From NCBI RefSeq assembly GCF_034093315.1, contig NZ_CP139300.1:124001-188000 (forward strand): DNA of 64,000 nucleotides, read 5' to 3'. The stretch's first letter is position 1. Each line of letters starts with the position of its first letter. This DNA is from Prochlorococcus sp. MIT 1314 (GTDB lineage Bacteria; Cyanobacteriota; Cyanobacteriia; PCC-6307; Cyanobiaceae). Shown here one piece after another: positions 1 through 64,000 of this stretch. The notes under the pieces were generated by a model. That model ran no database searches and was not told where the DNA came from. It saw only the letters and a program-made list of their open reading frames with translations. The position numbers and the translations under genes are program-made.

Positions 1-766
1 TTTAAACTTAGGCATTGATATTTTATGGAAAGGTTTGGAAGAAGTAGAGGAAAATAATATAAATGGAATAGTTCTTGCAAATGAGGTTTTAGATGCTTTG
101 CCAGTAGAGAGAATAACCTTCTCAAAAGGAAAATTACTTCGACAAGCAGTTTCCATAGACAAAAAATCTCATAAATTATATTTTGATGAAATGCCAATTA
201 TAAGTGAATTGAGAAAAAGTATTGAACTTGCTAAAAGTGAGTTGGGAATTACTATTCCGCCTGAAGATGCTCCTGAAGGATGGACGACAGAATGGCATAT
301 AGATAACTCAAAATGGTTAAAAGCTATTTATCAAAAAATTAATAATGGTATTTTATTGATAATTGATTACGCTAAAGAAGCCCAAAAATACTACACCTCC
401 AAGAATTCTGATGGGACGATAGTTTCTTATGAAAATCAAAAAATGACGAATAATGTCCTAGATTCTCCTGGGAATTGCGATTTAACATCTCATGTGTGCA
501 TAGAAACTTTAATTAATGATGCTGAGACTCTTGGATTTGATACTGTTGGAATAACTAAACAAGGAGAGGCTTTGTTGGCACTTGGATTGGCAGAGAGACT
601 TTATGGGATTCAGAAAGAAATTAAAGAGGATTTATCAAATGCCCTTCTAAGAAGAGAGGCATTACTTAGACTCGTTGATCCTATTTGTTTAGGTGATTTT
701 AAGTGGTTTGTTTTTAAAAAGTTTAATAAGAAGGAAATGAATATAAATTCAACCTGTTTGCGTTAA
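1..766 (+). CDS. MidA-family (DUF185) SAM-dependent methyltransferase, 5' truncated
   Basis: The reading frame is open from base 2 of the window to a TAA at 764-766, so the start lies upstream of the window. The visible part resembles the C-terminal two thirds of the MidA/NDUFAF7 (DUF185) methyltransferase family: an N-E-V-L-D-A-L-P-V stretch, a later L-L-I-I-D-Y-A segment, and a T-S-H-V stretch followed by a conserved [13 protein letters not shown] run near the end. Family members methylate a protein arginine in mitochondrial complex I assembly; the cyanobacterial substrate is not established. The gene converges on aroB and the two coding ends overlap by 4 bp. The SAM-binding glycine motif would lie outside the window. 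Confidence 0.8.
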
Positions 767-1854
767 CAAAAAAACTTTAAAAATAATGAATCTTCTACGT
801 CATCATATATATCAACAGCTCCAATTTCTTTCGGTAATATAAATCTCATTTTGCCATCACGAACTTTTTTATCGCCCATAAGTATTGTTAGAACCTCTTT
901 TTTATTTATTTTGGGGATCTCGGTAGGAAGATCGTAACTCTTCAAAAGATTCTTCTGTCTCTCTAATTCTTCTTTAGACCATAACCCTTTCTCAATTGCT
1001 ATTTTTCCCGCAATATTCATACCAATTGATATTGCCTCTCCATGTAGAAATTTGCCGTATCCACATAAATTTTCAATAACGTGACCAAAAGAATGACCAT
1101 AATTCAATATTGCTCTAACACCATTCTCATGTTCGTCTTGTGAAACAATATGAGACTTTGTTTTAATAGATCTATTAATTATAGTAATTAGATATTCATT
1201 TTTAAGATTTATAAGTTCATTTTTGTTTTTTTCAATTTCTAAGTATTCGAAAAGTTCTTTATCTCTTATTACACCGTATTTTATTACTTCGGCCATGCCT
1301 GCACTAAATTCTCTTTTGGGCAAACTTTTTAAAGTTTCTGGATCAATAAAAACTGCTTTAGGTTGATTGAAAGCTCCAATTAAATTCTTACCTTTTGGAT
1401 GATTTACTCCTGTTTTTCCTCCCACAGATGAATCAACCATTGATAATAATGTTGTTGGAATCTGAATATATTCGATACCTCTCAGCCAAGTCGCAGCTGC
1501 AAAACCACTTACATCTCCAACAATTCCTCCTCCAAGGGCAATAATTATTGAATTTCTATCTAAGCCAAATTCAAATGCTACATCATATATTTCACTTAAG
1601 GTTTTTAAGTTTTTATATGATTCTCCAGCCTTGATAAGGAACATTTTGGCCTGAAATTTATTTTCTTTTAAATTATTTAAAAATTTTTCTCCATACAAAT
1701 TTGATATTTCTTCATTTGAAATCACAAGTATTTTTCTATTATTTGTTATTCCAATTTTTAAAAGTTCTTCGCTGATATTATTCAGTATCCCTGCTTCTAG
1801 AGTTACTTCGTATGACTTATTACCTAATGGGACTAATATTTTTCTCTTATTCAC
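763..1854 (-). CDS. aroB: 3-dehydroquinate synthase
   Basis: Second step of the shikimate pathway, converting DAHP to 3-dehydroquinate with NAD+ and a divalent metal, in the cytoplasm. The 363-residue length is normal for the family. Visible signatures are the NAD-binding [11 protein letters not shown] segment (about residue 108), the [16 protein letters not shown] substrate/NAD loop, an A-E-V-I-K-Y-G metal ligand region, and the H-S-F-G-H and H-G-E-A metal ligands near residues 253-272. The gene is convergent with the methyltransferase and divergent from purK, with a 125-bp promoter-bearing gap between them. Confidence 0.97.
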
Positions 1855-1979
1855 AATTGATTACCTATTTAAAATTTATAAATATTTGGTATTAAATACT
1901 TTATATATTAGCAAAATCTAAGCTCCAGATCCTTAAAAATTCAGTTGTTAAGAATTGCAAATGGTAATAAAATCATGCT

Positions 1980-3170
1980 ATGAGTTTTAAAAAAAATATA
2001 AACGATATTAAGAAAAATTATTCCCTAGGAATAATTGGAGGTGGTCAACTGGCTTTGATGTTAACCGAGGCAGCAAAAAAAAGAGATCTAGAAGTATGTG
2101 TGCAAACAAAATCTTGTGATGATCCTGCTGGTTTAAAAGCAGATCATGTCATAGAAGCTGATCCTTTAAAGATAAGAGGTAATAAATCATTAATTAATGA
2201 GTGTGAAAAAATAATTTTTGAAAATGAATGGATAAAAATTGATAAATTAAATTTAATTGACAATAAAGATATTTTTGTTCCAAGCCTTAATGCAATTAAG
2301 CCTTTAGTAGATAGGTTTTCTCAAAAAAAATTAATAGATAGAATGAATATTCCCTGCCCAAAATGGATAAGTATTGAAGATTTTAAAAATCTCTCGGATG
2401 AGGAAATCAATAATTGGACTTTTCCTCTAATGGCAAAATCAAATAAAGGTGGATATGACGGCAAAGGGAACAGAAAAATAAAGACAAAAGAAGATTTAGA
2501 TTCTTTTTTAACAGAGAATAGTTCTAATGAATGGTTAATAGAAGAATGGATAGAGTATGAAAAAGAACTGGCTCTTGTTGGTTCGAGAGATGGGACCGGT
2601 AAGATAAGATTCTTTCCAATAGTTGAGACGTTCCAATCAAACCATGTTTGTGATTGGGTTCTTGCCCCTGGAATAAATGAATATGATTTGAACTTATTTG
2701 CAATAAATATTTTCTCTTCAATAGTCAATGAACTTAATTACGTTGGAGTTTTAGCTATTGAATTCTTCTATGGAGATAATGGTCTTTTAATTAATGAAAT
2801 AGCTCCTAGAACACATAACTCAGCTCATTTCTCTATTGAAGCTTGCACTTCAAGTCAGTTTGATCAATATGTTTGCATTTCTTCTGGGATAATGCCACCT
2901 GAAATTAAAATGAACTGTGAAGGCGCAATTATGATAAATCTACTGGGGTTAAAAAAGAATTTCCCAATCTCAATGGAATCCAGAATTAAAATGTTATCTG
3001 AAATTGAGGGTTCTAATATTCATTATTATGGCAAATCTCGCGAAATTCTTGGAAGAAAAATGGCCCACATCACATTTTTATTAAATGGTAAAACGCATTT
3101 AGAAAGATATGATGAAGCTCAAATTTTATTAACTATGGTGAGAGACATTTGGCCATTTCCAAATGCATAA
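1980..3170 (+). CDS. purK: N5-carboxyaminoimidazole ribonucleotide synthase (PurK)
   Basis: ATP-grasp enzyme that carboxylates AIR with bicarbonate in de novo purine synthesis; PurE acts next and is not in the window. The N-terminus carries the glycine-rich G-I-I-G-G-G-Q-L-A segment (residue 18 on). The ATP-grasp core shows a lysine/glycine loop (K-G-G-Y-D-G-K-G) near residue 155, and the C-terminal E-I-A-P-R-x-H-N-S-x-H motif sits near residue 273. At 396 residues it is full length. The 6S RNA follows immediately, an order conserved in cyanobacteria. Confidence 0.95.
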   Translation: MSFKKNINDIKKNYSLGIIGGGQLALMLTEAAKKRDLEVCVQTKSCDDPAGLKADHVIEADPLKIRGNKSLINECEKIIFENEWIKIDKLNLIDNKDIFVPSLNAIKPLVDRFSQKKLIDRMNIPCPKWISIEDFKNLSDEEINNWTFPLMAKSNKGGYDGKGNRKIKTKEDLDSFLTENSSNEWLIEEWIEYEKELALVGSRDGTGKIRFFPIVETFQSNHVCDWVLAPGINEYDLNLFAINIFSSIVNELNYVGVLAIEFFYGDNGLLINEIAPRTHNSAHFSIEACTSSQFDQYVCISSGIMPPEIKMNCEGAIMINLLGLKKNFPISMESRIKMLSEIEGSNIHYYGKSREILGRKMAHITFLLNGKTHLERYDEAQILLTMVRDIWPFPNA

Positions 3171-3190
3171 AAAAATAAGTTAGAGTTATA

Positions 3191-3368
3191 TTACTGGATC
3201 TTTGGTTAAGTTCTTCTTTATGTGCTCTGATCTGACTCTCTTTCGACATGAGGAGACTGTCGTGATGCGGTAGTAAACCGATCTTGTAATCGGAAACGAA
3301 AGCCCACTTTGAATCCTCTTCTGGCATTTCCAGGTCGATGCAGCAGAGAACTGACGGGGATCCGGTTT
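3191..3368 (+). ncRNA. ssaA: 6S RNA (ssaA/ssrS type)
   Basis: No convincing reading frame, but clear RNA character directly after purK, the known position of the cyanobacterial 6S RNA gene. The two ends close perfectly: ACTGGATC at 3193-3200 pairs with GATCCGGT at 3359-3366 (one G-U). The roughly 175-nt length and the long imperfect hairpin with a central open region fit 6S RNA, which binds the RNA polymerase housekeeping holoenzyme. Local GC content is visibly higher than in the flanks. The exact 5' end is not determined; processing from the purK transcript is possible. Confidence 0.85.
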
Positions 3369-3369
3369 T

Positions 3370-3415
3370 ACCTATCAAATGCTTGCTATAACAGGCTTTT
3401 GATGGGTATTTTATT
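3370..3415 (+). terminator. Rho-independent-like terminator after 6S RNA
   Basis: ACCTATCAAA (3370-3379) pairs over 10 bp, with one G-U, with TTTGATGGGT (3398-3407). An inner stem GCTTG/CAGGC (3381-3385 with 3392-3396) extends the hairpin. A T-rich tract, ATTTTATTTT, follows. It would end the 6S RNA or the purK-6S transcript. Confidence 0.7.
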
Positions 3416-3476
3416 TTATGGAATAACTGAGCTGTTTTTATTCTCTATCAGCGTAAATAATTTATTTGCCAAACAC

Positions 3477-3523
3477 TTGACGATCCATCTCTAATGTATT
3501 TATATTAGTAGTACACATGTATT
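3477..3523 (+). promoter_or_regulatory. Promoter with LexA-like operator, copy 1
   Basis: A -35 box TTGACG (3477-3482) is followed after 18 bp by a -10 box TATATT (3501-3506) and then a near-palindrome AGTACACATGTATT (3510-3523). The palindrome fits the pattern AGTACA-NN-TGTATT and differs by one arm position from the cyanobacterial LexA consensus as I recall it (RGTAC-N3-DGTWC-B). The same arrangement recurs at 5926-5971. Operator function and the identity of the regulator are inferred. Confidence 0.6.
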
Positions 3524-3531
3524 ACTAAGTA

Positions 3532-3831
3532 ATGACTTTAGGAGGAGCTAATGTTTGGACTAATTTTTCTTACGGTTATCGTAATGAGTCCCCAAGTGGT
3601 TGGTTGCTTAGCCCAGACCGCAGCAGATTAATTTTATTTATGAGGAATAAAAAATCTCCAAGAAATAGTATGAGAATTTTTGCTCATACATATTATGCAA
3701 ATGATCTTGGTGAGCCAATTGCAATTAAATCAACCACCCAAATGTATTTGGATAATGCTTGGGATAAATGGCATGACCTTCAATTAGAAGGTTGGACTTT
3801 TGAAGAACTTGAATTACCTGAATCTGTATGA
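3532..3831 (+). CDS. DUF1651-like conserved hypothetical protein, copy 1
   Basis: Up to 99 residues, function unknown. From the G-W-L motif (about residue 23) it aligns along its length with the protein at 5972-6268: shared features are G-W-L, an L-I-L/I-S-F segment, Y-A-N-(D/E)-L-G-E-P, and a G-W near the C-terminus. The pattern matches the marine-cyanobacterial DUF1651 family, named from memory. The ATG at 3532 has no Shine-Dalgarno and lies only 9 bp after the putative operator. A strong AGGAGG at 3540-3545 instead serves a different-frame ATG at 3551. The true DUF1651 start may therefore be downstream, for example the TTG of the G-W-L-L segment. The stop overlaps the next gene's start (ATGA). 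Confidence 0.75.
   Translation: MTLGGANVWTNFSYGYRNESPSGWLLSPDRSRLILFMRNKKSPRNSMRIFAHTYYANDLGEPIAIKSTTQMYLDNAWDKWHDLQLEGWTFEELELPESV
3551..3631 (+). CDS. Overlapping 26-residue lipoprotein-signal-like peptide, copy 1
   Basis: This ORF lies inside the DUF1651-like gene in another frame. It starts at ATG 3551, 5 nt after AGGAGG (3540-3545), the best ribosome binding site of the locus. The product starts MFGLIFLTVIV and contains P-Q-V-V-G-C with Cys19, followed by only seven residues. The hydrophobic stretch ending in V-V-G-C resembles a lipobox. The paralogous locus encodes a 26-residue relative (5997-6077) that also starts MFGLIF, keeps P-Q-x-x-G-C-L and has its own Shine-Dalgarno. Function is unknown; small lysis-type or signalling lipopeptides would look like this. 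Confidence 0.5.
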   Translation: MFGLIFLTVIVMSPQVVGCLAQTAAD

Positions 3832-3968
3832 CTAACTTAAATCCAATCAAAAAGAAATTATCAAAAGTAGATAGAAAGATATCTATGCAAGACCCATCAA
3901 AATTATTAGCAGAATTTTTTAATGGTGTTGTCATTGAACTTGATGAAGAATATAAATATGACTCATAA
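3828..3968 (+). CDS. Small hypothetical protein (46 aa)
   Basis: ATG at 3828 overlaps the stop of the DUF1651-like gene by 4 nt (ATGA), suggesting translational coupling. The N-terminus is lysine-rich (M-T-N-L-N-P-I-K-K-K) and the C-terminus acidic (E-L-D-E-E-Y). There is no recognised domain and no membrane segment. It belongs to a tightly packed unit with the genes on either side. Confidence 0.6.
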   Translation: MTNLNPIKKKLSKVDRKISMQDPSKLLAEFFNGVVIELDEEYKYDS

Positions 3969-4110
3969 AGAATTGATAGATCAAGTTTCCGCAAATTTAT
4001 TTAAACAAAGTGGAAAGTTAGAAAGCAGAAGATCTTGGTTGGCAATGAGAAATTATCTTGAACAATTAGATACCGAACAACTTAAATCCATGCTTAAAGA
4101 CCACGGATGA
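3958..4110 (+). CDS. Small hypothetical protein (50 aa), M-T-H-K-E-L start
   Basis: The preferred start is ATG 3958, which overlaps the end of the preceding 46-residue gene by 11 nt; the same frame is open further upstream to a GTG at 3922. The product is helical and charged, with S-R-R-S-W-L-A-M-R-N-Y-L near the middle, and is probably soluble. I do not recognise the family. It is the last gene of the small plus-strand unit starting at 3532 and is convergent with the ligase-like operon. Confidence 0.6.
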   Translation: MTHKELIDQVSANLFKQSGKLESRRSWLAMRNYLEQLDTEQLKSMLKDHG

Positions 4111-4120
4111 TTTAAAAACT

Positions 4121-4234
4121 TTATTTGGTTTTTATTTTTTTCTTAATTCTCAGAAAACCGTAAGTTGCAAAGCCAACCAAAAACATATCCAAGTAAATAT
4201 GCCAAGTAGGAAAAATCTGATGTATTAATTCCAT
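4121..4234 (-). CDS. Small membrane protein (37 aa)
   Basis: ATG at 4234 overlaps the stop codon of the ligase-like gene (TAATG), so translation is probably coupled. The product begins M-E-L-I-H-Q-I-F-P-T-W and has one hydrophobic stretch (Y-L-D-M-F-L-V-G-F-A-T-Y-G-F-L) followed by a lysine-rich tail, as expected of a single-span protein with a cytoplasmic C-terminus. Function unknown. Confidence 0.6.
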   Translation of the reverse strand: MELIHQIFPTWHIYLDMFLVGFATYGFLRIKKKIKTK

Positions 4235-4983
4235 TAACGTTTTATTGCCACTTGCCAATAAGGATAATCTAAATTTGATTTTTCTCTAATTAATTGTAAT
4301 TTTCTAGAATTTATTTTTACTACTATTCCATCTGTTGGATATTTACTAAAAAGCTTCCCTTCTAGCCATTGTTTTCTAAATACTTCAACTTGGCTCGTAA
4401 AGTTGCATGAAATATCCTCAGGGATCGTGAAGCCAAGCTTTGAAAGACTCTTTTTGGACTCATATTGGTTAAGTGTTGAATTAAGTATTTGAAATGAGCA
4501 GAAGCTAAGATTTTCAGAAAATCCTTCTTTAGCTCTTAGAAATCCAGAAGCGATTATCTGGGAGATATTTGGACTTTGGTTGGGTGCATATAATTCACCT
4601 CTAACTTGAAGAACTCCTAGTAAAGGAAAATTATTGGGAATGTCTTGGACTTTAATAAGTTTACTAGTAACGTCTTTCCCTTTTCTTGAAATTGCTTTCT
4701 CCAAGGTTCCATCTCTATATTGCAAAGCAACAGCACAACCATCAATTTTCGGCTCAATTAATAATCTGGTATCTACTAATAATCCTTTCAAAAATTCATC
4801 TAATGAATCCTTTTCTAATGAAGGTAAAATTAGTTTATTTTTCTTTTTAAAGTAATCACAATTAGGGTTTGTTCTTAATAAATTCTTTTCAAGTTGGTCG
4901 AACTGCTTATCAGAAATTAAAGCATTACCATTTCTATAATTATCGTCATACCATTCAATTCGTTCTTCTAAATAAGTCTTCAT
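4234..4983 (-). CDS. Compact NAD-dependent DNA ligase-like protein, adenylation domain only
   Basis: At 249 residues this is far shorter than LigA (about 670). The N-terminus resembles the NAD-specific Ia domain (a Y-D-D-N-Y stretch and I-S-D-K-Q-F-D-Q-L near residues 12-31). Nucleotidyltransferase motifs follow in order: motif I E-P-K-I-D-G with Lys79 as the expected AMP acceptor, an S-R-K-G-K-D-V-T segment, motif III V-R-G-E-L-Y, motif IV D-G-I-V-V-K-I-N, and motif V ending in A-I-K-R at the very C-terminus. OB-fold, zinc-finger, HhH and BRCT domains are absent. In known LigA proteins the isolated domain can self-adenylate but not ligate efficiently, so this may be a partner-dependent ligase or another nucleotidyltransferase. 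It sits in a minus-strand run of small genes with abutting ends. Confidence 0.8.
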   Translation of the reverse strand: MKTYLEERIEWYDDNYRNGNALISDKQFDQLEKNLLRTNPNCDYFKKKNKLILPSLEKDSLDEFLKGLLVDTRLLIEPKIDGCAVALQYRDGTLEKAISRKGKDVTSKLIKVQDIPNNFPLLGVLQVRGELYAPNQSPNISQIIASGFLRAKEGFSENLSFCSFQILNSTLNQYESKKSLSKLGFTIPEDISCNFTSQVEVFRKQWLEGKLFSKYPTDGIVVKINSRKLQLIREKSNLDYPYWQVAIKR

Positions 4984-5190
4984 TTAATATGATGGCTTGA
5001 TTTTTTGGTTAGGTATCCAACTTGGCTTATCTATGATCCATTTTTCTCTATCTTCATATTTAACAGTCCATAAAAGAAATGAAGAAATTTGTTTTAGAGA
5101 TATGCCAACCATATATCTTGTTTTTGGACTAATTATTATAAATCCAATTAACAATATTAATAAAATAAGTTTAAATATACCCTTAATCAT
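4984..5190 (-). CDS. Small membrane protein (68 aa)
   Basis: The stop abuts the ligase-like start with no spacer, so the two are probably co-translated. The preferred start is ATG 5190; the frame stays open to 5250. An N-terminal hydrophobic helix (about residues 5-21, rich in L and I) is followed by a basic, Trp-containing C-terminal part with W-I-P-N-Q-K. Family not recognised. Confidence 0.6.
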   Translation of the reverse strand: MIKGIFKLILLILLIGFIIISPKTRYMVGISLKQISSFLLWTVKYEDREKWIIDKPSWIPNQKIKPSY

Positions 5191-5221
5191 TTCATAATTC
5201 ACCGTAATTTTTGCAAACCTT

Positions 5222-5503
5222 TTAATTAATGCAATTCTTATAACCTTCAATCTTCGCTAGTTCATCAATATTTAAACCTGTTTCTTCTAATAAAGTTTCG
5301 CCTATATCGTCTTTATTAAATTTGGTTAATGCTCCCTTAGTAGAATACTTAATACATTGGTTTTTATATTTTTCTACTTTGACAATAGGAGATAAATAAA
5401 AACCAAACAAAATAATAAAAGCTCCATAAGTTAAAACTTTTCTATGGTTTTTCCACCATTCATAAAATTTATTGGACACGAAAAATAAATAACTAATTTC
5501 CAT
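5222..5503 (-). CDS. Hypothetical single-span membrane protein (93 aa)
   Basis: A short amphipathic start with W-W-K-N-H is followed by a hydrophobic helix at about residues 24-40 and then a soluble C-terminal part with two cysteines (Q-C-I-K-Y and K-N-C-I-N). The layout resembles the larger protein at 27988-28425 (lysine-rich region, one membrane span, a Cys-containing tail), but I see no convincing alignment. It is in the same minus-strand run as the ligase-like gene. Confidence 0.6.
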   Translation of the reverse strand: MEISYLFFVSNKFYEWWKNHRKVLTYGAFIILFGFYLSPIVKVEKYKNQCIKYSTKGALTKFNKDDIGETLLEETGLNIDELAKIEGYKNCIN

Positions 5504-5547
5504 TTTAAATTGATTGTCAACAATTACTTTGGTATTTGAAGGATTGC

Positions 5548-5784
5548 TTAATTTATTGTTTTTTCATTAATAGATTTAACCCAAGAATAATATCTTGATT
5601 TTCTAATCCTTTGCTCTTTCGAGACTAATCTATCAGCGGATTCTAGGGGTGATTCTCCTTTCTCAACTTTTGTTGTAATAGATATACCAAAACCTTTTGC
5701 TTCAATTTTTGCAATGCCCCCCTCTAAAAAAAATAAAAAAGACCAACCTTTGTTCCATCCTAAATAGAAGGGATTTCGATACAT
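5548..5784 (-). CDS. Hypothetical protein (78 aa), M-Y-R-N-P-F start
   Basis: ATG 5784 is preferred over a TTG at 5856 in the same frame. The product has an aromatic N-terminal half (Y-L-G-W-N-K-G-W-S-F-L-F-F-L) and a charged C-terminal half with R-Y-Y-S-W-V-K. No known domain is recognised. It may be the first gene of the minus-strand run reaching 4121. Confidence 0.5.
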   Translation of the reverse strand: MYRNPFYLGWNKGWSFLFFLEGGIAKIEAKGFGISITTKVEKGESPLESADRLVSKEQRIRKSRYYSWVKSINEKTIN

Positions 5785-5925
5785 TTGCTTCTTTTGGATA
5801 TACTCTTTTAATGATATTTTCCTTTTCAAGGAGTTACTTGTATACACTATTACCAAATAAGAAGTTTACGGATGATTAATTTTGGAAAGTAATTTTAGTA
5901 TTTAAATAATTATTTGGAGGAATAC

Positions 5926-5971
5926 TTGACGCCCAGGAGTAGTACATTTATATTAATAGTACAACTGTATT
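5926..5971 (+). promoter_or_regulatory. Promoter with LexA-like operator, copy 2
   Basis: TTGACG (5926-5931), a 17-bp spacer, TATATT (5949-5954), then AGTACAACTGTATT (5958-5971). This repeats the element at 3477-3523 almost part for part, and an extra AGTACA half-site lies inside the spacer (5941-5946). The first ATG (5972) follows the palindrome directly, so the transcript leader must be very short. Confidence 0.6.
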
Positions 5972-6268
5972 ATGTTTATGGCTTCTGGAGTTGCTGATGT
6001 TCGGACTTATTTTTATCGTGGCAGCCTTATTGACCCCCCAACTGGCTGGTTGTTTAACAAAAAAAGTGGTTTATTAATTTCTTTTGAGAATTATAAGAAA
6101 TCCGTATCTAATAACTTAAAAGTATACACTCATCTTTTCTATGCAAATGAATTAGGTGAACCAGCCAAAATTAAAAATTCAAGACTTCTTTCTACTGAGT
6201 GTGCTTGTGAAACATGGAATGAATTAATTTCACGAGGTTGGCAAATTGTTACTAATAAATTCCAGTAA
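5972..6268 (+). CDS. DUF1651-like conserved hypothetical protein, copy 2
   Basis: 98 residues in its longest form and paralogous to the product of 3532-3831. The shared part starts at G-W-L (about residue 26) and includes Y-A-N-E-L-G-E-P and a terminal R-G-W. Upstream of G-W-L the two proteins share little in this frame, while the overlapping 26-codon frame is better conserved, so the annotated N-terminus is doubtful. Function unknown. Confidence 0.75.
   Translation: MFMASGVADVRTYFYRGSLIDPPTGWLFNKKSGLLISFENYKKSVSNNLKVYTHLFYANELGEPAKIKNSRLLSTECACETWNELISRGWQIVTNKFQ
5997..6077 (+). CDS. Overlapping 26-residue lipoprotein-signal-like peptide, copy 2
   Basis: ATG 5997 is preceded by GGAG (5987-5990) at good spacing. 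The product starts MFGLIFIVAALL and contains T-P-Q-L-A-G-C, a canonical lipobox (L-A-G-C) with Cys19, then seven residues to a TAA at 6075. It is related to the peptide at 3551-3631. Compared codon by codon in this frame, differences are synonymous or hydrophobic-conservative (TTT/TTC, CTA/CTT, TGC/TGT; V/L, V/A, M/L), which argues for real coding. Confidence 0.5.
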   Translation: MFGLIFIVAALLTPQLAGCLTKKVVY

Positions 6269-6293
6269 TCATGATCATGTTAAATCCGTAAAA

Positions 6294-6504
6294 ATGGGAA
6301 TATCTAAAAGAATTTACCCTAATACTAAAACGAACAAAGATTTATATTACTTGCAATCACTTTCGCTACAGCACTACAGAAACTTTTGCTACTATCTTGA
6401 TCTGTCCAAGATACGAAAAACGCATACCTCAGGGCGATCATTTACTTAAAGGTTGTGAGTATTGGCAAAAAAATAGGATGATATTTTCTCCTGAAGTATC
6501 TTAA
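6294..6504 (+). pseudogene. Probable frameshifted small gene (C-P-R-Y-E-K-R family remnant)
   Basis: A frame open from about 6331 to a TAA at 6502-6504 encodes a protein-like sequence with spaced Cys and His residues (I-T-C-N-H-F, I-L-I-C-P-R-Y-E-K-R, G-D-H-L-L-K-G-C-E-Y-W) but has no ATG, GTG or early TTG start. An ATG at 6294 opens another frame that runs out at about 6449. The simplest reading is one indel near 6335 splitting a gene of roughly 70 codons. A non-AUG start at ATT 6340 is possible but has no good ribosome binding site. Confidence 0.35.
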
Positions 6505-6605
6505 TTATTCTTTAATTAACCTTCTCTAGGTAGAGATATTTAATTATGTAAACAAAGCATTATTTTATACAACTTCAAAAAAACTTTTTAGGTAATTTAT
6601 AAATT

Positions 6606-6707
6606 ATGATTCAATTTTATTTTTCCATATTTTTATTAGTAGTGCTTACTTTTTTTGCACTTTTGTTAGATGCCCCAGAATTGGCTTCTTTAATTCAAAC
6701 ATTTTAG
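6606..6707 (+). CDS. Small membrane protein (33 aa)
   Basis: ATG at 6606, TAG at 6705-6707. Almost the whole peptide is one membrane helix (F-Y-F-S-I-F-L-L-V-V-L-T-F-F-A-L-L-L) followed by D-A-P-E-L-A-S-L. Single-span proteins of this size are common as accessory photosynthetic subunits in Prochlorococcus, but I do not recognise a specific one. Confidence 0.5.
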   Translation: MIQFYFSIFLLVVLTFFALLLDAPELASLIQTF

Positions 6708-6874
6708 GATGCATTAAATTAGGTTCCAATTTTTTTAAATTACCAAAAACTTCTTTAAGATTATCAATAAATAATAAATTTATTTTTAGAGTTTATAATA
6801 AAACCAGCATTTTTACTGATTTACTTTCTGTATAAGTAAGAAGTAAGTTAAATTTGTTGAATAGGAGGGATCTA

Positions 6875-6916
6875 ATGATTGACAGTCCACCAGAGAAGAT
6901 AGTTTTTAAAAAATAA
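6875..6916 (+). CDS. Candidate 13-codon ORF with strong Shine-Dalgarno
   Basis: AGGAGGGA just upstream of ATG 6875 is an unusually strong ribosome binding site for this genome. The peptide is M-I-D-S-P-P-E-K-I-V-F-K-K. A hairpin with a T tract follows at 6941-6977. This could be a micro-protein, a leader peptide, or the body of a small RNA in which the AGGAGG is a binding site rather than a start signal. Confidence 0.3.
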   Translation: MIDSPPEKIVFKK

Positions 6917-6940
6917 ATCTAGATAAAACTAATGCTAAGT

Positions 6941-6977
6941 AAGGAATGTTTCTCTTATTCGAGATTCATTCCTTTTT
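6941..6977 (+). terminator. Rho-independent-like terminator
   Basis: AAGGAATG (6941-6948) pairs perfectly with CATTCCTT (6967-6974), with a few additional inner pairs (CTC/GAG), and is followed directly by a run of T to 6977. It closes the short transcript carrying the 13-codon ORF. Confidence 0.65.
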
Positions 6978-7047
6978 AATTTGTTTAAAAAAAAACACGT
7001 AAATTTATGAATATTAAATTATAAAAGCCAAAAATATATTTTTATTT

Positions 7048-7143
7048 TTACTTTATACAATTGAAGGGCACTTCTAGAGAGTGGCTAATTTTACCTGAAT
7101 CAAAACCAGTTTTTTGTTCTTTATTTTTTTTCAATTCGCTCAT
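7048..7143 (-). CDS. Candidate small protein (31 aa) or gene remnant
   Basis: ATG 7143 to TAA 7048-7050 gives a 31-residue peptide with a lysine-rich start (M-S-E-L-K-K-N-K-E) and a C-terminal S-L-E-V-P-F-N-C-I-K. The frame stays open about 20 codons upstream of the ATG with protein-like content (V-S-N-L-E-V-K-S-L-T-K-L-I), so this may be a truncated longer gene. Function unknown. Confidence 0.35.
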   Translation of the reverse strand: MSELKKNKEQKTGFDSGKISHSLEVPFNCIK

Positions 7144-7273
7144 AATTAGTTTTGTTAAACTTTTAACTTCTAAATTCGAAACACTAGTATCTTTTTGAAG
7201 ATTTATACAGAATTTTTATTTCCTAATTGTAATTAATTAATATTATTTTTTTATCTGGATTATCCATAGAATT

Positions 7274-7525
7274 TTAAAAAGCTCCGTTACAGTTAAATCC
7301 GCTGCAATTAATAACCCTGATAATATTCACTACGAAATTATGGAATTTATAATCATAAAAAAACGCCCAAGTCGCATATATAGCAAAACAAGAAATAGCA
7401 AAAGCAGCATATTGTAGCCAATGTATACCATAGATATCTAAACCATTTTTATCAAAATCAGAGTTATTCAAGTTTTTTTTATTTATGATAAAAATCTTTT
7501 TTAAAAAATGAGAGTTTCCTTGCAT
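7274..7525 (-). CDS. Hypothetical membrane protein (83 aa)
   Basis: The N-terminal part is lysine/asparagine-rich. A hydrophobic helix follows (about residues 38-57, with W-L-Q-Y-A-A-F-A-I-S-C-F-A-I-Y-A), then an aromatic stretch and two cysteines near the end. The middle segment (I-Y-G-I-H-W-L) is reminiscent of the protein at 11645-11800 (Y-G-M-Y-W-L), but the similarity is short. It lies 40 bp downstream of the hli gene on the same strand, so they may share a transcript. Confidence 0.55.
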   Translation of the reverse strand: MQGNSHFLKKIFIINKKNLNNSDFDKNGLDIYGIHWLQYAAFAISCFAIYATWAFFYDYKFHNFVVNIIRVINCSGFNCNGAF

Positions 7526-7565
7526 GAGAAATTGTATTTCTTAAAATTGGGACTATATTTATCTC

Positions 7566-7820
7566 TCAAATAAATCCAGGAATTATCCACCCAAAAAAGC
7601 CGTAGTTTATTATTAAAGCTAAAAAACCAATCATCGCTAATCTACCATTTGTTATCTCGGCATTTTTCCAATATTTACCCATATAGTTTTGAATTTTTTT
7701 TGAATTTTTATCTAACAAATAATTTGGTTCTAAAGGTTCTTTTAACCTTTTGATTGTATATAGAGAGAATTGGATTGTAATTGCAGTGATTACAATTATA
7801 AAAATAGTAAGATCATCCAT
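7566..7820 (-). CDS. hli: High-light-inducible (Hli) family protein, long form
   Basis: The C-terminal third contains the chlorophyll-binding signature of Hli/LHC-type helices: A-E-I-T-N-G-R-L-A-M-I-G-F-L, with Glu and Asn-Gly-Arg as pigment ligands. Hli proteins protect photosystems and chlorophyll-synthesis complexes under light stress. At 84 residues it is longer than the common 45-60 residue forms because of an N-terminal hydrophobic segment (I-F-I-I-V-I-T-A-I-T-I) that may add a second membrane span. Location in an accessory region is typical for Prochlorococcus hli genes. Confidence 0.85.
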   Translation of the reverse strand: MDDLTIFIIVITAITIQFSLYTIKRLKEPLEPNYLLDKNSKKIQNYMGKYWKNAEITNGRLAMIGFLALIINYGFFGWIIPGFI

Positions 7821-7970
7821 TTTTATATTTCATCTATAGATATATGAATAAACAAAGAATAATTGATAGTTGTAAGAATCAAACTTTTTCTTTTACAGAT
7901 TTATTAATAACAAAACTTTAACTGGAATTAGTAACAAATGTGACTTCATTTTTAAAAAACAGTAAACATT

Positions 7971-8087
7971 TTATTTATTTTTAGATTTCAAATTATAAAA
8001 AGAGTCCTGTTTTAAATTACGTTCCCTCTGGATTCCAAGATTAACTTCAAGGGCATATTGTATTACTTTTAACTTGTTAATGTATTC
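7971..8087 (-). pseudogene. Coding-like remnant without start codon (39 codons)
   Basis: The frame between stops encodes E-Y-I-N-K-L-K-V-I-Q-Y-A-L-E-V-N-L-G-I and continues to a TAA at 7971-7973, with normal protein-like composition. There is no ATG, GTG or TTG early enough to start it and no clear ribosome binding site. It may be the 3' end of a lost gene, or chance. The rest of the 7821-8180 interval shows nothing else I can support. Confidence 0.25.
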
Positions 8088-8179
8088 TTATAATAAAGAA
8101 TATTTAAAAACTAGATTTTAGGATAACATCTTTTCAATAAATATTGATTCAAAAATAAAATTACAATTAATAAGTAAAA

Positions 8180-8299
8180 TTATTTTTGTTTGATTTCGGG
8201 AAGATAAAATTTATTTCCTAATGTATAGCCTATTGACATAAGAACAAATCCAATAAGTTGTGGTAAATGTGAATTTGCAATAGAGATTTTTTCAAGCAT
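8180..8299 (-). CDS. Small hypothetical protein (39 aa)
   Basis: ATG 8299 is preceded by AAGGAG at good spacing. The product begins M-L-E-K-I-S-I-A-N-S-H-L and has a hydrophobic middle (L-I-G-F-V-L-M-S-I-G-Y-T-L-G) that could be a short membrane helix, then a lysine-containing tail. Family not recognised; the strong ribosome binding site supports expression. Confidence 0.55.
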   Translation of the reverse strand: MLEKISIANSHLPQLIGFVLMSIGYTLGNKFYLPEIKQK

Positions 8300-8358
8300 T
8301 TCTTACTCCTTAAAAGATCATGATAATAAAAAAAATTTAATTCTGTAAATTTACTTTT

Positions 8359-8523
8359 TTATGATTCTTTAATTTCACCAGATTTTTTTAGTGAATGAAC
8401 AAGTCTTTCATTTTCTGTTTTTAAATTTTCTAATGCAGACTTTGTGAATTGCTCTTTAGCCTCAAATTTTGCTGAACTTATAACTTTTTTATTAGGAAGT
8501 TTTTTTTTCGGTTCTGGATTCAT
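8359..8523 (-). CDS. Small coiled-coil-like protein (54 aa)
   Basis: The N-terminus is basic (M-N-P-E-P-K-K-K-L-P-N-K-K). A heptad-like stretch follows (L-E-N-L-K-T-E-N-E-R-L-V-H-S-L-K-K-S-G). The C-terminal part resembles the 41-residue product of 12317-12442 (L-T-N-E-N-D-F-L-V-K-N-L-K-K-A-G), so the two are probably paralogues. Soluble; function unknown. Confidence 0.6.
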   Translation of the reverse strand: MNPEPKKKLPNKKVISSAKFEAKEQFTKSALENLKTENERLVHSLKKSGEIKES

Positions 8524-8620
8524 ATTTAATAGCTTTTTAAAGATATTAGAAGATATTGTTTTTGTATTAAGTATGAATTTTTACAATTTTCTGGTTAATA
8601 ATATTTATTTACATAATAAA

Positions 8621-8833
8621 TTAATCCTCATCTTTTGGAAGTCTTAACCAACCTGAAGTCCATTCGGATTTTAGTTTTGTCCATAAGATCCTTTTAATAA
8701 CTTTTTTATTTTTAGTAGGAAAAATATCAACCCATCTATTTTCATTTTTACCACCATAAGCTTTAACCATAAAATGCCTATTACCATTAATAGTCTTTGG
8801 TGCTGTCCAACAAAGAGCGGGAGGCCATTTCAT
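8621..8833 (-). CDS. Trp-rich small protein, DUF2389/TIGR02450-like
   Basis: 70 residues with M-K-W-P-P at the start, a G-N-R-H-F-M-V segment, L-W-T-K-L-K in the second half and a terminal G-W-L-R-L-P. This spacing of Trp residues resembles the Trp-rich DUF2389 (TIGR02450) family of cyanobacteria and marine bacteria, assigned from memory. Function unknown. Confidence 0.65.
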   Translation of the reverse strand: MKWPPALCWTAPKTINGNRHFMVKAYGGKNENRWVDIFPTKNKKVIKRILWTKLKSEWTSGWLRLPKDED

Positions 8834-9039
8834 GAGAAATTTTAAAACTTAAAAAAACCAAAGGTTGCTTTGCCTTGTCAACACCAAACCATGGTCAACA
8901 ATCGTACCAATAATAAGCACAATACCTAGTAATCTAATAATAATGTTTTAATATTTTTAATTTTAGATTATATTCAAGAATTTTTATTTAAAAAATATTC
9001 TTTAAATTTTAATATATTTGAATTTAAGATTTAAATTTT

Positions 9040-9249
9040 CTAATTTTTTCTTTTTTTATTTCTAACTATAGAGTGGCATGATTCTGGATGCCATTCATTC
9101 TGAATATTTTCAATGAAGTCATAAATAAAAGAATCGGGACATCCTGTTTCTTTTTGAAGTTTTGAAAGCTCTTCTTTAATGGAATAATATACACTCGTTA
9201 TTACACCTAAGTTTTCTTCTTGGGAGGGAGCCCATTTTTTATTCTCCAT
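9040..9249 (-). CDS. Hypothetical protein (69 aa), M-E-N-K-K-W start
   Basis: The preferred start, ATG 9249, overlaps the stop of the upstream gene (9239), which suggests coupling; the frame extends to 9276. The product has a helical core (V-Y-Y-S-I-K-E-E-L-S-K-L-Q-K) and a Cys/His-bearing end (E-S-C-H-S-I-V-R-N-K-K-R-K). No known family is recognised. Confidence 0.6.
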   Translation of the reverse strand: MENKKWAPSQEENLGVITSVYYSIKEELSKLQKETGCPDSFIYDFIENIQNEWHPESCHSIVRNKKRKN

Positions 9250-9439
9250 TATCACGATATGAACTGTTTTCCACAATATCGTAATAGGTTATATTTTCAT
9301 AATCAGCATCTGAGCAACATAAATCACCATATAATTCCTCTAACAACTCGTAGGCATCTGAATACTTGTCAAAACTTTGGGCGGTTAATTTGTCATCTTT
9401 CCCATCAATTCTAATTATTTTGTAGGTTACATTTAACAC
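9239..9439 (-). CDS. Hypothetical acidic protein (66 aa)
   Basis: Begins M-L-N-V-T-Y-K-I-I-R-I-D and is rich in Asp, Glu and Tyr (E-L-L-E-E-L-Y-G-D-L-C-C-S-D). It is probably a small soluble alpha/beta protein. It is the first of a two-gene overlapping unit with 9040-9249. Function unknown. Confidence 0.6.
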   Translation of the reverse strand: MLNVTYKIIRIDGKDDKLTAQSFDKYSDAYELLEELYGDLCCSDADYENITYYDIVENSSYRDNGE

Positions 9440-9489
9440 AGATGCAAAAGTATTTTTTGATTCATTAGAACATCTTATAAATAAAAATC

Positions 9490-9696
9490 TTATTTAGGAG
9501 TATTGGTTGGGTAAAGCTTTTGAATTTTATTTTGCTGAATTTGTATTTTTCTTTGTTCATATTTTTTTGACATTATTTTTCTGATAAATAATTGTGGGAT
9601 AAGCCAAACTAATGCAATAGCTATAGCCATGAAAACGGGATTTCTCCAGGTTAACCTAATAATTTCTTGTATAAATTCTTGATTTAGAATTTCCAT
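9490..9696 (-). CDS. Small single-span membrane protein (68 aa)
   Basis: A short N-terminal amphipathic part is followed by one hydrophobic helix (about residues 20-38, P-V-F-M-A-I-A-I-A-L-V-W-L-I-P) and a strongly basic, Gln-rich tail. Such a layout suggests an inner-membrane anchor with a cytoplasmic tail. Function unknown. Confidence 0.6.
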   Translation of the reverse strand: MEILNQEFIQEIIRLTWRNPVFMAIAIALVWLIPQLFIRKIMSKKYEQRKIQIQQNKIQKLYPTNTPK

Positions 9697-9869
9697 AAAC
9701 TAAATATTGGATGATAAAAATATCTTCGCTTTCTTTTAAAAATTATTGAACACTAAAAATATTATAACCTTAAAAAATTCTTATCAGAAATTTTATAACT
9801 TTTTTCTTTTTCTGGTTTGTGTTTTTTTATATTTGGATTTAGATTGATTTTTTATTTTTTAGTTTAAAG

Positions 9870-10535
9870 ATGCCTACTTATCTAATTACAGGATCAAATA
9901 GGGGTATTGGATTAGAATTATGTAAGCAAGTTCAAAAGAGGGGAGATAATGTAATTGCAACGTGTAGAAAAGCTTCAAAAGAACTTAGAGATTTAGGAGT
10001 GAGAATTGAAGAGAATATAGAAATTTCTTCTGATGAGTCGATAACAAATTTGTGTAAAAAACTATCTGGAGTTAATTTAGATTGTTTAATTCATAATGCA
10101 GGCATTTATGAATTTAATTCTTTCGAAAACTTAGATAAAAAAAGTATTATGCGTCAATTTGAAGTCAATGCATTGAGTCCAATATGGATGACTCAATCAC
10201 TTAAGCATCTTTTAAAAAGATCTTCTAAAGTTGCTTTTATCACAAGTAGAATGGGATCTATTGAAGATAATACATCTGGAACTTCTTATGGTTATAGGAT
10301 GTCTAAAGTCGCCTTGTCTATGGCAGCAAAATCACTTTCTATAGACTTATCAAAAGAAAATATTTATGTAGCTATTTTGCATCCCGGGTTAGTGAGTACA
10401 AGAATGACTGGTTTTACTCAAAATGGAATTAGTCCTGAAGAATCAGCAAATGGACTTTTAAAACGTATTGATTCTCTAAACAAAAAAAACTCAGGTACAT
10501 TTTGGCATGCCAATGGAGAAGTTTTGCCCTGGTAA
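9870..10535 (+). CDS. Short-chain dehydrogenase/reductase (SDR)
   Basis: 221 residues with a classical SDR core: the N-terminal cofactor motif T-G-S-N-R-G-I-G-L-E-L (residues 7-17), the N-A-G motif (L-I-H-N-A-G) near residue 77, a catalytic Ser around T-S-R-M-G-S, and the Y-x-x-x-K pair in Y-G-Y-R-M-S-K. NAD(P)-dependent oxidoreductase; substrate unknown. The overall type is close to C-factor-like SDRs. It stands alone on the plus strand between accessory genes. Confidence 0.9.
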   Translation: MPTYLITGSNRGIGLELCKQVQKRGDNVIATCRKASKELRDLGVRIEENIEISSDESITNLCKKLSGVNLDCLIHNAGIYEFNSFENLDKKSIMRQFEVNALSPIWMTQSLKHLLKRSSKVAFITSRMGSIEDNTSGTSYGYRMSKVALSMAAKSLSIDLSKENIYVAILHPGLVSTRMTGFTQNGISPEESANGLLKRIDSLNKKNSGTFWHANGEVLPW

Positions 10536-10668
10536 TATCTTTACCTTTGTATTGCAGAGATTTATATCTTTAATTTGTTAAAAAACTTTTAAATTTTTAA
10601 CGAATTTCTTTCCTTGTTTAATTCTTTTAGTTATGTTAAAAAAAAACATTAGTAAAGGAGGTGATTCA

Positions 10669-10791
10669 TTGTCGTATCTACCGAAAAATGCGGTTACCAA
10701 AGGGACCGTGAATTCAGTATCTTCATCACATTCATCGGTCTCTTTTTCTTTAATTAAGAAAAAAGGTTTTATTATCAATAGATTCATATAA
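10669..10791 (+). CDS. Candidate 40-aa protein with maximal Shine-Dalgarno
   Basis: TTG 10669 is preceded by AAAGGAGGTGAT (10653-10664), a perfect 12-nt complement of the usual bacterial 16S rRNA 3' end and far stronger than other sites in the window. The product begins M-S-Y-L-P-K-N-A-V-T-K-G-T-V and is Ser/Lys-rich. Its first half is higher in GC than the surroundings. A strong terminator follows at 10809-10848. It could instead be a small regulatory RNA that uses the anti-Shine-Dalgarno complement. Confidence 0.5.
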   Translation: MSYLPKNAVTKGTVNSVSSSHSSVSFSLIKKKGFIINRFI

Positions 10792-10808
10792 ATCAAACCT
10801 TAATAATC

Positions 10809-10848
10809 AAAAGCTCTGCATCTTAGTTAGTTGCAGAGCTTTTTTTTA
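10809..10848 (+). terminator. Strong Rho-independent terminator
   Basis: AGCTCTGCA (10812-10820) pairs perfectly with TGCAGAGCT (10832-10840) around an 11-nt loop, and flanking A and T runs extend the stem. A T run follows on the plus strand, with A residues on the other side, so it could act in both directions. It closes the short transcript of the 40-aa ORF. Confidence 0.8.
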
Positions 10849-10870
10849 TCAATTTAAATAGTCTTTCAAA

Positions 10871-11122
10871 ATGTACTCTATCTTTTTTGGCCGAAATAAA
10901 TTAAGGCTAAAAAAAGATAATGTGCTTACCAAAGCGATTAAATACTATCCAATTGATGAGTTGCTAGTTACTTCACTCATTTATTTTGATTTTTGTCTGA
11001 GGAATTTATTATTTGAGAGAAAATCACAATTGATATCATTAAAAAAAATAAAAGGATGTAAGTTACGTTCATTTATAAAAAAATGCTTATTATCAAAAAT
11101 ATTATTCCTAGAACTACCGTAA
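10871..11122 (+). CDS. Doubtful hypothetical ORF (83 aa)
   Basis: Open frame from an ATG without a clear ribosome binding site. The product is very basic (K-K-I-K-G-C-K-L-R-S-F-I-K-K-C) and overlaps the 3' end of the better-supported minus-strand gene at 11073. I list it only because it is the sole candidate between 10850 and 11070; it may be non-coding. Confidence 0.2.
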   Translation: MYSIFFGRNKLRLKKDNVLTKAIKYYPIDELLVTSLIYFDFCLRNLLFERKSQLISLKKIKGCKLRSFIKKCLLSKILFLELP

Positions 11123-11327
11123 CAATTGATCCGTCAACTAATAAGTCTTTCCATGTATAACTTTTAAGCATCCTTGTTTTATCTTCCTCACTCATAAGGT
11201 TCTTCAACCAAGTCCAATCTAATAGCTGTGTCAGAGCGACACCAAATATTAAATGACCAATCAAAATGCCAACTAGATCAATTCTAGAAATATCTTTGGT
11301 GAAACTTGTAATAATAAAAAATTCCAC
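11073..11327 (-). CDS. Hypothetical two-span membrane protein (84 aa)
   Basis: The GTG start at 11327 overlaps the stop of the upstream gene (TAGTG). There are two hydrophobic stretches (about residues 17-35 and 66-84), with a soluble loop in between containing M-S-E-E-D-K-T-R-M-L-K-S-Y-T-W. Family not recognised. Confidence 0.6.
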   Translation of the reverse strand: MEFFIITSFTKDISRIDLVGILIGHLIFGVALTQLLDWTWLKNLMSEEDKTRMLKSYTWKDLLVDGSIVTVVLGIIFLIISIFL

Positions 11328-11554
11328 TAGCTTTTGTCTTTATTAGATAAGGCCCCACCCTCTTCTTTGTATTTTTCCCAAGCTTCACTTAGTTTTGCTT
11401 TAGAAAAATTTTGTTTCCCCTCAGAGAATTTATTTTTGAGATTATTAAAACTATTCGAAAGCTCTTTCTTTGTTGGTTCATCAAGAAAGTTTGATGTCAA
11501 TTTCCATAAATACCAGCTACTAGCTAGAAGAAGAATTAATCCCAGTAATTGCAT
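11327..11554 (-). CDS. Hypothetical membrane-anchored protein (75 aa)
   Basis: An N-terminal hydrophobic helix (L-L-G-L-I-L-L-L-A-S-S-W-Y-L-W) precedes a charged helical tail (K-N-K-F-S-E-G-K-Q-N-F-S-K-A-K), which suggests a membrane anchor with a coiled or amphipathic domain. It is translationally coupled to 11073-11327 by a 1-nt overlap. Confidence 0.6.
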   Translation of the reverse strand: MQLLGLILLLASSWYLWKLTSNFLDEPTKKELSNSFNNLKNKFSEGKQNFSKAKLSEAWEKYKEEGGALSNKDKS

Positions 11555-11644
11555 ATTAGTTTTTTACTATGCTACAACCTTTTTATTGGTTTCGATAAAT
11601 TAATTTATTTAATACTTATTGAATTTTTTGTTGTTAAATCAAAA

Positions 11645-11800
11645 TTAAAACTTTAACCAGTGAAAAAAAATTCTATCTAGCAACCAAATAGTTAACCCCC
11701 CTTCCAGGAAAGCTAGCCAGTACATACCATAATCAGAAAACCCCATTTGTTCTTTGACGGTTTTGAGTAATTTTTTATGAGCTTTAATGAGATCTTTCAT
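11645..11800 (-). CDS. Small membrane protein (51 aa)
   Basis: The preferred start is ATG 11800; the frame extends further upstream. A basic N-terminus (M-K-D-L-I-K-A-H-K-K-L-L-K-T-V) is followed by Y-G-M-Y-W-L-A-F-L-E-G-G-L and a terminal membrane-like segment I-W-L-L-D-R-I-F-F-H-W. Function unknown. Confidence 0.55.
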   Translation of the reverse strand: MKDLIKAHKKLLKTVKEQMGFSDYGMYWLAFLEGGLTIWLLDRIFFHWLKF

Positions 11801-11817
11801 TAATAAATAAAAATGTT

Positions 11818-12069
11818 TTAAAACTGCTGAATTTCTCGAACTAAAAAACCCTTTCCATAGCAAGATAGACACGTTTTAGTCTCATCTAATGAAATTCTTA
11901 GAAAACCTGCTCCATTACATCTGAGGCAAGTCACCTTAGTAGTTGAGTAGAGTTTTGACTTGATTTTAGCAGCACGGTTTAAGTAGGAAACAGTTTCTTT
12001 ACGACCGTTTGCTTTAGCAGCTTTGTTTAAAAGTTTTTTGTATTTGATTTTAAGTTCTTGAATTTTCAT
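11818..12069 (-). CDS. Mini-protein with DnaJ-type zinc finger (83 aa)
   Basis: An N-terminal basic helical region is followed by two C-x-x-C-x-G-x-G repeats, C-L-R-C-N-G-A-G and C-L-S-C-Y-G-K-G, exactly the repeat of the DnaJ cysteine-rich domain. One pair of repeats is enough for one zinc site. J-domain and substrate-binding domains are absent, so it is not a co-chaperone in the usual sense. Similar stand-alone fingers occur in cyanobacteria and plastids (thiol or assembly roles); the role here is unknown. Confidence 0.75.
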   Translation of the reverse strand: MKIQELKIKYKKLLNKAAKANGRKETVSYLNRAAKIKSKLYSTTKVTCLRCNGAGFLRISLDETKTCLSCYGKGFLVREIQQF

Positions 12070-12316
12070 TTTTTATAGGGACTTAGTGTACAAATATTAG
12101 GTAAATTCAAGGTTTAAATACTTAATAAAACTATGAATTTTCCGTTTATATTTCTAATCAGATCTCTTCTTGAGATTAAATAAATATAGCTATTTTTTAT
12201 TTTTAATGGTAATTGTAGAAAATTGGATATTTAATATAAAATTAATGTTTGGTTAACTTAAAACTGATTTTATATATTTTTATATGGGAAAAATATCATC
12301 TTCAAGCTCTAGATTA

Positions 12317-12442
12317 TTATCCAGCCTTTTTTAAATTTTTTACTAGAAAATCATTTTCATTTGTAAGATCATCAAACTTTGATTTTTTTAACTCTTTTTT
12401 TAATTCAGGAGTTAAGTCTTTTTTAGTCTTGTTCAGATTCAT
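12317..12442 (-). CDS. Small coiled-coil-like protein (41 aa)
   Basis: Begins M-N-L-N-K-T-K-K-D-L-T-P and ends in L-T-N-E-N-D-F-L-V-K-N-L-K-K-A-G, which resembles the C-terminal part of the 54-aa product of 8359-8523. The conserved E-N-x-x-L-V-x-x-L-K-K pattern in two unlinked genes supports real coding on this strand rather than the opposite one. The 12070-12316 stretch upstream holds nothing I can support. Confidence 0.55.
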   Translation of the reverse strand: MNLNKTKKDLTPELKKELKKSKFDDLTNENDFLVKNLKKAG

Positions 12443-12508
12443 AGGAATTGAAATTATTCTAAATGAAATTAAAAAAACAATCGAATCCTACTGATCCCAA
12501 AAGAAAAT

Positions 12509-12617
12509 TGTGGATAGTTAAAAAAAAAAAAAATAATATTTTATTTTGCTCATAGAAAACGAATTTAATCAACATATTGTGGAAAACCCTGTTGAAAAAC
12601 ACTTAAAAAGTGGATAA
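12509..12617. promoter_or_regulatory. Cluster of DnaA-box-like sites
   Basis: Four 9-mers related to the DnaA box lie in one intergenic gap, all in the same orientation: TGTGGATAG (12509-12517), TGTGGAAAA (12578-12586), TGTTGAAAA (12590-12598) and AGTGGATAA (12609-12617). Read on the minus strand they give CTATCCACA, TTTTCCACA, TTTTCAACA and TTATCCACT. A poly-A tract and AT-rich DNA lie between the first and second. No dnaA or dnaN is in the window, so this may be an origin, a titration site or a regulatory site. Confidence 0.5.
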
Positions 12618-12725
12618 CTCTCGGGGATCATTATCAAAACAAGCTTTTATCAAATAATTTTTGAGTATTAATACTTCATCAATAAAAACTAAAATGAAGT
12701 TTAAAAAGTACCATAATCATATGTT

Positions 12726-12836
12726 ATGACTATGGGATCATTACTTTTTAAATTTAAAAAAGATTCTTTTCTAGATGCTAATGTTGAAAAAAATTTAAAA
12801 AGTTTTTTCTTGATGATGTATCAATTTAACAATTAA
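12726..12836 (+). CDS. Candidate small protein (36 aa)
   Basis: ATG 12726 to TAA 12834-12836. Product M-T-M-G-S-L-L-F-K-F-K-K-D and onward, with an aromatic end (F-F-L-M-M-Y-Q-F). No clear ribosome binding site and no recognised family; it lies about 110 bp after the DnaA-box-like cluster. Could be spurious. Confidence 0.3.
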   Translation: MTMGSLLFKFKKDSFLDANVEKNLKSFFLMMYQFNN

Positions 12837-12977
12837 AGTAAAGAAAAATAAACCTTAACTTGAATTTTTTAGTTTTTGTCTTAGTTGGTCTTTAAATATT
12901 TAATTCGGTTATCTCTATGGAAATATTTCTCAAAGTTAAAATTAATAAGATAATTTTAAAGTGAATAATTACTCAAA

Positions 12978-13214
12978 ATGTCAGAAGAAAAAAAAGACTC
13001 AAAAAAATGTTCCGGAAAGAAAAACGTTATGTTTGCCTACGGTTTTATACAACTTGGTTCTAGTTTTGTATCTGCAATAGCCTTAGCAGCTATTGCTTTT
13101 GGATTCTGCTCAGTAAAAAAAGAATCTAAACTTTTCAATAAATGTGTTGCCGAAATTATTGAAGATGGTGGTACCAGTTCTGAGGCAGTAAGGTATTGCA
13201 ATGGGGGTAATTAA
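12978..13214 (+). CDS. Hypothetical membrane protein with cysteines (78 aa)
   Basis: A lysine-rich start (M-S-E-E-K-K-D-S-K-K-C) is followed by a hydrophobic helix at about residues 25-46 (G-S-S-F-V-S-A-I-A-L-A-A-I-A-F-G-F-C). The C-terminal part carries two more cysteines (K-C-V-A-E-I-I and Y-C-N-G), as if for a disulfide on the outer side. Function unknown. Confidence 0.65.
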   Translation: MSEEKKDSKKCSGKKNVMFAYGFIQLGSSFVSAIALAAIAFGFCSVKKESKLFNKCVAEIIEDGGTSSEAVRYCNGGN

Positions 13215-13236
13215 AATCTCCTCACAGAATAAATAA

Positions 13237-13479
13237 ATGAATTCAACCTGTGACTTGATTATTGATTCTTTGAAAGAGGAGCCAATTGGAGAAACTAATC
13301 ATTTTATTTGGTTCATAACAGATATTGGCATTGTTGCCTTGTTTAAAAGAGAAGAGAATCTTGAAACTTATAGTTCGAATGTCGAAATTGAGGCCAATAA
13401 AATTGCTTTGGATATAACTAAAGAAGAGAAAGAGTACCTCAAAATAAAAGAGAGACAGCTTTTCTTGTTTTATTCGTAA
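13237..13479 (+). CDS. Hypothetical soluble protein (80 aa)
   Basis: Starts M-N-S-T-C-D-L-I-I-D-S-L. A beta-like middle (H-F-I-W-F-I-T-D-I-G-I-V-A-L-F) is followed by an acidic helical end (I-T-K-E-E-K-E-Y-L-K-I-K). It follows 12978-13214 by 22 bp on the same strand and may share its transcript. No known domain. Confidence 0.6.
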   Translation: MNSTCDLIIDSLKEEPIGETNHFIWFITDIGIVALFKREENLETYSSNVEIEANKIALDITKEEKEYLKIKERQLFLFYS

Positions 13480-13497
13480 GTTAAGATCTTTCTTGAT

Positions 13498-13692
13498 TTA
13501 GTAAGAGGGCTCAAGGTTAAAGGCCGGCTCCATAATGTTGTTTTCGCTAATTAATTCGTAGGTTAGCTCTTTATTTAGGGCATTTATATAAGATGTATAA
13601 AGTTTTCCCCAAACAAATTCAAATTCATCTTTACTTAAATTCTTGAAAAGAATTTCTCCTTTGAAGTAAATGTGATAAGAATCATTCATCAT
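13498..13692 (-). CDS. Hypothetical protein (64 aa), YHIYFKGEILF type
   Basis: Starts M-M-N-D-S-Y-H-I-Y-F-K-G-E; the second Met is an equally good start. The pattern of a beta strand, K-N-L-S-K-D-E-F-E-F-V-W and a later E-L-T-Y-E-L resembles small Prochlorococcus proteins in which such a domain handles short peptides, but I cannot name a family. Convergent with 13237-13479. Confidence 0.6.
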   Translation of the reverse strand: MMNDSYHIYFKGEILFKNLSKDEFEFVWGKLYTSYINALNKELTYELISENNIMEPAFNLEPSY

Positions 13693-13787
13693 GGAAAATT
13701 AATCTTATCCTTTCTAACGCAGTGAAATATGTATGTAGTATTAGGTGCTACTAAAAAGAAATTTATATTTAGAAGTTAGAAATTTTT

Positions 13788-14099
13788 TTAGACTATCCGT
13801 GTATTCATTTTTTGTTTTTTGAATAATCCGACTGTTTCATCAAGATCCATACAAGGCTGAATACTTATATCCATTAACCTTCTCCAGGGATGCCATTGCT
13901 TCCAAATTGTCTCAAGAGAATCTGCACTCACTACAGAATGTCCAATCCCATTTTGAACCATAAAAATCCAAGAATGAACCTCATAGTTTTCAGGTCTGTT
14001 TTGGGGACCACCTGATTCGTACCAATTAATTAGCATTTCTGCTCCTTCTTCTTGATCCTCGCCATCTGTAAATTCGTAGGAAATCAAATACCTTTGCAT
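13788..14099 (-). CDS. DUF3303-like protein (103 aa)
   Basis: The sequence follows the DUF3303 layout (family assigned from memory): an N-terminal strand (R-Y-L-I-S-Y-E-F), an N-W-Y-E-S-G-G-P segment, V-H-S-W-I-F-M-V in the centre, then S-L-E-T-I-W-K-Q-W-H-P-W and a final strand D-I-S-I-Q-P-C. Probably a small ferredoxin-like-fold protein of unknown function. Stand-alone gene. Confidence 0.65.
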   Translation of the reverse strand: MQRYLISYEFTDGEDQEEGAEMLINWYESGGPQNRPENYEVHSWIFMVQNGIGHSVVSADSLETIWKQWHPWRRLMDISIQPCMDLDETVGLFKKQKMNTRIV

Positions 14100-14200
14100 A
14101 TAGATTATTATTAAAATCTTTAAACTATTTTAACTCTAGATTTAGATATTGCCTCCTAATTTAATTAATGCTATCAAGTTTATAGAAGTGATTGTTTTAA

Positions 14201-14305
14201 ATGTCTGAAAGATTTGGGAAAATCAAAAAGAATATTTTGACTAATTTATCTTTTATAAATAGGACAATCTTGAAGTATTTTCAAAACCATGATCTGTTCG
14301 TATAG
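14201..14305 (+). CDS. Candidate small protein (34 aa)
   Basis: ATG 14201 to TAG 14303-14305; the product begins M-S-E-R-F-G-K-I-K-K-N-I-L-T-N-L-S and is basic. There is no strong ribosome binding site and no family I know. Listed with low confidence as the only coding-like stretch between 14100 and 14380. Confidence 0.3.
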   Translation: MSERFGKIKKNILTNLSFINRTILKYFQNHDLFV

Positions 14306-14382
14306 CTCCAGTTAAAATTTAAAATTTGATACTTTTTAAAATACCTTAAATTAGTTACCATATTTGTACTGTATAGATACCA

Positions 14383-14766
14383 ATGATAAATAAAAAGGAT
14401 CAAAACGATCCAATTGATAATTTAGAGTATGAAAAAGTTCTAGAAGAAGAAATAATTAATTCGTGCGAAAGTAAATTTCAGAAAGATAGTGAAGAAGATA
14501 TTAAAAAGATTAAATTCTACAGACTCAAAAGAACTCCATTAGAAATATTAAATAGGTCATTTTTCTTTTTCTTTATTGGAAGTTTTCTTTTCTCTTTGTT
14601 TTTAGCTTATTCAGAAAGTAAGTTATGGTTCATACTTTATGTAATAAGTGCATTGTCATGTGTTTTCTATACTCCTAATAGAAAGGCACTTAAAGAATTA
14701 ATAGCAGCTTGGCCAAATATAGAGGATCTCATTAAAGGTAAGAGTTTGTGGAGAAAAGGCAAGTAA
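14383..14766 (+). CDS. Hypothetical two-span membrane protein (127 aa)
   Basis: An acidic, soluble N-terminal half (K-V-L-E-E-E-I-I-N-S-C-E) is followed by two hydrophobic helices (about residues 62-78 and 81-97) and a C-terminal stretch with W-P-N-I-E-D-L-I-K-G. Resembles small membrane proteins common in picocyanobacteria; function unknown. Confidence 0.65.
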   Translation: MINKKDQNDPIDNLEYEKVLEEEIINSCESKFQKDSEEDIKKIKFYRLKRTPLEILNRSFFFFFIGSFLFSLFLAYSESKLWFILYVISALSCVFYTPNRKALKELIAAWPNIEDLIKGKSLWRKGK

Positions 14767-14773
14767 ATAGATT

Positions 14774-14866
14774 ATGAAATCGTTAAATTCATTTAAAAAG
14801 TGGTTATTAAATATTCTCGTGCCATACATTGAGGGCACCAACAAGAAAAAAGAGGATAAAAAATGA
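14774..14866 (+). CDS. Small hypothetical protein (30 aa)
   Basis: ATG 14774 lies 7 bp after the preceding gene, and its stop overlaps the next start (ATGA at 14863-14866). Basic peptide, M-K-S-L-N-S-F-K-K-W-L-L-N-I-L-V-P and a lysine-rich tail. The tight packing on both sides is the main support. Confidence 0.5.
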   Translation: MKSLNSFKKWLLNILVPYIEGTNKKKEDKK

Positions 14867-15000
14867 GTCTAATATCGGTTGGAATTATTGTTGAAATATT
14901 TTTGTTTGTGGGGGTTTTTTTATGGGTTAGGAAACTAACTAGTAAAGAAGGTAGGCAACCATCTCTATCAAAAAAAACAATTAAAAATCTCAAATTTTAG
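14863..15000 (+). CDS. Small single-span membrane protein (45 aa)
   Basis: ATG 14863 overlaps the stop of the 30-aa gene. N-terminal helix V-G-I-I-V-E-I-F-L-F-V-G-V-F-L-W-V, then a basic tail (R-K-L-T-S-K-E-G-R). Likely a membrane-anchored mini-protein in the same transcript as 14383-14766. Confidence 0.55.
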   Translation: MSLISVGIIVEIFLFVGVFLWVRKLTSKEGRQPSLSKKTIKNLKF

Positions 15001-15121
15001 AATTTTGATCACAAAATAAGGAATCTTTATAAAGAGATCAAATTTATGGGAAAATTCTTTACTTTTTTCCTCTCACTTTGTGTATGAAATCAGTTAGAAC
15101 ATCTATATCGTTTTTAAAAAT

Positions 15122-15475
15122 ATGGTTTCCTCCATTCAAGGTCTTGCTCCAATAACTAATCCATTAAATAGTGTCTTAATAGAAAAGAAACTAATAAATG
15201 TTGATCAAAAGTTCATTCAACTTGTCTCTCTAGCAGAAGGATTACCTCGTACAGAAGTCATCGAAAGTGGAAGGAATTATTGGAGAGGCGTTTGTAGAAG
15301 CTTAATTTTTAGATTTCCTGATGACCTTGAAATTTTAAAGCTTGATGTAAGAAGTTATGTAGATAGATCAAAAGGAATTATTCAGATAAGATCTGCAGCA
15401 AGATTAGGGCAATCTGATTTGGGCGTTAATCTTAGAAGAGTTGAATACCTGTTTAATCAATTAGAGAAGTTTTAA
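15122..15475 (+). CDS. DUF1499 family protein
   Basis: 117 residues. The second half shows the DUF1499 hallmark: F-R-F-P-D-D-L-E-I, then I-Q-I-R-S-A-A-R-L-G-Q-S-D-L-G-V-N and R-R-V-E-Y-L-F. The family occurs in cyanobacteria, plastids and proteobacteria; function unknown. No signal peptide is obvious. The gene is stand-alone on the plus strand. Confidence 0.8.
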   Translation: MVSSIQGLAPITNPLNSVLIEKKLINVDQKFIQLVSLAEGLPRTEVIESGRNYWRGVCRSLIFRFPDDLEILKLDVRSYVDRSKGIIQIRSAARLGQSDLGVNLRRVEYLFNQLEKF

Positions 15476-15552
15476 TTAATCTGTTTTTTATAGATTTAAG
15501 GTTCTTTTTACTAAATAGTTGTGCTTTAATTCATAAGAATATTTGATTTGCC

Positions 15553-15684
15553 ATGGTAAAGATAATCTTAGTTGGAATCATTGTCGCGCTTGTATATTCT
15601 CAACCTGATCTCCGTCTTACAGTCGCGGATTGGTTAAAAGCAGCTTCTGATTTTCTTATTGAATCAGTACAAGTAAAACCTTAA
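15553..15684 (+). CDS. Small membrane protein (43 aa)
   Basis: ATG 15553. An N-terminal hydrophobic stretch (I-I-L-V-G-I-I-V-A-L-V-Y-S) precedes a short tail with D-W-L-K-A-A-S-D-F-L. Single-span or secreted mini-protein of unknown role. The 15685-15867 gap after it holds no feature I can support. Confidence 0.55.
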   Translation: MVKIILVGIIVALVYSQPDLRLTVADWLKAASDFLIESVQVKP

Positions 15685-15867
15685 ATTAACTTTTAATGAA
15701 GCATCAAATAAGACCTGAGACAGTAATCATTTGTTTAATGCATAGAGCTACGAAAATAAATATTAATATTCTGCTTAGTATGTATTTCACTTAAACAAAT
15801 AAATAGTTTTAGGAACATAATAGAAAATTTTTTTGAAATTTTTGAAAAGTTAACGATAATAAGGGAT

Positions 15868-16923
15868 ATGAAGCTTAGATTATTTGAGTTCTATTTTATA
15901 AAAGACTATTTAAGGCCTTGGTTTGGTCTTATTTATTCTTTATTCTTTCTGTTTTTTTTAGGTGCAATTGGCTATCGAATAACAGAGGGATGGGAATGGA
16001 GTGATTGCTTATGGATGGTTCTAATCACAATAACCACTATTGGTTTTGGAGAAGTTCAACCTTTAAGTCCTGAAGGCAGGATAGTAACTGTTTTAGTAAT
16101 CGTTGGCGGATTAATCTTTATTCAATTTACCTTTCAAAAAGCTGTTAGATTATTCGAATCCGGCTATTTTCAAAGAGTAAACGAATTACGTTTTAAAAGA
16201 CTTCTTAGAAAAATGGAAAATCATGTAATTTTGTGCGGATATGGGAGGGTAGGTCAGGAAATATCAAACCAAATAAAAACGCAAAATATTCCAATTATTG
16301 TTGTTGAGAGTGATGAAGATAGAAAAAAGATTGCGGAAGAAAATGGTTTAGAAGTGCTTTGTGCTGATGCAACTCTTGATGAGACGTTAAAACTGGCAGG
16401 ATTAGAAAAATGCAAAAGCTTGGTTGTTACTTTGCCCAATGATGCTGCAAATTTATATGTGGTTTTAAGTGCTAAAGGGATAAGAAGTTCTATAAGAGTA
16501 ATTGCAAGAGCTGGAACTGAAGAAGCTGCAAGTAAGTTGAGATTAGCTGGTGCAAGTATAGTTGTAAGCCCTTATATTGCGGCAGGAAGAGCAATGGCAT
16601 CAATGGCATTAAGACCAATAGCTATTGACTTTCTAGATCTTCTCGCCGGAAGTGAATGTGAGATTGAAGAATTTGAATTAAGTAATGATATTAGTCTTTT
16701 TGAAACAGCGGAGAAAAGATCACTCTCTGAACTTGGAATAGGTAAAAAGAGTGGAGCAAAAATATTAGCCATTAAGGAAAACGAGAAGTTGGTGACCAAT
16801 CCTGGAGGTAATTTCATACTTCAACCAGGTCAGGTATTAATAGCATTTGGTAGTAAAGAACAACTAAATATTTTGAATGGTTTGTTGGGTAATCTTGTTG
16901 TAGCAGTGGAGCTATTAAAATAG
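15868..16923 (+). CDS. Potassium channel with RCK (TrkA-N/TrkA-C) domain
   Basis: 351 residues. Two N-terminal membrane helices flank a pore loop with the K+ selectivity filter T-T-I-G-F-G (residues 56-61). A cytoplasmic RCK domain follows: TrkA-N Rossmann start C-G-Y-G-R-V-G-Q-E-I at about residue 118, with an acidic ribose-binding end (V-V-E-S-D-E-D), then a TrkA-C domain near residues 265-345. This is the architecture of 2TM Kch/MthK-type channels gated by ligand binding to the RCK ring. Inner membrane. The neighbouring pst operon is probably a separate transcript. Confidence 0.92.
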   Translation: MKLRLFEFYFIKDYLRPWFGLIYSLFFLFFLGAIGYRITEGWEWSDCLWMVLITITTIGFGEVQPLSPEGRIVTVLVIVGGLIFIQFTFQKAVRLFESGYFQRVNELRFKRLLRKMENHVILCGYGRVGQEISNQIKTQNIPIIVVESDEDRKKIAEENGLEVLCADATLDETLKLAGLEKCKSLVVTLPNDAANLYVVLSAKGIRSSIRVIARAGTEEAASKLRLAGASIVVSPYIAAGRAMASMALRPIAIDFLDLLAGSECEIEEFELSNDISLFETAEKRSLSELGIGKKSGAKILAIKENEKLVTNPGGNFILQPGQVLIAFGSKEQLNILNGLLGNLVVAVELLK

Positions 16924-17022
16924 ATATATCAAAATAATTTGATATATAAATCTTTCAATTTTTTAATTTCTTAAATGCTGTAAATTATCTTTGTATACAA
17001 CAAACTTAGTTCTCATTACATA

Positions 17023-17994
17023 GTGGGCATTTTAAAAAAAACTCTCATTTTATCTTCTGCAATTTCATTAATACTTTCTCCATCTGTAATGGCTTCAAAA
17101 AGATTGAGTGGAGCTGGTGCATCATTTCCTTCGAAAATTTATACCAGGTGGTTTTTTGACTTAGCTAAATCTGGAGGCCCTAGAGTTAATTATCAAGCAG
17201 TAGGTTCTGGATCTGGAAGAAAAGCTTTCATAGACGAAACTGTAAATTTTGGTGCATCAGATGATCCTATGAAAGAAGCTGATATAAAAAAAGTTACTAG
17301 AGGACTTGTGCAAATACCGATGGTAGGTGGAACAATTGCGTTTGGATATAACTATGATTGCGACCTGAAACTAACACAAGAACAAGCTGTACAAGTAGCA
17401 ATGGGAATGATAAAAAACTGGAAGGAATTAGGATGTAAGTCAGGTAAATTAACCTGGGCGCATCGTTCCGACGGTTCAGGCACGACTAAAGCTTTTACAA
17501 ATTCTATGGAGGCTTTCTCTAAAACTTGGAATTTAGGTACTGGTAAATCTGTTAAATGGCCTTCGGGAGTTGGAGCAAAAGGAAATTCTGGTGTTGCAGG
17601 TGTTATACAAAATACTCCCGGAGCAATTGGTTATGTCAATCAATCATATATAAAAGGGAAGGTAAGAGCTGCAGCTTTACAAAATCTTTCTGGCGAATTC
17701 GTTACTCCGAATACTGAAGCAGGAGCAATAGCTTTAAACGGAATAAATCTTGATAAGAACTTGGCGGGTAAAAATCCAAACCCTACTGCTAAAGGAGCTT
17801 ATCCAATAGCAACCTTAACTTGGATACTCGCTTATGAAAAAGGTAATGGTAGGAATACTAAGGCAATTCAAGATACATTCTATAAATTGCTCAGTGATGA
17901 ATACCAAGATAAAGCTTCTGCCTTAGGTTTTGTTCCCTTGAAAGGAGAAATTTTAAATAAATCAAGAGCCTCCGTTAAAAAAATAGGTAGATAA
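17023..17994 (+). CDS. pstS: Phosphate ABC transporter substrate-binding protein PstS
   Basis: Periplasmic phosphate-binding component of the high-affinity Pst system. 323 residues from a GTG start, with a basic start and hydrophobic signal sequence ending near M-A-S-K. The mature part opens with L-S-G-A-G-A-S-F-P, contains Y-Q-A-V-G-S-G-S-G-R-K-A-F, F-G-A-S-D-D-P-M, and R-S-D-G-S-G-T-T-K, all phosphate ligand regions of PstS. It heads pstSCAB. The upstream gap has AT-rich 11-nt-spaced repeats (CTTAAAT, TAAATT) that could be a degenerate Pho box, but I am not confident of it. Confidence 0.96.
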   Translation: MGILKKTLILSSAISLILSPSVMASKRLSGAGASFPSKIYTRWFFDLAKSGGPRVNYQAVGSGSGRKAFIDETVNFGASDDPMKEADIKKVTRGLVQIPMVGGTIAFGYNYDCDLKLTQEQAVQVAMGMIKNWKELGCKSGKLTWAHRSDGSGTTKAFTNSMEAFSKTWNLGTGKSVKWPSGVGAKGNSGVAGVIQNTPGAIGYVNQSYIKGKVRAAALQNLSGEFVTPNTEAGAIALNGINLDKNLAGKNPNPTAKGAYPIATLTWILAYEKGNGRNTKAIQDTFYKLLSDEYQDKASALGFVPLKGEILNKSRASVKKIGR

Positions 17995-18099
17995 ATTTAT
18001 CAAACCATGTCAAATTATCATGACTTTCATATACCTTTAACGGCTCTTAAAGTCTTTTACAGCATTTAGTAGTAGATTTATAGAGATATTCTTTTTTTA

Positions 18100-19047
18100 A
18101 TGGAAGAGAAATTAACTCTTTTCAAGAATCGTAAAAGATTCGGTATCGAAAAAAATATAGATATTATCTTCAAGAATACTGCCCTAGTCTTGTCTAGTTT
18201 CGTAGCAATAATACTTTTAGGAATTATTTTAGTAGTCTTTTTTCAGTCATTTGAATCCTTTTCAAGGTATGGCTTGAAGTTTCTTGTAACCTCTGAATGG
18301 AATCCAGTTAAAGATGAATACGGAGCTTTTACTGCAATATATGGCACATTAGTAACGTCATTTCTTTCGTTATTAATAACTATTCCTCTGGGCGTTGGAA
18401 CTGCAATATTTATTACCGAAGACTTTGTGCCGAAAGTTGTTAGAGAAATAATAGGTTCTTTTGTTGAATTATTAGCAGCTATACCATCAGTTGTATTGGG
18501 ACTTTGGGCAATATTTGTTATGGAACCTTTTTTTAGAGCCTTTTTTGTCTTTTTACATAATTTCTTTGGTTGGATACCTTTATTCAGTACAGAACCTACA
18601 GGTAGGAATTCTTTGTTAGCAATATTGATTTTAGTAGTAATGCTTTTGCCAATAGTGACTTCTATAGCTAGAGATTCTCTCAATCAAGTTCCTAAAAAGT
18701 TAAGAAATGCAGCATATGGAATTGGAGCAAGTAGATGGAAAACAATATTTTCAGTGATTTTGCCGGCAGCTTTATCAGGAATTATGGCAGGTGTTCTATT
18801 GGCTTTAGGTAGGGCAATGGGTGAAACCATGGCTGTCACAATGATTATTGGTAATTCCAATGCATTTAGTTGGTCTCTATTATCTCCTGGATATACCATT
18901 TCCTCCATGCTCGCAAACCAGTTCGGTGAAGCTGATGGAAGTCAAGTTTCATCACTCTTTTATGCGGCTTTTGTACTGATGATTCTATCTTTAGTGGTAA
19001 ATATCTTTGCGCAGTGGCTAGTTAAGAAATTTAGTCTCAAATATTAG
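18100..19047 (+). CDS. pstC: Phosphate ABC transporter permease PstC
   Basis: 315 residues with about six membrane helices. The binding-protein-dependent permease signature occurs in the cytoplasmic loop near residue 200: N-A-A-Y-G-I-G-A-S-R-W-K-T. A G-R-A-M-G-E-T-M-A-V motif follows, typical of PstC. It pairs with PstA to form the channel. The 7-bp gap to pstA shows operon structure. Confidence 0.95.
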   Translation: MEEKLTLFKNRKRFGIEKNIDIIFKNTALVLSSFVAIILLGIILVVFFQSFESFSRYGLKFLVTSEWNPVKDEYGAFTAIYGTLVTSFLSLLITIPLGVGTAIFITEDFVPKVVREIIGSFVELLAAIPSVVLGLWAIFVMEPFFRAFFVFLHNFFGWIPLFSTEPTGRNSLLAILILVVMLLPIVTSIARDSLNQVPKKLRNAAYGIGASRWKTIFSVILPAALSGIMAGVLLALGRAMGETMAVTMIIGNSNAFSWSLLSPGYTISSMLANQFGEADGSQVSSLFYAAFVLMILSLVVNIFAQWLVKKFSLKY

Positions 19048-19053
19048 ATAATT

Positions 19054-19947
19054 ATGAATTCACTTTATTATCAGAAAAGATTATCAAGAAATATAGGAGA
19101 TAAATTCTTTACTTCTCTATCAGTAATTTGTGCACTGATAGCAATACTACCTTTAATTTTTCTAGTCACTTATATTCTTATCAAAGGTGGATCTCAAATC
19201 ACTCCAGAACTATTTACTTTAGAACCAAATCCACCTGGAGATGATTTAGACGCAGGAGGTATTAACCCTGCATTGATCGGTACATTAATAATAACTACCA
19301 TTGCTTCAATTATTGCCATACCAGTAGGTGTCGGCGGTGGAATATATTTAGCTGAATATTCTAAAGGTGGTGCTTTTTCAAGGTTTATAAGATTTGGGGT
19401 AAATGTTTTAGCTGGAGTTCCTTCAATAATTGCAGGTGTATTTATTTATGCCTTAATAGTTTCTACAAAGATCTTATTTGGAAGTATGTACAGTGGTTTG
19501 GCTGGAGGAATGGCGCTCTCAATATTGATGTTACCTACTGTGATAAAGACGACTGATGAAGGTTTAAAGTTAGTGCCAAATGAATTGAGATATGCCTCTC
19601 TTGGTGTTGGCGCAAGTATGTATACCACCATATTGAAAGTTACTTTGCCCTCTGCCTTTAGGTCTATTGCTACTGGCGTTGTACTTGGAATCGCAAGAGC
19701 TGCAGGTGAAACAGCACCTTTGATATTTACTGCTTTATTTTCTTACTACTACATAACTGGTTTTGGAGATTTGTTTTATGAGATGGGTTCCTTGGCTGTT
19801 TTAATATATAACTTTGCCCTTGAACCATATGATGCACAGAATAAACTAGCCTGGGCAGCTTCCTTTATTCTTGTTTTATCGATACTATCAGTAAATATAT
19901 TTTCAAGGATATTAGCCGCTTTTACTGAGAAAACTAAGAGAGCATAA
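19054..19947 (+). CDS. pstA: Phosphate ABC transporter permease PstA
   Basis: 297 residues, six membrane helices. The EAA-type loop reads Y-A-S-L-G-V-G-A-S-M-Y-T-T near residue 182, followed by G-I-A-R-A-A-G-E-T-A-P-L, characteristic of PstA. The stop is immediately followed by the pstB start, so translation is probably coupled. Partner of PstC in the inner membrane. Confidence 0.95.
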   Translation: MNSLYYQKRLSRNIGDKFFTSLSVICALIAILPLIFLVTYILIKGGSQITPELFTLEPNPPGDDLDAGGINPALIGTLIITTIASIIAIPVGVGGGIYLAEYSKGGAFSRFIRFGVNVLAGVPSIIAGVFIYALIVSTKILFGSMYSGLAGGMALSILMLPTVIKTTDEGLKLVPNELRYASLGVGASMYTTILKVTLPSAFRSIATGVVLGIARAAGETAPLIFTALFSYYYITGFGDLFYEMGSLAVLIYNFALEPYDAQNKLAWAASFILVLSILSVNIFSRILAAFTEKTKRA

Positions 19948-20757
19948 ATGATCAAAACTAATAAAAAAATACCAAAGAATATCATTTTATCTCTTGAGAA
20001 TGTCTCTATTAGCTATGGAACTTTTGAAGCAGTAAGAAATGTTTTTTGTAACTTTAAAAAAGGAAATATAACCTCCCTTATTGGCCCTTCAGGTTGTGGT
20101 AAATCAACTGTTCTTAGATCATTAAATAGAATGAACGATTTGATTCCTAATTGTTCGTTAAAAGGAACTGTCCTGTTTCATGGAACTAATATTTACGATA
20201 AAAGAGTAGATCCAGTTGAAGTGAGAAGAAGAATTGGGATGGTTTTTCAACAACCTAATCCTTTTCCTAAATCTATCTATGAAAATATTGCATTTGGGGC
20301 AAGAATTAATGGCTTTACGGGAGATATGGATGAATTAGTCGAAAGTTCACTAAGAAAGGCTGCATTATGGGACGAATGTAAGGATAAATTGAATGATAGT
20401 GGTTATTCTTTATCTGGTGGACAACAACAAAGATTATGTATCGCTAGAACCATTGCTATTGAGCCTGAAATAATACTTATGGATGAACCATGCTCAGCTT
20501 TAGATCCAATTTCTACTTTAAAAATAGAAGAAACGATGCATGAACTTAAGAAGAATTACACAATAATAATCGTTACTCATAATATGCAGCAGGCTTTAAG
20601 AGTAAGTGATATGACTGCATTTTTTAATGCTATCGAATATGAAGATGGAGACGGAGGAAAAGTTGGTTATCTTGCAGAATTTAATTCCACTAAGAAAATT
20701 TTTAATTCTCCCAAAGAAAAAACTACTCAGGAATACATATCAGGTAAATTTGGTTGA
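19948..20757 (+). CDS. pstB: Phosphate ABC transporter ATP-binding protein PstB
   Basis: 269 residues. Walker [10 protein letters not shown] at residues 46-54, followed by the PstB-specific L-R-S-L-N-R-M-N-D. Signature L-S-G-G-Q-Q-Q-R, Walker B I-L-M-D-E-P, and the switch His in V-T-H-N-M-Q-Q-A. It powers phosphate uptake through PstCA. ATG directly after the pstA stop, last gene of the operon. Confidence 0.97.
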
Positions 20758-20863
20758 TGTTTAAGTTTTACTTTTGAAAGAAAATTTTTACCTTTAATAC
20801 CTCAAAGGGGTAGACAAACAGTATAAATACCTATATAGTAATTTCGAATTAGTAAGTTTATCC

Positions 20864-20953
20864 TTGAAAAACTACCCTTTTCTACCTTTCTTGTTTTTTG
20901 CAGGGGCTCTCATAACAACTGCAACAATAGGATTGCCTGTATTTACTTCATAG
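20864..20953 (+). CDS. Candidate small hydrophobic protein (29 aa)
   Basis: TTG 20864 to TAG 20951-20953. The peptide is nearly all one hydrophobic segment (F-L-P-F-L-F-F-A-G-A-L-I-T-T-A-T-I-G-L-P). It could be a single-span mini-protein. Support is limited to composition and lack of other coding signal. Confidence 0.35.
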   Translation: MKNYPFLPFLFFAGALITTATIGLPVFTS

Positions 20954-20983
20954 TTAAAGAGTATTTCAATTACAGGTAATTTT

Positions 20984-21139
20984 ATGGTTTCAATAATAAA
21001 TAAAGAATTAATTGGAAGTCCTCATAAAACCCTAATAAAGGGAAATTTATTTGACTTTATAAAAAAAAGAGAGAATATGAATTTGTGTGGGAGTGAAAAA
21101 TCTGTATTAAAACCATTTTTAAAATTGGTTAATTTCTAA
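20984..21139 (+). CDS. Candidate small protein (51 aa)
   Basis: ATG 20984; M-V-S-I-I-N-K-E-L-I-G-S-P-H-K-T-L then a basic middle (F-I-K-K-R-E-N-M-N-L-C). It ends 10 bp before the next small gene on the same strand. Unknown family; moderately protein-like composition. Confidence 0.4.
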   Translation: MVSIINKELIGSPHKTLIKGNLFDFIKKRENMNLCGSEKSVLKPFLKLVNF

Positions 21140-21149
21140 TTTATTTATC

Positions 21150-21296
21150 ATGGATAAAACTAAAGAACAGTTAGAAAAATTAAGAGAAGTAGCAGAAGCA
21201 TCTCTTACAAAAACGGATGAACTTCAAAAAGTTCTTGCTCAAATCGAAGCATTAATGTCTAGAGAAGAATCACAAACATTATCAAAGAAAAAATAG
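21150..21296 (+). CDS. Small coiled-coil protein (48 aa)
   Basis: ATG 21150. Starts M-D-K-T-K-E-Q-L-E-K-L-R-E-V-A and shows heptad spacing of Leu/Val across most of its length (L-E-K-L, L-Q-K-V-L-A-Q-I-E-A-L-M). A charged helix, soluble. The regular heptads favour real coding. Function unknown. Confidence 0.55.
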   Translation: MDKTKEQLEKLREVAEASLTKTDELQKVLAQIEALMSREESQTLSKKK

Positions 21297-21406
21297 TCAT
21301 TTAAAAAATAATTTTAGTTTTTGTACTTTTAATTACACCTCTACAATTCTATTGTAGTTATCAATTGTATATGCAGAACCCGTTCCAAAGTTTTCTGTTA
21401 GGTCTC

Positions 21407-21443
21407 GAGGTCTTACCTTCTTTAAGTAAAAGACCTCTTTGAT
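21407..21443 (+). terminator. Hairpin with T tract, possible end of a small RNA
   Basis: GAGGTCTT (21407-21414) pairs with AAGACCTC (21430-21437), followed by TTT. The preceding 21330-21406 stretch has no reading frame but contains more GC-rich, structured sequence than its surroundings, so a small RNA of about 100 nt may end here. Confidence 0.5.
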
Positions 21444-21478
21444 TTATTTGTCTTTATTACATTTTTTAGCCTGTTTTT

Positions 21479-21781
21479 TTAGTTGATTACTTTATAGATT
21501 TCTTTCAAACAGACATTCACATCGAAAGATTCAGTATTTACAACCTCTAATCCTGTTTTTTCTGTAACTTCAACAGTGGCATTGCATTCGTCTTGTTTAA
21601 GAGCCATATAACTTGACTTTTTTTCTTCCATATCTAATTCAACACGAGATTCGGAATCTTCCTTATATTTCTCCATTACAAGTGTAAGGGCCTCTATCTC
21701 GACGGAAAAGTTCTCATTTGCTCTTGTCCCAAATGGAATGATAAGAAATGGAAATAACATCAAGGATATTAATTTTTTCAT
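21479..21781 (-). CDS. Hypothetical exported protein (100 aa)
   Basis: A typical signal peptide is visible: M-K-K-L-I-S, a hydrophobic core L-M-L-F-P-F-L-I-I-P-F, and a likely cleavage at T-R-A-N. The mature part is acidic with two cysteines (D-E-C-N-A and N-V-C-L-K) that could form a disulfide in the periplasm. Function unknown. Confidence 0.7.
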   Translation of the reverse strand: MKKLISLMLFPFLIIPFGTRANENFSVEIEALTLVMEKYKEDSESRVELDMEEKKSSYMALKQDECNATVEVTEKTGLEVVNTESFDVNVCLKEIYKVIN

Positions 21782-21982
21782 TTCTATAAATTGTGTTTAT
21801 TTTTTTTATAACGTGGATTTTCTGCTAAAGGAAGGGTCATTAGCTGTATAAATGTTTGGTTATCTATTTTTATCTGTAAAATAAATTACTTGTGATACTA
21901 ATTGATAAAAAAACTAAACGAGACTTTAAAGTATAAATTTGTATATTTAAATGAAAAATTAATTCACTTCTATAGGTTTTTC

Positions 21983-22766
21983 TTAGGATTTTATTTCGAT
22001 AATTTCTTCTTCAGAAACAATTGCCCATTTTTTGAATGATTTTTTGCAGGGATATCCTCCTGTTAAGTCTCCAAATGCAGGAAGATATAGAACATTTTTA
22101 TTCATATCCATTGCAAAACACCTAAAGGATAATTTATCTCCATTGCTTTTTAAATAGATTTTTGGATGATAATGTCCACAAATATTGCCTTTGAAATTTG
22201 TTTGACTAATTTCGTTTAACAATCTCTGAGCTTTTCCAAGTGAATAGCAGAAAAGTAAAGAAGTTTTTTCTGGTGAATTAGTTATCCATTTTGAGATATC
22301 ATTTGCTATTTTATTTGACTCATCCCACTTAAATATTGGCAAACCAAAAGTACATTCGCTTATTAAATAATCAGTTTTTACTATTTCATATTCTTTGCAA
22401 GTCTCATCTTTTTGAAGCTTAAAGTCACCTGAAATTAGCCATTTTTTCAGCAAAAATAAATCTTATTTGACTAGATCCAAGGATGTGACCGGATGGATGA
22501 AAAGAAATATTAATGCCATTTATCTTAAATTCTTCTCCATATTCAAAAGTCTTAATTTTGATATTATCTTTAACTCTTTCTTTAAGAAGTATCGCAGTTT
22601 CCTTAGTAGAAATGTATTCTTCACAGCCAAATGTAAAGTGATCAAAATGAGCATGAGTTATTAATGCCTTTTTTACTGGCTTGCTTGGATCAATCCAAAT
22701 ATCAGCAAGTTCACAATAAAGATTTCCATCTTTATATCTAATTAAATATTCTTGTTGAGTTCTCAA
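21983..22766 (-). pseudogene. Fused, frameshifted remnant: ligase-associated exonuclease N-terminus joined to PdeM C-terminus
   Basis: From 22766 the product matches the ligase-associated exonuclease (metallo-beta-lactamase fold, TIGR04122 type): I-D-P-S-K-P-V, T-H-A-H-F-D-H, H-P-S-G-H-I-L-G-S-S-Q. After F-A-E-K the frame breaks at an A6 run (22448-22453); the other frame resumes with W-L-I-S-G-D-F-K, T-F-G-L-P-I-F-K-W and L-G-K-A-Q-R-L-L. Shortly after, the sequence switches to the end of a PdeM-like phosphoesterase (TIGR04123 type): G-H-Y-H-P-K-I, then L-P-A-F-G-D-L-T-G-G-Y. The rest of the exonuclease and most of PdeM are missing, as are the ligase and helicase genes that normally lie near them. 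This reads as a large internal deletion plus a frameshift. Confidence 0.8.
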
Positions 22767-22801
22767 AACTACATCTCTTAGAATGAAGTTAATTTAGCTA
22801 A

Positions 22802-23215
22802 TTATGCCCACGCTTGTTTTGATAAAGCTATGGCTGAAATTGTTAGTAAAGCAATAACTACAAATTTGTTACTCCAATTAATCATGAATGAACTAATTTT
22901 CTTATAAGAAACTCTATTAGATGACACAATATTTTTCTGATTCAGAATGTGACGATTTTCATTATTTTTTAAGTAATTTAAATTTTTAATCTCATTGATT
23001 AATTTAGATTCGCAAGTTGAGAGTTGTTCTACTTGATTTAATAAATCAATATCTTCTGGTCTTAATAAAGTATTTAATTCTTTAACTTGAACTTGGTTAT
23101 CTTTAAGAAATTCATTAACTATCTCATCTGTGCCTAACCCATTCTTTAATTTTAAGAGAATTTGATCTCTATCCCAAGAATTATCTAGGGAATTTAAAAC
23201 TTTGCTTATGCTCAT
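22802..23215 (-). CDS. Hypothetical C-tail-anchored protein (137 aa)
   Basis: A helical N-terminal domain (S-L-D-N-S-W-D-R-D-Q-I-L-L-K-L and G-L-G-T-D-E-I-V-N-E-F), then an Asn-rich linker, and a C-terminal hydrophobic helix (V-V-I-A-L-L-T-I-S-A-I-A-L) that would place the protein on the cytoplasmic face of a membrane. No known domain is recognised. Upstream of the exonuclease remnant on the same strand. Confidence 0.65.
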   Translation of the reverse strand: MSISKVLNSLDNSWDRDQILLKLKNGLGTDEIVNEFLKDNQVQVKELNTLLRPEDIDLLNQVEQLSTCESKLINEIKNLNYLKNNENRHILNQKNIVSSNRVSYKKISSFMINWSNKFVVIALLTISAIALSKQAWA

Positions 23216-23299
23216 TTGTAAGTATTTTTACTTATGATAAATTATTTGATTTTTCTTCTGTGGTTTAATTTCCTAGTCAGGTTAAAAAATAAGTTTTAT

Positions 23300-23587
23300 T
23301 TAAGATTTGCGAATTAGCCTGTTTGTAAAATAATTTATCTTAACTTTTTTTTCAGCTTTTCTTGAAATACTTTTTTCTTTCAATTTATTATTATTTAAAT
23401 TAACTATTTCATCTGAAACGTTTTTCCCCGTATCAAAATAACTTTTAATTTTTTCTAATTCTTCTTTATTTAATCTTTTTGTAGCTCCTTTGGCATTGAT
23501 TCCAAGTTTGTTGCAAGCTAATAATATTCTATTACTCTCTACATTAAGATCTTTAGCAATAGTGAAAATTGGAGTGTTGATAGACAT
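23300..23587 (-). CDS. Stand-alone IF-2 N-terminal-like domain protein (95 aa)
   Basis: The first 50 residues fit the IF2_N fold: I-F-T-I-A-K-D-L-N-V-E-S-N-R-I-L, then L-G-I-N-A-K-G and L-N-K-E-E-L-E-K-I. A lysine-rich tail follows (K-E-K-S-I-S-R-K-A-E-K-K). In full IF-2 this small helical domain precedes the GTPase; here nothing else is attached. It may bind RNA or the ribosome; function unknown. Confidence 0.7.
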   Translation of the reverse strand: MSINTPIFTIAKDLNVESNRILLACNKLGINAKGATKRLNKEELEKIKSYFDTGKNVSDEIVNLNNNKLKEKSISRKAEKKVKINYFTNRLIRKS

Positions 23588-23686
23588 TATTTTCTTTTCT
23601 ATAGAATTTATTATTAATAATATATTTATAAATTATTATTTAAAGGCATTTTTAACTATTATTAATTTCATATATTTTTTTCTGTA

Positions 23687-25006
23687 TTAAGCTACTTCCT
23701 CTTCAAAATTATTTAAATCATCAAACTTTTTTTTCATGGTTGGGTTATTTCTAGTTAATTTCTTTACTGTTAAATCTTGAGATTTACTGTCAGCTGATAA
23801 AAGATGCTTTTTTGATAGAATCAAAGCTTCCTTGGTTTTTTTTAAATGGGTTATTGATTTGTCAATTTCTGAAATTGCATCATTAAATCTATCTTGGGCT
23901 AGTGTTACATTTTTACCAAATGCATTCTTAAATTGCTCAAGAGTAGCTTCAAAATTAGTTACATCGAAATTCTCGCGTTTCATTAAGTCTATTTGTGATT
24001 TGTATTTTAAAGTTTCCATTGATGCATTTCTTAGTAGAGAAATAATTGGCAAAAAGAATTGTGGTCTAATAACATACATCTTTGGAAATCTATGAGAAAC
24101 ATCTACTATTCCTGCATTATATAATTCACTATCTGGTTCTAGAAGCGAAACGAGTACAGCATACTCACATGATTTTTGTCTTCTATCTTTATCTAATTCT
24201 CTTAGAAAATCTTCATTTTTTTTCTTATATGATCCATTTTCACTTTCGTTCTTCATTTCAAACATTATGGATACTATTTCAATTTTATTATTATCAAATT
24301 CTCTAAAAATATAGTCACCTTTACTTCCTAAAGTGACATCATTATCTTTTTCGAAATATGAGTTTTTAAATGCTGTAGCGCGATTAAGATTGAATTGGGT
24401 CTCGCAATGAATTTCTAATGTTTCGCCTACCATCTTTGTAGATAATCTAGATTTCATTTCTCTTAGCTCCTTAATAGTAAGATCTCTTTCACTAATTTTG
24501 TGCTTGAACTTTTCTTCAATTAATTTTTCATTTATTGATTGTTCAAGCCTCATTTTTTCAATGGAACTTGCTAAAGATGAGTTTTCCTTCTCTAAATTAA
24601 TAACAGCTTCATTGACTTTATTTTTTAAAGATAATTCTGAAATTAAAGACTGGTTTTTAATTTCATCCTTTAATTTGTTTAGTTCATTATTCAGTAAATT
24701 AATTTTATTTGTTGCTTGGTTTCTTAAATCATTTAAAGCATTTATTTTCTTTTCTTCAGCGATATTTAATTTAGATTCAAGAGCTTGTATTTCATTTTCT
24801 TTAATGCGGTTTTGCTCTATTAACTGTATTTTCAATTCTCGCTTTAAAATTTCCAAAGCTTTTTTATTATCTTCTTCAGCTAATAGAAGCCTTTCTTTTA
24901 TTTGTTTATTAAATTCTTCGTCCTTTATTTGAAGAAGTATTTCTTCAAAGCCGCTGGGATCAATTCGGAATGTTTTGCCGCATGAGGGACATTTAATATC
25001 TTTCAT
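23687..25006 (-). CDS. DUF2130 coiled-coil protein with N-terminal zinc knuckle
   Basis: 439 residues. The N-terminus has K-C-P-S-C-G-K-T-F (Cys6, Cys9), probably half of a zinc site. A long Lys/Glu-rich coiled coil spans about residues 25-190. The C-terminal DUF2130 domain contains G-D-Y-I-F-R-E-F, S-I-M-F-E-M-K-N-E, a D-K-D-R-R-Q-K-S-C-E-Y-A-V-L-V-S-L-L-E segment and P-K-M-Y-V-I-R-P-Q-F-F. The family is widespread in bacteria with unknown function; the E-M-K-N-E and E-Y-A-V-L-V strands resemble a nuclease-like core, but I do not claim activity. Confidence 0.85.
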   Translation of the reverse strand: MKDIKCPSCGKTFRIDPSGFEEILLQIKDEEFNKQIKERLLLAEEDNKKALEILKRELKIQLIEQNRIKENEIQALESKLNIAEEKKINALNDLRNQATNKINLLNNELNKLKDEIKNQSLISELSLKNKVNEAVINLEKENSSLASSIEKMRLEQSINEKLIEEKFKHKISERDLTIKELREMKSRLSTKMVGETLEIHCETQFNLNRATAFKNSYFEKDNDVTLGSKGDYIFREFDNNKIEIVSIMFEMKNESENGSYKKKNEDFLRELDKDRRQKSCEYAVLVSLLEPDSELYNAGIVDVSHRFPKMYVIRPQFFLPIISLLRNASMETLKYKSQIDLMKRENFDVTNFEATLEQFKNAFGKNVTLAQDRFNDAISEIDKSITHLKKTKEALILSKKHLLSADSKSQDLTVKKLTRNNPTMKKKFDDLNNFEEEVA

Positions 25007-25137
25007 TTTTAATTGAGAAAATTAATATTAGAAAGGTTTTAATATTCGAATTATGTAAAAAGAATATTATTCTTGACTAAGAATAAACAATGATTCAATT
25101 TTATGCATTAAAAAATAAAATAAATACTTAATGGAGG

Positions 25138-25506
25138 TTATATTAATCCAGATTCTTTAAGAATATTAATCTTATTTGCTAATTCAATATCTGCAGATGA
25201 TATTGATCGATCTAATTTTTTGTTGGAAGAAACAGTATAACCACTGTCATCGACAAATTCATCTTCTGCATCTTTTAAATGCATATTCTCATTTTGTGTT
25301 TCTTTAAAAATATCCGGCTTGTATGAATTTGATTTATTAGTATTGCTATAGCCAAAATTCGCAATTCCTCTGGCATCTAATGCTTCCTCCACTAATATTC
25401 CTACAACTTTAGATCTACTTATTGATTCGCTTTTTGATATTTCATCAATAATTTCAAGTACCCTTTTTCTAGGAAGATAACCTATCCTTTTAACTTTATT
25501 TTCCAT
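25138..25506 (-). CDS. Putative ribbon-helix-helix DNA-binding protein (122 aa)
   Basis: The N-terminal 50 residues resemble a CopG/RHH fold: strand K-V-K-R-I-G-Y-L, helix R-V-L-E-I-I-D-E-I-S, then S-I-S-R-S-K-V-V-G-I-L-V-E-E-A-L as the second helix. The rest is polar, Ser/Asn/Asp-rich and probably disordered, ending in a short helix. It could be a regulator or plasmid-partition-like protein; no partner gene or toxin is adjacent. A TAGTAC sequence lies about 60 bp upstream. Confidence 0.6.
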   Translation of the reverse strand: MENKVKRIGYLPRKRVLEIIDEISKSESISRSKVVGILVEEALDARGIANFGYSNTNKSNSYKPDIFKETQNENMHLKDAEDEFVDDSGYTVSSNKKLDRSISSADIELANKINILKESGLI

Positions 25507-25729
25507 AAAAACACCATTTGTCGATATTGTAACACTTCTGTCAAATTGAATCGGATTTTAATTTATAGTACTATTTGTAAACTTAAGTTATTAAACAAAG
25601 TATAATTGAAAGAGCTTTTTAGAAAGTTATTTCTGAATTATTGATTAGGAAATTTTTATATGCTTCATCTAATTACTTTTTCATGTATGTTCAAAATTTC
25701 AAAATCTTCTAATTCAAATTCCAAATATT

Positions 25730-25933
25730 ATGAAAGATAAACTATTTGATAATGCTGATAGCTTTGCGATGTCATTTGACGAAGAATGGGAAAATATTGA
25801 TTGTAATGATTCACGATTAAAAATAGATAAAGTATTTGAACTTTTATCTGAACATCCTTTTTTAGTTTCTAATCCAGAGAATGCAAGAAAATTGGCTGAA
25901 TTTAGGATATTTTCATTAAAGAAGTTTCAATAA
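25730..25933 (+). CDS. Hypothetical protein (67 aa)
   Basis: Starts M-K-D-K-L-F-D-N-A-D-S-F, acidic first half (D-E-E-W-E-N-I-D-C-N-D), helical second half (V-F-E-L-L-S-E-H-P-F-L-V). Soluble. No known family is recognised. Confidence 0.6.
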   Translation: MKDKLFDNADSFAMSFDEEWENIDCNDSRLKIDKVFELLSEHPFLVSNPENARKLAEFRIFSLKKFQ

Positions 25934-25989
25934 TTATTTTTAAATTTTTTTGAGTAATTTATTTAAGTAAAAAGTTCAATACTTAAGAT

Positions 25990-26163
25990 TTACATAGTGG
26001 GCGAATTAAAAAATCCCTTGCTATATAAAAATATTGCTATTCCAATAATTGGACCTATTCCAAATATAAAAAGGACTAACTTTGCAGAATTTTTTGTTTG
26101 ACCTAATTCTTGACTTTTTTTATTTGACTTAAATTGGATTTTCTTAGCTTTTTTGTTTTTCAT
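25990..26163 (-). CDS. Small single-span membrane protein (57 aa)
   Basis: ATG 26163. A strongly basic first half (K-N-K-K-A-K-K-I-Q-F-K-S-N-K-K) is followed by one membrane helix (L-V-L-F-I-F-G-I-G-P-I-I-G-I-A-I-F). The positive N-terminus should stay in the cytoplasm. Function unknown. Confidence 0.6.
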   Translation of the reverse strand: MKNKKAKKIQFKSNKKSQELGQTKNSAKLVLFIFGIGPIIGIAIFLYSKGFFNSPTM

Positions 26164-26298
26164 GAGAGATATATTACTACATTACAAATTTTAAGATTTT
26201 GAGAAGTCATTAAATATCCAAAGATTTTATGATTTAGCTTAATTTAATTGGAATCACAAAAACACAATAATGTATAATGTAGTTAATAAAAAGCAAAT

Positions 26299-26505
26299 AT
26301 GAGTGCAGCTAAGAGAGAGGAAGTAAGTTCTCACCTTAGATATATTAGGTTAGAGCTTAGAGAAATGCATCAAATGCTTATCAAAGAAGATTTGTTGCCA
26401 GATCTAAATGATGCAAAACAAGTACATGCACAACTCGATGCTTTACTGGATTTAGTTTCAGAAAAAAGAGTAAGAAATATTAAAAGTCAATTTGGTAATT
26501 TTTAA
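26299..26505 (+). CDS. Small helical protein (68 aa), family with 27732-27908
   Basis: Starts M-S-A-A-K-R-E-E-V-S. Two helices: H-L-R-Y-I-R-L-E-L-R-E-M-H-Q-M-L and V-H-A-Q-L-D-A-L-L-D-L-V, separated by E-D-L-L-P-D. The product of 27732-27908 has the same plan (H-L-K-D-L-R-H-D-L-K-K-M-H, then E-E-L-I-L-P, then L-M-N-K-M-D-Q-L-L-K-L-I), so they are likely paralogues. Function unknown. Confidence 0.65.
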   Translation: MSAAKREEVSSHLRYIRLELREMHQMLIKEDLLPDLNDAKQVHAQLDALLDLVSEKRVRNIKSQFGNF

Positions 26506-26520
26506 ATCATTTGAATAAAG

Positions 26521-26715
26521 TTATAAATAATTAGTAGCTGATTCTATTTTTTTGCGATTGTCATGCATCTGCTCAAGTTTATTATAAATCTCTTTAATTT
26601 GGATTTGTAATAGATCAGTTGAATTAATATTGCTTAAAGCTTCCATTGCCGATAGAAGACTTTCCTTCGCTTCAATCAAATGTCTACATTCTTTACTACC
26701 AGCTTCGTATGACAT
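26521..26715 (-). CDS. Small helical protein (64 aa)
   Basis: Starts M-S-Y-E-A-G-S-K-E-C-R-H-L-I. Helices with hydrophobic periodicity (S-L-L-S-A-M-E-A-L and L-Q-I-Q-I-K-E-I-Y-N-K-L). Soluble, coiled-coil-like. Convergent with 26299-26505. Unknown family. Confidence 0.6.
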   Translation of the reverse strand: MSYEAGSKECRHLIEAKESLLSAMEALSNINSTDLLQIQIKEIYNKLEQMHDNRKKIESATNYL

Positions 26716-26855
26716 AATGCTATAAAAATTCTATTATCACAAATATATAAAAAATTGTTCAGTATTGTTTGATACTCTTATTAAATGAAACCTTATTATT
26801 GTCATTTCTAATACATTAGAGGTAATTAATTTTACTAAAATTTAAAAAAAAACTA

Positions 26856-27038
26856 ATGAAAAAAAATTTCAAAGATTATGAAATCTGTATTAATGTAGCC
26901 CTAGATAATGCAAAAAAAAGAATTTCTATATTAGACGAACCAGATAAAAAGTGTGTTTTAGAAGAATATAAGGAATGGATAACTGAAGGTTTAATCAATC
27001 ATGGAGTTTTACTAATTAGAGAAGACCCAATTATCTAA
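26856..27038 (+). CDS. Hypothetical protein (60 aa)
   Basis: Starts M-K-K-N-F-K-D-Y-E-I-C. A helical middle (A-L-D-N-A-K-K-R-I-S-I-L) is followed by E-Y-K-E-W-I-T-E-G-L. Soluble, no known family. Stand-alone. Confidence 0.55.
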   Translation: MKKNFKDYEICINVALDNAKKRISILDEPDKKCVLEEYKEWITEGLINHGVLLIREDPII

Positions 27039-27046
27039 AAATATTT

Positions 27047-27142
27047 TTAATTATTTGCATTAGAAGTGATTTTATATAAAAAATAAAGGCTTAAAATAAA
27101 AGTAATTATTAGAATTAGTGTTAAAGAAGATAAATTATACAT
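27047..27142 (-). CDS. Small membrane peptide (31 aa)
   Basis: ATG 27142. Nearly entirely one hydrophobic helix (L-T-L-I-L-I-I-T-F-I-L-S-L-Y-F-L) with a short polar tail. Single-span mini-protein candidate; composition is the only support. Confidence 0.4.
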   Translation of the reverse strand: MYNLSSLTLILIITFILSLYFLYKITSNANN

Positions 27143-27199
27143 AATTTCACATAAAATTCTAAATAATATTAACAGATTTCCTTATGATTTTCTCTAAAT

Positions 27200-27328
27200 T
27201 CAGTTTTCTTTAAAAAGTGAGAAAATAAATTTATTCAAATTTTTCTTTTCTAAAAAAATTTCTTTAGACTTGTAATTTTTCAGCTTATTAAAAATTTTTT
27301 CTACTATATATTCTGATTTTGGATCCAT
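27200..27328 (-). CDS. Small basic protein (42 aa)
   Basis: ATG 27328, TGA at 27200-27202. M-D-P-K-S-E-Y-I-V-E-K-I-F-N-K-L-K and a basic second half. It starts 10 bp before the end of the lipoprotein gene upstream on the same strand, consistent with one transcript. Function unknown. Confidence 0.45.
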   Translation of the reverse strand: MDPKSEYIVEKIFNKLKNYKSKEIFLEKKNLNKFIFSLFKEN

Positions 27329-27337
27329 AATGCAAAA

Positions 27338-27688
27338 TTATTTTTCTAGCAAATAAAGTTTCTCTTCTCCAATTTTATCTGGTTTTGTAATTTTACATCC
27401 TTTATCTTTTTCCATGTCGCAATCTTTTGTTGCAGGAACAGACTTCCATGTACAAATTTTTTCCTTAGAATCTTCTTTTAAGATAATCCATCCATCATCT
27501 AAATATTCTGAAATCCCATCGTCACCGCAGGAAAACTTTATTTCCATCCTTTTCGTTTCTGAATTTGTATTCTCATGAATATTTTCTTCAGAATTTATGC
27601 TTGGGTAATTTTTATTGATTGATGATCTGCAGGAAGTTAAGAAAATTACAACTAAAAATATTTGCGAAAATTGTTTAATTCTTTTCAT
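27338..27688 (-). CDS. Putative lipoprotein (116 aa)
   Basis: The N-terminus is a lipoprotein signal: K-R-I-K-Q-F then I-F-L-V-V-I-F-L-T-S-C with Cys20 as the lipid-attachment site. The mature part is Asn/Glu-rich at first, then contains five Cys (F-S-C-G-D-D-G, I-C-T-W-K, K-D-C-D-M, G-C-K-I-T), so disulfides are likely outside the cytoplasm. Function unknown. Confidence 0.7.
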   Translation of the reverse strand: MKRIKQFSQIFLVVIFLTSCRSSINKNYPSINSEENIHENTNSETKRMEIKFSCGDDGISEYLDDGWIILKEDSKEKICTWKSVPATKDCDMEKDKGCKITKPDKIGEEKLYLLEK

Positions 27689-27731
27689 GTTATTTCAGAT
27701 TCTTTATAACAAAAGTTATTTAAATTATAGT

Positions 27732-27908
27732 TTATTTTGATTCTATTAATTTTAATAGTTGATCCATTTTATTCATCAATGTTTTTAATTCATCTGGATG
27801 AGGCAAAATTAATTCTTCATTAACTGATAAATGCATTTTTTTTAAGTCATGCCTTAAATCTTTTAAATGATTTTTCACATTTTCCTTTTTTTGTCTTATA
27901 TCTGTCAT
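27732..27908 (-). CDS. Small helical protein (58 aa), family with 26299-26505
   Basis: ATG 27908. Two-helix plan matching the product of 26299-26505: H-L-K-D-L-R-H-D-L-K-K-M-H, N-E-E-L-I-L-P, then a Leu/Met-rich second helix. Soluble; unknown function. Confidence 0.6.
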   Translation of the reverse strand: MTDIRQKKENVKNHLKDLRHDLKKMHLSVNEELILPHPDELKTLMNKMDQLLKLIESK

Positions 27909-27987
27909 AGGATTAAAATTTAAATTTAATAAAAGTTAAAAAATAATTATAATAAAGGGAGGAAATTCATTGGTAATAATTAAAGTT

Positions 27988-28425
27988 TTAATTTTTTGAA
28001 TTTTCAATTTCATATATTTCTTCACCACCATAACAAAAATTAGTTGACAACATTTTTAACTCCCTCTTATTAATTAGGGTTGTATTTTTATTTTTAATAA
28101 TATAACTTTTGGCAATAGCTTCACAATCTAATTTGTTTTTTGCATGTTTAATAACTGGATAAAAATAAGTCAATATAGCTATCACAAAAAAAAATGTTAT
28201 AAATGGCTTCTTATCTTTTTTTAAGATTTCTTTAGATTTCTTTTTTGCTCTTAATAGTTTTATCAGTAAACTATCTGGCAAACCTATTTGAACAAATAAT
28301 AACTCTACCCACCATGGTAGATCTTTCTTTTTCTTTTTTCTTGAGTTTTCAGAAGGATTCATTTTTTTAGCTTCATAATTTTGGTTTTTAAACACTTTAG
28401 ATTTAATTGTTTCTTTTTTATTCAT
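27988..28425 (-). CDS. Hypothetical membrane protein (145 aa)
   Basis: A basic N-terminus (R-K-K-K-K-K) is followed by an amphipathic W-W-V-E-L-L-F-V-Q-I-G-L-P-D segment, a lysine-rich stretch, one membrane helix (F-I-T-F-F-F-V-I-A-I-L-T-Y-F), and a C-terminal domain with two cysteines. A start at the Met at residue 22 is also possible. Function unknown. Confidence 0.6.
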   Translation of the reverse strand: MNKKETIKSKVFKNQNYEAKKMNPSENSRKKKKKDLPWWVELLFVQIGLPDSLLIKLLRAKKKSKEILKKDKKPFITFFFVIAILTYFYPVIKHAKNKLDCEAIAKSYIIKNKNTTLINKRELKMLSTNFCYGGEEIYEIENSKN

Positions 28426-28556
28426 ATCATCGAATAATTTACTTGGAATTTAGTGGTTTATTTTCATTTGGTGATTATATTTTTATTTTATAAGTTTTAA
28501 TTTAATTTATCTATGAATTTGGGTATTGTAAATTTGTATTCAAATAAAATTTATAG

Positions 28557-28826
28557 ATGCCAAAAAAAAGAAGGAAATTAAATAAAGATTTCGAGAAGAA
28601 AATATATTCATCAAAAAAAAATGTCGAATTAGTTTTGGCCAAAATCTATGATATTGATGATGAGGATATACAAAAAGAATATATCAGTGCATTTAATAGA
28701 GTTGTCTACTTATTTGATGAATTAAAAAAAGATTATGAACAACAAGGATTTAATGATAATTCCGAAGAACTTCTGTCAAAATATAATATTGCTTTTAATC
28801 TTTTCGAATCAGAATTCGAAATTTAA
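28557..28826 (+). CDS. Hypothetical protein (89 aa)
   Basis: Starts M-P-K-K-R-R-K-L-N-K-D-F-E-K-K, a strongly basic head. The rest is acidic and helical (Y-D-I-D-D-E-D-I-Q-K-E-Y, L-F-D-E-L-K-K-D-Y-E-Q-Q-G). Soluble. Convergent with 28828-29028, with 1 bp between the stops. Confidence 0.6.
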   Translation: MPKKRRKLNKDFEKKIYSSKKNVELVLAKIYDIDDEDIQKEYISAFNRVVYLFDELKKDYEQQGFNDNSEELLSKYNIAFNLFESEFEI

Positions 28827-28827
28827 A

Positions 28828-29028
28828 TTACCTTTTATAAGGTATTACTGGTATTTCAATAAAATTACCTTTTTGCAGATTAGATCTTTTCTCTTCTAAA
28901 TTTTTTATACAAGTTAATTCCCTTTTCTCCTTTTTACAAATTTTTTTTATTTTGTAATCAGTAAGTGCTAATGACTTTTCCCCTAGTACTACCGAAGCTA
29001 ATAAAAATAAACTTAATGCTAATTTCAT
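28828..29028 (-). CDS. Small exported protein (66 aa)
   Basis: Signal peptide M-K-L-A-L-S-L-F-L-L-A-S-V-V-L-G with a likely cleavage near S-L-A-L. The mature part is basic with two cysteines (K-I-C-K-K-E and L-T-C-I-K). Periplasmic; function unknown. Confidence 0.6.
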   Translation of the reverse strand: MKLALSLFLLASVVLGEKSLALTDYKIKKICKKEKRELTCIKNLEEKRSNLQKGNFIEIPVIPYKR

Positions 29029-29067
29029 TGATTTTTTCTAAATAAATTTTACTTATCATTTATTAAA

Positions 29068-29490
29068 TTACTTGTCATTATAAATATTTATCATTTGTTT
29101 TAATTCATCTTTACTTAAGTCAGTTGAAATAAAAACTTCCTGGGCTGTTTTACCCTTTCTTGCAATAGCTTTATATCCGTTTATGGTTTTAACTGATAGT
29201 CTTATTATCAATTTAGAAGATCTTCCTCTTACTCTTGATATCGCAGCGGGAGTTATTGTCTTGATATTAATGTTAAGGGCTAACTTTCTTAGTACTGGAA
29301 TTAGACCCTCGATATTTGAACTATGGTTTAATACTAACCTTCCCAATTTTGATTTTTGTAGTATTCTATTTAGAAAATTGTATTTCTGAGAAATTAAATT
29401 TAGCTTAGAAATAATTAAATATCTTGAAGTTCTGTTATATTTATGTAAGTGATATAAATCTAATGATTTTTCAGATTGGTTGGGCTTCAT
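29068..29490 (-). CDS. DUF2103 family protein
   Basis: The conserved part runs [18 protein letters not shown], then [30 protein letters not shown], as in cyanobacterial DUF2103 proteins (predicted metal-binding, family named from memory). ATG 29490 is used here; a TTG at 29499 is also in frame. The 5' end overlaps the divergently read petN start at 29463, so the functional start may lie further inside, for example the TTG before G-R-L-V. Confidence 0.8.
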
Positions 29491-29564
29491 TAGCCGCAAT
29501 TTTTACTTTTTCAATTGCCATGGTTGTTTGGGGTAGAAATGGGGATGGCTCAATTGACATATGA
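29463..29564 (+). CDS. petN: Cytochrome b6f complex subunit PetN
   Basis: 33-residue thylakoid protein starting [11 protein letters not shown], with one membrane helix and the PetN-typical ending V-V-W-G-R-N-G. PetN is an essential small subunit of the cytochrome b6f complex that carries electrons between the photosystems. Its start overlaps the 5' end of the divergent DUF2103 gene, and its stop overlaps the next start (ATGA at 29561-29564). Confidence 0.9.
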
Positions 29565-29701
29565 TTTTATTTTTAACTTATGATGTATATCTAAGTAAAT
29601 TTCTTATCTTTACTTCATTCGTTTTACTCATTTTTATAACATTCGCTGTAATTTACATATCTTATGTCTCTTGGAAAGATAAAAAAAGGTTAAAAAAATA
29701 G
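29561..29701 (+). CDS. Small membrane protein coupled to petN (46 aa)
   Basis: ATG 29561 overlaps the petN stop by 4 nt. Starts [10 protein letters not shown], one membrane helix ([14 protein letters not shown]), then a basic tail ([10 protein letters not shown]). The coupling suggests a function alongside the b6f complex or its assembly, but that is inference. Confidence 0.6.
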
Positions 29702-29704
29702 ATA

Positions 29705-30316
29705 CTATTTTTTTTGTTCTTTTTTCTTATCCTTTATTCTTAGTTCTTCAATTAATTCTTTTGCTTGTTCCATTCTTGAAATAGTGCTTTTGTAAATACC
29801 AATATCTTTATCTGCCTTATTAATAGGTAAGTTTAACTTCTCAAAAACATCAGAAATAATCTTATTCCTCTCAGATTCATTTTCTCCTTTATATTCTTGG
29901 GATTTTGAAAGTAAAATATAAATTCCTAAGTTCAATATCCTTGATGGATAAAGTTTTGAATTGCTTTTTTCTTTAAATAACTTCAATAAATCTTTTGATG
30001 ATTTATCCTTAAATTCTTTTTGAGACTTTAGAGAAATTTCTTTAATTTCTTTCGCTTCAAAATTGCTAGAACTGCATAAAGATTCAAAAAGAAGATCTAA
30101 ATGGTTCTCAGGTTTGTATCCCTTCATTAATTCTTTGAATGTTTCAGTGAGGCCAATACAAAAGAGATAATCCTGTGTAAATTCATTTTGATGATTTAGA
30201 AGATTCAGTTCTACAAGCATTTCATCAACTATTCTTTTATATAAACCTGGAATAACGTAAGGAAATTGTTCATGAAATAACTTTTTGCTATCTGAAACAG
30301 TTAATTTTTCTCTCAA
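29705..30316 (-). CDS. thf1: Thf1/Psb29 thylakoid formation protein
   Basis: 203 residues from the TTG at 30316, chosen because the family begins just before L-T-V-S-D; the frame extends to 30361. Recognised by T-V-S-D-S-K-K-L-F-H, then P-Y-V-I-P-G-L-Y-K-R-I-V-D-E-M-L-V-E-L, Y-L-F-C-I-G-L and L-M-K-G-Y-K-P-E-N-H. Thf1 assists photosystem II biogenesis and is known to bind and stabilise FtsH proteases; ftsH lies close by. The C-terminal coiled region is lysine-rich. Confidence 0.92.
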   Translation of the reverse strand: MREKLTVSDSKKLFHEQFPYVIPGLYKRIVDEMLVELNLLNHQNEFTQDYLFCIGLTETFKELMKGYKPENHLDLLFESLCSSSNFEAKEIKEISLKSQKEFKDKSSKDLLKLFKEKSNSKLYPSRILNLGIYILLSKSQEYKGENESERNKIISDVFEKLNLPINKADKDIGIYKSTISRMEQAKELIEELRIKDKKKEQKK

Positions 30317-30396
30317 TTTTTTATATGTAAACCTTAATAAGGTTAGCGTATATAGTCTCAATATCGTTAGTATCTAATAAACAAATAAATATTCTT

Positions 30397-30987
30397 ATGA
30401 TCCCTTTAGTTTTAGAAGAATCCGGTGGAAGTGAAAGAGTCTTTGATATTTATTCGAGATTGTTAAGAGAGAGAATAATCTTTTTGGGAGAACAAGTTAC
30501 TAGTGAAACTGCTAATAGAATTGTTGCTCAATTATTGTTCCTTGAAGCAGAAGACCCTGAGAAAGATATCTACATGTACATAAATTCACCTGGCGGATCT
30601 GTATATGATGGTTTAGGTATCTTTGATACCATGCAACATGTTAAGCCCGATATTCATACGGTTTGTGTAGGTTTAGCAGCTAGTATGGGTGCTTTTTTGT
30701 TGGCGGCAGGTACTAAAGGGAAAAGAAGTAGTCTTAGACATTCCAGAATAATGATACATCAACCACTCGGCGGCGCTCGGGGACAAGCCAGTGATATAAG
30801 AATCCAAGCAGATGAAATTTTGTTTTTAAAAGAAAGACTTAATACAGAATTATCAGAGAGAACTGGTAAGGATTATGAAACTATTAAAGAAGATACTGAT
30901 AGAGATTTTTATATGTCTCCAAAAGAAGCAGTAGAATATGGATTAATAGATTTAGTCCTAGATAAGAAGCCTGTTAGAGGAAGTTAA
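30397..30987 (+). CDS. clpP: ATP-dependent Clp protease proteolytic subunit
   Basis: 196 residues. Catalytic Ser96 in [10 protein letters not shown], His121 in [10 protein letters not shown], and the conserved glycine-rich N-S-P-G-G-S-V-Y segment. Active ClpP rather than ClpR. The [10 protein letters not shown] start resembles the cyanobacterial ClpP2 type. Divergent from thf1 and convergent with ftsH (4-bp overlap of coding ends). Confidence 0.96.
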
Positions 30988-32897
30988 TTTAATAACTGAG
31001 GAGTTCTTTCTTTTTCAGGAATAGAAGTGTATTTGGATAAAATACTAACAAACTCTTCACCATCTAATGTCTCTTTTTCTATTAATAAATCCACTATTTT
31101 ATCCATTGCTTCTCTGTTTTTGCTGACTATAGAGAGAGTTTCTTTATAACATTCTTTAACCATTACTCTTACACTTTCATCAATTTGTTTTGATATAGAA
31201 TCAGAAACTTCACTTCTAGTCATCAAATCTCTACCTACAAAAACTTCTTGATTTCCGCTTTCTAGAGCTATTGGACCTAAATTACTCATGCCAAATCTTG
31301 TTACCATTTGACGAGCCATAGATGCTACTTGTTGGAAATCACCACCTGCTCCTGTTGTGATTTCACCTTTCCCAAAAACAACATCCTCAGCCGCTCTTCC
31401 TCCTAATGCCCCCATTATTCTAGCCTTTAGTTGAGCTCTGCTAACAAGGGTTTGTTCATCATCTGGAGTAAACCAAGTTAATCCTTTAGCTTGCCCTCTG
31501 GGAATGACAGTTACTTTTTGAACTGGATCATGAGCTTTTACTAGTGAACCGATAAGAGCATGACCAACTTCATGGTAGGCAATTAGTCTTTTACTTCTCC
31601 CATCTGTTAGAGGAGAGCCTTCCATCCCAGCAATAATCCTATCCACAGAGTCATCAATCTCTGAAATACTAATAGAATCTTTTCTTCTTCTGGCAGTTAA
31701 GATAGCTGCTTCATTTAGTAAATTTGCTAAGTCTGCACCAGTAAAACCTGGAGTTCTTCTTGCGATGCTTTCTAGTGTTAAATCTTTTTGTAGCTTTTTA
31801 TTCCTCGCATGAACTTCTAGTATTGATAATCTACCCTTAATGTCCGGAGCGTCAACAGTTACTTGCCTGTCAAATCTACCAGGTCTCATAAGAGCTGAGT
31901 CTAAGACGTCGGGTCTGTTTGTGGCTGCAATGATAATTATGCCACTATTACCTTCGAAACCATCCATTTCAGTAAGCAATTGGTTAAGAGTTTGTTCTCT
32001 CTCATCATTACCACCTCCAATACCGGCACCTCTTTGTCTGCCAACGGCATCAATTTCATCGATAAAAATTAAACAAGGACTATTTTCTTTGGCTCTTTTA
32101 AAAAGATCTCTTACTCTACTCGCACCTACACCGACAAACATTTCAACAAATTCAGAACCTGATAATGAAAAAAATGGCACACCAGCTTCTCCTGCAATGG
32201 CTTTCGCTAAAAGGGTTTTACCAGTACCAGGAGGTCCAACCAATAAAACACCTTTAGGAATCCTTGCTCCAACAGAAGTAAATTTTTCTGGTGTTTTTAG
32301 AAACGTAACAACTTCTTCTAAATCTTGTTTAGCTTCATTGACACCTGCCACATCATCGAAAACAACCCCTGTTTCAGCTTCCATCGCGAATCTTGCCTTT
32401 GTCTTACCAAATTGCATCGCCTGACCTGGCCCCCCAGGCATTCCATTAGATCTTCTGGCTAAAAGGATTAAACCTCCAATTAAAATTGCTGGGAATAGTA
32501 AATTACCTAAAATCCCTAGTGCTGGTGGAGCTGTTTTAATTGGATGCACATCAAAACTTATTCCCTCATTTTTTAAAATGTTTATAAGTTCTGGGGTTAA
32601 GCCTGGAAGATCTACACGCAATCTTTGAACTTTATTATCTAAATCCGAATCTATTGTCTCTATAACCGCATTTCTGCCTCCCTCAAAAATATCAACAGAT
32701 GTAACCCTTCCTGAATTAATGTAGTCTAAGAATCTTCCATAACTAACTCTTGCTACCGCAGAATTTCTTGGTGCAATAGTAGTTCCATTAGATTTGAGTG
32801 AATCTACATTGCTTGAAGATAAAAATTGGTAGGAAAGCGCTATTACTAAAAGTATAGGTAAAGCCCATAAAATTAATGTTTTAAATTTCTGATTCAT
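30984..32897 (-). CDS. ftsH: ATP-dependent zinc metalloprotease FtsH
   Basis: 637 residues. Two membrane helices flank an N-terminal extra-membrane domain (helices near residues 8-27 and 128-147). AAA+ module: Walker A G-P-P-G-T-G-K-T at 221-228, F-I-D-E-I-D Walker B, and the second region of homology with R-P-G-R-F-D-R. Zinc site H-E-V-G-H at 442-446. Membrane-bound protease that in cyanobacteria removes damaged photosystem II D1 protein. Close to thf1, its known stabilising factor. Confidence 0.97.
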
Positions 32898-33004
32898 TAA
32901 TTTGTATAAAGTTAATTCTACGATTCTAGAATGAATCAGTGCATTTCGTTGATATTTTCTCTAACTTTATGCTTATACTAATCTTAGGTGTATCCAATTT
33001 ATAA

Positions 33005-33220
33005 ATGAAATTTGATATCAAAGATAAGGTTAAGTTGATTGCGCCAGTCTCTTACTTGAAGACTTCAGATAATATGCCGATGTTAAGACCGCCTGATCTG
33101 GTGGCAATTGATGAAATTGGAGAAATCCTATCAATCAAGTCCCCAGATACTGTTGAAGTTAAATTTAGAAGAGGTTCTTTTTTAATCGATATTGATAAGA
33201 TTGAAAAAAAAATAACTTAA
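33005..33220 (+). CDS. ndhS: NDH-1 subunit NdhS (DUF3148, SH3-like)
   Basis: 71 residues, full length for the family. Begins M-K-F-D-I-K-D-K-V-K-L-I-A-P, contains M-P-M-L-R-P-P-D-L-V, and ends with V-K-F-R-R-G-S-F-L-I-D. This is the small SH3-fold protein (Synechocystis Ssl0352 type) that forms the ferredoxin-binding part of the photosynthetic NDH-1 complex, supporting cyclic electron flow. Family assigned from memory. Divergent from ftsH. Confidence 0.8.
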   Translation: MKFDIKDKVKLIAPVSYLKTSDNMPMLRPPDLVAIDEIGEILSIKSPDTVEVKFRRGSFLIDIDKIEKKIT

Positions 33221-34434
33221 AAGGTTTTCTTCCACCTATTAGAAATTTCTAAACATATTTTTTTATTGCCAGCAATACTCAGAAAAGGTTTTGAAAAATA
33301 CTTATTAGTTAATTTAAGAATATCTAACGAAGATATTTCCTCTATTTTTGAATTTAAATCGAGCTCAGAAATTGGTGGAATACCATAACTAATTAATTGT
33401 ATCTTTCTCTGTAAAATTTCATCTAGGGATTGATTTCTTAATAGAAAAGAACCTTTTAGTTTTTCTTTTGCTAAAAATATTTCAGAATCAGTCAATGGAT
33501 GAAAAAGAAAATTTTCCCATAGTGTTGATAAAAGTTCAAAAGCAAAAAGTGCTTGTTTATTGGATACTGATAAATAAATTAAAAATGGGGAATTCCCACT
33601 CCTGATAGGATAATAAACACCTAAATCGTAAGTGATACCATGCTTCTCTCTAAAAAGTTTAAATAAAGCAGCGCTCATGCCATAAGATAAATATGACTCC
33701 AAAACCTTAAGAGGCAAATAATCACTACTTCTTCGCGAGCAGGTTTGGTCGCCTATCATTATTATTGTTTGATTTGAATCATTATTAATGTAATCAAATC
33801 TATTCGTAGGATCTAAATTATAATTTAAACGTCCTGATTTTTCTTTTAGTATTTTTTTTTCTAATGTTCCAAAATCTTCTCCATTTATTTCGGGATTATT
33901 TGAAATTAAATACTTTTCTCTATTTTTGAAATTTTTAAACTCAAGCAAAATATCTTTATAGGTAATCTTTGAAACATCATTTGCATTACCAATTGTGTTT
34001 GAAGCATAAGGATGATTTGAGTAAACAATTTTTCTCCATTTTTCAAAACAGATATTAAATGGATTCTCTTTATCTTTTTTAAGATAATCAATAGAAGATT
34101 TTTTTACTTTTTTAAATTCAGTTTCCGAGAGAATTGGCTTATTAATTATTAAATCTAATAAGGGGAATAATTTGCTGAAATGTTCATTTAGGGATTTAAT
34201 GCTTATTAAAATACCATCTTCAAATACTTCTTGATTTAATTCTGCTCCATAGGACTCAATATATTCAGAGAGAGTGAAATTATTAAATCCTTCACATCCT
34301 CTGGTAAGCAATGAACAAAGGATCTTGTTTACCCCTTTTTTGCTGGCACTATCCATATCACTACCCCCTTTAATCCAAATTGAAGCAATTGAAAAATTTC
34401 TTTTTTTGTTATTTAAAAAATATCTTTTTAACAT
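33217..34434 (-). CDS. M16 peptidase-like protein, inactive partner
   Basis: 405 residues of the pitrilysin/insulinase (M16) fold without the H-x-x-E-H zinc motif: the corresponding region reads L-C-S-L-L-T-R-G-C-E-G. It retains the arm S-Y-G-A-E-L-N-Q and the second-half M16 R-G-Y-type substrate region (Y-D-L-G-V-Y-Y). M16B enzymes often work as a pair of one active and one inactive subunit. Overlaps the active partner's end by 7 bp. Confidence 0.85.
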   Translation of the reverse strand: MLKRYFLNNKKRNFSIASIWIKGGSDMDSASKKGVNKILCSLLTRGCEGFNNFTLSEYIESYGAELNQEVFEDGILISIKSLNEHFSKLFPLLDLIINKPILSETEFKKVKKSSIDYLKKDKENPFNICFEKWRKIVYSNHPYASNTIGNANDVSKITYKDILLEFKNFKNREKYLISNNPEINGEDFGTLEKKILKEKSGRLNYNLDPTNRFDYINNDSNQTIIMIGDQTCSRRSSDYLPLKVLESYLSYGMSAALFKLFREKHGITYDLGVYYPIRSGNSPFLIYLSVSNKQALFAFELLSTLWENFLFHPLTDSEIFLAKEKLKGSFLLRNQSLDEILQRKIQLISYGIPPISELDLNSKIEEISSLDILKLTNKYFSKPFLSIAGNKKICLEISNRWKKTF

Positions 34435-35696
34435 TTATTAGGGGATGCAACTAAAGTAAATTTATCTCCATCTATATATTCCGTGATCTCTTTGAAGTTA
34501 TCCAAGTCATTCCAATATTTTAAATGACTTTCTAGATTATTGATTGAAGATTTCCTACCCCAAAGCAATTCATTACCAAAGAATGAAGAAAGTTGTGTGG
34601 ATGTCTCTAAATTAAAGATATAATTACTTTTAACAATATTTATAGCTTTATTTATTTCATCCATAGTTAAAGACTTAAAATTTGAAATTTCATCTATTGT
34701 TTTATTAATTTCCTTTTCTACTAAAAAAATATCTTTGGATTCACAACTTGCTTCCACTATTAATAATCCACCTAATTCACCAGCGTTTACATCTACATAT
34801 ACTGATTCAACAAGATTACTATCTTCTTTTAAAATTTTTACCAACCTGCTATTTCTTCCTACAGAGAGTATTGATGCTAATATCTCTAGTCCAATAATAT
34901 TTTTTTGATCATTGAGGTTTGGGATAAACCAAGCCATAAAAATTCTTGAAAACTCTAAATTATCAAACTTAATTAGCTCTCTCCCATTCCTTATTTTTAA
35001 TGAAGGTTTATTTTGTTTTAGATTTATTAGATTTGAATCTCTGTCGATTCTATTTTTATTAATCTCAGATAAATCACTTTTTTCAAGAATTTTATAAATT
35101 TCTTCAGAGAGATTCCCAGCAATTGCAATACAAATTTTTTCGGTATTGTAATGTTTGCTATGAAATTTCTTAAGGTCATTTATCTCTAAGTTTTTAATAC
35201 TATGTTCAGTTCCTAGAATCGAATTGGCATAATTAGGACTTAGCCAAACCCTTTTCAAAAAATAATTAAATAATCTCTCTTCAGGCTGATCATTTTGTTG
35301 CTTTATTTCATCAATAACAACTCCTTTTTCTTTTATGAATTCATCAGGATTAAAATTGGGAGAAAAGACAATATTTGTCAAAAGAGCAAGTGATTCTCTA
35401 AAGTTAGTTGGTGGAACAAGAACGTGGAAATGTACATCATCGTAACCTGTTGAAGCGTTGCTTAATCCGCCAAGTGATTCAATTTTATAGTCAAATTCAC
35501 CTGGCATTATTTTGTTAGATCCTTTAAAAATCATATGCTCTAGAAAATGAGCAGTGCCGTTTTTATCAACCTCCTCAAATGAAGAACCTGCTTTGCACCA
35601 AATATCAATGCTTATAAGCGGTAATTCTTTATTATCCACAAAAACACATTTAGTTTTGCTTGAATGGGTATAGTAGTTAACGTCTCCTACATTCAT
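34428..35696 (-). CDS. M16 zinc metallopeptidase, active subunit
   Basis: 422 residues. H-F-L-E-H at residues 50-54 gives the two zinc His and catalytic Glu; the distal Glu ligand lies in V-V-I-D-E-I-K near residue 130. S-L-G-G-L-S-N-A-S-T-G-Y follows, typical of processing-peptidase-like enzymes. Forms a heterodimer with the product of 33217-34434. The periplasmic or cytoplasmic location and substrate are unknown. Confidence 0.9.
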   Translation of the reverse strand: MNVGDVNYYTHSSKTKCVFVDNKELPLISIDIWCKAGSSFEEVDKNGTAHFLEHMIFKGSNKIMPGEFDYKIESLGGLSNASTGYDDVHFHVLVPPTNFRESLALLTNIVFSPNFNPDEFIKEKGVVIDEIKQQNDQPEERLFNYFLKRVWLSPNYANSILGTEHSIKNLEINDLKKFHSKHYNTEKICIAIAGNLSEEIYKILEKSDLSEINKNRIDRDSNLINLKQNKPSLKIRNGRELIKFDNLEFSRIFMAWFIPNLNDQKNIIGLEILASILSVGRNSRLVKILKEDSNLVESVYVDVNAGELGGLLIVEASCESKDIFLVEKEINKTIDEISNFKSLTMDEINKAINIVKSNYIFNLETSTQLSSFFGNELLWGRKSSINNLESHLKYWNDLDNFKEITEYIDGDKFTLVASPNKC

Positions 35697-35737
35697 TTAA
35701 AGCCTCTCTTTAAACCCTATTTTGGTACTTTTTCCCC

Positions 35738-36463
35738 TTGTTGTCTGAATCTTTTACTAAAACAAAATTAAAAGACCCTCTTATTTTGGACCTGTTACAA
35801 AATATCAGAGAGTATAGATCCATGCTTGAGGATCTTGAGAGTATAAAAGTCGATCCTAATCTTACTAATATAATATCTAACGAAGTAGGGAAAGAATTTT
35901 ATATAGAAAATGAATTTCATAAAGCAAAAGGGTTTAGAAAGTTACATATTGAGGTGGCAGAATTTTCAAAGAATCTTAAGATTTTACATTGCGTTTTTTT
36001 CCCTGATCCAAAGTTTGATATTCCAATTTTTGGGATGGATTTAGTAAAAATAAATGATATTGTATCTGCTGCCATTGTTGATTTATCACCAGCATCTCGA
36101 AATCAAGGTATTAAATATGAAAAATCTCTTTCTGTAGTTGATAAAAGTTCTTTCACTTCATTGAGAGAACTTCCTAACTGGGGGGGGATTTTTTCTAAAA
36201 ATGTATTTTTCGCTTCTTTAAAAAATAAATCTGAAAAAAATGATTTTTGCAGAGTTGTTAATCAATATCTTTCTATTTTGATCAAATTAAGTAAGGAAGC
36301 TAAACCTGAATTTAAGGAGGAAATTATTCAAGAGAGAATAAATTATCAAAAAAATTATTGTATGCAACAAATGAAAAATGAGAAGACTAGTATGGTTCTT
36401 TTAAAATATTTTGATGAAAAATGGGTCAATAAATATATAAAAACGGTGCTCTTCGATTTTTAA
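35738..36463 (+). CDS. pcyA: Phycocyanobilin:ferredoxin oxidoreductase PcyA
   Basis: 241 residues, family length. Catalytic residues are in K-L-H-I-E-V-A-E-F (His) and F-G-M-D-L-V (Asp). It reduces biliverdin to phycocyanobilin with ferredoxin. High-light Prochlorococcus lacks phycobilisomes but keeps pcyA, perhaps for chromophores of small remaining phycobiliproteins or signalling. TTG start (35738; another at 35741). The stop overlaps the next ATG (TAATG). Confidence 0.93.
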
Positions 36464-37377
36464 TGAAATTACAAACATTTAAAAATTTATTTATTTATTT
36501 AATTTTATTTACTCCATTATCTCTTGGGATGATTTCCTGTTCTGGCAATAATAAATCTAATCCAAAATTTAGAAAGGAAATAAGTGTAGATATTATTCCG
36601 CCTATTACAGCTGTTGCCGCACTAGGTCAACTTTCTCCTTCCGGAGAGATTAGGCAATTGGCAGCTCCGATAAGTCAATTTGGCTCATCTCCTAGAGTTG
36701 TCGAAATTTTAGTCAATGAAGGAGATTTTGTGAAAAAAGGTGATATTCTCGCAATTTTTGAAAATGGAGAAAAGTTAATTTCTGATCTTGAAAGAAATGA
36801 AAATCTAATTAATACTATTAACGATGAAATTGCTCTCAAGAAAGATCAAATTCAAAGGTATGAGTTAGCTTTGAGCAAAGATGCATATTCTTTCGTACAG
36901 TTTTCGCAGAGAAAAGATGAATTATTAAAATTGCAAAAACAGAAAATCAACCTTATCGGAGATCAAAAAAATATCAAGATAGATCTATTTAATTCAAAAC
37001 TAAGAAGTCCAATTGATGGTTTTATCCTTGGAATAAATACGAGAGTTGGTGAGAGGCCCAAGAATGAAGGGATCTTGGATATTGGCTCTAGTCAAAAAAT
37101 GGAAGCTTTGATAGAGGTTTATGAATCTGATATCGATAGAGTCTTTATCTCTCAGAATGTTGAATTGAGCAGTGAGAATGGTGGTTTCCAAGAAAATCTT
37201 AAAGGAAAGGTAATTAGGATTAGTCCTCAGGTAAAGCAAAGAAAAGTTTTGTCGACTGATCCCACAGGAGATGCTGATTCGCGAATTATTGAGGTTCTTG
37301 TAAAACTAGATCAAGATTCTATAGATATCGTGCAAAATTATGCAGGAATGAAAGTGATTGCAAAATTTATTCCCTAA
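36463..37377 (+). CDS. devB: DevB-type membrane fusion protein (HlyD family)
   Basis: 304 residues. N-terminal hydrophobic segment ending in G-M-I-S-C-S-G (perhaps a lipid-modified Cys). A biotinyl-lipoyl-like half motif V-E-I-L-V-N-E-G-D-F-V-K-K-G-D-I-L-A precedes a coiled-coil hairpin, then L-R-S-P-I-D-G-F-I-L returns to the barrel. Periplasmic adaptor for the following permease and ATPase. Coupled to pcyA upstream (1-nt overlap) and to devC downstream (1-nt overlap). Confidence 0.88.
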   Translation: MKLQTFKNLFIYLILFTPLSLGMISCSGNNKSNPKFRKEISVDIIPPITAVAALGQLSPSGEIRQLAAPISQFGSSPRVVEILVNEGDFVKKGDILAIFENGEKLISDLERNENLINTINDEIALKKDQIQRYELALSKDAYSFVQFSQRKDELLKLQKQKINLIGDQKNIKIDLFNSKLRSPIDGFILGINTRVGERPKNEGILDIGSSQKMEALIEVYESDIDRVFISQNVELSSENGGFQENLKGKVIRISPQVKQRKVLSTDPTGDADSRIIEVLVKLDQDSIDIVQNYAGMKVIAKFIP

Positions 37378-38549
37378 TGAGTTTTTCTTTTTTAAAATTC
37401 AGAAAAATACCATTAGCTTGGTTGTTATTAACTAGGCAACCATTAAGGCTCGCAGTTGCCATAGCTGGAATAAGTTTTGCAGGGATTTTGATGTTTATGC
37501 AATTAGGATTCAGAGATGGTTTATTTGACACGAGTGTAACTATTCATAAACTTTTAGATGCTGATCTTGTTTTGATAAGTCCCAGATCAAAAAGTTCTAT
37601 AAGCATGAGTGGATTCCCAAAAAGAAGGCTTATTCAAACTCTCGCAATAGAAGATGTTGAAAAAACGGCTCCCGTCAATCTAAATTATTTACTTTGGAGA
37701 AATCCCGAGAATCTTAAAACCAGATCGATACTTGCATTAGGTTTTAATCCCTCTGATTCACTCCTTTTAGATGATGGATTCTCAAGGAAAGCCTATAAAT
37801 TGAGAAATCCCTCAAGAGTTCTTTTTGACAAACTATCTAGACCTGAATTTGGACCAATTGAAGAATGGTTTTTATCAGAAAAAAAAGTTGAGACTGAGGT
37901 TGCTGGGAAAAGGGTGATGGTTGAAGGCCTTGTGGAGTTGGGACCATCTTTTGGTGCAGATGGTAATTTGATAACTAGCCGTGAAACCTTCTTAAGACTT
38001 TTCCCTGCTAATCCTCCTGGAAGTATAGAAATTGGTTTGGTAAAGCTAAAAAAAGGATCTGATCCTGAATTTATTTCAAGAATATTAAATAACTCACTCC
38101 CAAATGATGTTCGTGTTCTTACAAAAAATCAATTTATAGAATTTGAGAAGAATTATTGGAAGAATAGTACTGCAATAGGTTTTATATTTAGTTTGGGAGC
38201 ATTGATGGGTTTCGTTGTAGGGTGTGTGGTCGTTTATCAAATTCTTTATAGTGACGTTACAGACCACCTCCCCGAATACGCCACCCTATTGGCAATGGGT
38301 TATAGACTTAAATCCCTATTTTTTGTCGTAGCTAGAGAGGGGTTTTTGTTGGCATTATTTGGTTATTTACCTGCTTATTTTTCTGGTCAAGTACTTTACT
38401 CAGTAATAAGGAAATCTACCAAACTCCCAATAATTATGGATGCAGATAAAACTATTTTAATTTTCGTATTAGTTTTAGTAATGTGTATGGGTTCCGCCGC
38501 TGTTGCGATGCGTAAATTAGTTGACGCTGATCCTGCCGAAATATTTTAA
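37377..38549 (+). CDS. devC: DevC-type ABC exporter permease (MacB/FtsX fold)
   Basis: 390 residues: one N-terminal helix (A-V-A-I-A-G-I-S-F-A-G-I-L-M-F), a large extracytoplasmic domain, then three C-terminal helices (for example F-S-L-G-A-L-M-G-F-V-V-G-C). L-P-E-Y-A-T-L-L-A-M-G-Y is the coupling-helix motif of FtsX-like permeases. In heterocystous cyanobacteria DevBCA exports glycolipids; the substrate here is unknown. Confidence 0.9.
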   Translation: MSFSFLKFRKIPLAWLLLTRQPLRLAVAIAGISFAGILMFMQLGFRDGLFDTSVTIHKLLDADLVLISPRSKSSISMSGFPKRRLIQTLAIEDVEKTAPVNLNYLLWRNPENLKTRSILALGFNPSDSLLLDDGFSRKAYKLRNPSRVLFDKLSRPEFGPIEEWFLSEKKVETEVAGKRVMVEGLVELGPSFGADGNLITSRETFLRLFPANPPGSIEIGLVKLKKGSDPEFISRILNNSLPNDVRVLTKNQFIEFEKNYWKNSTAIGFIFSLGALMGFVVGCVVVYQILYSDVTDHLPEYATLLAMGYRLKSLFFVVAREGFLLALFGYLPAYFSGQVLYSVIRKSTKLPIIMDADKTILIFVLVLVMCMGSAAVAMRKLVDADPAEIF

Positions 38550-38562
38550 TAATTAAATCTAA

Positions 38563-39291
38563 ATGGTTAAAGCTAATAAATCAAAAAACAATGTTAAAAA
38601 CTTTAAAACAGTTTCAATAAATAATTTGAGTCACTTTTATGGAAAAAATGAGAATAAGAAACAAGTTCTTAATGACGTTAATTTAAATATTGATAAAGGA
38701 GAGTTGGTTCTTTTAAAAGGACCTTCTGGATGCGGTAAAACTACTCTTTTAACCTTAATTGGTGCCTTGAGAACCTGTCAGAGTGGTGATTTAACTGTAT
38801 TAAATAATCAGTTAAATGGAGCATCAAGGAAAACGCGTCAGATTCTTAGAAGAAGTATTGGAATGATTTTTCAAGGTCACAATCTTCTGAGATGTTTGAC
38901 AGCGGAACAAAATGTTCAGATGGGCGCCGATTTAATAAAAGGATTAACATATTTGCAAAGACGTGAAATAGCGCAGAATTGGTTGTCAGCAGTTGGATTA
39001 GAAGAACATCATAAGAAGTTGCCAAATGACTTATCTGGTGGGCAGAAACAGAGAGTAGCAATTGCTCGGGCTTTATCTGCTAACCCAAAACTTTTATTGG
39101 CTGATGAGCCCACTTCTGCTTTAGATAGTGTCACAGGAAGAGAAATAGTAACCCTTTTAAGAAAATTAGCAAAAGAGCAAAATTGTTCTGTACTTATGGT
39201 CACTCATGATCCAAGAATTTCTGATATGGCGGATAGGATATTAAATATGGAAGATGGTAAAATATATAGTGCTCATAGTGAGCTAATATAA
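38563..39291 (+). CDS. devA: DevA-type ABC exporter ATPase
   Basis: 242 residues. Walker A G-P-S-G-C-G-K-T-T, signature L-S-G-G-Q-K-Q-R, Walker B L-L-L-A-D-E-P-T-S-A-L-D and switch V-T-H-D-P-R. Family members power the MacB-like transport of lipids or small molecules with DevB and DevC. 13-bp gap from devC. Confidence 0.92.
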   Translation: MVKANKSKNNVKNFKTVSINNLSHFYGKNENKKQVLNDVNLNIDKGELVLLKGPSGCGKTTLLTLIGALRTCQSGDLTVLNNQLNGASRKTRQILRRSIGMIFQGHNLLRCLTAEQNVQMGADLIKGLTYLQRREIAQNWLSAVGLEEHHKKLPNDLSGGQKQRVAIARALSANPKLLLADEPTSALDSVTGREIVTLLRKLAKEQNCSVLMVTHDPRISDMADRILNMEDGKIYSAHSELI

Positions 39292-39310
39292 TTAAAAAGC
39301 TAAAAATTTC

Positions 39311-39460
39311 ATGTCTAAGAGAAGGAATCTAAAAAAAGAGAAGCAGGAACGTAATCGAGCCTATGCTAGAAAATTCAAAAAAAGGAAATTAAGAACTGAT
39401 GGAAGACCTGACGGTGGAAACGTTACAGGTACGGCAAATAATGGCGGTGCAGCTGATTAG
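39311..39460 (+). CDS. Small basic conserved protein (49 aa)
   Basis: ATG 39311. Very basic first half (M-S-K-R-R-N-L-K-K-E-K-Q-E-R-N-R-A-Y) and a Gly/Asn-rich tail (G-G-N-V-T-G-T-A-N-N-G-G). Resembles small nucleic-acid-binding or ribosome-associated proteins seen across cyanobacteria. It follows devA by 19 bp and may share its transcript. Confidence 0.7.
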   Translation: MSKRRNLKKEKQERNRAYARKFKKRKLRTDGRPDGGNVTGTANNGGAAD

Positions 39461-39522
39461 GGAATATCTTTTATTTTTATCTTGTTGGAGTCCTATATAT
39501 TATGCATATTTAAGGCGAGATC

Positions 39523-40434
39523 ATGAATGTAAGTATTGTTATACCGACTTACAATAGATTACCTATATTAGAGAAATGTCTTGTTGCGCTTGAGAATCAA
39601 AAATTAAATAGAAATATCAGTAATTATGAAGTAATAGTAGTTGATGATGGATCCACTGATGGAACAAGCTCATGGATAAATAAAAATAAAGATAATCTCC
39701 CACACGTGGTTCTATTTCAGCAAGAACATGGAGGACCTGCACTGGGAAGAAATCTTGGGGTAATTAAATCAAAATATGAAATAATTATATTTATTGATAG
39801 TGATCTTATTGTTTTAGATAATTTTATAAATTGCCACGTAGAAAAATTACTTGCCTCTTGGGGAGAAAATGATAAAAAATGTTTTACCTATGGTTCGGTG
39901 GTCAATACATCTAATTTTCTAAATCCTCAGAGTGAAAAACATAAAATAATGGACACTTCTTTTGCTTACTTCGCTACTGGAAATGTTGCGATATCAAAAG
40001 AATTAATTTTAAGCATCGGCTTATTTGATACCTCTTTTAGTCTCTACGGTTGGGAGGATTTAGAACTTGGAGAAAGATTAAAAAAAATTGGGACAAAATT
40101 AATTAAATGTCCAAATGCAGTAGGTTTTCATTGGCATCCACCATTTAATTGCGAGCAAATAGATTCATTAATAGTTCAAGAAAAAGAAAGGGCGAAAATG
40201 GCTTTAGTGTTTTTTAAGAAACATCCAAATTTAAGGGTTAGATTTATGATTCAATTAACTCCTATTCATAATTTACTTTGGCAAATTCTTTGCTTGGGAG
40301 GACTAATTAGTATTGATAGAATCCTCCCTTTATTAAAATTTCTAATAAAGATAAGAAGAAATAGACTTGCACTTGAGATACTTAGAATTCCTCTGAATAT
40401 GATTTACATTAAACAGTTAACCAAATCAAGATAA
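39523..40434 (+). CDS. Glycosyltransferase family 2
   Basis: 303 residues. GT-A fold signatures: S-I-V-I-P-T-Y-N-R-L near the start, V-V-D-D-G-S-T-D-G-T nucleotide-sugar site, D-S-D-L as the metal-binding D-x-D, and the acceptor motif G-W-E-D-L-E-L-G-E-R near residue 183. Cytoplasmic, adds a sugar to a surface polysaccharide or lipid; donor unknown. Confidence 0.9.
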   Translation: MNVSIVIPTYNRLPILEKCLVALENQKLNRNISNYEVIVVDDGSTDGTSSWINKNKDNLPHVVLFQQEHGGPALGRNLGVIKSKYEIIIFIDSDLIVLDNFINCHVEKLLASWGENDKKCFTYGSVVNTSNFLNPQSEKHKIMDTSFAYFATGNVAISKELILSIGLFDTSFSLYGWEDLELGERLKKIGTKLIKCPNAVGFHWHPPFNCEQIDSLIVQEKERAKMALVFFKKHPNLRVRFMIQLTPIHNLLWQILCLGGLISIDRILPLLKFLIKIRRNRLALEILRIPLNMIYIKQLTKSR

Positions 40435-40459
40435 AAAACTTTTAGAAATACACATCACT

Positions 40460-40468
40460 TGCTAGAAT
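40460..40468 (+). promoter_or_regulatory. Extended -10 promoter element of rpsB-tsf
   Basis: TGCTAGAAT fits the extended -10 TGnTATAAT with one mismatch. A start around 40475 would give an 87-nt leader with the pseudoknot helices below. No good -35 is visible, as expected for an extended -10 promoter. Confidence 0.5.
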
Positions 40469-40487
40469 TAATGAAATAAAATCCACA

Positions 40488-40550
40488 CATCTGACAGTTT
40501 CGGGTGATTTACCAATATAAATCCCCGTCAGATGGAGGCTAACCCGAAAC
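40488..40550 (+). promoter_or_regulatory. Pseudoknot-capable rpsB leader
   Basis: Two perfect helices interlock: CATCTGAC (40488-40495) with GTCAGATG (40527-40534), and GTTTCGGGT (40497-40505) with ACCCGAAAC (40542-40550). The order a-b-a'-b' makes an H-type pseudoknot. GGAGG at 40534-40538 is 23 nt from the ATG (40562) in linear sequence, but helix b' sits between them and could bring it close. Autogenous control by protein S2 is plausible, as known for rpsB leaders in other bacteria. Confidence 0.7.
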
Positions 40551-40561
40551 CCTTTTAAATT

Positions 40562-41266
40562 ATGGCTGTTGTATCACTATCTGAAATGATGGAAGCTGGT
40601 GCTCATTTTGGGCATCAAACTAGACGTTGGAATCCAAAGATGTCTAAGTATATATATTGCGCTAGAAATGGAGTTCATATTATTGATCTAGTGAAAACAG
40701 CATTGTGTATGAACAATGCGTATAAATGGACAAGAAACGCAGCAAAAAGTGGTAAACGTTTCCTGTTCGTCGGTACAAAAAAACAAGCATCAGATGTAGT
40801 AGCTCAGGAAGCTACTAGATGCGGAGCTGCATATGTAAATCAAAGATGGCTAGGAGGGATGTTGACTAATTGGACAACAATGAAAGCTAGGATTGAAAGA
40901 TTAAAGGATCTAGAAAGAATGGAAAGTAGTGGTTCAATAGCAATGAGACCCAAAAAGGAAGCTGCAGTTTTAAGGAGAGAACTTGAAAGATTACAAAAAT
41001 ACTTAGGCGGACTCAAGGGTATGAGAAGATTACCAGACGTAGTTGTTTTAGTTGATCAGAGAAGAGAATCTAATGCAGTATTAGAAGCTAGGAAATTAGA
41101 TATCTCATTAGTGTCAATGTTGGATACAAACTGCGATCCGGATTTGTGTGAGGTTCCTATTCCATGTAATGATGATGCCGTTAGATCTGTGCAACTTATT
41201 TTAGGAAGACTTGCAGATGCTATAAATGAGGGCAGAAAGGGTTCTAATGCCGAAAGGAAAAATTAA
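40562..41266 (+). CDS. rpsB: 30S ribosomal protein S2
   Basis: 234 residues, normal for S2. Opens with the conserved [20 protein letters not shown] and carries [12 protein letters not shown] and the P-D-V-V-V-L-V-D segment. Sits on the back of the 30S head-body junction. Followed by tsf, the conserved bacterial order. Confidence 0.98.
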
Positions 41267-41308
41267 ATTCCAATTTAAAACTTATTAATTACTTTTTTAT
41301 TACTTCAA

Positions 41309-41965
41309 ATGGGAAACATTACAGCAAAACTTGTAAAAGATCTTAGAGACAAGACTGGCGCAGGAATGATGGATTGCAAAAAAGCACTTAACGAAACTGA
41401 TGGAAATGTTGATAAAGCTTTGGAATGGTTAAGAAAGAAAGGTATAGCTAGTGCTGAAAAGAAATCGGGAAGAGTTGCGGCTGAAGGTTCAATTGCTAGT
41501 TATATTCATACTGGATCAAGAGTGGGGGTTCTACTAGAGTTAAATTGTGAAACTGATTTTGTTGCTAGAGGCGATATTTTTCAATCTCTGTTGAAGGATG
41601 TCTCAATGCAAGTAGCAGCTTGCCCAAATGTTGAGTATGTCTCAATTGATGAAATACCAGAGGATGTTGTGGAAAAAGAAAAGCAGATCGAGATGGGGAG
41701 AGATGATTTATCTGGAAAACCAGAAAAAATTAAAGAAAAAATAGTTGAAGGGAGAATAGCGAAAAGACTTAATGAGCTAGTTTTACTTTCACAACCTTAC
41801 ATTAAAGATAGTTCTATTACTGTTGAGGATCTTGTTAAACAAGCAGCTGCAAAAATTGGGGAAAATATAAAAGTAAGACGCTTTACAAGATATACATTGG
41901 GTGAAGGTATTGAAAAAAATCAAATGGACTTCGCTGAAGAGGTTGCATCAATGCAATCAAACTAG
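41309..41965 (+). CDS. tsf: Elongation factor Ts
   Basis: 218 residues. N-terminal T-D-G-type domain: [19 protein letters not shown], then the core with N-C-E-T-D-F-V-A-R, the Ef-Tu-binding motif. Nucleotide exchange factor for EF-Tu. It ends 4 bp before the next start and likely shares a transcript. Confidence 0.98.
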
Positions 41966-41969
41966 TCAC

Positions 41970-43055
41970 TTGAATGATTTGAATAATTTCAATAATTACG
42001 TAGATATAGATAAAATTAACTCTCAATTAGAGAGAGCAGATATACAAAAAAGTATATTAATTAGAAATATGTATAGGGAATATGAACTTTATCTTAATCT
42101 AGTAAGAGATTTACTTTATATCTCCGTAGAAAAAGGGCTTAACCAAATATATAGTTATCCAACAATTAATGATAATTTTATAAATGAAAATGAATTTTTT
42201 GGTCTCTTTGAGAAAAAAATAAGTAAACTTGTTTATACGAATTTGCCCTTATTAACAGTAGAGCAATTAAAAATAAATGAAATTGAAAAAAACATAAATA
42301 AGGAAATTAATTTTAATAGGTTAGATATTTCCACAAAAGCAAAGGATGACCAAAAAGAAAAATTTCAATATGAAGATGGTTTTCAATTAGATGAACCCAT
42401 TCAGTTCCAGGTTAGTAAAGACATTTCAAATACTTCTGAATATTATCAAGCTAATAATTATGAGAAATTCGTATCACTTAATTTAGATAATAATGACCAT
42501 AATAATTATTTATCAAATAACAATATTATTGAAAATTTAGGAGTTGAAAAACAATTTATTTCCTCCCTACTTGAATTAATAGGGGAAGTAAATGTTGAAA
42601 AACCAAGACATCCAGAAAAAGATAATATCAATCAAATGGATATTTCACCCAAAAATCAGATTCTTAAAAATTTTGATTTAATAGAAAAGTCATTGGAAAA
42701 TTTACTATTGAATCTTTCATATAAGATTAACCAAGAATTATTTAAGGCCAATCTAATAAAAAAGATGATATCTAAAGATTCCTTTGATTACTTAGTAAGC
42801 AAAAATTTGATGATAAAACATCCATATCCTTTTGTTATTAATTTCGAATTCAACTTAAACCGGTCATCATTAAACGTCAATAATCTTACAAGTATTATTT
42901 TCTTTAGTATATCTACTGTTGAATTAGAGTTTAATAATTTAAATCTTTCTATTCAAAGGATTAAAATAAATGAGCTAAAAAATCAATTTCAGCGTTTGAT
43001 TAAAAAAGAGACATACTGGAGGCAAAAAGAAATAACTTTGAATAAGATACATTGA
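41970..43055 (+). CDS. Uncharacterised conserved protein between tsf and recG (361 aa)
   Basis: TTG 41970 lies 5 nt after the tsf stop; the frame extends upstream inside tsf, so this start is a choice. An Asn-rich protein: a helical N-terminal part (E-Y-E-L-Y-L-N-L-V-R-D-L-L-Y) is followed by a long, low-complexity middle and a C-terminal region with P-Y-P-F-V-I-N-F-E-F and helical segments. No catalytic motif. Position next to recG is conserved as I recall in marine picocyanobacteria, but function is unknown. Confidence 0.75.
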   Translation: MNDLNNFNNYVDIDKINSQLERADIQKSILIRNMYREYELYLNLVRDLLYISVEKGLNQIYSYPTINDNFINENEFFGLFEKKISKLVYTNLPLLTVEQLKINEIEKNINKEINFNRLDISTKAKDDQKEKFQYEDGFQLDEPIQFQVSKDISNTSEYYQANNYEKFVSLNLDNNDHNNYLSNNNIIENLGVEKQFISSLLELIGEVNVEKPRHPEKDNINQMDISPKNQILKNFDLIEKSLENLLLNLSYKINQELFKANLIKKMISKDSFDYLVSKNLMIKHPYPFVINFEFNLNRSSLNVNNLTSIIFFSISTVELEFNNLNLSIQRIKINELKNQFQRLIKKETYWRQKEITLNKIH

Positions 43056-43076
43056 AAAAATAACTCTTTTTCAAAT

Positions 43077-45536
43077 GTGACTATTAGCGGAAATAATAAT
43101 AATAAATTAATTAAAGATTGGATAAGACCTCTTCAAAAGTCTCTAACTATTGAAACTGAAAACAAATTTATTAATACCCTAGGAAGAGAAAAATATTTTA
43201 ATGATTATTTGCATGAATCATTGAAAAAACTGGATAATCTAAATCTCTCAGACGAATATTTGAGGATATTTAATGAATTTTCTATAAAATATAATGAATA
43301 TAATAAATTAGATGAGAATCAAAGGAAAAGATTAATTATAGATACAAGAAAAAATCTTTATAAACTTGGTAAAACTTTAGAAATAGAAAGTTCTAATAAT
43401 ATTTCTAATAAAGTTTTTCTGAATAAGGCTGATTCAAATTTGTCTTTTGATTCAGATATTTCATTAATAAAAAATGTGGGAAAAGTTTATAAAAACAAGC
43501 TTAATGAATTAGGGATTTTTCATATAAAGGATCTAATTAATTATTTCCCGCGAACATATCTAGACTATACGAATAGAGTTAAGATAATAAATTTAAAACC
43601 AGATAATTTATATACGTGCATCGCAAATATTAAAAGATTCTATATTCATAAGAGTAAAAAGAATAGTAATTTATCAATAATGAATTTTGTAGTTTCTGAT
43701 GAAACGTCTTCAATAAAGGTTACAAAATTTTTTCTAGGAAGAAGATTTAGATCTTACTCCTTCTTCGAATCTCAAAAATCTTTGTATAAGACTGGAACCA
43801 AATTGGCAATTTCCGGTAGAGTTAAATTGACAGATTATGGCAAAACTTTTGTAGATCCGCAGATTGAAATTCTTAAGGATAATAATGAAAATTTTAATTT
43901 TTCAGGAAAAATATTGCCCTTGTATTCATTAGGTGAGGCATTATCAAATATGAGTTTTATAAAACTTATGAAAAAGGTACTAATTTATGCAAAGCAATAT
44001 CCGGAAATTTTAAATAAAAAGCAACTTGATTCATTATCTTTATTATCAAAAGGAGAGTCTTTGATTAATATTCATTTCCCACCAAATCAACAGGCACTTA
44101 TTGAGTCAAAAAAACGTTTGGTTTTTGATGAGTTGTTCCTATTGCAAATAAAGTTTCTACTTAGAAAAAGAAAGACGAAAAAAAATGTAAGTGTCCAACA
44201 ATTAACTCAAAAGAAATCTTTACTAAAAGAATTTTTAAATAGTTTTCCTTTTGAATTAACAAAATCTCAAGTAAATGTTTTAAATGAAATTAAGAAAGAT
44301 TTATCTAATCCCGTTCCAATGTCTAGATTGCTTCAGGGAGATGTAGGAAGTGGTAAAACTATAATTGCAATAGCATCTCTTTTAATTGTTATTGAAAAAA
44401 ACCTGCAAGGTGCATTTATGGTCCCAACTGAGGTATTAGCAGAACAACATTATAAAAATTTATTAAAATATTTGAATCCCCTTTTGGTTTCTGTTGAACT
44501 TCTTACTGGGAATACTCCCCAAAAAAAGAGAAAAGAAATTCTCTCGAATTTGAACAATGGATTAGTTGATATTCTCGTAGGTACTCATGCATTATTTGAG
44601 GATAAAGTCATCTTTAATTCATTAGGGATGGTCGTAATTGATGAACAACATAGGTTTGGAGTTACTCAAAGAAATAGATTACTTAATAAAGGAGAAAATA
44701 CTAACTTGTTATCAATGACAGCAACACCAATTCCAAGAACTCTTGCTCTTTCAATTTATGGAGATTTAGATGTAAGTCAAATTACAGAACTCCCTCCTGG
44801 GAGAGTTCCTATAACTACAAAAATAATTTCAGAAGATGATTTAACTACCTTATTCAAGATTGTTGAAGATGAGATAACTAAGGGAAGGCAAGCTTATGTG
44901 ATTTTGCCACTTATAGAAGATTCAGAAAAAATGAATTTAAGTTCTGCAAAGAAAACATTCAAATATTTATCAGAAAAGGTATTTTTAAAGAACAAAGTTG
45001 GATTATTACATGGCAAATTAACTTCAGAAGAAAAGAACGCAGTGATTAATTCTTTTTTAAAAAATGAAATTAATATATTAGTTTCAACTACTGTAATTGA
45101 GGTTGGAATTGATGTACCTAATGCCACTATTATGATTATTTATAATTCGGAAAGATTTGGATTGTCTCAGTTACATCAATTAAGAGGGAGAGTTGGTAGG
45201 GGATCAACTAAATCTTTTTGTTATCTAGTAACCTCTAATAAAAATGGATTAGAAAATAAGCGACTATGTGTTTTGCAAAAATCTAATGATGGGTTTTATA
45301 TTGCCGAAAAAGACTTAGAGCTTAGAGGTCCAGGCCAGATTTTAGGATATAGGCAATCTGGATTGCCTGATTTTGTATTGGACAATTTACCAAACAATAA
45401 ATTTCTAATTGAAAAGGCTCGAGAAGAGGCTATTAAGATTGTTAGTAATGATCCCTTTCTAGAAGAAAATATAGTTTTAAGGAATATACTAATTGATAAT
45501 TCTGAAAATAAATTTATTCATGATTTCTTAAATTAA
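43077..45536 (+). CDS. recG: ATP-dependent DNA helicase RecG
   Basis: 819 residues, GTG start. An extended N-terminal region with a wedge (OB) domain near residues 170-270, then Walker A Q-G-D-V-G-S-G-K-T, D-E-Q-H-R-F-G (DEAH-like box), T-A-T-P-I-P-R-T-L, and Q-L-R-G-R-V-G-R-G motif VI. Rescues stalled replication forks and processes branched DNA. About 130 residues longer than E. coli RecG at the N-terminus, as in other cyanobacteria. Confidence 0.96.
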   Translation: MTISGNNNNKLIKDWIRPLQKSLTIETENKFINTLGREKYFNDYLHESLKKLDNLNLSDEYLRIFNEFSIKYNEYNKLDENQRKRLIIDTRKNLYKLGKTLEIESSNNISNKVFLNKADSNLSFDSDISLIKNVGKVYKNKLNELGIFHIKDLINYFPRTYLDYTNRVKIINLKPDNLYTCIANIKRFYIHKSKKNSNLSIMNFVVSDETSSIKVTKFFLGRRFRSYSFFESQKSLYKTGTKLAISGRVKLTDYGKTFVDPQIEILKDNNENFNFSGKILPLYSLGEALSNMSFIKLMKKVLIYAKQYPEILNKKQLDSLSLLSKGESLINIHFPPNQQALIESKKRLVFDELFLLQIKFLLRKRKTKKNVSVQQLTQKKSLLKEFLNSFPFELTKSQVNVLNEIKKDLSNPVPMSRLLQGDVGSGKTIIAIASLLIVIEKNLQGAFMVPTEVLAEQHYKNLLKYLNPLLVSVELLTGNTPQKKRKEILSNLNNGLVDILVGTHALFEDKVIFNSLGMVVIDEQHRFGVTQRNRLLNKGENTNLLSMTATPIPRTLALSIYGDLDVSQITELPPGRVPITTKIISEDDLTTLFKIVEDEITKGRQAYVILPLIEDSEKMNLSSAKKTFKYLSEKVFLKNKVGLLHGKLTSEEKNAVINSFLKNEINILVSTTVIEVGIDVPNATIMIIYNSERFGLSQLHQLRGRVGRGSTKSFCYLVTSNKNGLENKRLCVLQKSNDGFYIAEKDLELRGPGQILGYRQSGLPDFVLDNLPNNKFLIEKAREEAIKIVSNDPFLEENIVLRNILIDNSENKFIHDFLN

Positions 45537-45594
45537 AAACTATTATTGTTATTTTTTAAATATATGCAAGTATAAAATCAACTGCAAATTTTAA

Positions 45595-46278
45595 TTGAAG
45601 ATTTGGAATGAAATACCAATTAAAGAGAATGGAGATAAATTAATTGCTATACCAAGCTACTTAAACTTTTTTGATCCGCACCCTTACTCTCATTTGGGAG
45701 CACCTTATAAAGATAAAACTTCTATTTGGAAATTAAGAAAGGAGGTTGTAAATAGATTAGTAAAAGTAAATGATTATTTGAAATTAAAGACTAGTTTTTA
45801 CCTTTTAATTTATGACAGTTGGCGACCTTTAGAAGTACAAGAATTTATGTTTAAAAGATCATTTTTATTAGAGTGCAAAAAATTAGATATTGATGCTTCC
45901 ATAAAAAATATGAAATCTTATCCATCTATTTTAAAGAAAGTTGAAAAATTTTGGGCATATCCTTCCTGCGACCCTATGTGTCCTCCACCTCATTCAACTG
46001 GTGGAGCACTGGATGTCTGTTTGTCTGATAAATTTGGAAATCCTGTTGAGATGGGAAGCAAAGTTGATCAAATGGATTTAACTTCAAATCCTTATTTCTA
46101 TGAAAACAAAAAAAATGAAAAAGCAGTTATTTGGAATGCTAGAAGAAATTTATTGAGGGAAATTATGACTAAATTTGGGTTTGCACAACATCCAAATGAA
46201 TGGTGGCATTTTAGTTATGGTGACCAATTATGGGCTTGGAAAAATAAAAAAGCAAATGCTATTTATGGGAAAATTTAA
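45595..46278 (+). CDS. M15 D-alanyl-D-alanine dipeptidase (VanX-like)
   Basis: 227 residues, TTG start. VanX motifs: Y-D-S-W-R-P near residue 80, S-T-G-G-A-L-D-V near 145 (zinc His and Asp lie in H-S-T-G-G-A-L-D), and E-W-W-H-F-S near residue 202 (catalytic Glu and zinc His). No signal peptide, so a cytoplasmic role in D-Ala-D-Ala turnover is likely rather than vancomycin resistance. Confidence 0.9.
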   Translation: MKIWNEIPIKENGDKLIAIPSYLNFFDPHPYSHLGAPYKDKTSIWKLRKEVVNRLVKVNDYLKLKTSFYLLIYDSWRPLEVQEFMFKRSFLLECKKLDIDASIKNMKSYPSILKKVEKFWAYPSCDPMCPPPHSTGGALDVCLSDKFGNPVEMGSKVDQMDLTSNPYFYENKKNEKAVIWNARRNLLREIMTKFGFAQHPNEWWHFSYGDQLWAWKNKKANAIYGKI

Positions 46279-46281
46279 ATT

Positions 46282-48069
46282 CTAATTAATTTTATTTAGT
46301 AAATTCAAAATAGAATTTTCATCTTGCGTATTTATAAAATCGCCGAAATCTAAATCTAAACTACTTTTCCAATGATTAAATAGTGGTTGAAGAGTTTTTT
46401 CTAAATCGTTTAGTTCCATTCTTTGTAAGTATGGTTTAGCCAATCTTTGTAGATTTTTACTTCCCCCCAACCATAATTGGTATTTGTTTTGTCCACTTCC
46501 TACAAGTGCTAATTCCGCCATGTAAGGCCTTGTACATCCATTTGGACACCCTGTCATTCTAAATAATATTGTCTTTTCTATTTTTAGATCTACTAGTAAT
46601 TTTTCAATCCTTTTGAGGACATCAGGTAAAATTCTTTCTGCCTCAGTCATCGCAAGACCACAAAGTGGTAAAGCTGGACATGCCAACGCATGTCTTTGTA
46701 TTTCATTAATTTTATCTAAATTGTTGTATCCAATTTTTGATAGAATTTTTTTGATTTCACTTTTGTTTTTATTAGGAATATTACAAAGTAAAATATCTTG
46801 ATTAGGAGTAAGTCTTAAATCAAGATTATATTTTTTTACGATAGTAGTAATGGTATTTTTTTTCTCTCCTGATAATCTCCCTGATAGTAAAGGTAACCCT
46901 ACGAAATAAGAGCTTTTATTTTGTTTGTGCCAACCTAGATAATCAACAAGGATTTGATTCGGTTCTTTTCTGATTTTTTTTATTTCTTTTTTAAAGTACT
47001 TTTCTATGAGTAACTTTTTAAACCATTTAATACCTTTTCTATGAAGAAGGTATTTCATTCTAGAATTTTTTCTTGATTTTCTGTCACCATAATCTCTTTG
47101 AATAGCAACAATACTTTGTATTAATTCATAAATATCTTGTTCTTTAACATATCCCAGCGGATCTGCAATTCTTGCGAAAGTTTCTTCATTATTATGTGTG
47201 CGACCCATGCCACCGCCAACATAGAAGTTGCAACCCTCTAAGTTTCCATCTTTTGAAGTAAAGGCAACTATTCCGATGTCATTAGTAAGAAGATCAACTG
47301 AATTATCTCCAGGGACTGTAACAGCGCATTTGAATTTTCTTGGTAAATAAGTTGAACCATATAGAGGCTCATCTTTTATTCCACTAAAAACATTATCTTT
47401 AAATTGAAGCCTCCTAATGGCTTCAATTTCTTTGTCAGGCTTTATTGTGTATTCTAAATCCCCATCAGCCCAAAGCTCTAAAAAAGTACCTTGTCCAGCT
47501 AATGGTGTGAGAAGGTCTGCAACTTTTTTAGCCAATGCTCTTGCAATAATGTAATCCGGCGAATCAAATGGAGCCGCTGGAGCCATTACATTTCTATTTA
47601 TGTCCCCACATGCAGCTAATGTTGAGCCCATTGAATTTATAATTGTTTGAATTACTTCTTTTAAATTCTCCTTTCTAATTCCATGCATTTGAAAGGCTTG
47701 CCTTGTTGTTGCCCTAAGTGATCCATTACCCAGTTTGTCAGATAATTCATCTAATGCTAAAAATAATTTCCCAGGGATCTCCCCTCCTGGACTTCTCAAC
47801 CTAAGCATCATTTGCCAATCTTTACTTTTGCCAGGCTTTCTATTCTCCCTGTTATCTTGTTGATAGCTACCATGGAATTTCAATAACTGAACTGCATCAT
47901 TAGTAAAATGATCGTTCTTGTTAACTAATTCCGTAGCAAGTGGTTCCTTAAGAAATTTGCTGCTTTCTTTGAATTTTTCAAATTTAGAAACTTCTAATCC
48001 ATTTGCCAAGCAAACAGTTTCTTCTTTAGTAGAATTTTTTTTCTTTTTTACTTTCTCAACCTTGATCAA
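46282..48069 (-). CDS. sir: Ferredoxin-dependent sulfite reductase
   Basis: 595 residues. Two-fold repeated nitrite/sulfite reductase domains. Siroheme/4Fe-4S ligands appear in A-C-P-A-L-P-L-C-G-L-A and G-C-P-N-G-C-T-R-P-Y. N-terminal F-H-G-S-Y-Q-Q-D-N-R-E and R-A-T-T-R-Q-A-F are typical. Reduces sulfite to sulfide in assimilation. Convergent with the VanX-like gene and divergent from glyS. Confidence 0.94.
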   Translation of the reverse strand: MIKVEKVKKKKNSTKEETVCLANGLEVSKFEKFKESSKFLKEPLATELVNKNDHFTNDAVQLLKFHGSYQQDNRENRKPGKSKDWQMMLRLRSPGGEIPGKLFLALDELSDKLGNGSLRATTRQAFQMHGIRKENLKEVIQTIINSMGSTLAACGDINRNVMAPAAPFDSPDYIIARALAKKVADLLTPLAGQGTFLELWADGDLEYTIKPDKEIEAIRRLQFKDNVFSGIKDEPLYGSTYLPRKFKCAVTVPGDNSVDLLTNDIGIVAFTSKDGNLEGCNFYVGGGMGRTHNNEETFARIADPLGYVKEQDIYELIQSIVAIQRDYGDRKSRKNSRMKYLLHRKGIKWFKKLLIEKYFKKEIKKIRKEPNQILVDYLGWHKQNKSSYFVGLPLLSGRLSGEKKNTITTIVKKYNLDLRLTPNQDILLCNIPNKNKSEIKKILSKIGYNNLDKINEIQRHALACPALPLCGLAMTEAERILPDVLKRIEKLLVDLKIEKTILFRMTGCPNGCTRPYMAELALVGSGQNKYQLWLGGSKNLQRLAKPYLQRMELNDLEKTLQPLFNHWKSSLDLDFGDFINTQDENSILNLLNKIN

Positions 48070-48156
48070 AGGACCAAAACATATCTCTTTTTATACATTA
48101 GCGAAAAGCTTATTTAACCGGTAGTAAATTATAGTAATAGAAATCATATTTTTTTC

Positions 48157-50319
48157 TTGTCTAAATATTTACTTGAGATAGGAACCGAAGAGTTGCCCGC
48201 TAAATTTTCTCATTCTGTTCTTGATCAATTTAAATCTCTAATAGAATTTGAATTGGATAAAAAGCTTATTAAATACAACAATGTTGTTGTTTCCTCTACA
48301 CCAAGGAGGATAGTTCTACTTATAGAAGGCTTAATCGATTACGCTGAAGACAAAACGATAGTGAGAAAAGGACCTAAAGCAGATTCAGCTTTTTTTAACG
48401 GATCTCCTACTAATGCAGCTTTAGGTTTTGCTAATAGTTTAGGTATAGAAGTAGGTGAGCTAGAAATAAAAAATACGGAAAAGGGTGATTTTGTTTTTGG
48501 AATGAAAATTGAGAAGGGAGAATCAACAAGAACTTCGTTGTCTTCAATTATTCCTAAAGTAATTAAGAGTCTTCAAGGTCCTCGATTTATGAAATGGGGA
48601 GAGGGGAACATAAAATTTTCAAGACCTATTAGGTGGATTGCCTCTCTTTACAATGATGAAATTCTTGATTTTGTATTTGATGAATGTGATCCAAAGATTC
48701 AAATAAGTAATAAATCAAAAAGCCATAGACTAATAAATGAAGTTTTTGAAGTTAGAAACCCTTATAATTATTTTGAATTAATGAAACAATATAGGGTATT
48801 AGTTAAGCGAAACGAAAGGAAAGAAAAAATTTCAAGTCTTATAAATAATGAAGCTAAATTCCTAAATGTTAATCCTGACCTTTCTGAAGAATTGCTTAAT
48901 GAACTAACTGATTTAGTTGAATGGCCAGAATTAATTGTTGGTAAGTTTAGTGAAGAATTTCTTGAGCTTCCTGTAGAAGTTCTGTCAACAGTTATGAAAA
49001 GTCATCAGAGATATGTGCCTCTTTTATTAAAAAATAATACTTTTTCCAAGCTAGATTTAAGCTCTGAAAAAAACATAAGTACAAATTTTTTCGTGATTTC
49101 AAATGGTCTTGAAGAATCAAATGATAATATTGCTAAGGGTAATGAGAAAGTATTAAGGGCAAGGTTTTCAGATGCAAAGTTTTTTGTGGCTAGTGATAAA
49201 AAGGTTTCTTCAATTGAAAGGAATGAAAAACTTAAATCTGTTTCTTATTTGAAAGGACTTGGCAATATTCTTCAGAGAGTAGAAAGAATAGTGGAAGTTA
49301 CTAAAAAGATTCTTTTATTTTTAAATGATAAATCTTTAGAAGAGATCAAAATAATAGAAGCTGCCAAATACTGTAAAAACGACTTGTCTAGCGAAATTGT
49401 ATACGAATTCCCAGAGTTGCAGGGAATAATGGGTGGTAAATATCTCAAAAATGAAGGATTTAATGATGATGTTTGTTTGGCTGTAGCTGAACATTATTTA
49501 CCTTCTTTTTATAAAGATGCTTTGCCCTCTACAAAATACGGTGCAATAGTTTCCATAGCAGACAAGATTGAAACTTTAATAAGTATATTTATTTCTGGTA
49601 AGCGTCCAAGTGGATCATCTGATCCTTATGCTCTGAGAAGAAATTTAAATGGAGTCATTAAAATAATTTGGGATTACGAACTTTATTTGCCTTTAGATAA
49701 TTTGTTTAACGAGCTTATTGAGTTTTGGGGAATCTCATTCCCGAACTTGAACTTCTCAAAAGAGGAAGTTTTAAATGATTTAAATGAATTTTTATTTCAA
49801 AGAATTGGCAGTCATCTCGAAGAATTATCTTTAAGTAAAGAATTAATAAAAGCCGTATGCTACTCGGGTGAATTTTCTAAAAAAAGAATATTGAATCTTG
49901 TTGATTTGAAAAATAGGATTAAAGCTCTTGTCATTTTTAAAGAAAAAGAAACTTTTGTTGAAATCCAGAGGGTAATTACTAGGGTAAGTAAATTATCGAA
50001 TAGCAGTAATCTGCCATCAGATGTTTTCTCAATAGGAGACTATATAGACACTAAACTTTTTGAAAAAGATTGTGAATTAAAATTATTTGAATTTATTAGA
50101 GAATTAGAAAAACTTTTTTCGAAAGATTATTGCAATTATTTGAAACTTCTAAATTTGTTCGAGATTAATATAAATACTATTGAGGATTTTTTTGATAATG
50201 AAAAGGGTGTTCTGGTAATGTCAGAAGATACAAAAATAAGAAATAATAGACTTAACTTATTGAGTCTAATTAGAAATTATTCTCTAAAGATCGCTGACTT
50301 TACACTTTTGAACGTTTAA
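48157..50319 (+). CDS. glyS: Glycyl-tRNA synthetase beta subunit
   Basis: 720 residues from a TTG start. Recognised by the start (L-L-E-I-G-T-E-E-L-P-A-K), the M-K-W-G segment, S-H-Q-R-Y-V-P, and A-K-F-F-V-A-S-D with K-Y-G-A-I-V-S-I-A-D-K. The beta chain binds tRNA-Gly for the alpha-2 beta-2 enzyme; the alpha gene is elsewhere. The 3' end overlaps chlP by 20 bp on opposite strands. Confidence 0.96.
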   Translation: MSKYLLEIGTEELPAKFSHSVLDQFKSLIEFELDKKLIKYNNVVVSSTPRRIVLLIEGLIDYAEDKTIVRKGPKADSAFFNGSPTNAALGFANSLGIEVGELEIKNTEKGDFVFGMKIEKGESTRTSLSSIIPKVIKSLQGPRFMKWGEGNIKFSRPIRWIASLYNDEILDFVFDECDPKIQISNKSKSHRLINEVFEVRNPYNYFELMKQYRVLVKRNERKEKISSLINNEAKFLNVNPDLSEELLNELTDLVEWPELIVGKFSEEFLELPVEVLSTVMKSHQRYVPLLLKNNTFSKLDLSSEKNISTNFFVISNGLEESNDNIAKGNEKVLRARFSDAKFFVASDKKVSSIERNEKLKSVSYLKGLGNILQRVERIVEVTKKILLFLNDKSLEEIKIIEAAKYCKNDLSSEIVYEFPELQGIMGGKYLKNEGFNDDVCLAVAEHYLPSFYKDALPSTKYGAIVSIADKIETLISIFISGKRPSGSSDPYALRRNLNGVIKIIWDYELYLPLDNLFNELIEFWGISFPNLNFSKEEVLNDLNEFLFQRIGSHLEELSLSKELIKAVCYSGEFSKKRILNLVDLKNRIKALVIFKEKETFVEIQRVITRVSKLSNSSNLPSDVFSIGDYIDTKLFEKDCELKLFEFIRELEKLFSKDYCNYLKLLNLFEININTIEDFFDNEKGVLVMSEDTKIRNNRLNLLSLIRNYSLKIADFTLLNV

Positions 50320-51640
50320 CTTTAATACCCCCTTTAATTGAATAATTTTTAAGCATTTTTTCAACTTCTTTCTCTTCTCTTACTGCACTATCAACAGGTT
50401 TGTAATTTAATGGTGCAAGTGCCTTTCCTCTTAAAATTGATCCAAGAGTAAGCAAGGTAAGTTTAATTTGCTGTATTGGTTTCATTGCAACAACTTTTTT
50501 ATATAAATAACTATCGAAAGTGAGTCTTTGAACGTCCATATCATCACACATTTCCACAAAAGCTTCTCTAGCAGAATCGTTCCTATAAAAAATATTTTGC
50601 AGAATTTCTAGTACCTTATATGTTGCTCCATACTTTTTATCCCATTTCTTTAAGTAATTTTTTAAATCATTTTCTGAGGGTATAATTTCTCCATTTTTTG
50701 AAGCTTCAACAATTTCTTCTGCACACATTCTTCCACTCTTTGCAGCAAAATATATTCCCTCTCCAGAACTCTTCGTAACATAACCAGCAGCATCTCCTAC
50801 TAAAGCCATTCTCCCAACAACTCTTCGAGGCCTAGGATGCTCAGGAATAGGATGTGCCTCTACTTTTATAACCTCACCATTTACGAGTCTTTTTTTTGCC
50901 CTATTCCTTACTCCTTCTTGTAGACCCTTTATTAATGATTGATTCTCCTGCATTGTACCTGTTCCTACAGCAACATGATCATATTTAGGAAATACCCAAC
51001 CATAAAAGTCAGGAGAAACGTCAGTTCCTACATACATTTCGGCAAGATCTTCATAGTAACTCATTTCTTCTTTGGGCAATTTAATTCTTTCCTGAAATGC
51101 TATAGCTACTTTGTAATCTCCTGCGTCCATCGCTTTTGCAACTCTACTATTGGCTCCGTCTGCCCCAATTAAAAGGTCGACTGTAAGTTCTTTCAGCTCT
51201 CCTTTTTTATCTCCAGAAGAATAGTCAGAATATATAAGTTTATATGGACCTTGGTTGTTATTGCCTGTATCAATTGAAGTAACTAATCCATTAATTAATG
51301 TAGCTCCTAGATCAGCGGCCCTGTTTCGCATGAAGGCATCCATTACTTCTCTTCTGCACATTCCTATAAATTCATTATCACTTTTGCCATAAACCTTATC
51401 TAAACTTATATCAACTTCTCTATTTGAAGGAGAGATCATTCGCATATGCCTTACTTTTCTATCGATAATTGATTCGGGCAAGTCAAATTCTTCTACCATG
51501 CATAGAGGTATAGCTCCACCACAAGGTTTGGCATTGTCTAATTTTCTTTCGAAAAGCCAAGTTTGTATTCCAGATTTGGCAAGTATTTCTGCAGCACATG
51601 AACCACTTGGACCTCCTCCAATAACAGCTACCCTCAACAT
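50300..51640 (-). CDS. chlP: Geranylgeranyl diphosphate/geranylgeranyl-chlorophyll reductase
   Basis: 446 residues from ATG 51640, immediately before the FAD-binding V-A-V-I-G-G-G-P-S-G-S-C-A-A-E; the frame extends to 51697 but that part is not conserved-like. G-A-D-G-A-N-S-R and G-D-A-A-G-Y-V-T-K-S-S-G-E-G-I are further flavoprotein signatures. Makes the phytyl tail of chlorophyll and phytyl diphosphate for tocopherol. Confidence 0.95.
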   Translation of the reverse strand: MLRVAVIGGGPSGSCAAEILAKSGIQTWLFERKLDNAKPCGGAIPLCMVEEFDLPESIIDRKVRHMRMISPSNREVDISLDKVYGKSDNEFIGMCRREVMDAFMRNRAADLGATLINGLVTSIDTGNNNQGPYKLIYSDYSSGDKKGELKELTVDLLIGADGANSRVAKAMDAGDYKVAIAFQERIKLPKEEMSYYEDLAEMYVGTDVSPDFYGWVFPKYDHVAVGTGTMQENQSLIKGLQEGVRNRAKKRLVNGEVIKVEAHPIPEHPRPRRVVGRMALVGDAAGYVTKSSGEGIYFAAKSGRMCAEEIVEASKNGEIIPSENDLKNYLKKWDKKYGATYKVLEILQNIFYRNDSAREAFVEMCDDMDVQRLTFDSYLYKKVVAMKPIQQIKLTLLTLGSILRGKALAPLNYKPVDSAVREEKEVEKMLKNYSIKGGIKVKRSKV

Positions 51641-51752
51641 ACGAAAAAAATAATACTGTATATAAAAACTACATCTTTTTTGCTTATAAAAGTGCATTTC
51701 TTAAAAAAATAGTTAATATCGAAATATGTTTTCCAAATTCACCTCTTAATAA

Positions 51753-52466
51753 TTGGAACAAAAAAAAGATTTAAATCAATTTGATATACCTTTCGCCAAA
51801 AGAACTTACTTAAATACTTCTAATTCAACATTATTAAAAAAATTTATTATATTTTCTCCATTTCTTTTTCTCCTTTTTTCCCTTACTTTATTGCGATTGA
51901 TTAGAGACATAGAATTAGAACCTCTGATCAATCTCAATTTTAAGATTGAGAGAAATCACGAACATAGAATTTTGGGTCATCTACCCTATAAAGAAATTAG
52001 TAAAGATAAATTAGTTTTAATTGAGCCAAATATTGAAGTTCATGTTGACATGCGTGATTCTTTATTAAATATGAGAGAAGAAGCTAGAAAGAATGGGATA
52101 TATTTGGTCTTCTTGAGTGGGTATAGATCAATAAATTTGCAAAACGATATTTTTTATTCTTTAAAATCTATTAGAAATCAAGAAGCGGCAGAAAGAGCTA
52201 GAGTTTCAGCCCCACCTGGATATTCTGAGCATAGTACTGGTTTTGCAATTGATATTGGTGATGCTACTCGAAGAGAAACAGACTTTGAGACTGAATTCGA
52301 AAATACTGATGCCTTTAGATGGTTAATCAAAAATGCAGCTAAGTACCACTTTAAGTTATCTTTTAACAAAAATAATCAATATATAGATTACGAACCTTGG
52401 CATTGGAGATATGAGGGCTCTATTGAAGCTTTAAAAGTTTTTGAAAGTTCAAATAGAAAATTATAA
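51753..52466 (+). CDS. M15 D-alanyl-D-alanine carboxypeptidase (VanY-like)
   Basis: 237 residues, TTG start. One N-terminal membrane anchor (I-F-S-P-F-L-F-L-L-F-S-L-T-L), then a periplasmic M15B domain: S-G-Y-R-S near residue 126, E-H-S-T-G-F-A-I-D-I-G zinc site, and E-P-W-H-W-R-Y-E at the end. Trims peptidoglycan peptides. Second M15 enzyme in 6 kb, after the VanX-like one. Confidence 0.9.
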   Translation: MEQKKDLNQFDIPFAKRTYLNTSNSTLLKKFIIFSPFLFLLFSLTLLRLIRDIELEPLINLNFKIERNHEHRILGHLPYKEISKDKLVLIEPNIEVHVDMRDSLLNMREEARKNGIYLVFLSGYRSINLQNDIFYSLKSIRNQEAAERARVSAPPGYSEHSTGFAIDIGDATRRETDFETEFENTDAFRWLIKNAAKYHFKLSFNKNNQYIDYEPWHWRYEGSIEALKVFESSNRKL

Positions 52467-52594
52467 ATTAAATTTCTAATTAAATTATTCAATATGATTA
52501 TGTTTTCCAAAATCTTAAAGAGAAAATTCTCATAATAAGCATTCTTTGAGTTAGCCTTAATGTAGTAAATCTATTATTTATATAAATTTTGTAA

Positions 52595-54391
52595 ATGTCA
52601 TCTTCAATAAAAGAAATTAGGAATGTTGCAATTATAGCCCACGTAGATCATGGTAAGACAACTCTAGTGGATGCCTTGTTATCGCAATCAGGAATATTTA
52701 GAGATAATGAAGTTATTCCTACATGTGTAATGGATTCAAATGATTTAGAAAGAGAAAGAGGAATAACCATACTCTCAAAAAATACTGCAGTTAACTATAA
52801 AAACACCAGAATTAACATTATAGATACACCTGGTCATGCTGATTTTGGAGGCGAAGTCGAGAGGGTTTTGGGAATGGTTGATGGTTGTTTACTTATTGTT
52901 GATGCAAATGAGGGCCCAATGCCACAAACAAGATTTGTCTTAAAAAAAGCATTAGAAAAAGGCCTAAGGCCTATAGTTTTTGTAAACAAAATTGATAGAC
53001 CAAGAGTAGTACCAGAAATAGCAATTGATAAGGTTCTTGATTTGTTTTTAGAATTGGGAGCTGATGATGATCAATGTGATTTTCCTTATCTTTTTGGAAG
53101 CGGCCTATCTGGTTTCGCGAAAGAAGATATGGAATCTAATAGTGACAATATGATGCCCCTATTTGAAGCTATTCTCAGACATGTTCCACCTCCAGTAGGC
53201 GACTCAAATAAACCTCTTCAACTACAAATTACTACTTTGGACTATTCTGATTTCTTGGGTAGGATTGTAATAGGAAAGATTCATAATGGAACCATAAAAA
53301 ATGGTCAACAAACTTGTTTGATTAAAGAAAATGGAAAAACTATTAAGGGCAAGGTTAGTAAACTATTAGGATTCGAAGGATTACAAAGAATTGACATAAA
53401 TGAAGCATTCGCAGGTGATATTGTTGCTGTTTCTGGTTTCGATGACGTCAATATTGGTGAGACCATCGCATGTCCCGATTCTCCTCATCCTCTTCCATTA
53501 ATCAAAGTTGATGAACCTACTTTAAATATGACTTTTGTTGTCAATGATTCCCCATTTGCTGGTAAAGAAGGGAAATTTGTTACTAGTAGACAATTAAAAA
53601 ATAGATTGGAGAGGGAACTTTTAACAAATGTTGCCCTAAGGGTCGAAGAAACTGAATCTCCCGACAGGTTCTCAGTTTCAGGAAGAGGTGAATTACATTT
53701 AGGTATTTTGATTGAAACCATGAGAAGAGAGGGGTTTGAGTTCCAAATCTCACAACCTCAAGTAATTTTTAGAGAAATTGATAATGTTGAATGTGAGCCT
53801 ATAGAGACTTTGGTTCTAGATGTACCTGAAGTGTCTGTTGGTTCATGCATAGAGAAACTTGGATCGAGAAAGGCAGAGATGAAAAACATGCAGACAAGTT
53901 CAGATGGGAGAACCCAATTAGAATTCCTTGTGCCATCTAGAGGACTAATTGGATTTCGTGGTGAATTTGTTAGGATAACTAGAGGTGAAGGTATCATGAG
54001 TCACTCTTTTTATGAATATAAACCTAAGACAGGAGATTTTGAAACAAGGAGAAATGGAGTTCTTATAGCTTTTGAGGAAGGTGTGGCCACATTTTATGCA
54101 TTAAAGAATGCTGAAGATAGGGGGGTTTATTTTATTAAACCAGGAGTTAAAGTTTATAAGGGAATGATAATTGGAGAGAATAATCGACCTCAAGATCTTG
54201 AGTTGAATATATGTAAAACTAAGCAGTTGACTAATATGAGGTCTGCAGGGGCAGAGGAACTTGATACTTTGCAGTCACCTGTTGATATTACCCTTGAGAG
54301 AGCACTTGAATATATCGGTCCTGATGAAATGCTAGAGGTAACACCTGATTCAATAAGAATGAGAAAAATAAATAAGAAGAAAAAATATTAA
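52595..54391 (+). CDS. typA: Ribosome-associated GTPase TypA/BipA
   Basis: 598 residues. G1 A-H-V-D-H-G-K-T-T-L, G2 R-E-R-G-I-T-I, G3 D-T-P-G-H-A-D-F, G4 N-K-I-D. Elongation-factor-like domains II-III and the TypA C-terminal domain follow. Acts on ribosome assembly and stress responses. 8-bp gap to the DUF309 gene. Confidence 0.97.
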   Translation: MSSSIKEIRNVAIIAHVDHGKTTLVDALLSQSGIFRDNEVIPTCVMDSNDLERERGITILSKNTAVNYKNTRINIIDTPGHADFGGEVERVLGMVDGCLLIVDANEGPMPQTRFVLKKALEKGLRPIVFVNKIDRPRVVPEIAIDKVLDLFLELGADDDQCDFPYLFGSGLSGFAKEDMESNSDNMMPLFEAILRHVPPPVGDSNKPLQLQITTLDYSDFLGRIVIGKIHNGTIKNGQQTCLIKENGKTIKGKVSKLLGFEGLQRIDINEAFAGDIVAVSGFDDVNIGETIACPDSPHPLPLIKVDEPTLNMTFVVNDSPFAGKEGKFVTSRQLKNRLERELLTNVALRVEETESPDRFSVSGRGELHLGILIETMRREGFEFQISQPQVIFREIDNVECEPIETLVLDVPEVSVGSCIEKLGSRKAEMKNMQTSSDGRTQLEFLVPSRGLIGFRGEFVRITRGEGIMSHSFYEYKPKTGDFETRRNGVLIAFEEGVATFYALKNAEDRGVYFIKPGVKVYKGMIIGENNRPQDLELNICKTKQLTNMRSAGAEELDTLQSPVDITLERALEYIGPDEMLEVTPDSIRMRKINKKKKY

Positions 54392-54399
54392 TAATTAAT

Positions 54400-54771
54400 T
54401 TGATGAATGAAGAAAGTACAAAAAGTTTTAATGATTCCCTTTTTACTGCTTTAAATCTTTTTAACAATCATGAATGGTATGAGGCTCATGACGCTTTTGA
54501 AGAAATTTGGAATTCTGTTCAAGGTGACGAAAGACAAGTCATCCAAGGAATTTTGCAAGTATCCGTATCGCAGTTTCACTTAAGTAAGGGTAATTTAAAT
54601 GGAGCTACTATTTTGCTTGGAGAAGGTTTAGGTAGGATAAAAACTAGAACCAAGATTAATTTAGGTATTGATCTTGAATCTTTCTGCAGATGTTTGGAAG
54701 ATTTATTGAGGAAATTACAATATAAAGAGATCTTAAATGAGGACGATAAGCCTTTTTTGAAACCTCTTTGA
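54400..54771 (+). CDS. DUF309 family protein
   Basis: 123 residues. Core motif N-H-E-W-Y-E-A-H-D-A-F-E-E-I-W near residue 25, then Q-G-I-L-Q-V-S-V-S-Q-F-H, as in DUF309 helical proteins. Function unknown. The stop overlaps the next start (TGATG). Confidence 0.85.
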   Translation: MMNEESTKSFNDSLFTALNLFNNHEWYEAHDAFEEIWNSVQGDERQVIQGILQVSVSQFHLSKGNLNGATILLGEGLGRIKTRTKINLGIDLESFCRCLEDLLRKLQYKEILNEDDKPFLKPL

Positions 54772-54869
54772 TGAATATGAATATATCTTTCTCTTTATTT
54801 GAATTATTATTTTTTATCTCAATTTCTTTTCATGAAAACAAGATAGCTAAACGATTTCAAGGAAGATGA
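54771..54869 (+). CDS. 32-aa ORF between DUF309 and lptB, possible gene remnant
   Basis: ATG 54771 overlaps the DUF309 stop, and its own TGA (54867-54869) overlaps the lptB start (ATGA at 54866). The product is hydrophobic then basic (F-S-L-F-E-L-L-F-F-I-S-I-S-F, then K-I-A-K-R-F). Exact coupling on both sides suggests the shrunken leftover of a longer gene; other cyanobacteria often carry an LptA/OstA-like gene next to lptB. It might also be a functional mini-protein. Confidence 0.4.
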   Translation: MNMNISFSLFELLFFISISFHENKIAKRFQGR

Positions 54870-55594
54870 ACTTAAAAATTCAAAATGTATCACTTTCAAT
54901 TAAGGGAAGATTAATCGTAAATGATGTTTCCATAACTGTAAATCCAGGAGAAGTTGTAGGTTTGATGGGACCTAATGGTGCAGGTAAAACTACCACTTTT
55001 AATCTTGCAGTTGGGAATATAAAACCTGATAAGGGTGAAGTTTTCATGAATGGTAAAAATATAACTAATCTTTCTCTCCCAATTAGATCAAGACTTGGTT
55101 TGGGTTATTTGACTCAGGAGGCGAGTATATTTAGAGACCTAACTGTTAAGGAAAATATAGATTTAGCTTTGGCGAATTCATCTTATAGTCGAGCGGTAAT
55201 TAGAAATAGAAGAGAACAATTAATTAATGAATTTAATTTGAATAATTTTGTAGATAATTATGGCTATCAGCTTTCAGGGGGAGAGAGAAGGAGGTGTGAG
55301 ATAGCTAGAGCGCTCACTGTAGGCAAAAAAGGACCTAAGTATTTATTACTAGACGAACCCTTTGCTGGAATCGATCCTCTAGCTGTTAATGATTTAAAGA
55401 AACTAATTCTTAAATTAAGTGGTGACGGGGTAGGAATTCTTATTACAGACCATAATGTGAGGGAAACCCTTTTAATTACCAACAAGTCATATGTATTAAG
55501 TGAAGGAAAAATTTTAGCTTACGGGTCATCAAGTGAATTGGCAGATAATCCAATAGTCAAGAAGTATTATCTGGGTGATGATTTCAAACTTTGA
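54866..55594 (+). CDS. lptB: LPS-export-type ABC ATPase LptB
   Basis: 242 residues. Walker A G-P-N-G-A-G-K-T-T, the LptB-typical G-Y-L-T-Q-E-A-S-I-F-R, signature L-S-G-G-E-R-R-R, Walker B L-L-L-D-E-P-F-A-G-I-D-P and switch T-D-H-N-V-R-E-T. It would need a LptF/LptG permease; none follows here, where ccsA is next. Confidence 0.9.
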   Translation: MNLKIQNVSLSIKGRLIVNDVSITVNPGEVVGLMGPNGAGKTTTFNLAVGNIKPDKGEVFMNGKNITNLSLPIRSRLGLGYLTQEASIFRDLTVKENIDLALANSSYSRAVIRNRREQLINEFNLNNFVDNYGYQLSGGERRRCEIARALTVGKKGPKYLLLDEPFAGIDPLAVNDLKKLILKLSGDGVGILITDHNVRETLLITNKSYVLSEGKILAYGSSSELADNPIVKKYYLGDDFKL

Positions 55595-55707
55595 AATCCT
55601 TTTACAAGATAAATTAAAACTTTATTATTAAAGATTTACTCATATAAGAAAGATTTAATTTATTATTTGTTTGACATTGAATATAAAAACTGGATAAATT
55701 TCTAGAA

Positions 55708-56637
55708 ATGATATTAGATAATCTGTTTAAAAATTTAATATATGATCCCGTTTCAGTGTTAGGTCTTTTAGTATTTTATATTTTATTAGTTAATTTACCA
55801 ATATCTCTAGGTGCAGTTTTTAAAAAAAAGTCTTCTTTTACCGTAAGACTTCTTACAATTCTAGTTAATTTATTTATAACACTACAACTACTTTGTAGGT
55901 GGTCAATTTCTGGACACTTTCCTATTAGTAATTTGTATGAATCTCTTTATTTCCTTACTTGGGGGATCACAATGGGGCAACTATTGATTGAAAGCGAATA
56001 CCAATCTCCAATAATCCCTTCAATTGCTATACCTATTGAGTTACTGAGTGTTGCTTTTGCTTGTTTTGTTTTACCTGATGATTTGAAATTGTCATCCAAC
56101 TTGGTACCAGCTTTACGATCTAGTTGGCTAGTAATGCATGTTAGTGTCGTAATGCTTAGTTATGCGGCATTAATTGTAGGTTCTTTACTATCAGCTTCTG
56201 TTTTGTTCATTAATAAAAATAAACCTCTTCAAATTAGAAGTAGCTCTTCAGGAACAGGAGGGTTCAAAATTTCTAATAACTATAATTTAAATGGTTTAGT
56301 TGATACTATTGAATTTTCCCATTCAGAGGAATTAGATACATTAAGTTATCGTTCTATATTAATAGGTTTTGTTCTTTTGACTCTCGGTTTAATTTCAGGT
56401 GCTGTTTGGGCTAATGAAGCTTGGGGCACATGGTGGAGTTGGGATCCAAAAGAAACATGGGCATTTATCTCATGGTTGTTTTATGCTGCTTATTTGCACA
56501 TGAGAATAAGTAAAGGTTGGCAAGGAAGGAGACCAGCATTATTAGCAACTACAGGCTTTGTAGTTGTTTTAGTATGTTATTTAGGAGTAAATTTCTTAGG
56601 TATAGGTTTACATAGTTATGGTTGGATATTCGGGTGA
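55708..56637 (+). CDS. ccsA: Cytochrome c biogenesis protein CcsA
   Basis: 309 residues with about eight membrane helices. The heme-handling W-G-T-W-W-S-W-D-P-K-E-T-W motif lies in an external loop near residue 240; conserved His residues occur in S-G-H-F, V-M-H-V and L-H-S-Y-G. Partner of CcsB in the system II heme ligation at thylakoid cytochromes c. A 113-bp gap without a feature precedes it. Confidence 0.93.
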   Translation: MILDNLFKNLIYDPVSVLGLLVFYILLVNLPISLGAVFKKKSSFTVRLLTILVNLFITLQLLCRWSISGHFPISNLYESLYFLTWGITMGQLLIESEYQSPIIPSIAIPIELLSVAFACFVLPDDLKLSSNLVPALRSSWLVMHVSVVMLSYAALIVGSLLSASVLFINKNKPLQIRSSSSGTGGFKISNNYNLNGLVDTIEFSHSEELDTLSYRSILIGFVLLTLGLISGAVWANEAWGTWWSWDPKETWAFISWLFYAAYLHMRISKGWQGRRPALLATTGFVVVLVCYLGVNFLGIGLHSYGWIFG

Positions 56638-56657
56638 TTTGTTATTCTCTCGGATAT

Positions 56658-57416
56658 TTATTGAGGTTCTGAAAGCACATTCCCTTTTTGTGCTTCTTGA
56701 GCAACTTTTCTCAAGTCATCACATCCCTCTTTTAATGTTGGGTAAGCAAACATTCCGCTGCCTGCAATAAAACAATTAGCCCCAGCATCGGCACATTGTG
56801 AAATAGTCCAATTTGCTTTTATGCCTCCATCAACTTCTATGTCTACATTTAGGTTTTTTTCGATAATAAAGTTTCTTATTTTTCTAATTTTGTTAAGCAT
56901 TGTTGGTATATAAGCTTGTCCACCAAAGCCTGGATTAACTGTCATAACCAAAACATGATCAACCATATCCATTATGTTTTCAATCATTTCAAATGGAGTA
57001 TGAGGATTTAATGCCACTGAAGGAGAACCTCCTAGGTCTCTGATTCTTCCAAGAACTCTATGCAAATGAATATTTGCTTCGGCATGAGCTATTACTACTC
57101 CTGGTTCTCCATTCGCTCCTTTTGTAGCCTTTACATAAGAATCAAGCATGGTTTCACAATTGTATTGGCTCACCATTAATTGAGTTTCAAAAGGGACATT
57201 GCAATATTTCCTGCATGCTGCAATCATCTCAGGACCAAAAGTAAGATTTGGCACGAAATTTCCATCCATTACATCAAATTGAATTCTATCTACCCCAGCT
57301 TCCTCGAGCTCTTTCACGCATGCACCCATATTCGCCCAATCAGCCGGTAAAACTGAAGGAATTATTTGAATTGGTCTATTAACACCAGTTAAATTTGGTT
57401 GATTGGACTCAGTCAT
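56658..57416 (-). CDS. rpe: Ribulose-phosphate 3-epimerase
   Basis: 252 residues. TIM-barrel with P-S-V-L-P-A-D-W at the start, D-V-M-D-G-N-F-V-P-N metal/acid site, M-T-V-N-P-G-F-G-G-Q and V-D-G-G-I. Interconverts Ru5P and Xu5P in the Calvin cycle and pentose phosphate pathway. Convergent with ccsA, divergent from glpX. Confidence 0.97.
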   Translation of the reverse strand: MTESNQPNLTGVNRPIQIIPSVLPADWANMGACVKELEEAGVDRIQFDVMDGNFVPNLTFGPEMIAACRKYCNVPFETQLMVSQYNCETMLDSYVKATKGANGEPGVVIAHAEANIHLHRVLGRIRDLGGSPSVALNPHTPFEMIENIMDMVDHVLVMTVNPGFGGQAYIPTMLNKIRKIRNFIIEKNLNVDIEVDGGIKANWTISQCADAGANCFIAGSGMFAYPTLKEGCDDLRKVAQEAQKGNVLSEPQ

Positions 57417-57535
57417 TTAATTTTTAAAATATTTAATAAAGATACTATATTTAGTTGTTTATTCCTAATTTAAAGTCACGGCCTGATAAAGTAACAGCTG
57501 TAAAGAGTTAAAAAAAGCTTATTAGCATAATAATT

Positions 57536-57562
57536 CTCATAAAAAAGGATATTTTTTATGAG
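57536..57562 (+). other. Perfect hairpin in the glpX upstream region
   Basis: CTCATAAAAAA (57536-57546) and TTTTTTATGAG (57552-57562) form an 11-bp stem around a 5-nt loop GGATA. It lies 42 bp before the glpX GTG and is not followed by a T tract, so it is not a standard terminator. Could be a leader hairpin or protein-binding site. Confidence 0.55.
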
Positions 57563-57604
57563 ATCATACTCAAAACCTTTTAGAAAATCCTCAAAAATTT
57601 AATT

Positions 57605-58606
57605 GTGAATCAAACTTTAATTCAAGAAATTCTCGAAGTTGTCGAGCAAGCAGCAATTGCCTCAGCAAAATTAACAGGACTTGGTCAAAAAGATGAAGCT
57701 GATGCCGCAGCTGTTGAAGCAATGAGATTGCGAATGGGCAAAATTGAAATGAAAGGGAAAATTGTTATTGGAGAAGGTGAAAGAGATGAAGCACCTATGC
57801 TTTATATAGGTGAAGAGGTAGGTAGTGGAAGAGGACCAGGGGTTGACTTTGCAGTAGATCCTTGTGAAGGAACTAACCTTTGTGCGAATAATCAAAGAGG
57901 CTCTATGGCAGTTTTAGCTGCTTCTGATACCGGGGGCCTTTTTAATGCTCCTGATTTTTACATGAACAAATTGGCAGCTCCTCCTGCGGCCAAAGGGAAA
58001 GTAGATATTAGAAATTCGGCTACTGAAAACTTGAAGATACTTAGTGATTGTTTGGATCTTTCTATTGATGAACTTACTGTTGTTGTAATGGATAGAACTA
58101 GACATAAGGATTTAATTAAAGAGATTCGAGGATGTGGAGCAAAAGTACAGCCGATTTCTGATGGTGATGTTCAAGCTGCGATTGCATGTGGTTTTGCAGG
58201 TACTGGAACGCATTGCTTGATGGGTATAGGTGCAGCTCCAGAAGGTGTTATTTCGGCTGCCGCAATGAGAGCTCTAGGTGGACACTTTCAAGGACAACTT
58301 GTTTATGATCCTGCAATTGCTCAAACTTCTGAATGGGCTGACTACACAAAAGAAGGAAATATAAAACGTCTAAATGAAATGGGTATAACCGATATAGATA
58401 AAATCTATGAAGCTAACGAACTGGCATCGGGAGAAAACGTTGTGTTCGCTGGAAGTGGAATAACCGATGGGTTATTATTTGACGGAGTTAAATTTGAAAG
58501 GGATTGTGTTAGAACAAGCAGTCTAGTAATTAGTACATTAGATAGTACTGCAAGATTCACAAATACTGTCCATATAAAAGATGGTGCTAAGAGTATCAGC
58601 CTTTAA
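57605..58606 (+). CDS. glpX: Bifunctional fructose-1,6/sedoheptulose-1,7-bisphosphatase (GlpX class II)
   Basis: 333 residues from a GTG start. Class II FBPase motifs: [19 protein letters not shown] and D-R-T-R-H near residue 160, [10 protein letters not shown]. In cyanobacteria this single enzyme serves both Calvin-cycle phosphatase steps and is redox regulated. 18 bp before hemA. Confidence 0.96.
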
Positions 58607-58624
58607 AAATTCACTTTTGATTTT

Positions 58625-59935
58625 ATGCATATTGTTGTCGTCGGACTGAGTCATCGCACGGCACCTGTCGAAGTGCGTGAGAAGTTAAGTATCCCTGACC
58701 AATCTATAACAGAATCATTGAAAGCATTAAAAGCTTTCAATGATGTTTTAGAGGTGTCAATTTTAAGTACTTGTAATAGATTGGAAATATATGCTCTAGT
58801 AAAGGATAAAAATACTGGAATTTCATCTATTAAAGAATTCATATCAGATTATTCAGGAATTATTTTTGAAGATTTAAATCCTCATCTTTTTTGCTTTAAA
58901 CAAGAAGACGCAGTTTTGCATTTGATGAAAGTTTCGGCAGGACTCGATAGCCTCGTTTTAGGAGAAGGACAAATACTTTCGCAGGTAAAAAAAATGATGA
59001 GATTAGGCCAAGAGAATCAATCGACTGGTCCTATTCTTAATAGATTATTAACTCAATCAGTTAGTACAGGTAAAAAAGTTAGATCCGAAACAAATTTAGG
59101 AACTGGTGCTGTATCAATCAGTTCAGCGGCGGTAGAACTTGCTCAATTGAAAATTGGACAAGAAAATGGGTTTGATACTCTAGTAAGTTTGGAATCAGAG
59201 AAGGTTCTTGTAGTTGGAGCTGGAAGAATGAGTAGGCTTTTGATAACTCATCTAAAGTCAAAAGGATGTCAAAAACTTATTCTTGTTAATAGAAATATTA
59301 ATAGAGCATTAAATCTTGCGGTAGACTTCCCTGGATTAGAGATCGTTTGTAAAGGGTTACACGAATTAGATGAAAATATATCAATATCCTCTCTTGTTTT
59401 CACTAGTACAGCATCTGAAGAGCCAATAATTGATCTCGCTAAAATTGAAAAATTAAATTTGAGTAATAGAATTAAATTTATTGATATTGGTGTACCGAGA
59501 AATATATCTAATGATGTTAAGCAACATGAATTTGTAAAATCATTTGATGTAGATGACTTACAAGAAGTAGTTTCAAGAAATCAAGAATTTAGACAGAAAA
59601 TTGCAAAGGAAGCAGAATCTTTAGTAGAAGAAGAAAGAATCATTTTTTTAGAATGGTGGGCAAGTTTAGAGGCTGTTCCAGTAATTAATAAACTAAGATC
59701 AGATTTGGAGTTAATTAGAAAAGAAGAATTGCAAAAAGCACTTAGTAGAATGGGACCAGATTTTTCTGCTAGAGAAAGAAAAGTTGTGGAAGCTCTGACT
59801 AAAGGAATTATCAATAAAATACTTCACACACCTGTTACCAAGTTGAGAAGTCCTCAATCAAGAGAAGAAAGACAGGCATCTTTAAAAATCGTAGAAAAAT
59901 TGTTTTCTTTGGTAGAAGAGGATAAAAATAGCTAA
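58625..59935 (+). CDS. hemA: Glutamyl-tRNA reductase
   Basis: 436 residues. V-V-G-L-S-H-R-T-A-P-V-E-V-R-E at the start, the active-site Cys in S-T-C-N-R-L-E-I-Y near residue 50, NADPH site G-A-G-R-M-S, and the C-terminal dimerisation helices. First committed step of tetrapyrrole synthesis, feeding chlorophyll and heme. Confidence 0.97.
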   Translation: MHIVVVGLSHRTAPVEVREKLSIPDQSITESLKALKAFNDVLEVSILSTCNRLEIYALVKDKNTGISSIKEFISDYSGIIFEDLNPHLFCFKQEDAVLHLMKVSAGLDSLVLGEGQILSQVKKMMRLGQENQSTGPILNRLLTQSVSTGKKVRSETNLGTGAVSISSAAVELAQLKIGQENGFDTLVSLESEKVLVVGAGRMSRLLITHLKSKGCQKLILVNRNINRALNLAVDFPGLEIVCKGLHELDENISISSLVFTSTASEEPIIDLAKIEKLNLSNRIKFIDIGVPRNISNDVKQHEFVKSFDVDDLQEVVSRNQEFRQKIAKEAESLVEEERIIFLEWWASLEAVPVINKLRSDLELIRKEELQKALSRMGPDFSARERKVVEALTKGIINKILHTPVTKLRSPQSREERQASLKIVEKLFSLVEEDKNS

Positions 59936-60064
59936 ATTTTCTTTTTTATATTAAGTTTTTCTAGTGATTTATCGAAATACCTTTATAAACTGACCATTCC
60001 TGTTTCTAAATCTGTCCATAATCAGTTACTTTAAATAGTTGTATCTATACCTCCATTAGATTGA

Positions 60065-61360
60065 ATGAAGCGTGTGTTGGCCATCATCCTCGGAGGAGGA
60101 AAAGGTTCTAGACTTTACCCTTTAACAAAAATGAGGGCAAAACCTGCCGTCCCATTGGCAGGTAAGTATCGTTTAATAGATATCCCAATTAGTAATTGTA
60201 TTAATTCAGGCATTGAAAAAATGTACGTATTGACTCAGTTCAATAGTGCATCTCTAAATAGACATATAGGAAGAACCTATAATTTAAATGGTCCTTTTGG
60301 CCAAGGATTCGTGGAGGTTTTAGCCGCGCAACAGACCCCTGATAGTCCTAAATGGTTTGAAGGTACTGCTGATGCTGTAAGAAAATACCAATGGTTATTT
60401 CAAGAATGGGATGTTGATGAGTATTTAATATTGTCAGGTGATCAACTTTATAGAATGGACTACAGTTTATTTGTTCAGCATCATAGAGACAATGGAGCTG
60501 ATTTAACTGTTGCAGCATTACCTGTTGATGAAGCTCAAGCAGAAGGTTTTGGCCTTATGAGAACAGATGATCTAGGGAATATAAAAGAATTTAGTGAGAA
60601 GCCTACTGGAGAGAAGTTGAAGGCAATGGCAGTGGATACTTCAAAATTTGGATTAACTAAGGAATCGGCTACAGAAAAACCATATCTTGCCTCAATGGGG
60701 ATTTACGTTTTTAGTAGAAATACTCTTTTTGATCTTTTAAATAAATTTCCCAATTATACAGATTTTGGAAAGGACATAATTCCTGAAGCTCTTAAAAGAG
60801 GGGATACTCTTAAGAGTTATGTATTCGATGATTATTGGGAAGATATTGGAACGATTGGGGCATTCTTTGAATCAAACTTGGCCTTAACAGAGCAACCAAA
60901 GCCTCCATTCAGTTTTTATGATGAAAAATTTCCAATTTATACAAGACCTAGATTCCTCCCCCCTTCTAAACTTGTAGATGCTCAGATTACTGATTCAATA
61001 GTATGTGAAGGTACAATCTTGAAGTCATGTAGCATTTTACATTGCGTTTTAGGTGTAAGAAGCAGAATTGAAAGTGATTCTGTTCTTGAAGATACTTTAG
61101 TAATGGGTGCAGATTTCTTTGAATCACCTGAAGAAAGAATTGAATTAAGAAAAGGAGGTGGAACACCTCTTGGCGTAGGTGAAGGAACTACTGTAAAAAG
61201 AGCAATTCTTGATAAGAACACTAGGATAGGAGATAATGTCGTGATTATTAATAAAGATCGAGTAGAAGAGGCAGATAAACCAGAATTAGGCTTTTATATA
61301 AGAAATGGAATTGTTGTAGTAGTTAAAAATGCAACTATTGCAAACGGAACTGTTATTTAA
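60065..61360 (+). CDS. glgC: Glucose-1-phosphate adenylyltransferase
   Basis: 431 residues. [13 protein letters not shown]-x-R-A-K-P-A nucleotide site at the start, G-T-A-D-A-V-R near residue 99, S-G-D-Q-L-Y-R-M-D, and a left-handed beta-helix C-terminus. Makes ADP-glucose for glycogen; allosteric by 3PGA/Pi in cyanobacteria. Confidence 0.97.
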
Positions 61361-61455
61361 TTCGTTTCGATCATTTTTCGCTGACATAAGTATTTTTTTT
61401 GAGCAATTTTCTTGAGTTGCAGGCACACTATGTTTATTGAGTTTTTTAATTTTTT

Positions 61456-62874
61456 ATGTCCAAGGCGCATTTTGGTTTAATAGGTCTTGGTGTTATGGGA
61501 GAAAATTTAGTTCTTAACGCAGAAAGAAATGGATTTTCTAGTGTAGTTTTTAATAGAACTTATTCAAAAACTGAAGAATTTTTAAAAGGTCGAGGCTTTG
61601 GGAAGAATATAGAGGGAGCTGAAACTCTTCAAGAATTTGTTAATAAGCTTGAGAGACCTAGAAGAATTTTAATGATGGTAAAAGCTGGACCGGCTACAGA
61701 TGCTGTTATAGATAATATTTCTCGATACCTTGAGGAAGGTGATTTATTAATAGACGGCGGTAACTCTCAATTTAAAGATACAGAAAGAAGGGTAAATACT
61801 CTTGAAAGTAAAAGTTTTGGATATATTGGAATGGGAGTCTCAGGGGGGGCTAAGGGAGCTCTTGAAGGGCCAAGTATGATGCCAGGAGGTACTAAGGCTT
61901 CCTACGATGCAATCGAAAGCTTATTAACAAAAATGGCTGCCAAAGTTGAAGACGGTCCATGTGTGGCATATGTAGGGCCAGGAGGCTCAGGTCATTTTGT
62001 GAAAACTGTTCATAACGGAATTGAATACGGAATTGAACAAATACTTGCAGAAGCTTATGACCTCATGAAGAGAGTCAAAGGTATGGACGGGAAGCAGATT
62101 TCAGAAGTTTTTGGTATTTGGAATAAAACTGATGAGTTAGCTTCTTATCTTGTTGAGATAACAGAGATTTGTCTTAATACCAAAGATGAAATTACTGGGG
62201 ATTACGTTGTGGAGAAAATATTGGATAAAGCTGGTCAAAAAGGTACAGGATTATGGACTGTTGTAAGTGCTTTAGAACTTGGAGTGTCAGTCCCAACTAT
62301 TTATGCTTCTTTAAATGCAAGAGTAATGAGTTCTTTAAAAGATCAACGTAGTCAGATTGAAAAACAAATTCCAGCCAAAGAGATAGAAGATTTTGATTTA
62401 GGAGATATTTCAGATCGAATGAAACCATTATTTGATGCTGTAGTCCTTGCCACAATTGCTAGCTATGCCCAAGGTATGGATATTTTAAGAGAAGCGTCTT
62501 CTGTATATAATTATGATTTAAATATGCCATCAATAGCTCAAATATGGAAAGGTGGTTGCATAATCAGATCAAAATTATTAAGTAAAATTCAAGATGCTTA
62601 TAACAAAGACCCTAATCTAAAAAATTTAATTTTTGATGATTGGTTCAATAATGAAATCGCGACAAGATTAGATAACTTAGCTAAAGTAGTTTCTTTATCC
62701 ACAAAAGCTGGTATACCAGTCCCATGCCTATCCAGTACTTTAGATTACTTGAACAGTTATAGAACCAATAGACTTCCTCAGAATCTTGTTCAGGCAATGA
62801 GAGACTGTTTTGGCTCTCATACATATGAAAGAATTGATAAGGAAGGTAGTTTTCATACTGAATGGATGAAATGA
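61456..62874 (+). CDS. gnd: 6-Phosphogluconate dehydrogenase
   Basis: 472 residues. Rossmann start G-L-I-G-L-G-V-M-G-E-N-L, G-M-G-V-S-G-G-x-x-G-A-L-E-G-P-S, H-N-G-I-E-Y-G and R-x-x-F-G-S-H-T-Y-E-R near the end. Oxidative pentose phosphate pathway, makes NADPH and Ru5P. Its 3' end overlaps pgl by 13 bp. Confidence 0.97.
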   Translation: MSKAHFGLIGLGVMGENLVLNAERNGFSSVVFNRTYSKTEEFLKGRGFGKNIEGAETLQEFVNKLERPRRILMMVKAGPATDAVIDNISRYLEEGDLLIDGGNSQFKDTERRVNTLESKSFGYIGMGVSGGAKGALEGPSMMPGGTKASYDAIESLLTKMAAKVEDGPCVAYVGPGGSGHFVKTVHNGIEYGIEQILAEAYDLMKRVKGMDGKQISEVFGIWNKTDELASYLVEITEICLNTKDEITGDYVVEKILDKAGQKGTGLWTVVSALELGVSVPTIYASLNARVMSSLKDQRSQIEKQIPAKEIEDFDLGDISDRMKPLFDAVVLATIASYAQGMDILREASSVYNYDLNMPSIAQIWKGGCIIRSKLLSKIQDAYNKDPNLKNLIFDDWFNNEIATRLDNLAKVVSLSTKAGIPVPCLSSTLDYLNSYRTNRLPQNLVQAMRDCFGSHTYERIDKEGSFHTEWMK

Positions 62875-63599
62875 TTGAAAAGGTCAAAAATGGATACACC
62901 ATAAATATATACAAAGACAAGTTAGAACTATCAACAGCGGTTTTTAAGTTTATTGAAAGTCATATTATTCATTCTTTAAAAAAGAAAGACAGGTTCAAAT
63001 TTTGTGTAAGTGGAGGTTCAACGCCTAAATCTGTATATCAGCTTTTATCAAATAGTGATCTTAGATGGGATATGGTTGATGTCTTTTTAGGAGATGAAAG
63101 ATGTGTTGATCCAAATTCAGAATTAAGTAACTCGTTAATGTTGAAAAATTCTTTGTTAACTAATTTTGGATCTAAAGCTTTTTTTTATGAAATTTTCAAT
63201 GATTTAAAGGCTGATGATGAAGCTATAAAAAATCAATTTATTTCTAAATTATTTGAAAAATGCGGATCAAACCCTCCCTCCTTTGATTTAACTTTATTAG
63301 GTCTTGGAGACGATGGTCATACAGCTTCACTATTTCCTTATCAAAAAAATAATAATGTAGATGATTTTGTGATTTTTAATGAAGGTAAAGGATTAAAAAG
63401 AATTTCATTGACTCCAAAGGTCCTTTCAGCTTCATCAAAGATAGTATTTTTGGTTAGTGGAGCCAATAAAAGAATTGCCCTTGAGAGGTTATTAGATGAA
63501 AAAGAGTCTCTCGATAGAACACCATCAAAATTAATAAAATCTATTAATCAAATTTCAATATTTTGTGATCAAGAATCAGCAAAAGAATTAAAAATTTAG
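62862..63599 (+). CDS. pgl: 6-Phosphogluconolactonase
   Basis: 245 residues. F-C-V-S-G-G-S-T-P-K near residue 47, G-D-E-R-C-V near 82, L-L-G-L-G-D-D-G-H-T-A-S-L-F-P near residue 146. Hydrolyses 6-phosphogluconolactone, one step before Gnd. ATG 62862 overlaps the gnd end; ATG 62871 is an alternative. Confidence 0.93.
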   Translation: MDEMIEKVKNGYTINIYKDKLELSTAVFKFIESHIIHSLKKKDRFKFCVSGGSTPKSVYQLLSNSDLRWDMVDVFLGDERCVDPNSELSNSLMLKNSLLTNFGSKAFFYEIFNDLKADDEAIKNQFISKLFEKCGSNPPSFDLTLLGLGDDGHTASLFPYQKNNNVDDFVIFNEGKGLKRISLTPKVLSASSKIVFLVSGANKRIALERLLDEKESLDRTPSKLIKSINQISIFCDQESAKELKI

Positions 63600-63629
63600 T
63601 TAAAGTCTAAAAATAATTTAGATTATTCA

Positions 63630-64000
63630 ATGAGTAAGAAAAAATTTTTGTTTCAGAAAAAGGAGTTCGATGGTTGGAAAACATTAAATGATACTGTTAT
63701 GGGCGGGTCAAGTTCAGCTTTTTGTGAAATTACAAATTCTGGGTTGTTATTAAAGGGTAATATTGTCGAGAAAGCAGGAGGATTTGTTAGTTGTAGATCG
63801 TCTATTTATAAACCTTGTTTAAATGTGTCTGAGTATTCATCCTTTGAGTTAAGTATTGATGGACAAGGAAGAACCTTTAAATTTGCTGTCGCTTGTGAAG
63901 ATGCCTTACTAGGAATAACGGAATTTATTCCAGGTGGTCTAAGGTGGATTAAATCATTCCCAACAAAAAAATTCGGAACCACAAATGTTCAAATTCCTTT
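63630..64000 (+). CDS. CIA30-like protein, 3' truncated by window edge
   Basis: Begins M-S-K-K-K-F-L-F-Q and continues to the window end without a stop. W-K-T-L-N-D-T-V-M-G-G-S-S-S and G-F-V-S-C-R-S followed by a D-G-Q-G-R-T-F-K-F segment match the CIA30/NDUFAF1 family, a galactose-binding-like fold implicated in complex I or NDH assembly. It follows pgl by 30 bp. Confidence 0.75.
   Translation, partial: MSKKKFLFQKKEFDGWKTLNDTVMGGSSSAFCEITNSGLLLKGNIVEKAGGFVSCRSSIYKPCLNVSEYSSFELSIDGQGRTFKFAVACEDALLGITEFIPGGLRWIKSFPTKKFGTTNVQIP

Follow-up and report, generated by a model that had tools for sequence, protein, structure and literature searches.

A probable unannotated gene for a hydrophobic peptide, nested out of frame in the 5' end of DUF1651 genes of high-light Prochlorococcus

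The window analysed in this study is a stretch of 64,000 nucleotides from Prochlorococcus sp. MIT 1314, the genome of which counts 1,704,447 bases. It holds two genes of the DUF1651 family, copies A and B (Table 1), which both pass the Pfam profile PF07864 (41.8 and 50.6 bits, respectively; gathering cut-off 22). Inside each of them, shifted by +1, lies a second frame of 26 codons with its own Shine-Dalgarno sequence, as a sequence-only reading of this DNA had pointed out and as we confirm here. We refer to the first ATG of the DUF1651 gene as ATG1, to that of the overlapping frame as ATG2, and to the overlapping frame as the MFGLIF frame. In the case of copy B, position 5972 had been taken for the start of the DUF1651 gene; the other listed B peptides have no methionine there and the conserved start is the one given in Table 1. 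Two more DUF1651 genes are encoded elsewhere in the same genome, in which the MFGLIF motif occurs only twice, at A and B. The space between copy A and a purK-like gene holds a 6S RNA (3188-3372; Rfam RF00013, 94.6 bits), a position like that of yfr7 in MED4.

Some other elements of the surroundings are mentioned for completeness. The small RNA Yfr11 is found at 6856-6980 (Rfam RF02363, 48.2 bits; gathering cut-off 44). An ORF of 249 aa on the minus strand (4234-4983) looks by eye like the adenylation domain of an NAD-dependent DNA ligase, the rest of which is absent. At the 3' side of copy B, the ORF at 6397-6504 ends in PQGDHLLKGCEYWQKNRMIFSPEVS, by eye like the end of the Cys-rich ORF that follows the MED4 copy; it has the appearance of a decayed remnant and was not among the matches in a phmmer comparison of ATG ORFs.

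Table 1. Features of the two DUF1651 loci in the window.
Feature	Coordinates	Strand	Basis or remark
Sigma-70-type promoter of copy A, TTGACG - 18 - TATATT	3477..3506	+	10/12 matches
LexA-type box AGTACACATGTATT, copy A, near the expected transcription start	3510..3523	+	Resembles Prochlorococcus recA/lexA sites (available text of PMC3091678)
DUF1651 gene copy A, 99 aa, from ATG1	3532..3831	+	Pfam score and kept ATG1
Shine-Dalgarno AGGAGG of the overlapping frame, copy A	3540..3545	+	5-6 nt 5' of ATG2
Overlapping +1-frame ORF, copy A, 26 aa, MFGLIFLTVIVMSPQVVGCLAQTAAD	3551..3631	+	Scarce changes, kept start
46-aa ORF overlapping the DUF1651 copy A stop (ATGA), possibly on the same transcript	3828..3968	+	Homologue at the same place in genome G015
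Sigma-70-type promoter of copy B, TTGACG - 17 - TATATT	5926..5954	+	
LexA-type box AGTACAACTGTATT, copy B	5958..5971	+	Kept in orthologues
DUF1651 gene copy B, 96 aa, from the conserved ATG1 (5978, not 5972)	5978..6268	+	
Shine-Dalgarno GGAG of the overlapping frame, copy B	5987..5990	+	5-6 nt 5' of ATG2
Overlapping +1-frame ORF, copy B, 26 aa, MFGLIFIVAALLTPQLAGCLTKKVVY	5997..6077	+	Clearest coding signal

Across the genus, a search with the copy A protein yields matches in 184 of 200 genomes, while the back-translated MFGLIF motif matches 168 of the 200 and 64 of the 66 genomes with a completeness of at least 90% and a contamination of at most 5%. The copies that carry the frame form three groups, namely the two window types A and B and a third type, C (MTLGGANVWSNFSYGS...). 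A fourth group, D, shares the type of promoter box and the DUF1651 domain with them but starts later and lacks the MFGLIF frame altogether. Within the loci examined, the overlap is seen only in the genus Prochlorococcus. In other genera of the family, none of the matches listed begins before residue 10 of the longer frame, and the MFGLIF frame is absent from the 28 DUF1651 loci of other genera that were examined. The MFGLIF DNA pattern does occur in 11 genomes outside the genus, with no DUF1651 frame in the seven of them whose loci were inspected. The C-type protein gave no match to 50,697 phage records (tblastn, E 0.01), and a comparison with PHROGs gave none for the two DUF1651 proteins and one at E 0.12 for one of three peptides. 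An IMG/VR contig of 42 kb that is called viral carries an A-type copy with MFGLIF frame near the contig end (5001-5288).

Changes were counted by parsimony on FastTree trees, with the expectation derived from codons 34-90 of the DUF1651 frame and with identical DNA collapsed in all sets of sequences. The first set includes loci picked by the MFGLIF pattern (L035-L064) and is therefore biased. The main set comprises orthologues that were not picked by the motif (136 A, 111 B and 15 C; 262 distinct sequences). It includes loci added from a search for relatives, in which some of the A loci were found by matching residues 1-9 of the DUF1651 frame to a pattern; a reduced set without any loci of that search (86 A, 38 B, 15 C) gives the same picture. 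Among 80 listed rows of added relatives, all are Prochlorococcus except four titled uncultured Synechococcaceae. Two A and one B sequences with fewer than 90 codons were left out of the first-set change counts, and four B hits were dropped from the main set and one from the reduced set, being short or unplaced by the anchor motif. A broken B copy of genome G199 falls below the 70-residue search floor and thus lies outside the main and reduced sets.

Both starts are strongly conserved. ATG2 is kept in 131 of the 136 A sequences (otherwise three ACG, one GTG and one AAG) and in all 111 B and 15 C sequences, and a Shine-Dalgarno 4-mer precedes it in every one of the 262 sequences (A 136/136, B 111/111, C 15/15). 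The frame behind it ends after residue 19 in three A sequences, and in none of the 126 B and C sequences before residue 25. Homologues with a broken MFGLIF frame, which the sequence-only reading had named as counterevidence, do exist and are rare (an ACG or AAG start in 4/136 and an early stop in 3/136 A copies, with ATG2 kept in 126/126 of B and C). At the Shine-Dalgarno site, the DUF1651 protein reads mostly LGGA in A and mostly SGVA in B (first set), so the shared GGAG is not explained by this protein. Codon 4, the GGA of the Shine-Dalgarno sequence, accumulated 0 third-position changes in B versus 20 at the fourfold degenerate codon 5, with 3 versus 8 in A and 0 versus 1 in C. At codon 7, the first base versus the two bases that belong to ATG2 changed 8 versus 0 times in B and 5 versus 4 times in A.

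The lack of a Shine-Dalgarno sequence in front of ATG1, noted earlier for the window, holds among the orthologues (4-mer present in 3/97 A, 0/42 B and 0/14 C; first set). The suspicion that ATG1 is spurious does not hold, since it is kept in 135/136 A (one GTG), 109/111 B and 14/15 C sequences and, where a LexA-type box is found, follows it at 6-9 nt. Codons 2, 3 and 6, outside the Shine-Dalgarno core, show 10/3/21 (A), 18/8/21 (B) and 2/1/12 (C) changes at first, second and third positions, a pattern that agrees with translation starting at ATG1, although B shows it less clearly than A and C. Judged from these alignments, the longer DUF1651 frame from ATG1 is genuine too. In the broken B copy of G199 (L112), the DUF1651 frame is disrupted and ATG1 reads CTG, with ATG2 kept and its frame open for 30 codons, a single case that could be a sequencing error. 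The reverse is seen in genome G010, with AAG for ATG2 in the A copy and an intact C copy.

The geometry of the overlap places the third position of each DUF1651 codon at the second position of an MFGLIF codon. If DUF1651 were selected alone, its third positions should change most. At codons 8-13 of the main set, they changed once in A, never in B and once in C, versus 27.1, 18.0 and 11.6 expected (2 versus about 57 in total); in the reduced set the counts are 0, 0 and 1 versus 22.7, 8.4 and 11.6. By first, second and third position, the main-set changes at these codons are 2/0/1 in A, 21/8/0 in B and 0/1/1 in C. The third-position invariance first perceived between the two window copies is therefore maintained among orthologues and exceeds chance. 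Sliding windows over the first set rank the window at codon 8 as number 2 (A), 7 (B) and 2 (C) of 81 from the lowest number of third-position changes, and a fourfold-site test on the same set gives p values of 0.002 (A), 0.0007 (B) and 0.22 (C), copy C being significant in the tree-based counts. Gene starts might be poor in silent changes as a rule; this was ruled out for A and B, whose codons 2-6 have more third-position variation than the codons further downstream. In C, this variation is about equal to that downstream.

Over codons 8-19, the changes at first, second and third positions amount to 5/2/21 in A, 51/20/11 in B and 9/5/5 in C, with 54.1, 36.0 and 23.2 expected at third positions (reduced set: A 5/2/14, B 26/9/5 and C 9/5/5, with 45.5, 16.8 and 23.2). 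In copy B, this is a reversal of the 118/78/171 pattern of codons 34-90 (Fisher 5.3e-9), where third positions take 171 of 367 changes, and first positions changed at twice the downstream rate (51 versus 24.8 expected). The combination of low third and doubled first positions carries the signature of coding in the second frame and implies that the DUF1651 extension of B is not kept as protein; at these codons the DUF1651 frame shows no constraint, and in B the case for it comes only from the codons outside the overlap. Among the 21 distinct B variants of codons 8-19 (first set), 11 are silent in the MFGLIF frame only, versus 5.5 expected, and the non-silent ones swap I, L, V, M, A, F and T in the peptide. 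The third-position share is also low in copy C (Fisher 0.0065).

Copy A shows no such reversal (Fisher 0.98). Here, changes of every kind are scarce, most so at codons 8-13, and first positions of codons 8-19 changed 5 times versus 23.4 expected; such an all-round scarcity is what is expected if both frames are constrained. The distinct A variants of the first set lean towards silence in DUF1651 (5 versus 2.4 expected) and not in the MFGLIF frame (2 versus 2.8); in the peptide, some of them replace V by G, I by T and M by T. Over codons 8-19, third DUF1651 positions change least in B but most in A (21 times versus 5 and 2). Taken together, the comparison points to selection on the second frame, by the reversal in B and the depletion in A and C, and to constraint on the DUF1651 frame in A. 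The orthologues support the proposal that a second coding frame, equipped with its own ribosome-binding site, is under selection. On this comparative basis, we regard the overlapping MFGLIF frame as real and as subject to selection, and high-light Prochlorococcus probably carry an unannotated overlapping gene; that the second frame is a translated, selected gene we consider very likely.

Three explanations for the depletion other than a functional peptide have to be weighed. The overlapping frame might be translated as a regulator only, ending about 100 nt inside the DUF1651 gene and tuning DUF1651 synthesis while the peptide itself is inert, an arrangement for which the Shine-Dalgarno sequence inside the first DUF1651 codons and the full overlap would be suited. 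We regard this as unlikely, as the residue pattern is kept (the MFGLIF start of most peptides listed for A, B and C; the residue swaps in B), which argues against a decoy that needs no such pattern. Little probability is likewise left for a constraint on the DNA or RNA itself, such as an antisense-RNA promoter, a small-RNA target or a regulator site, with no second protein. Copy A, nearly frozen at all positions of codons 8-13 (2/0/1 changes), would agree with it, as would the antisense RNA of PMM0684 reported in the available text of PMC2518516; yet, copy B shows 21 first-, 8 second- and 0 third-position changes at the same codons, and this three-base rhythm is a coding signature. Moreover, sigma-70-like matches in the region are overall not above shuffles (10 found, 17.3 expected), the same arrangement being present before A and B.

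A programmed -1 frameshift, with a start at ATG2 and a slip near CCCCAA (codons 20-21) that yields a DUF1651 protein with a membrane anchor, is improbable as well. The third-position depletion of A and C is clear to about codon 19 and not beyond, near the start of the DUF1651 domain, as this reading would have it (codons 20-24: 16 versus 22.5 in A, 8 versus 9.6 in C; codons 20-31: 76 versus 54.1 and 23 versus 23.2). In B, however, the depletion persists behind the presumed slip site (12 versus 36.0 at codons 20-31), which speaks for the whole peptide and against the frameshift, a sign that A and C do not give. The run of C nucleotides is not kept in copy A, where codon 20 is TCC in 82 of 97 sequences and otherwise TCT, TCA, TAC and others, no canonical slippery heptamer is recognized by eye, and ATG1 with its codon-like variation would be superfluous.

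The peptide predicted from the MFGLIF frame is largely hydrophobic from residue 2 to 20 in A, B and C, and most listed peptides of the three groups open with MFGLIF (first set); in MED4 it reads MFGLIFLMAVVLIHPMAG... The tails differ, being typically AQTAAD, TKKVVY and TRKAAF, respectively. The best 19-residue mean hydropathy is 2.09 (A), 2.06 (B) and 1.75 (C), and the values of A and B exceed those of all 53 ATG ORFs of 20-40 residues in the +1 frame of 43 long window frames, the highest of which reaches 1.73. Hydrophobicity in the +1 frame is partly expected where third positions are mostly T, but its evolutionary locking is not so expected. By these values, the predicted peptides of A, B and C are short and hydrophobic with a single putative span, as those of the TisB/DinQ kind are. 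Provided that the frame is a translated and selected gene, its product is likely located in the membrane.

The peptide had initially been read as a lipoprotein, possibly an Rz1-like lysis lipopeptide of about 8 residues, on account of a cysteine at residue 19. This cysteine is indeed kept in most A (113/136) and B (106/111) sequences, but is replaced by Tyr or Phe in 23 A and all 15 C sequences and by Tyr in five B sequences (219/262 with Cys in total), so a lipobox is not a shared feature. The n-region of a lipoprotein signal is expected to hold a basic residue, and peptides with the MFGLIF-type start have no Lys or Arg ahead of the hydrophobic stretch, the exception being the G010 locus with the AAG start codon (first set). 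Codon 25 of the DUF1651 frame, which sets residue 19, varies silently in DUF1651, with seven third-position changes in A (first set). The lipoprotein reading is not supported by these sequences; the variation of Cys19 rules against it and leaves it very improbable.

A LexA-type box is present at the above distance from ATG1 in 92/97 A, 41/42 B and 14/14 C loci (147/153; first set), and a box is also found in 7/7 loci of group D, while the third copy of genome G015 (L288) has none by pattern. In the MIT 1314 genome, the LexA-type pattern occurs at seven places: A, B, an ORF that we take to be RecA, two small ORFs arranged in the same way and two sites inside genes. The strict palindrome stands 5' of the presumed RecA ORF. 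Since LexA-type boxes are not above control genome-wide (6 forward and 2 reverse versus 4 and 3 for the reversed pattern), the argument rests on their place and conservation. The available text of PMC3091678 gives AGTACACATGTACT and GGTACAAATGTATT as the MED4 sites of recA and lexA, respectively, and the promoter box at A and B is of this type. The sequence evidence suggests that the DUF1651 genes studied here belong to the SOS response. The two small ORFs directly behind LexA-type boxes in an A/B-like layout (L303, near 1184480, 76 aa; L304, near 1490416, 68 aa) have no Pfam match above cut-off.

A link to phage infection comes from MED4. Genome G015 has its 6S RNA at record positions 652620-652804 and a C-type copy at 652944 (G015:C1:652944), and yfr7 of MED4 is placed at 652625-652844, between purK and PMM0684, in the available part of PMC1242208. 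This agreement identifies G015 as MED4 and its C-type copy as PMM0684. According to the accessible sections of the respective papers, expression of the DUF1651 genes PMM0684 and PMM0819 goes up in P-SSP7 infection (PMC5490813); phage induction is also described for PMM0684, PMM0685 and PMM0686, along with an antisense RNA of PMM0684 that rises together with its mRNA (PMC2518516). Going by the gene numbers, we take PMM0819 to be the A-type copy near 774 kb. The MED4 locus continues with a 45-residue ORF that overlaps the DUF1651 stop, homologous to the 46-aa ORF of the window, and then with the Cys-rich ORF of 76 residues.

In this study, we propose, with a probability of roughly 60%, that the MFGLIF frame encodes an SOS- or phage-inducible single-span membrane peptide that is nested out of frame in the DUF1651 gene and is kin in kind to DinQ and TisB. 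As far as sequence comparison goes, selection acts on both starts, on the Shine-Dalgarno sequence and on the coding pattern of the second frame. Points that weigh against the proposal are the lean of the A variants towards silence in DUF1651, the few A copies with a lost ATG2 or an early stop, the missing depletion past codon 19 in A and C, the absence of the frame from group D, the number of LexA-type boxes in the genome and the G015 copy that has no box. Each locus would thus be a gene pair that shares its DNA in two frames. One transcript, from the promoter with the LexA-type box, would carry both starts: ATG1, without Shine-Dalgarno sequence, would open the DUF1651 protein with an extension of about 22 residues before the domain, and ATG2, 19 nt later and with a good Shine-Dalgarno sequence, the 26-residue peptide of the +1 frame. 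This peptide is presumably translated, would span the membrane once with residues 2-20, followed by the less conserved tail, and may be made upon DNA damage or phage infection under putative LexA control. Its effect on the membrane might then be comparable to that of the SOS-induced DinQ and TisB, exerted together with the DUF1651 protein or alongside it; such an action is possible, but we hold it only tentatively. More speculative, and unlikely as a complete picture, is a dual-coding phage-response module in which a LexA-controlled membrane-acting peptide is paired with a DUF1651 protein that either joins in its action or holds it back.

If true, the shared bases would make effector and partner inseparable by recombination, and a very abundant phototroph would possess an effector and its partner in overlapping frames, born by overprinting within the genus. 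The selection evidence derives from 262 distinct sequences, a backing that same-strand overlapping genes in bacteria seldom have. It concerns an unannotated peptide inside genes of a kind reported to be phage-responsive in Prochlorococcus (PMM0684 as identified here, PMM0819 by report) and offers a concrete membrane candidate for the unexplained host response of DUF1651 genes. In the passages covered by our full-text search, no overlapping peptide at these genes is mentioned. A change of ATG2 to ACG turns AAT into AAC and is silent in DUF1651, so that a single change could separate the two products.

Small, often membrane-active products that are nested out of frame are known from Rz/Rz1 of lambda, E within D of phiX174 and comS within srfAB. 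Those are phage lysis or competence genes, whereas in the present case the outer frame is formed by the 5' end of a cyanobacterial DUF1651 gene and the two starts are 19 nt apart. Unlike the MFGLIF frame, dinQ is not known to be nested in another protein gene, nor is TisB known to have an overlapping partner gene. In other respects the E. coli systems are close in description. DinQ is likewise a short single-span peptide under SOS regulation, with antisense RNAs at its locus (available text of PMC3567139). TisB of the TisB/istR-1 type I toxin-antitoxin system is a LexA-induced hydrophobic peptide of the inner membrane and of the same kind (PMC8145889 and PMC11997105, in the portions available). 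Its RNA antitoxin is established, whereas for the genes studied here one MED4 antisense RNA is reported in the accessible text, co-induced with the mRNA (PMC2518516). With respect to the outer gene, the longer frame is by Pfam score a member of the marine cyanobacterial DUF1651 (PF07864) genes that are described, in the sections available, as host-response genes (PMC5490813).
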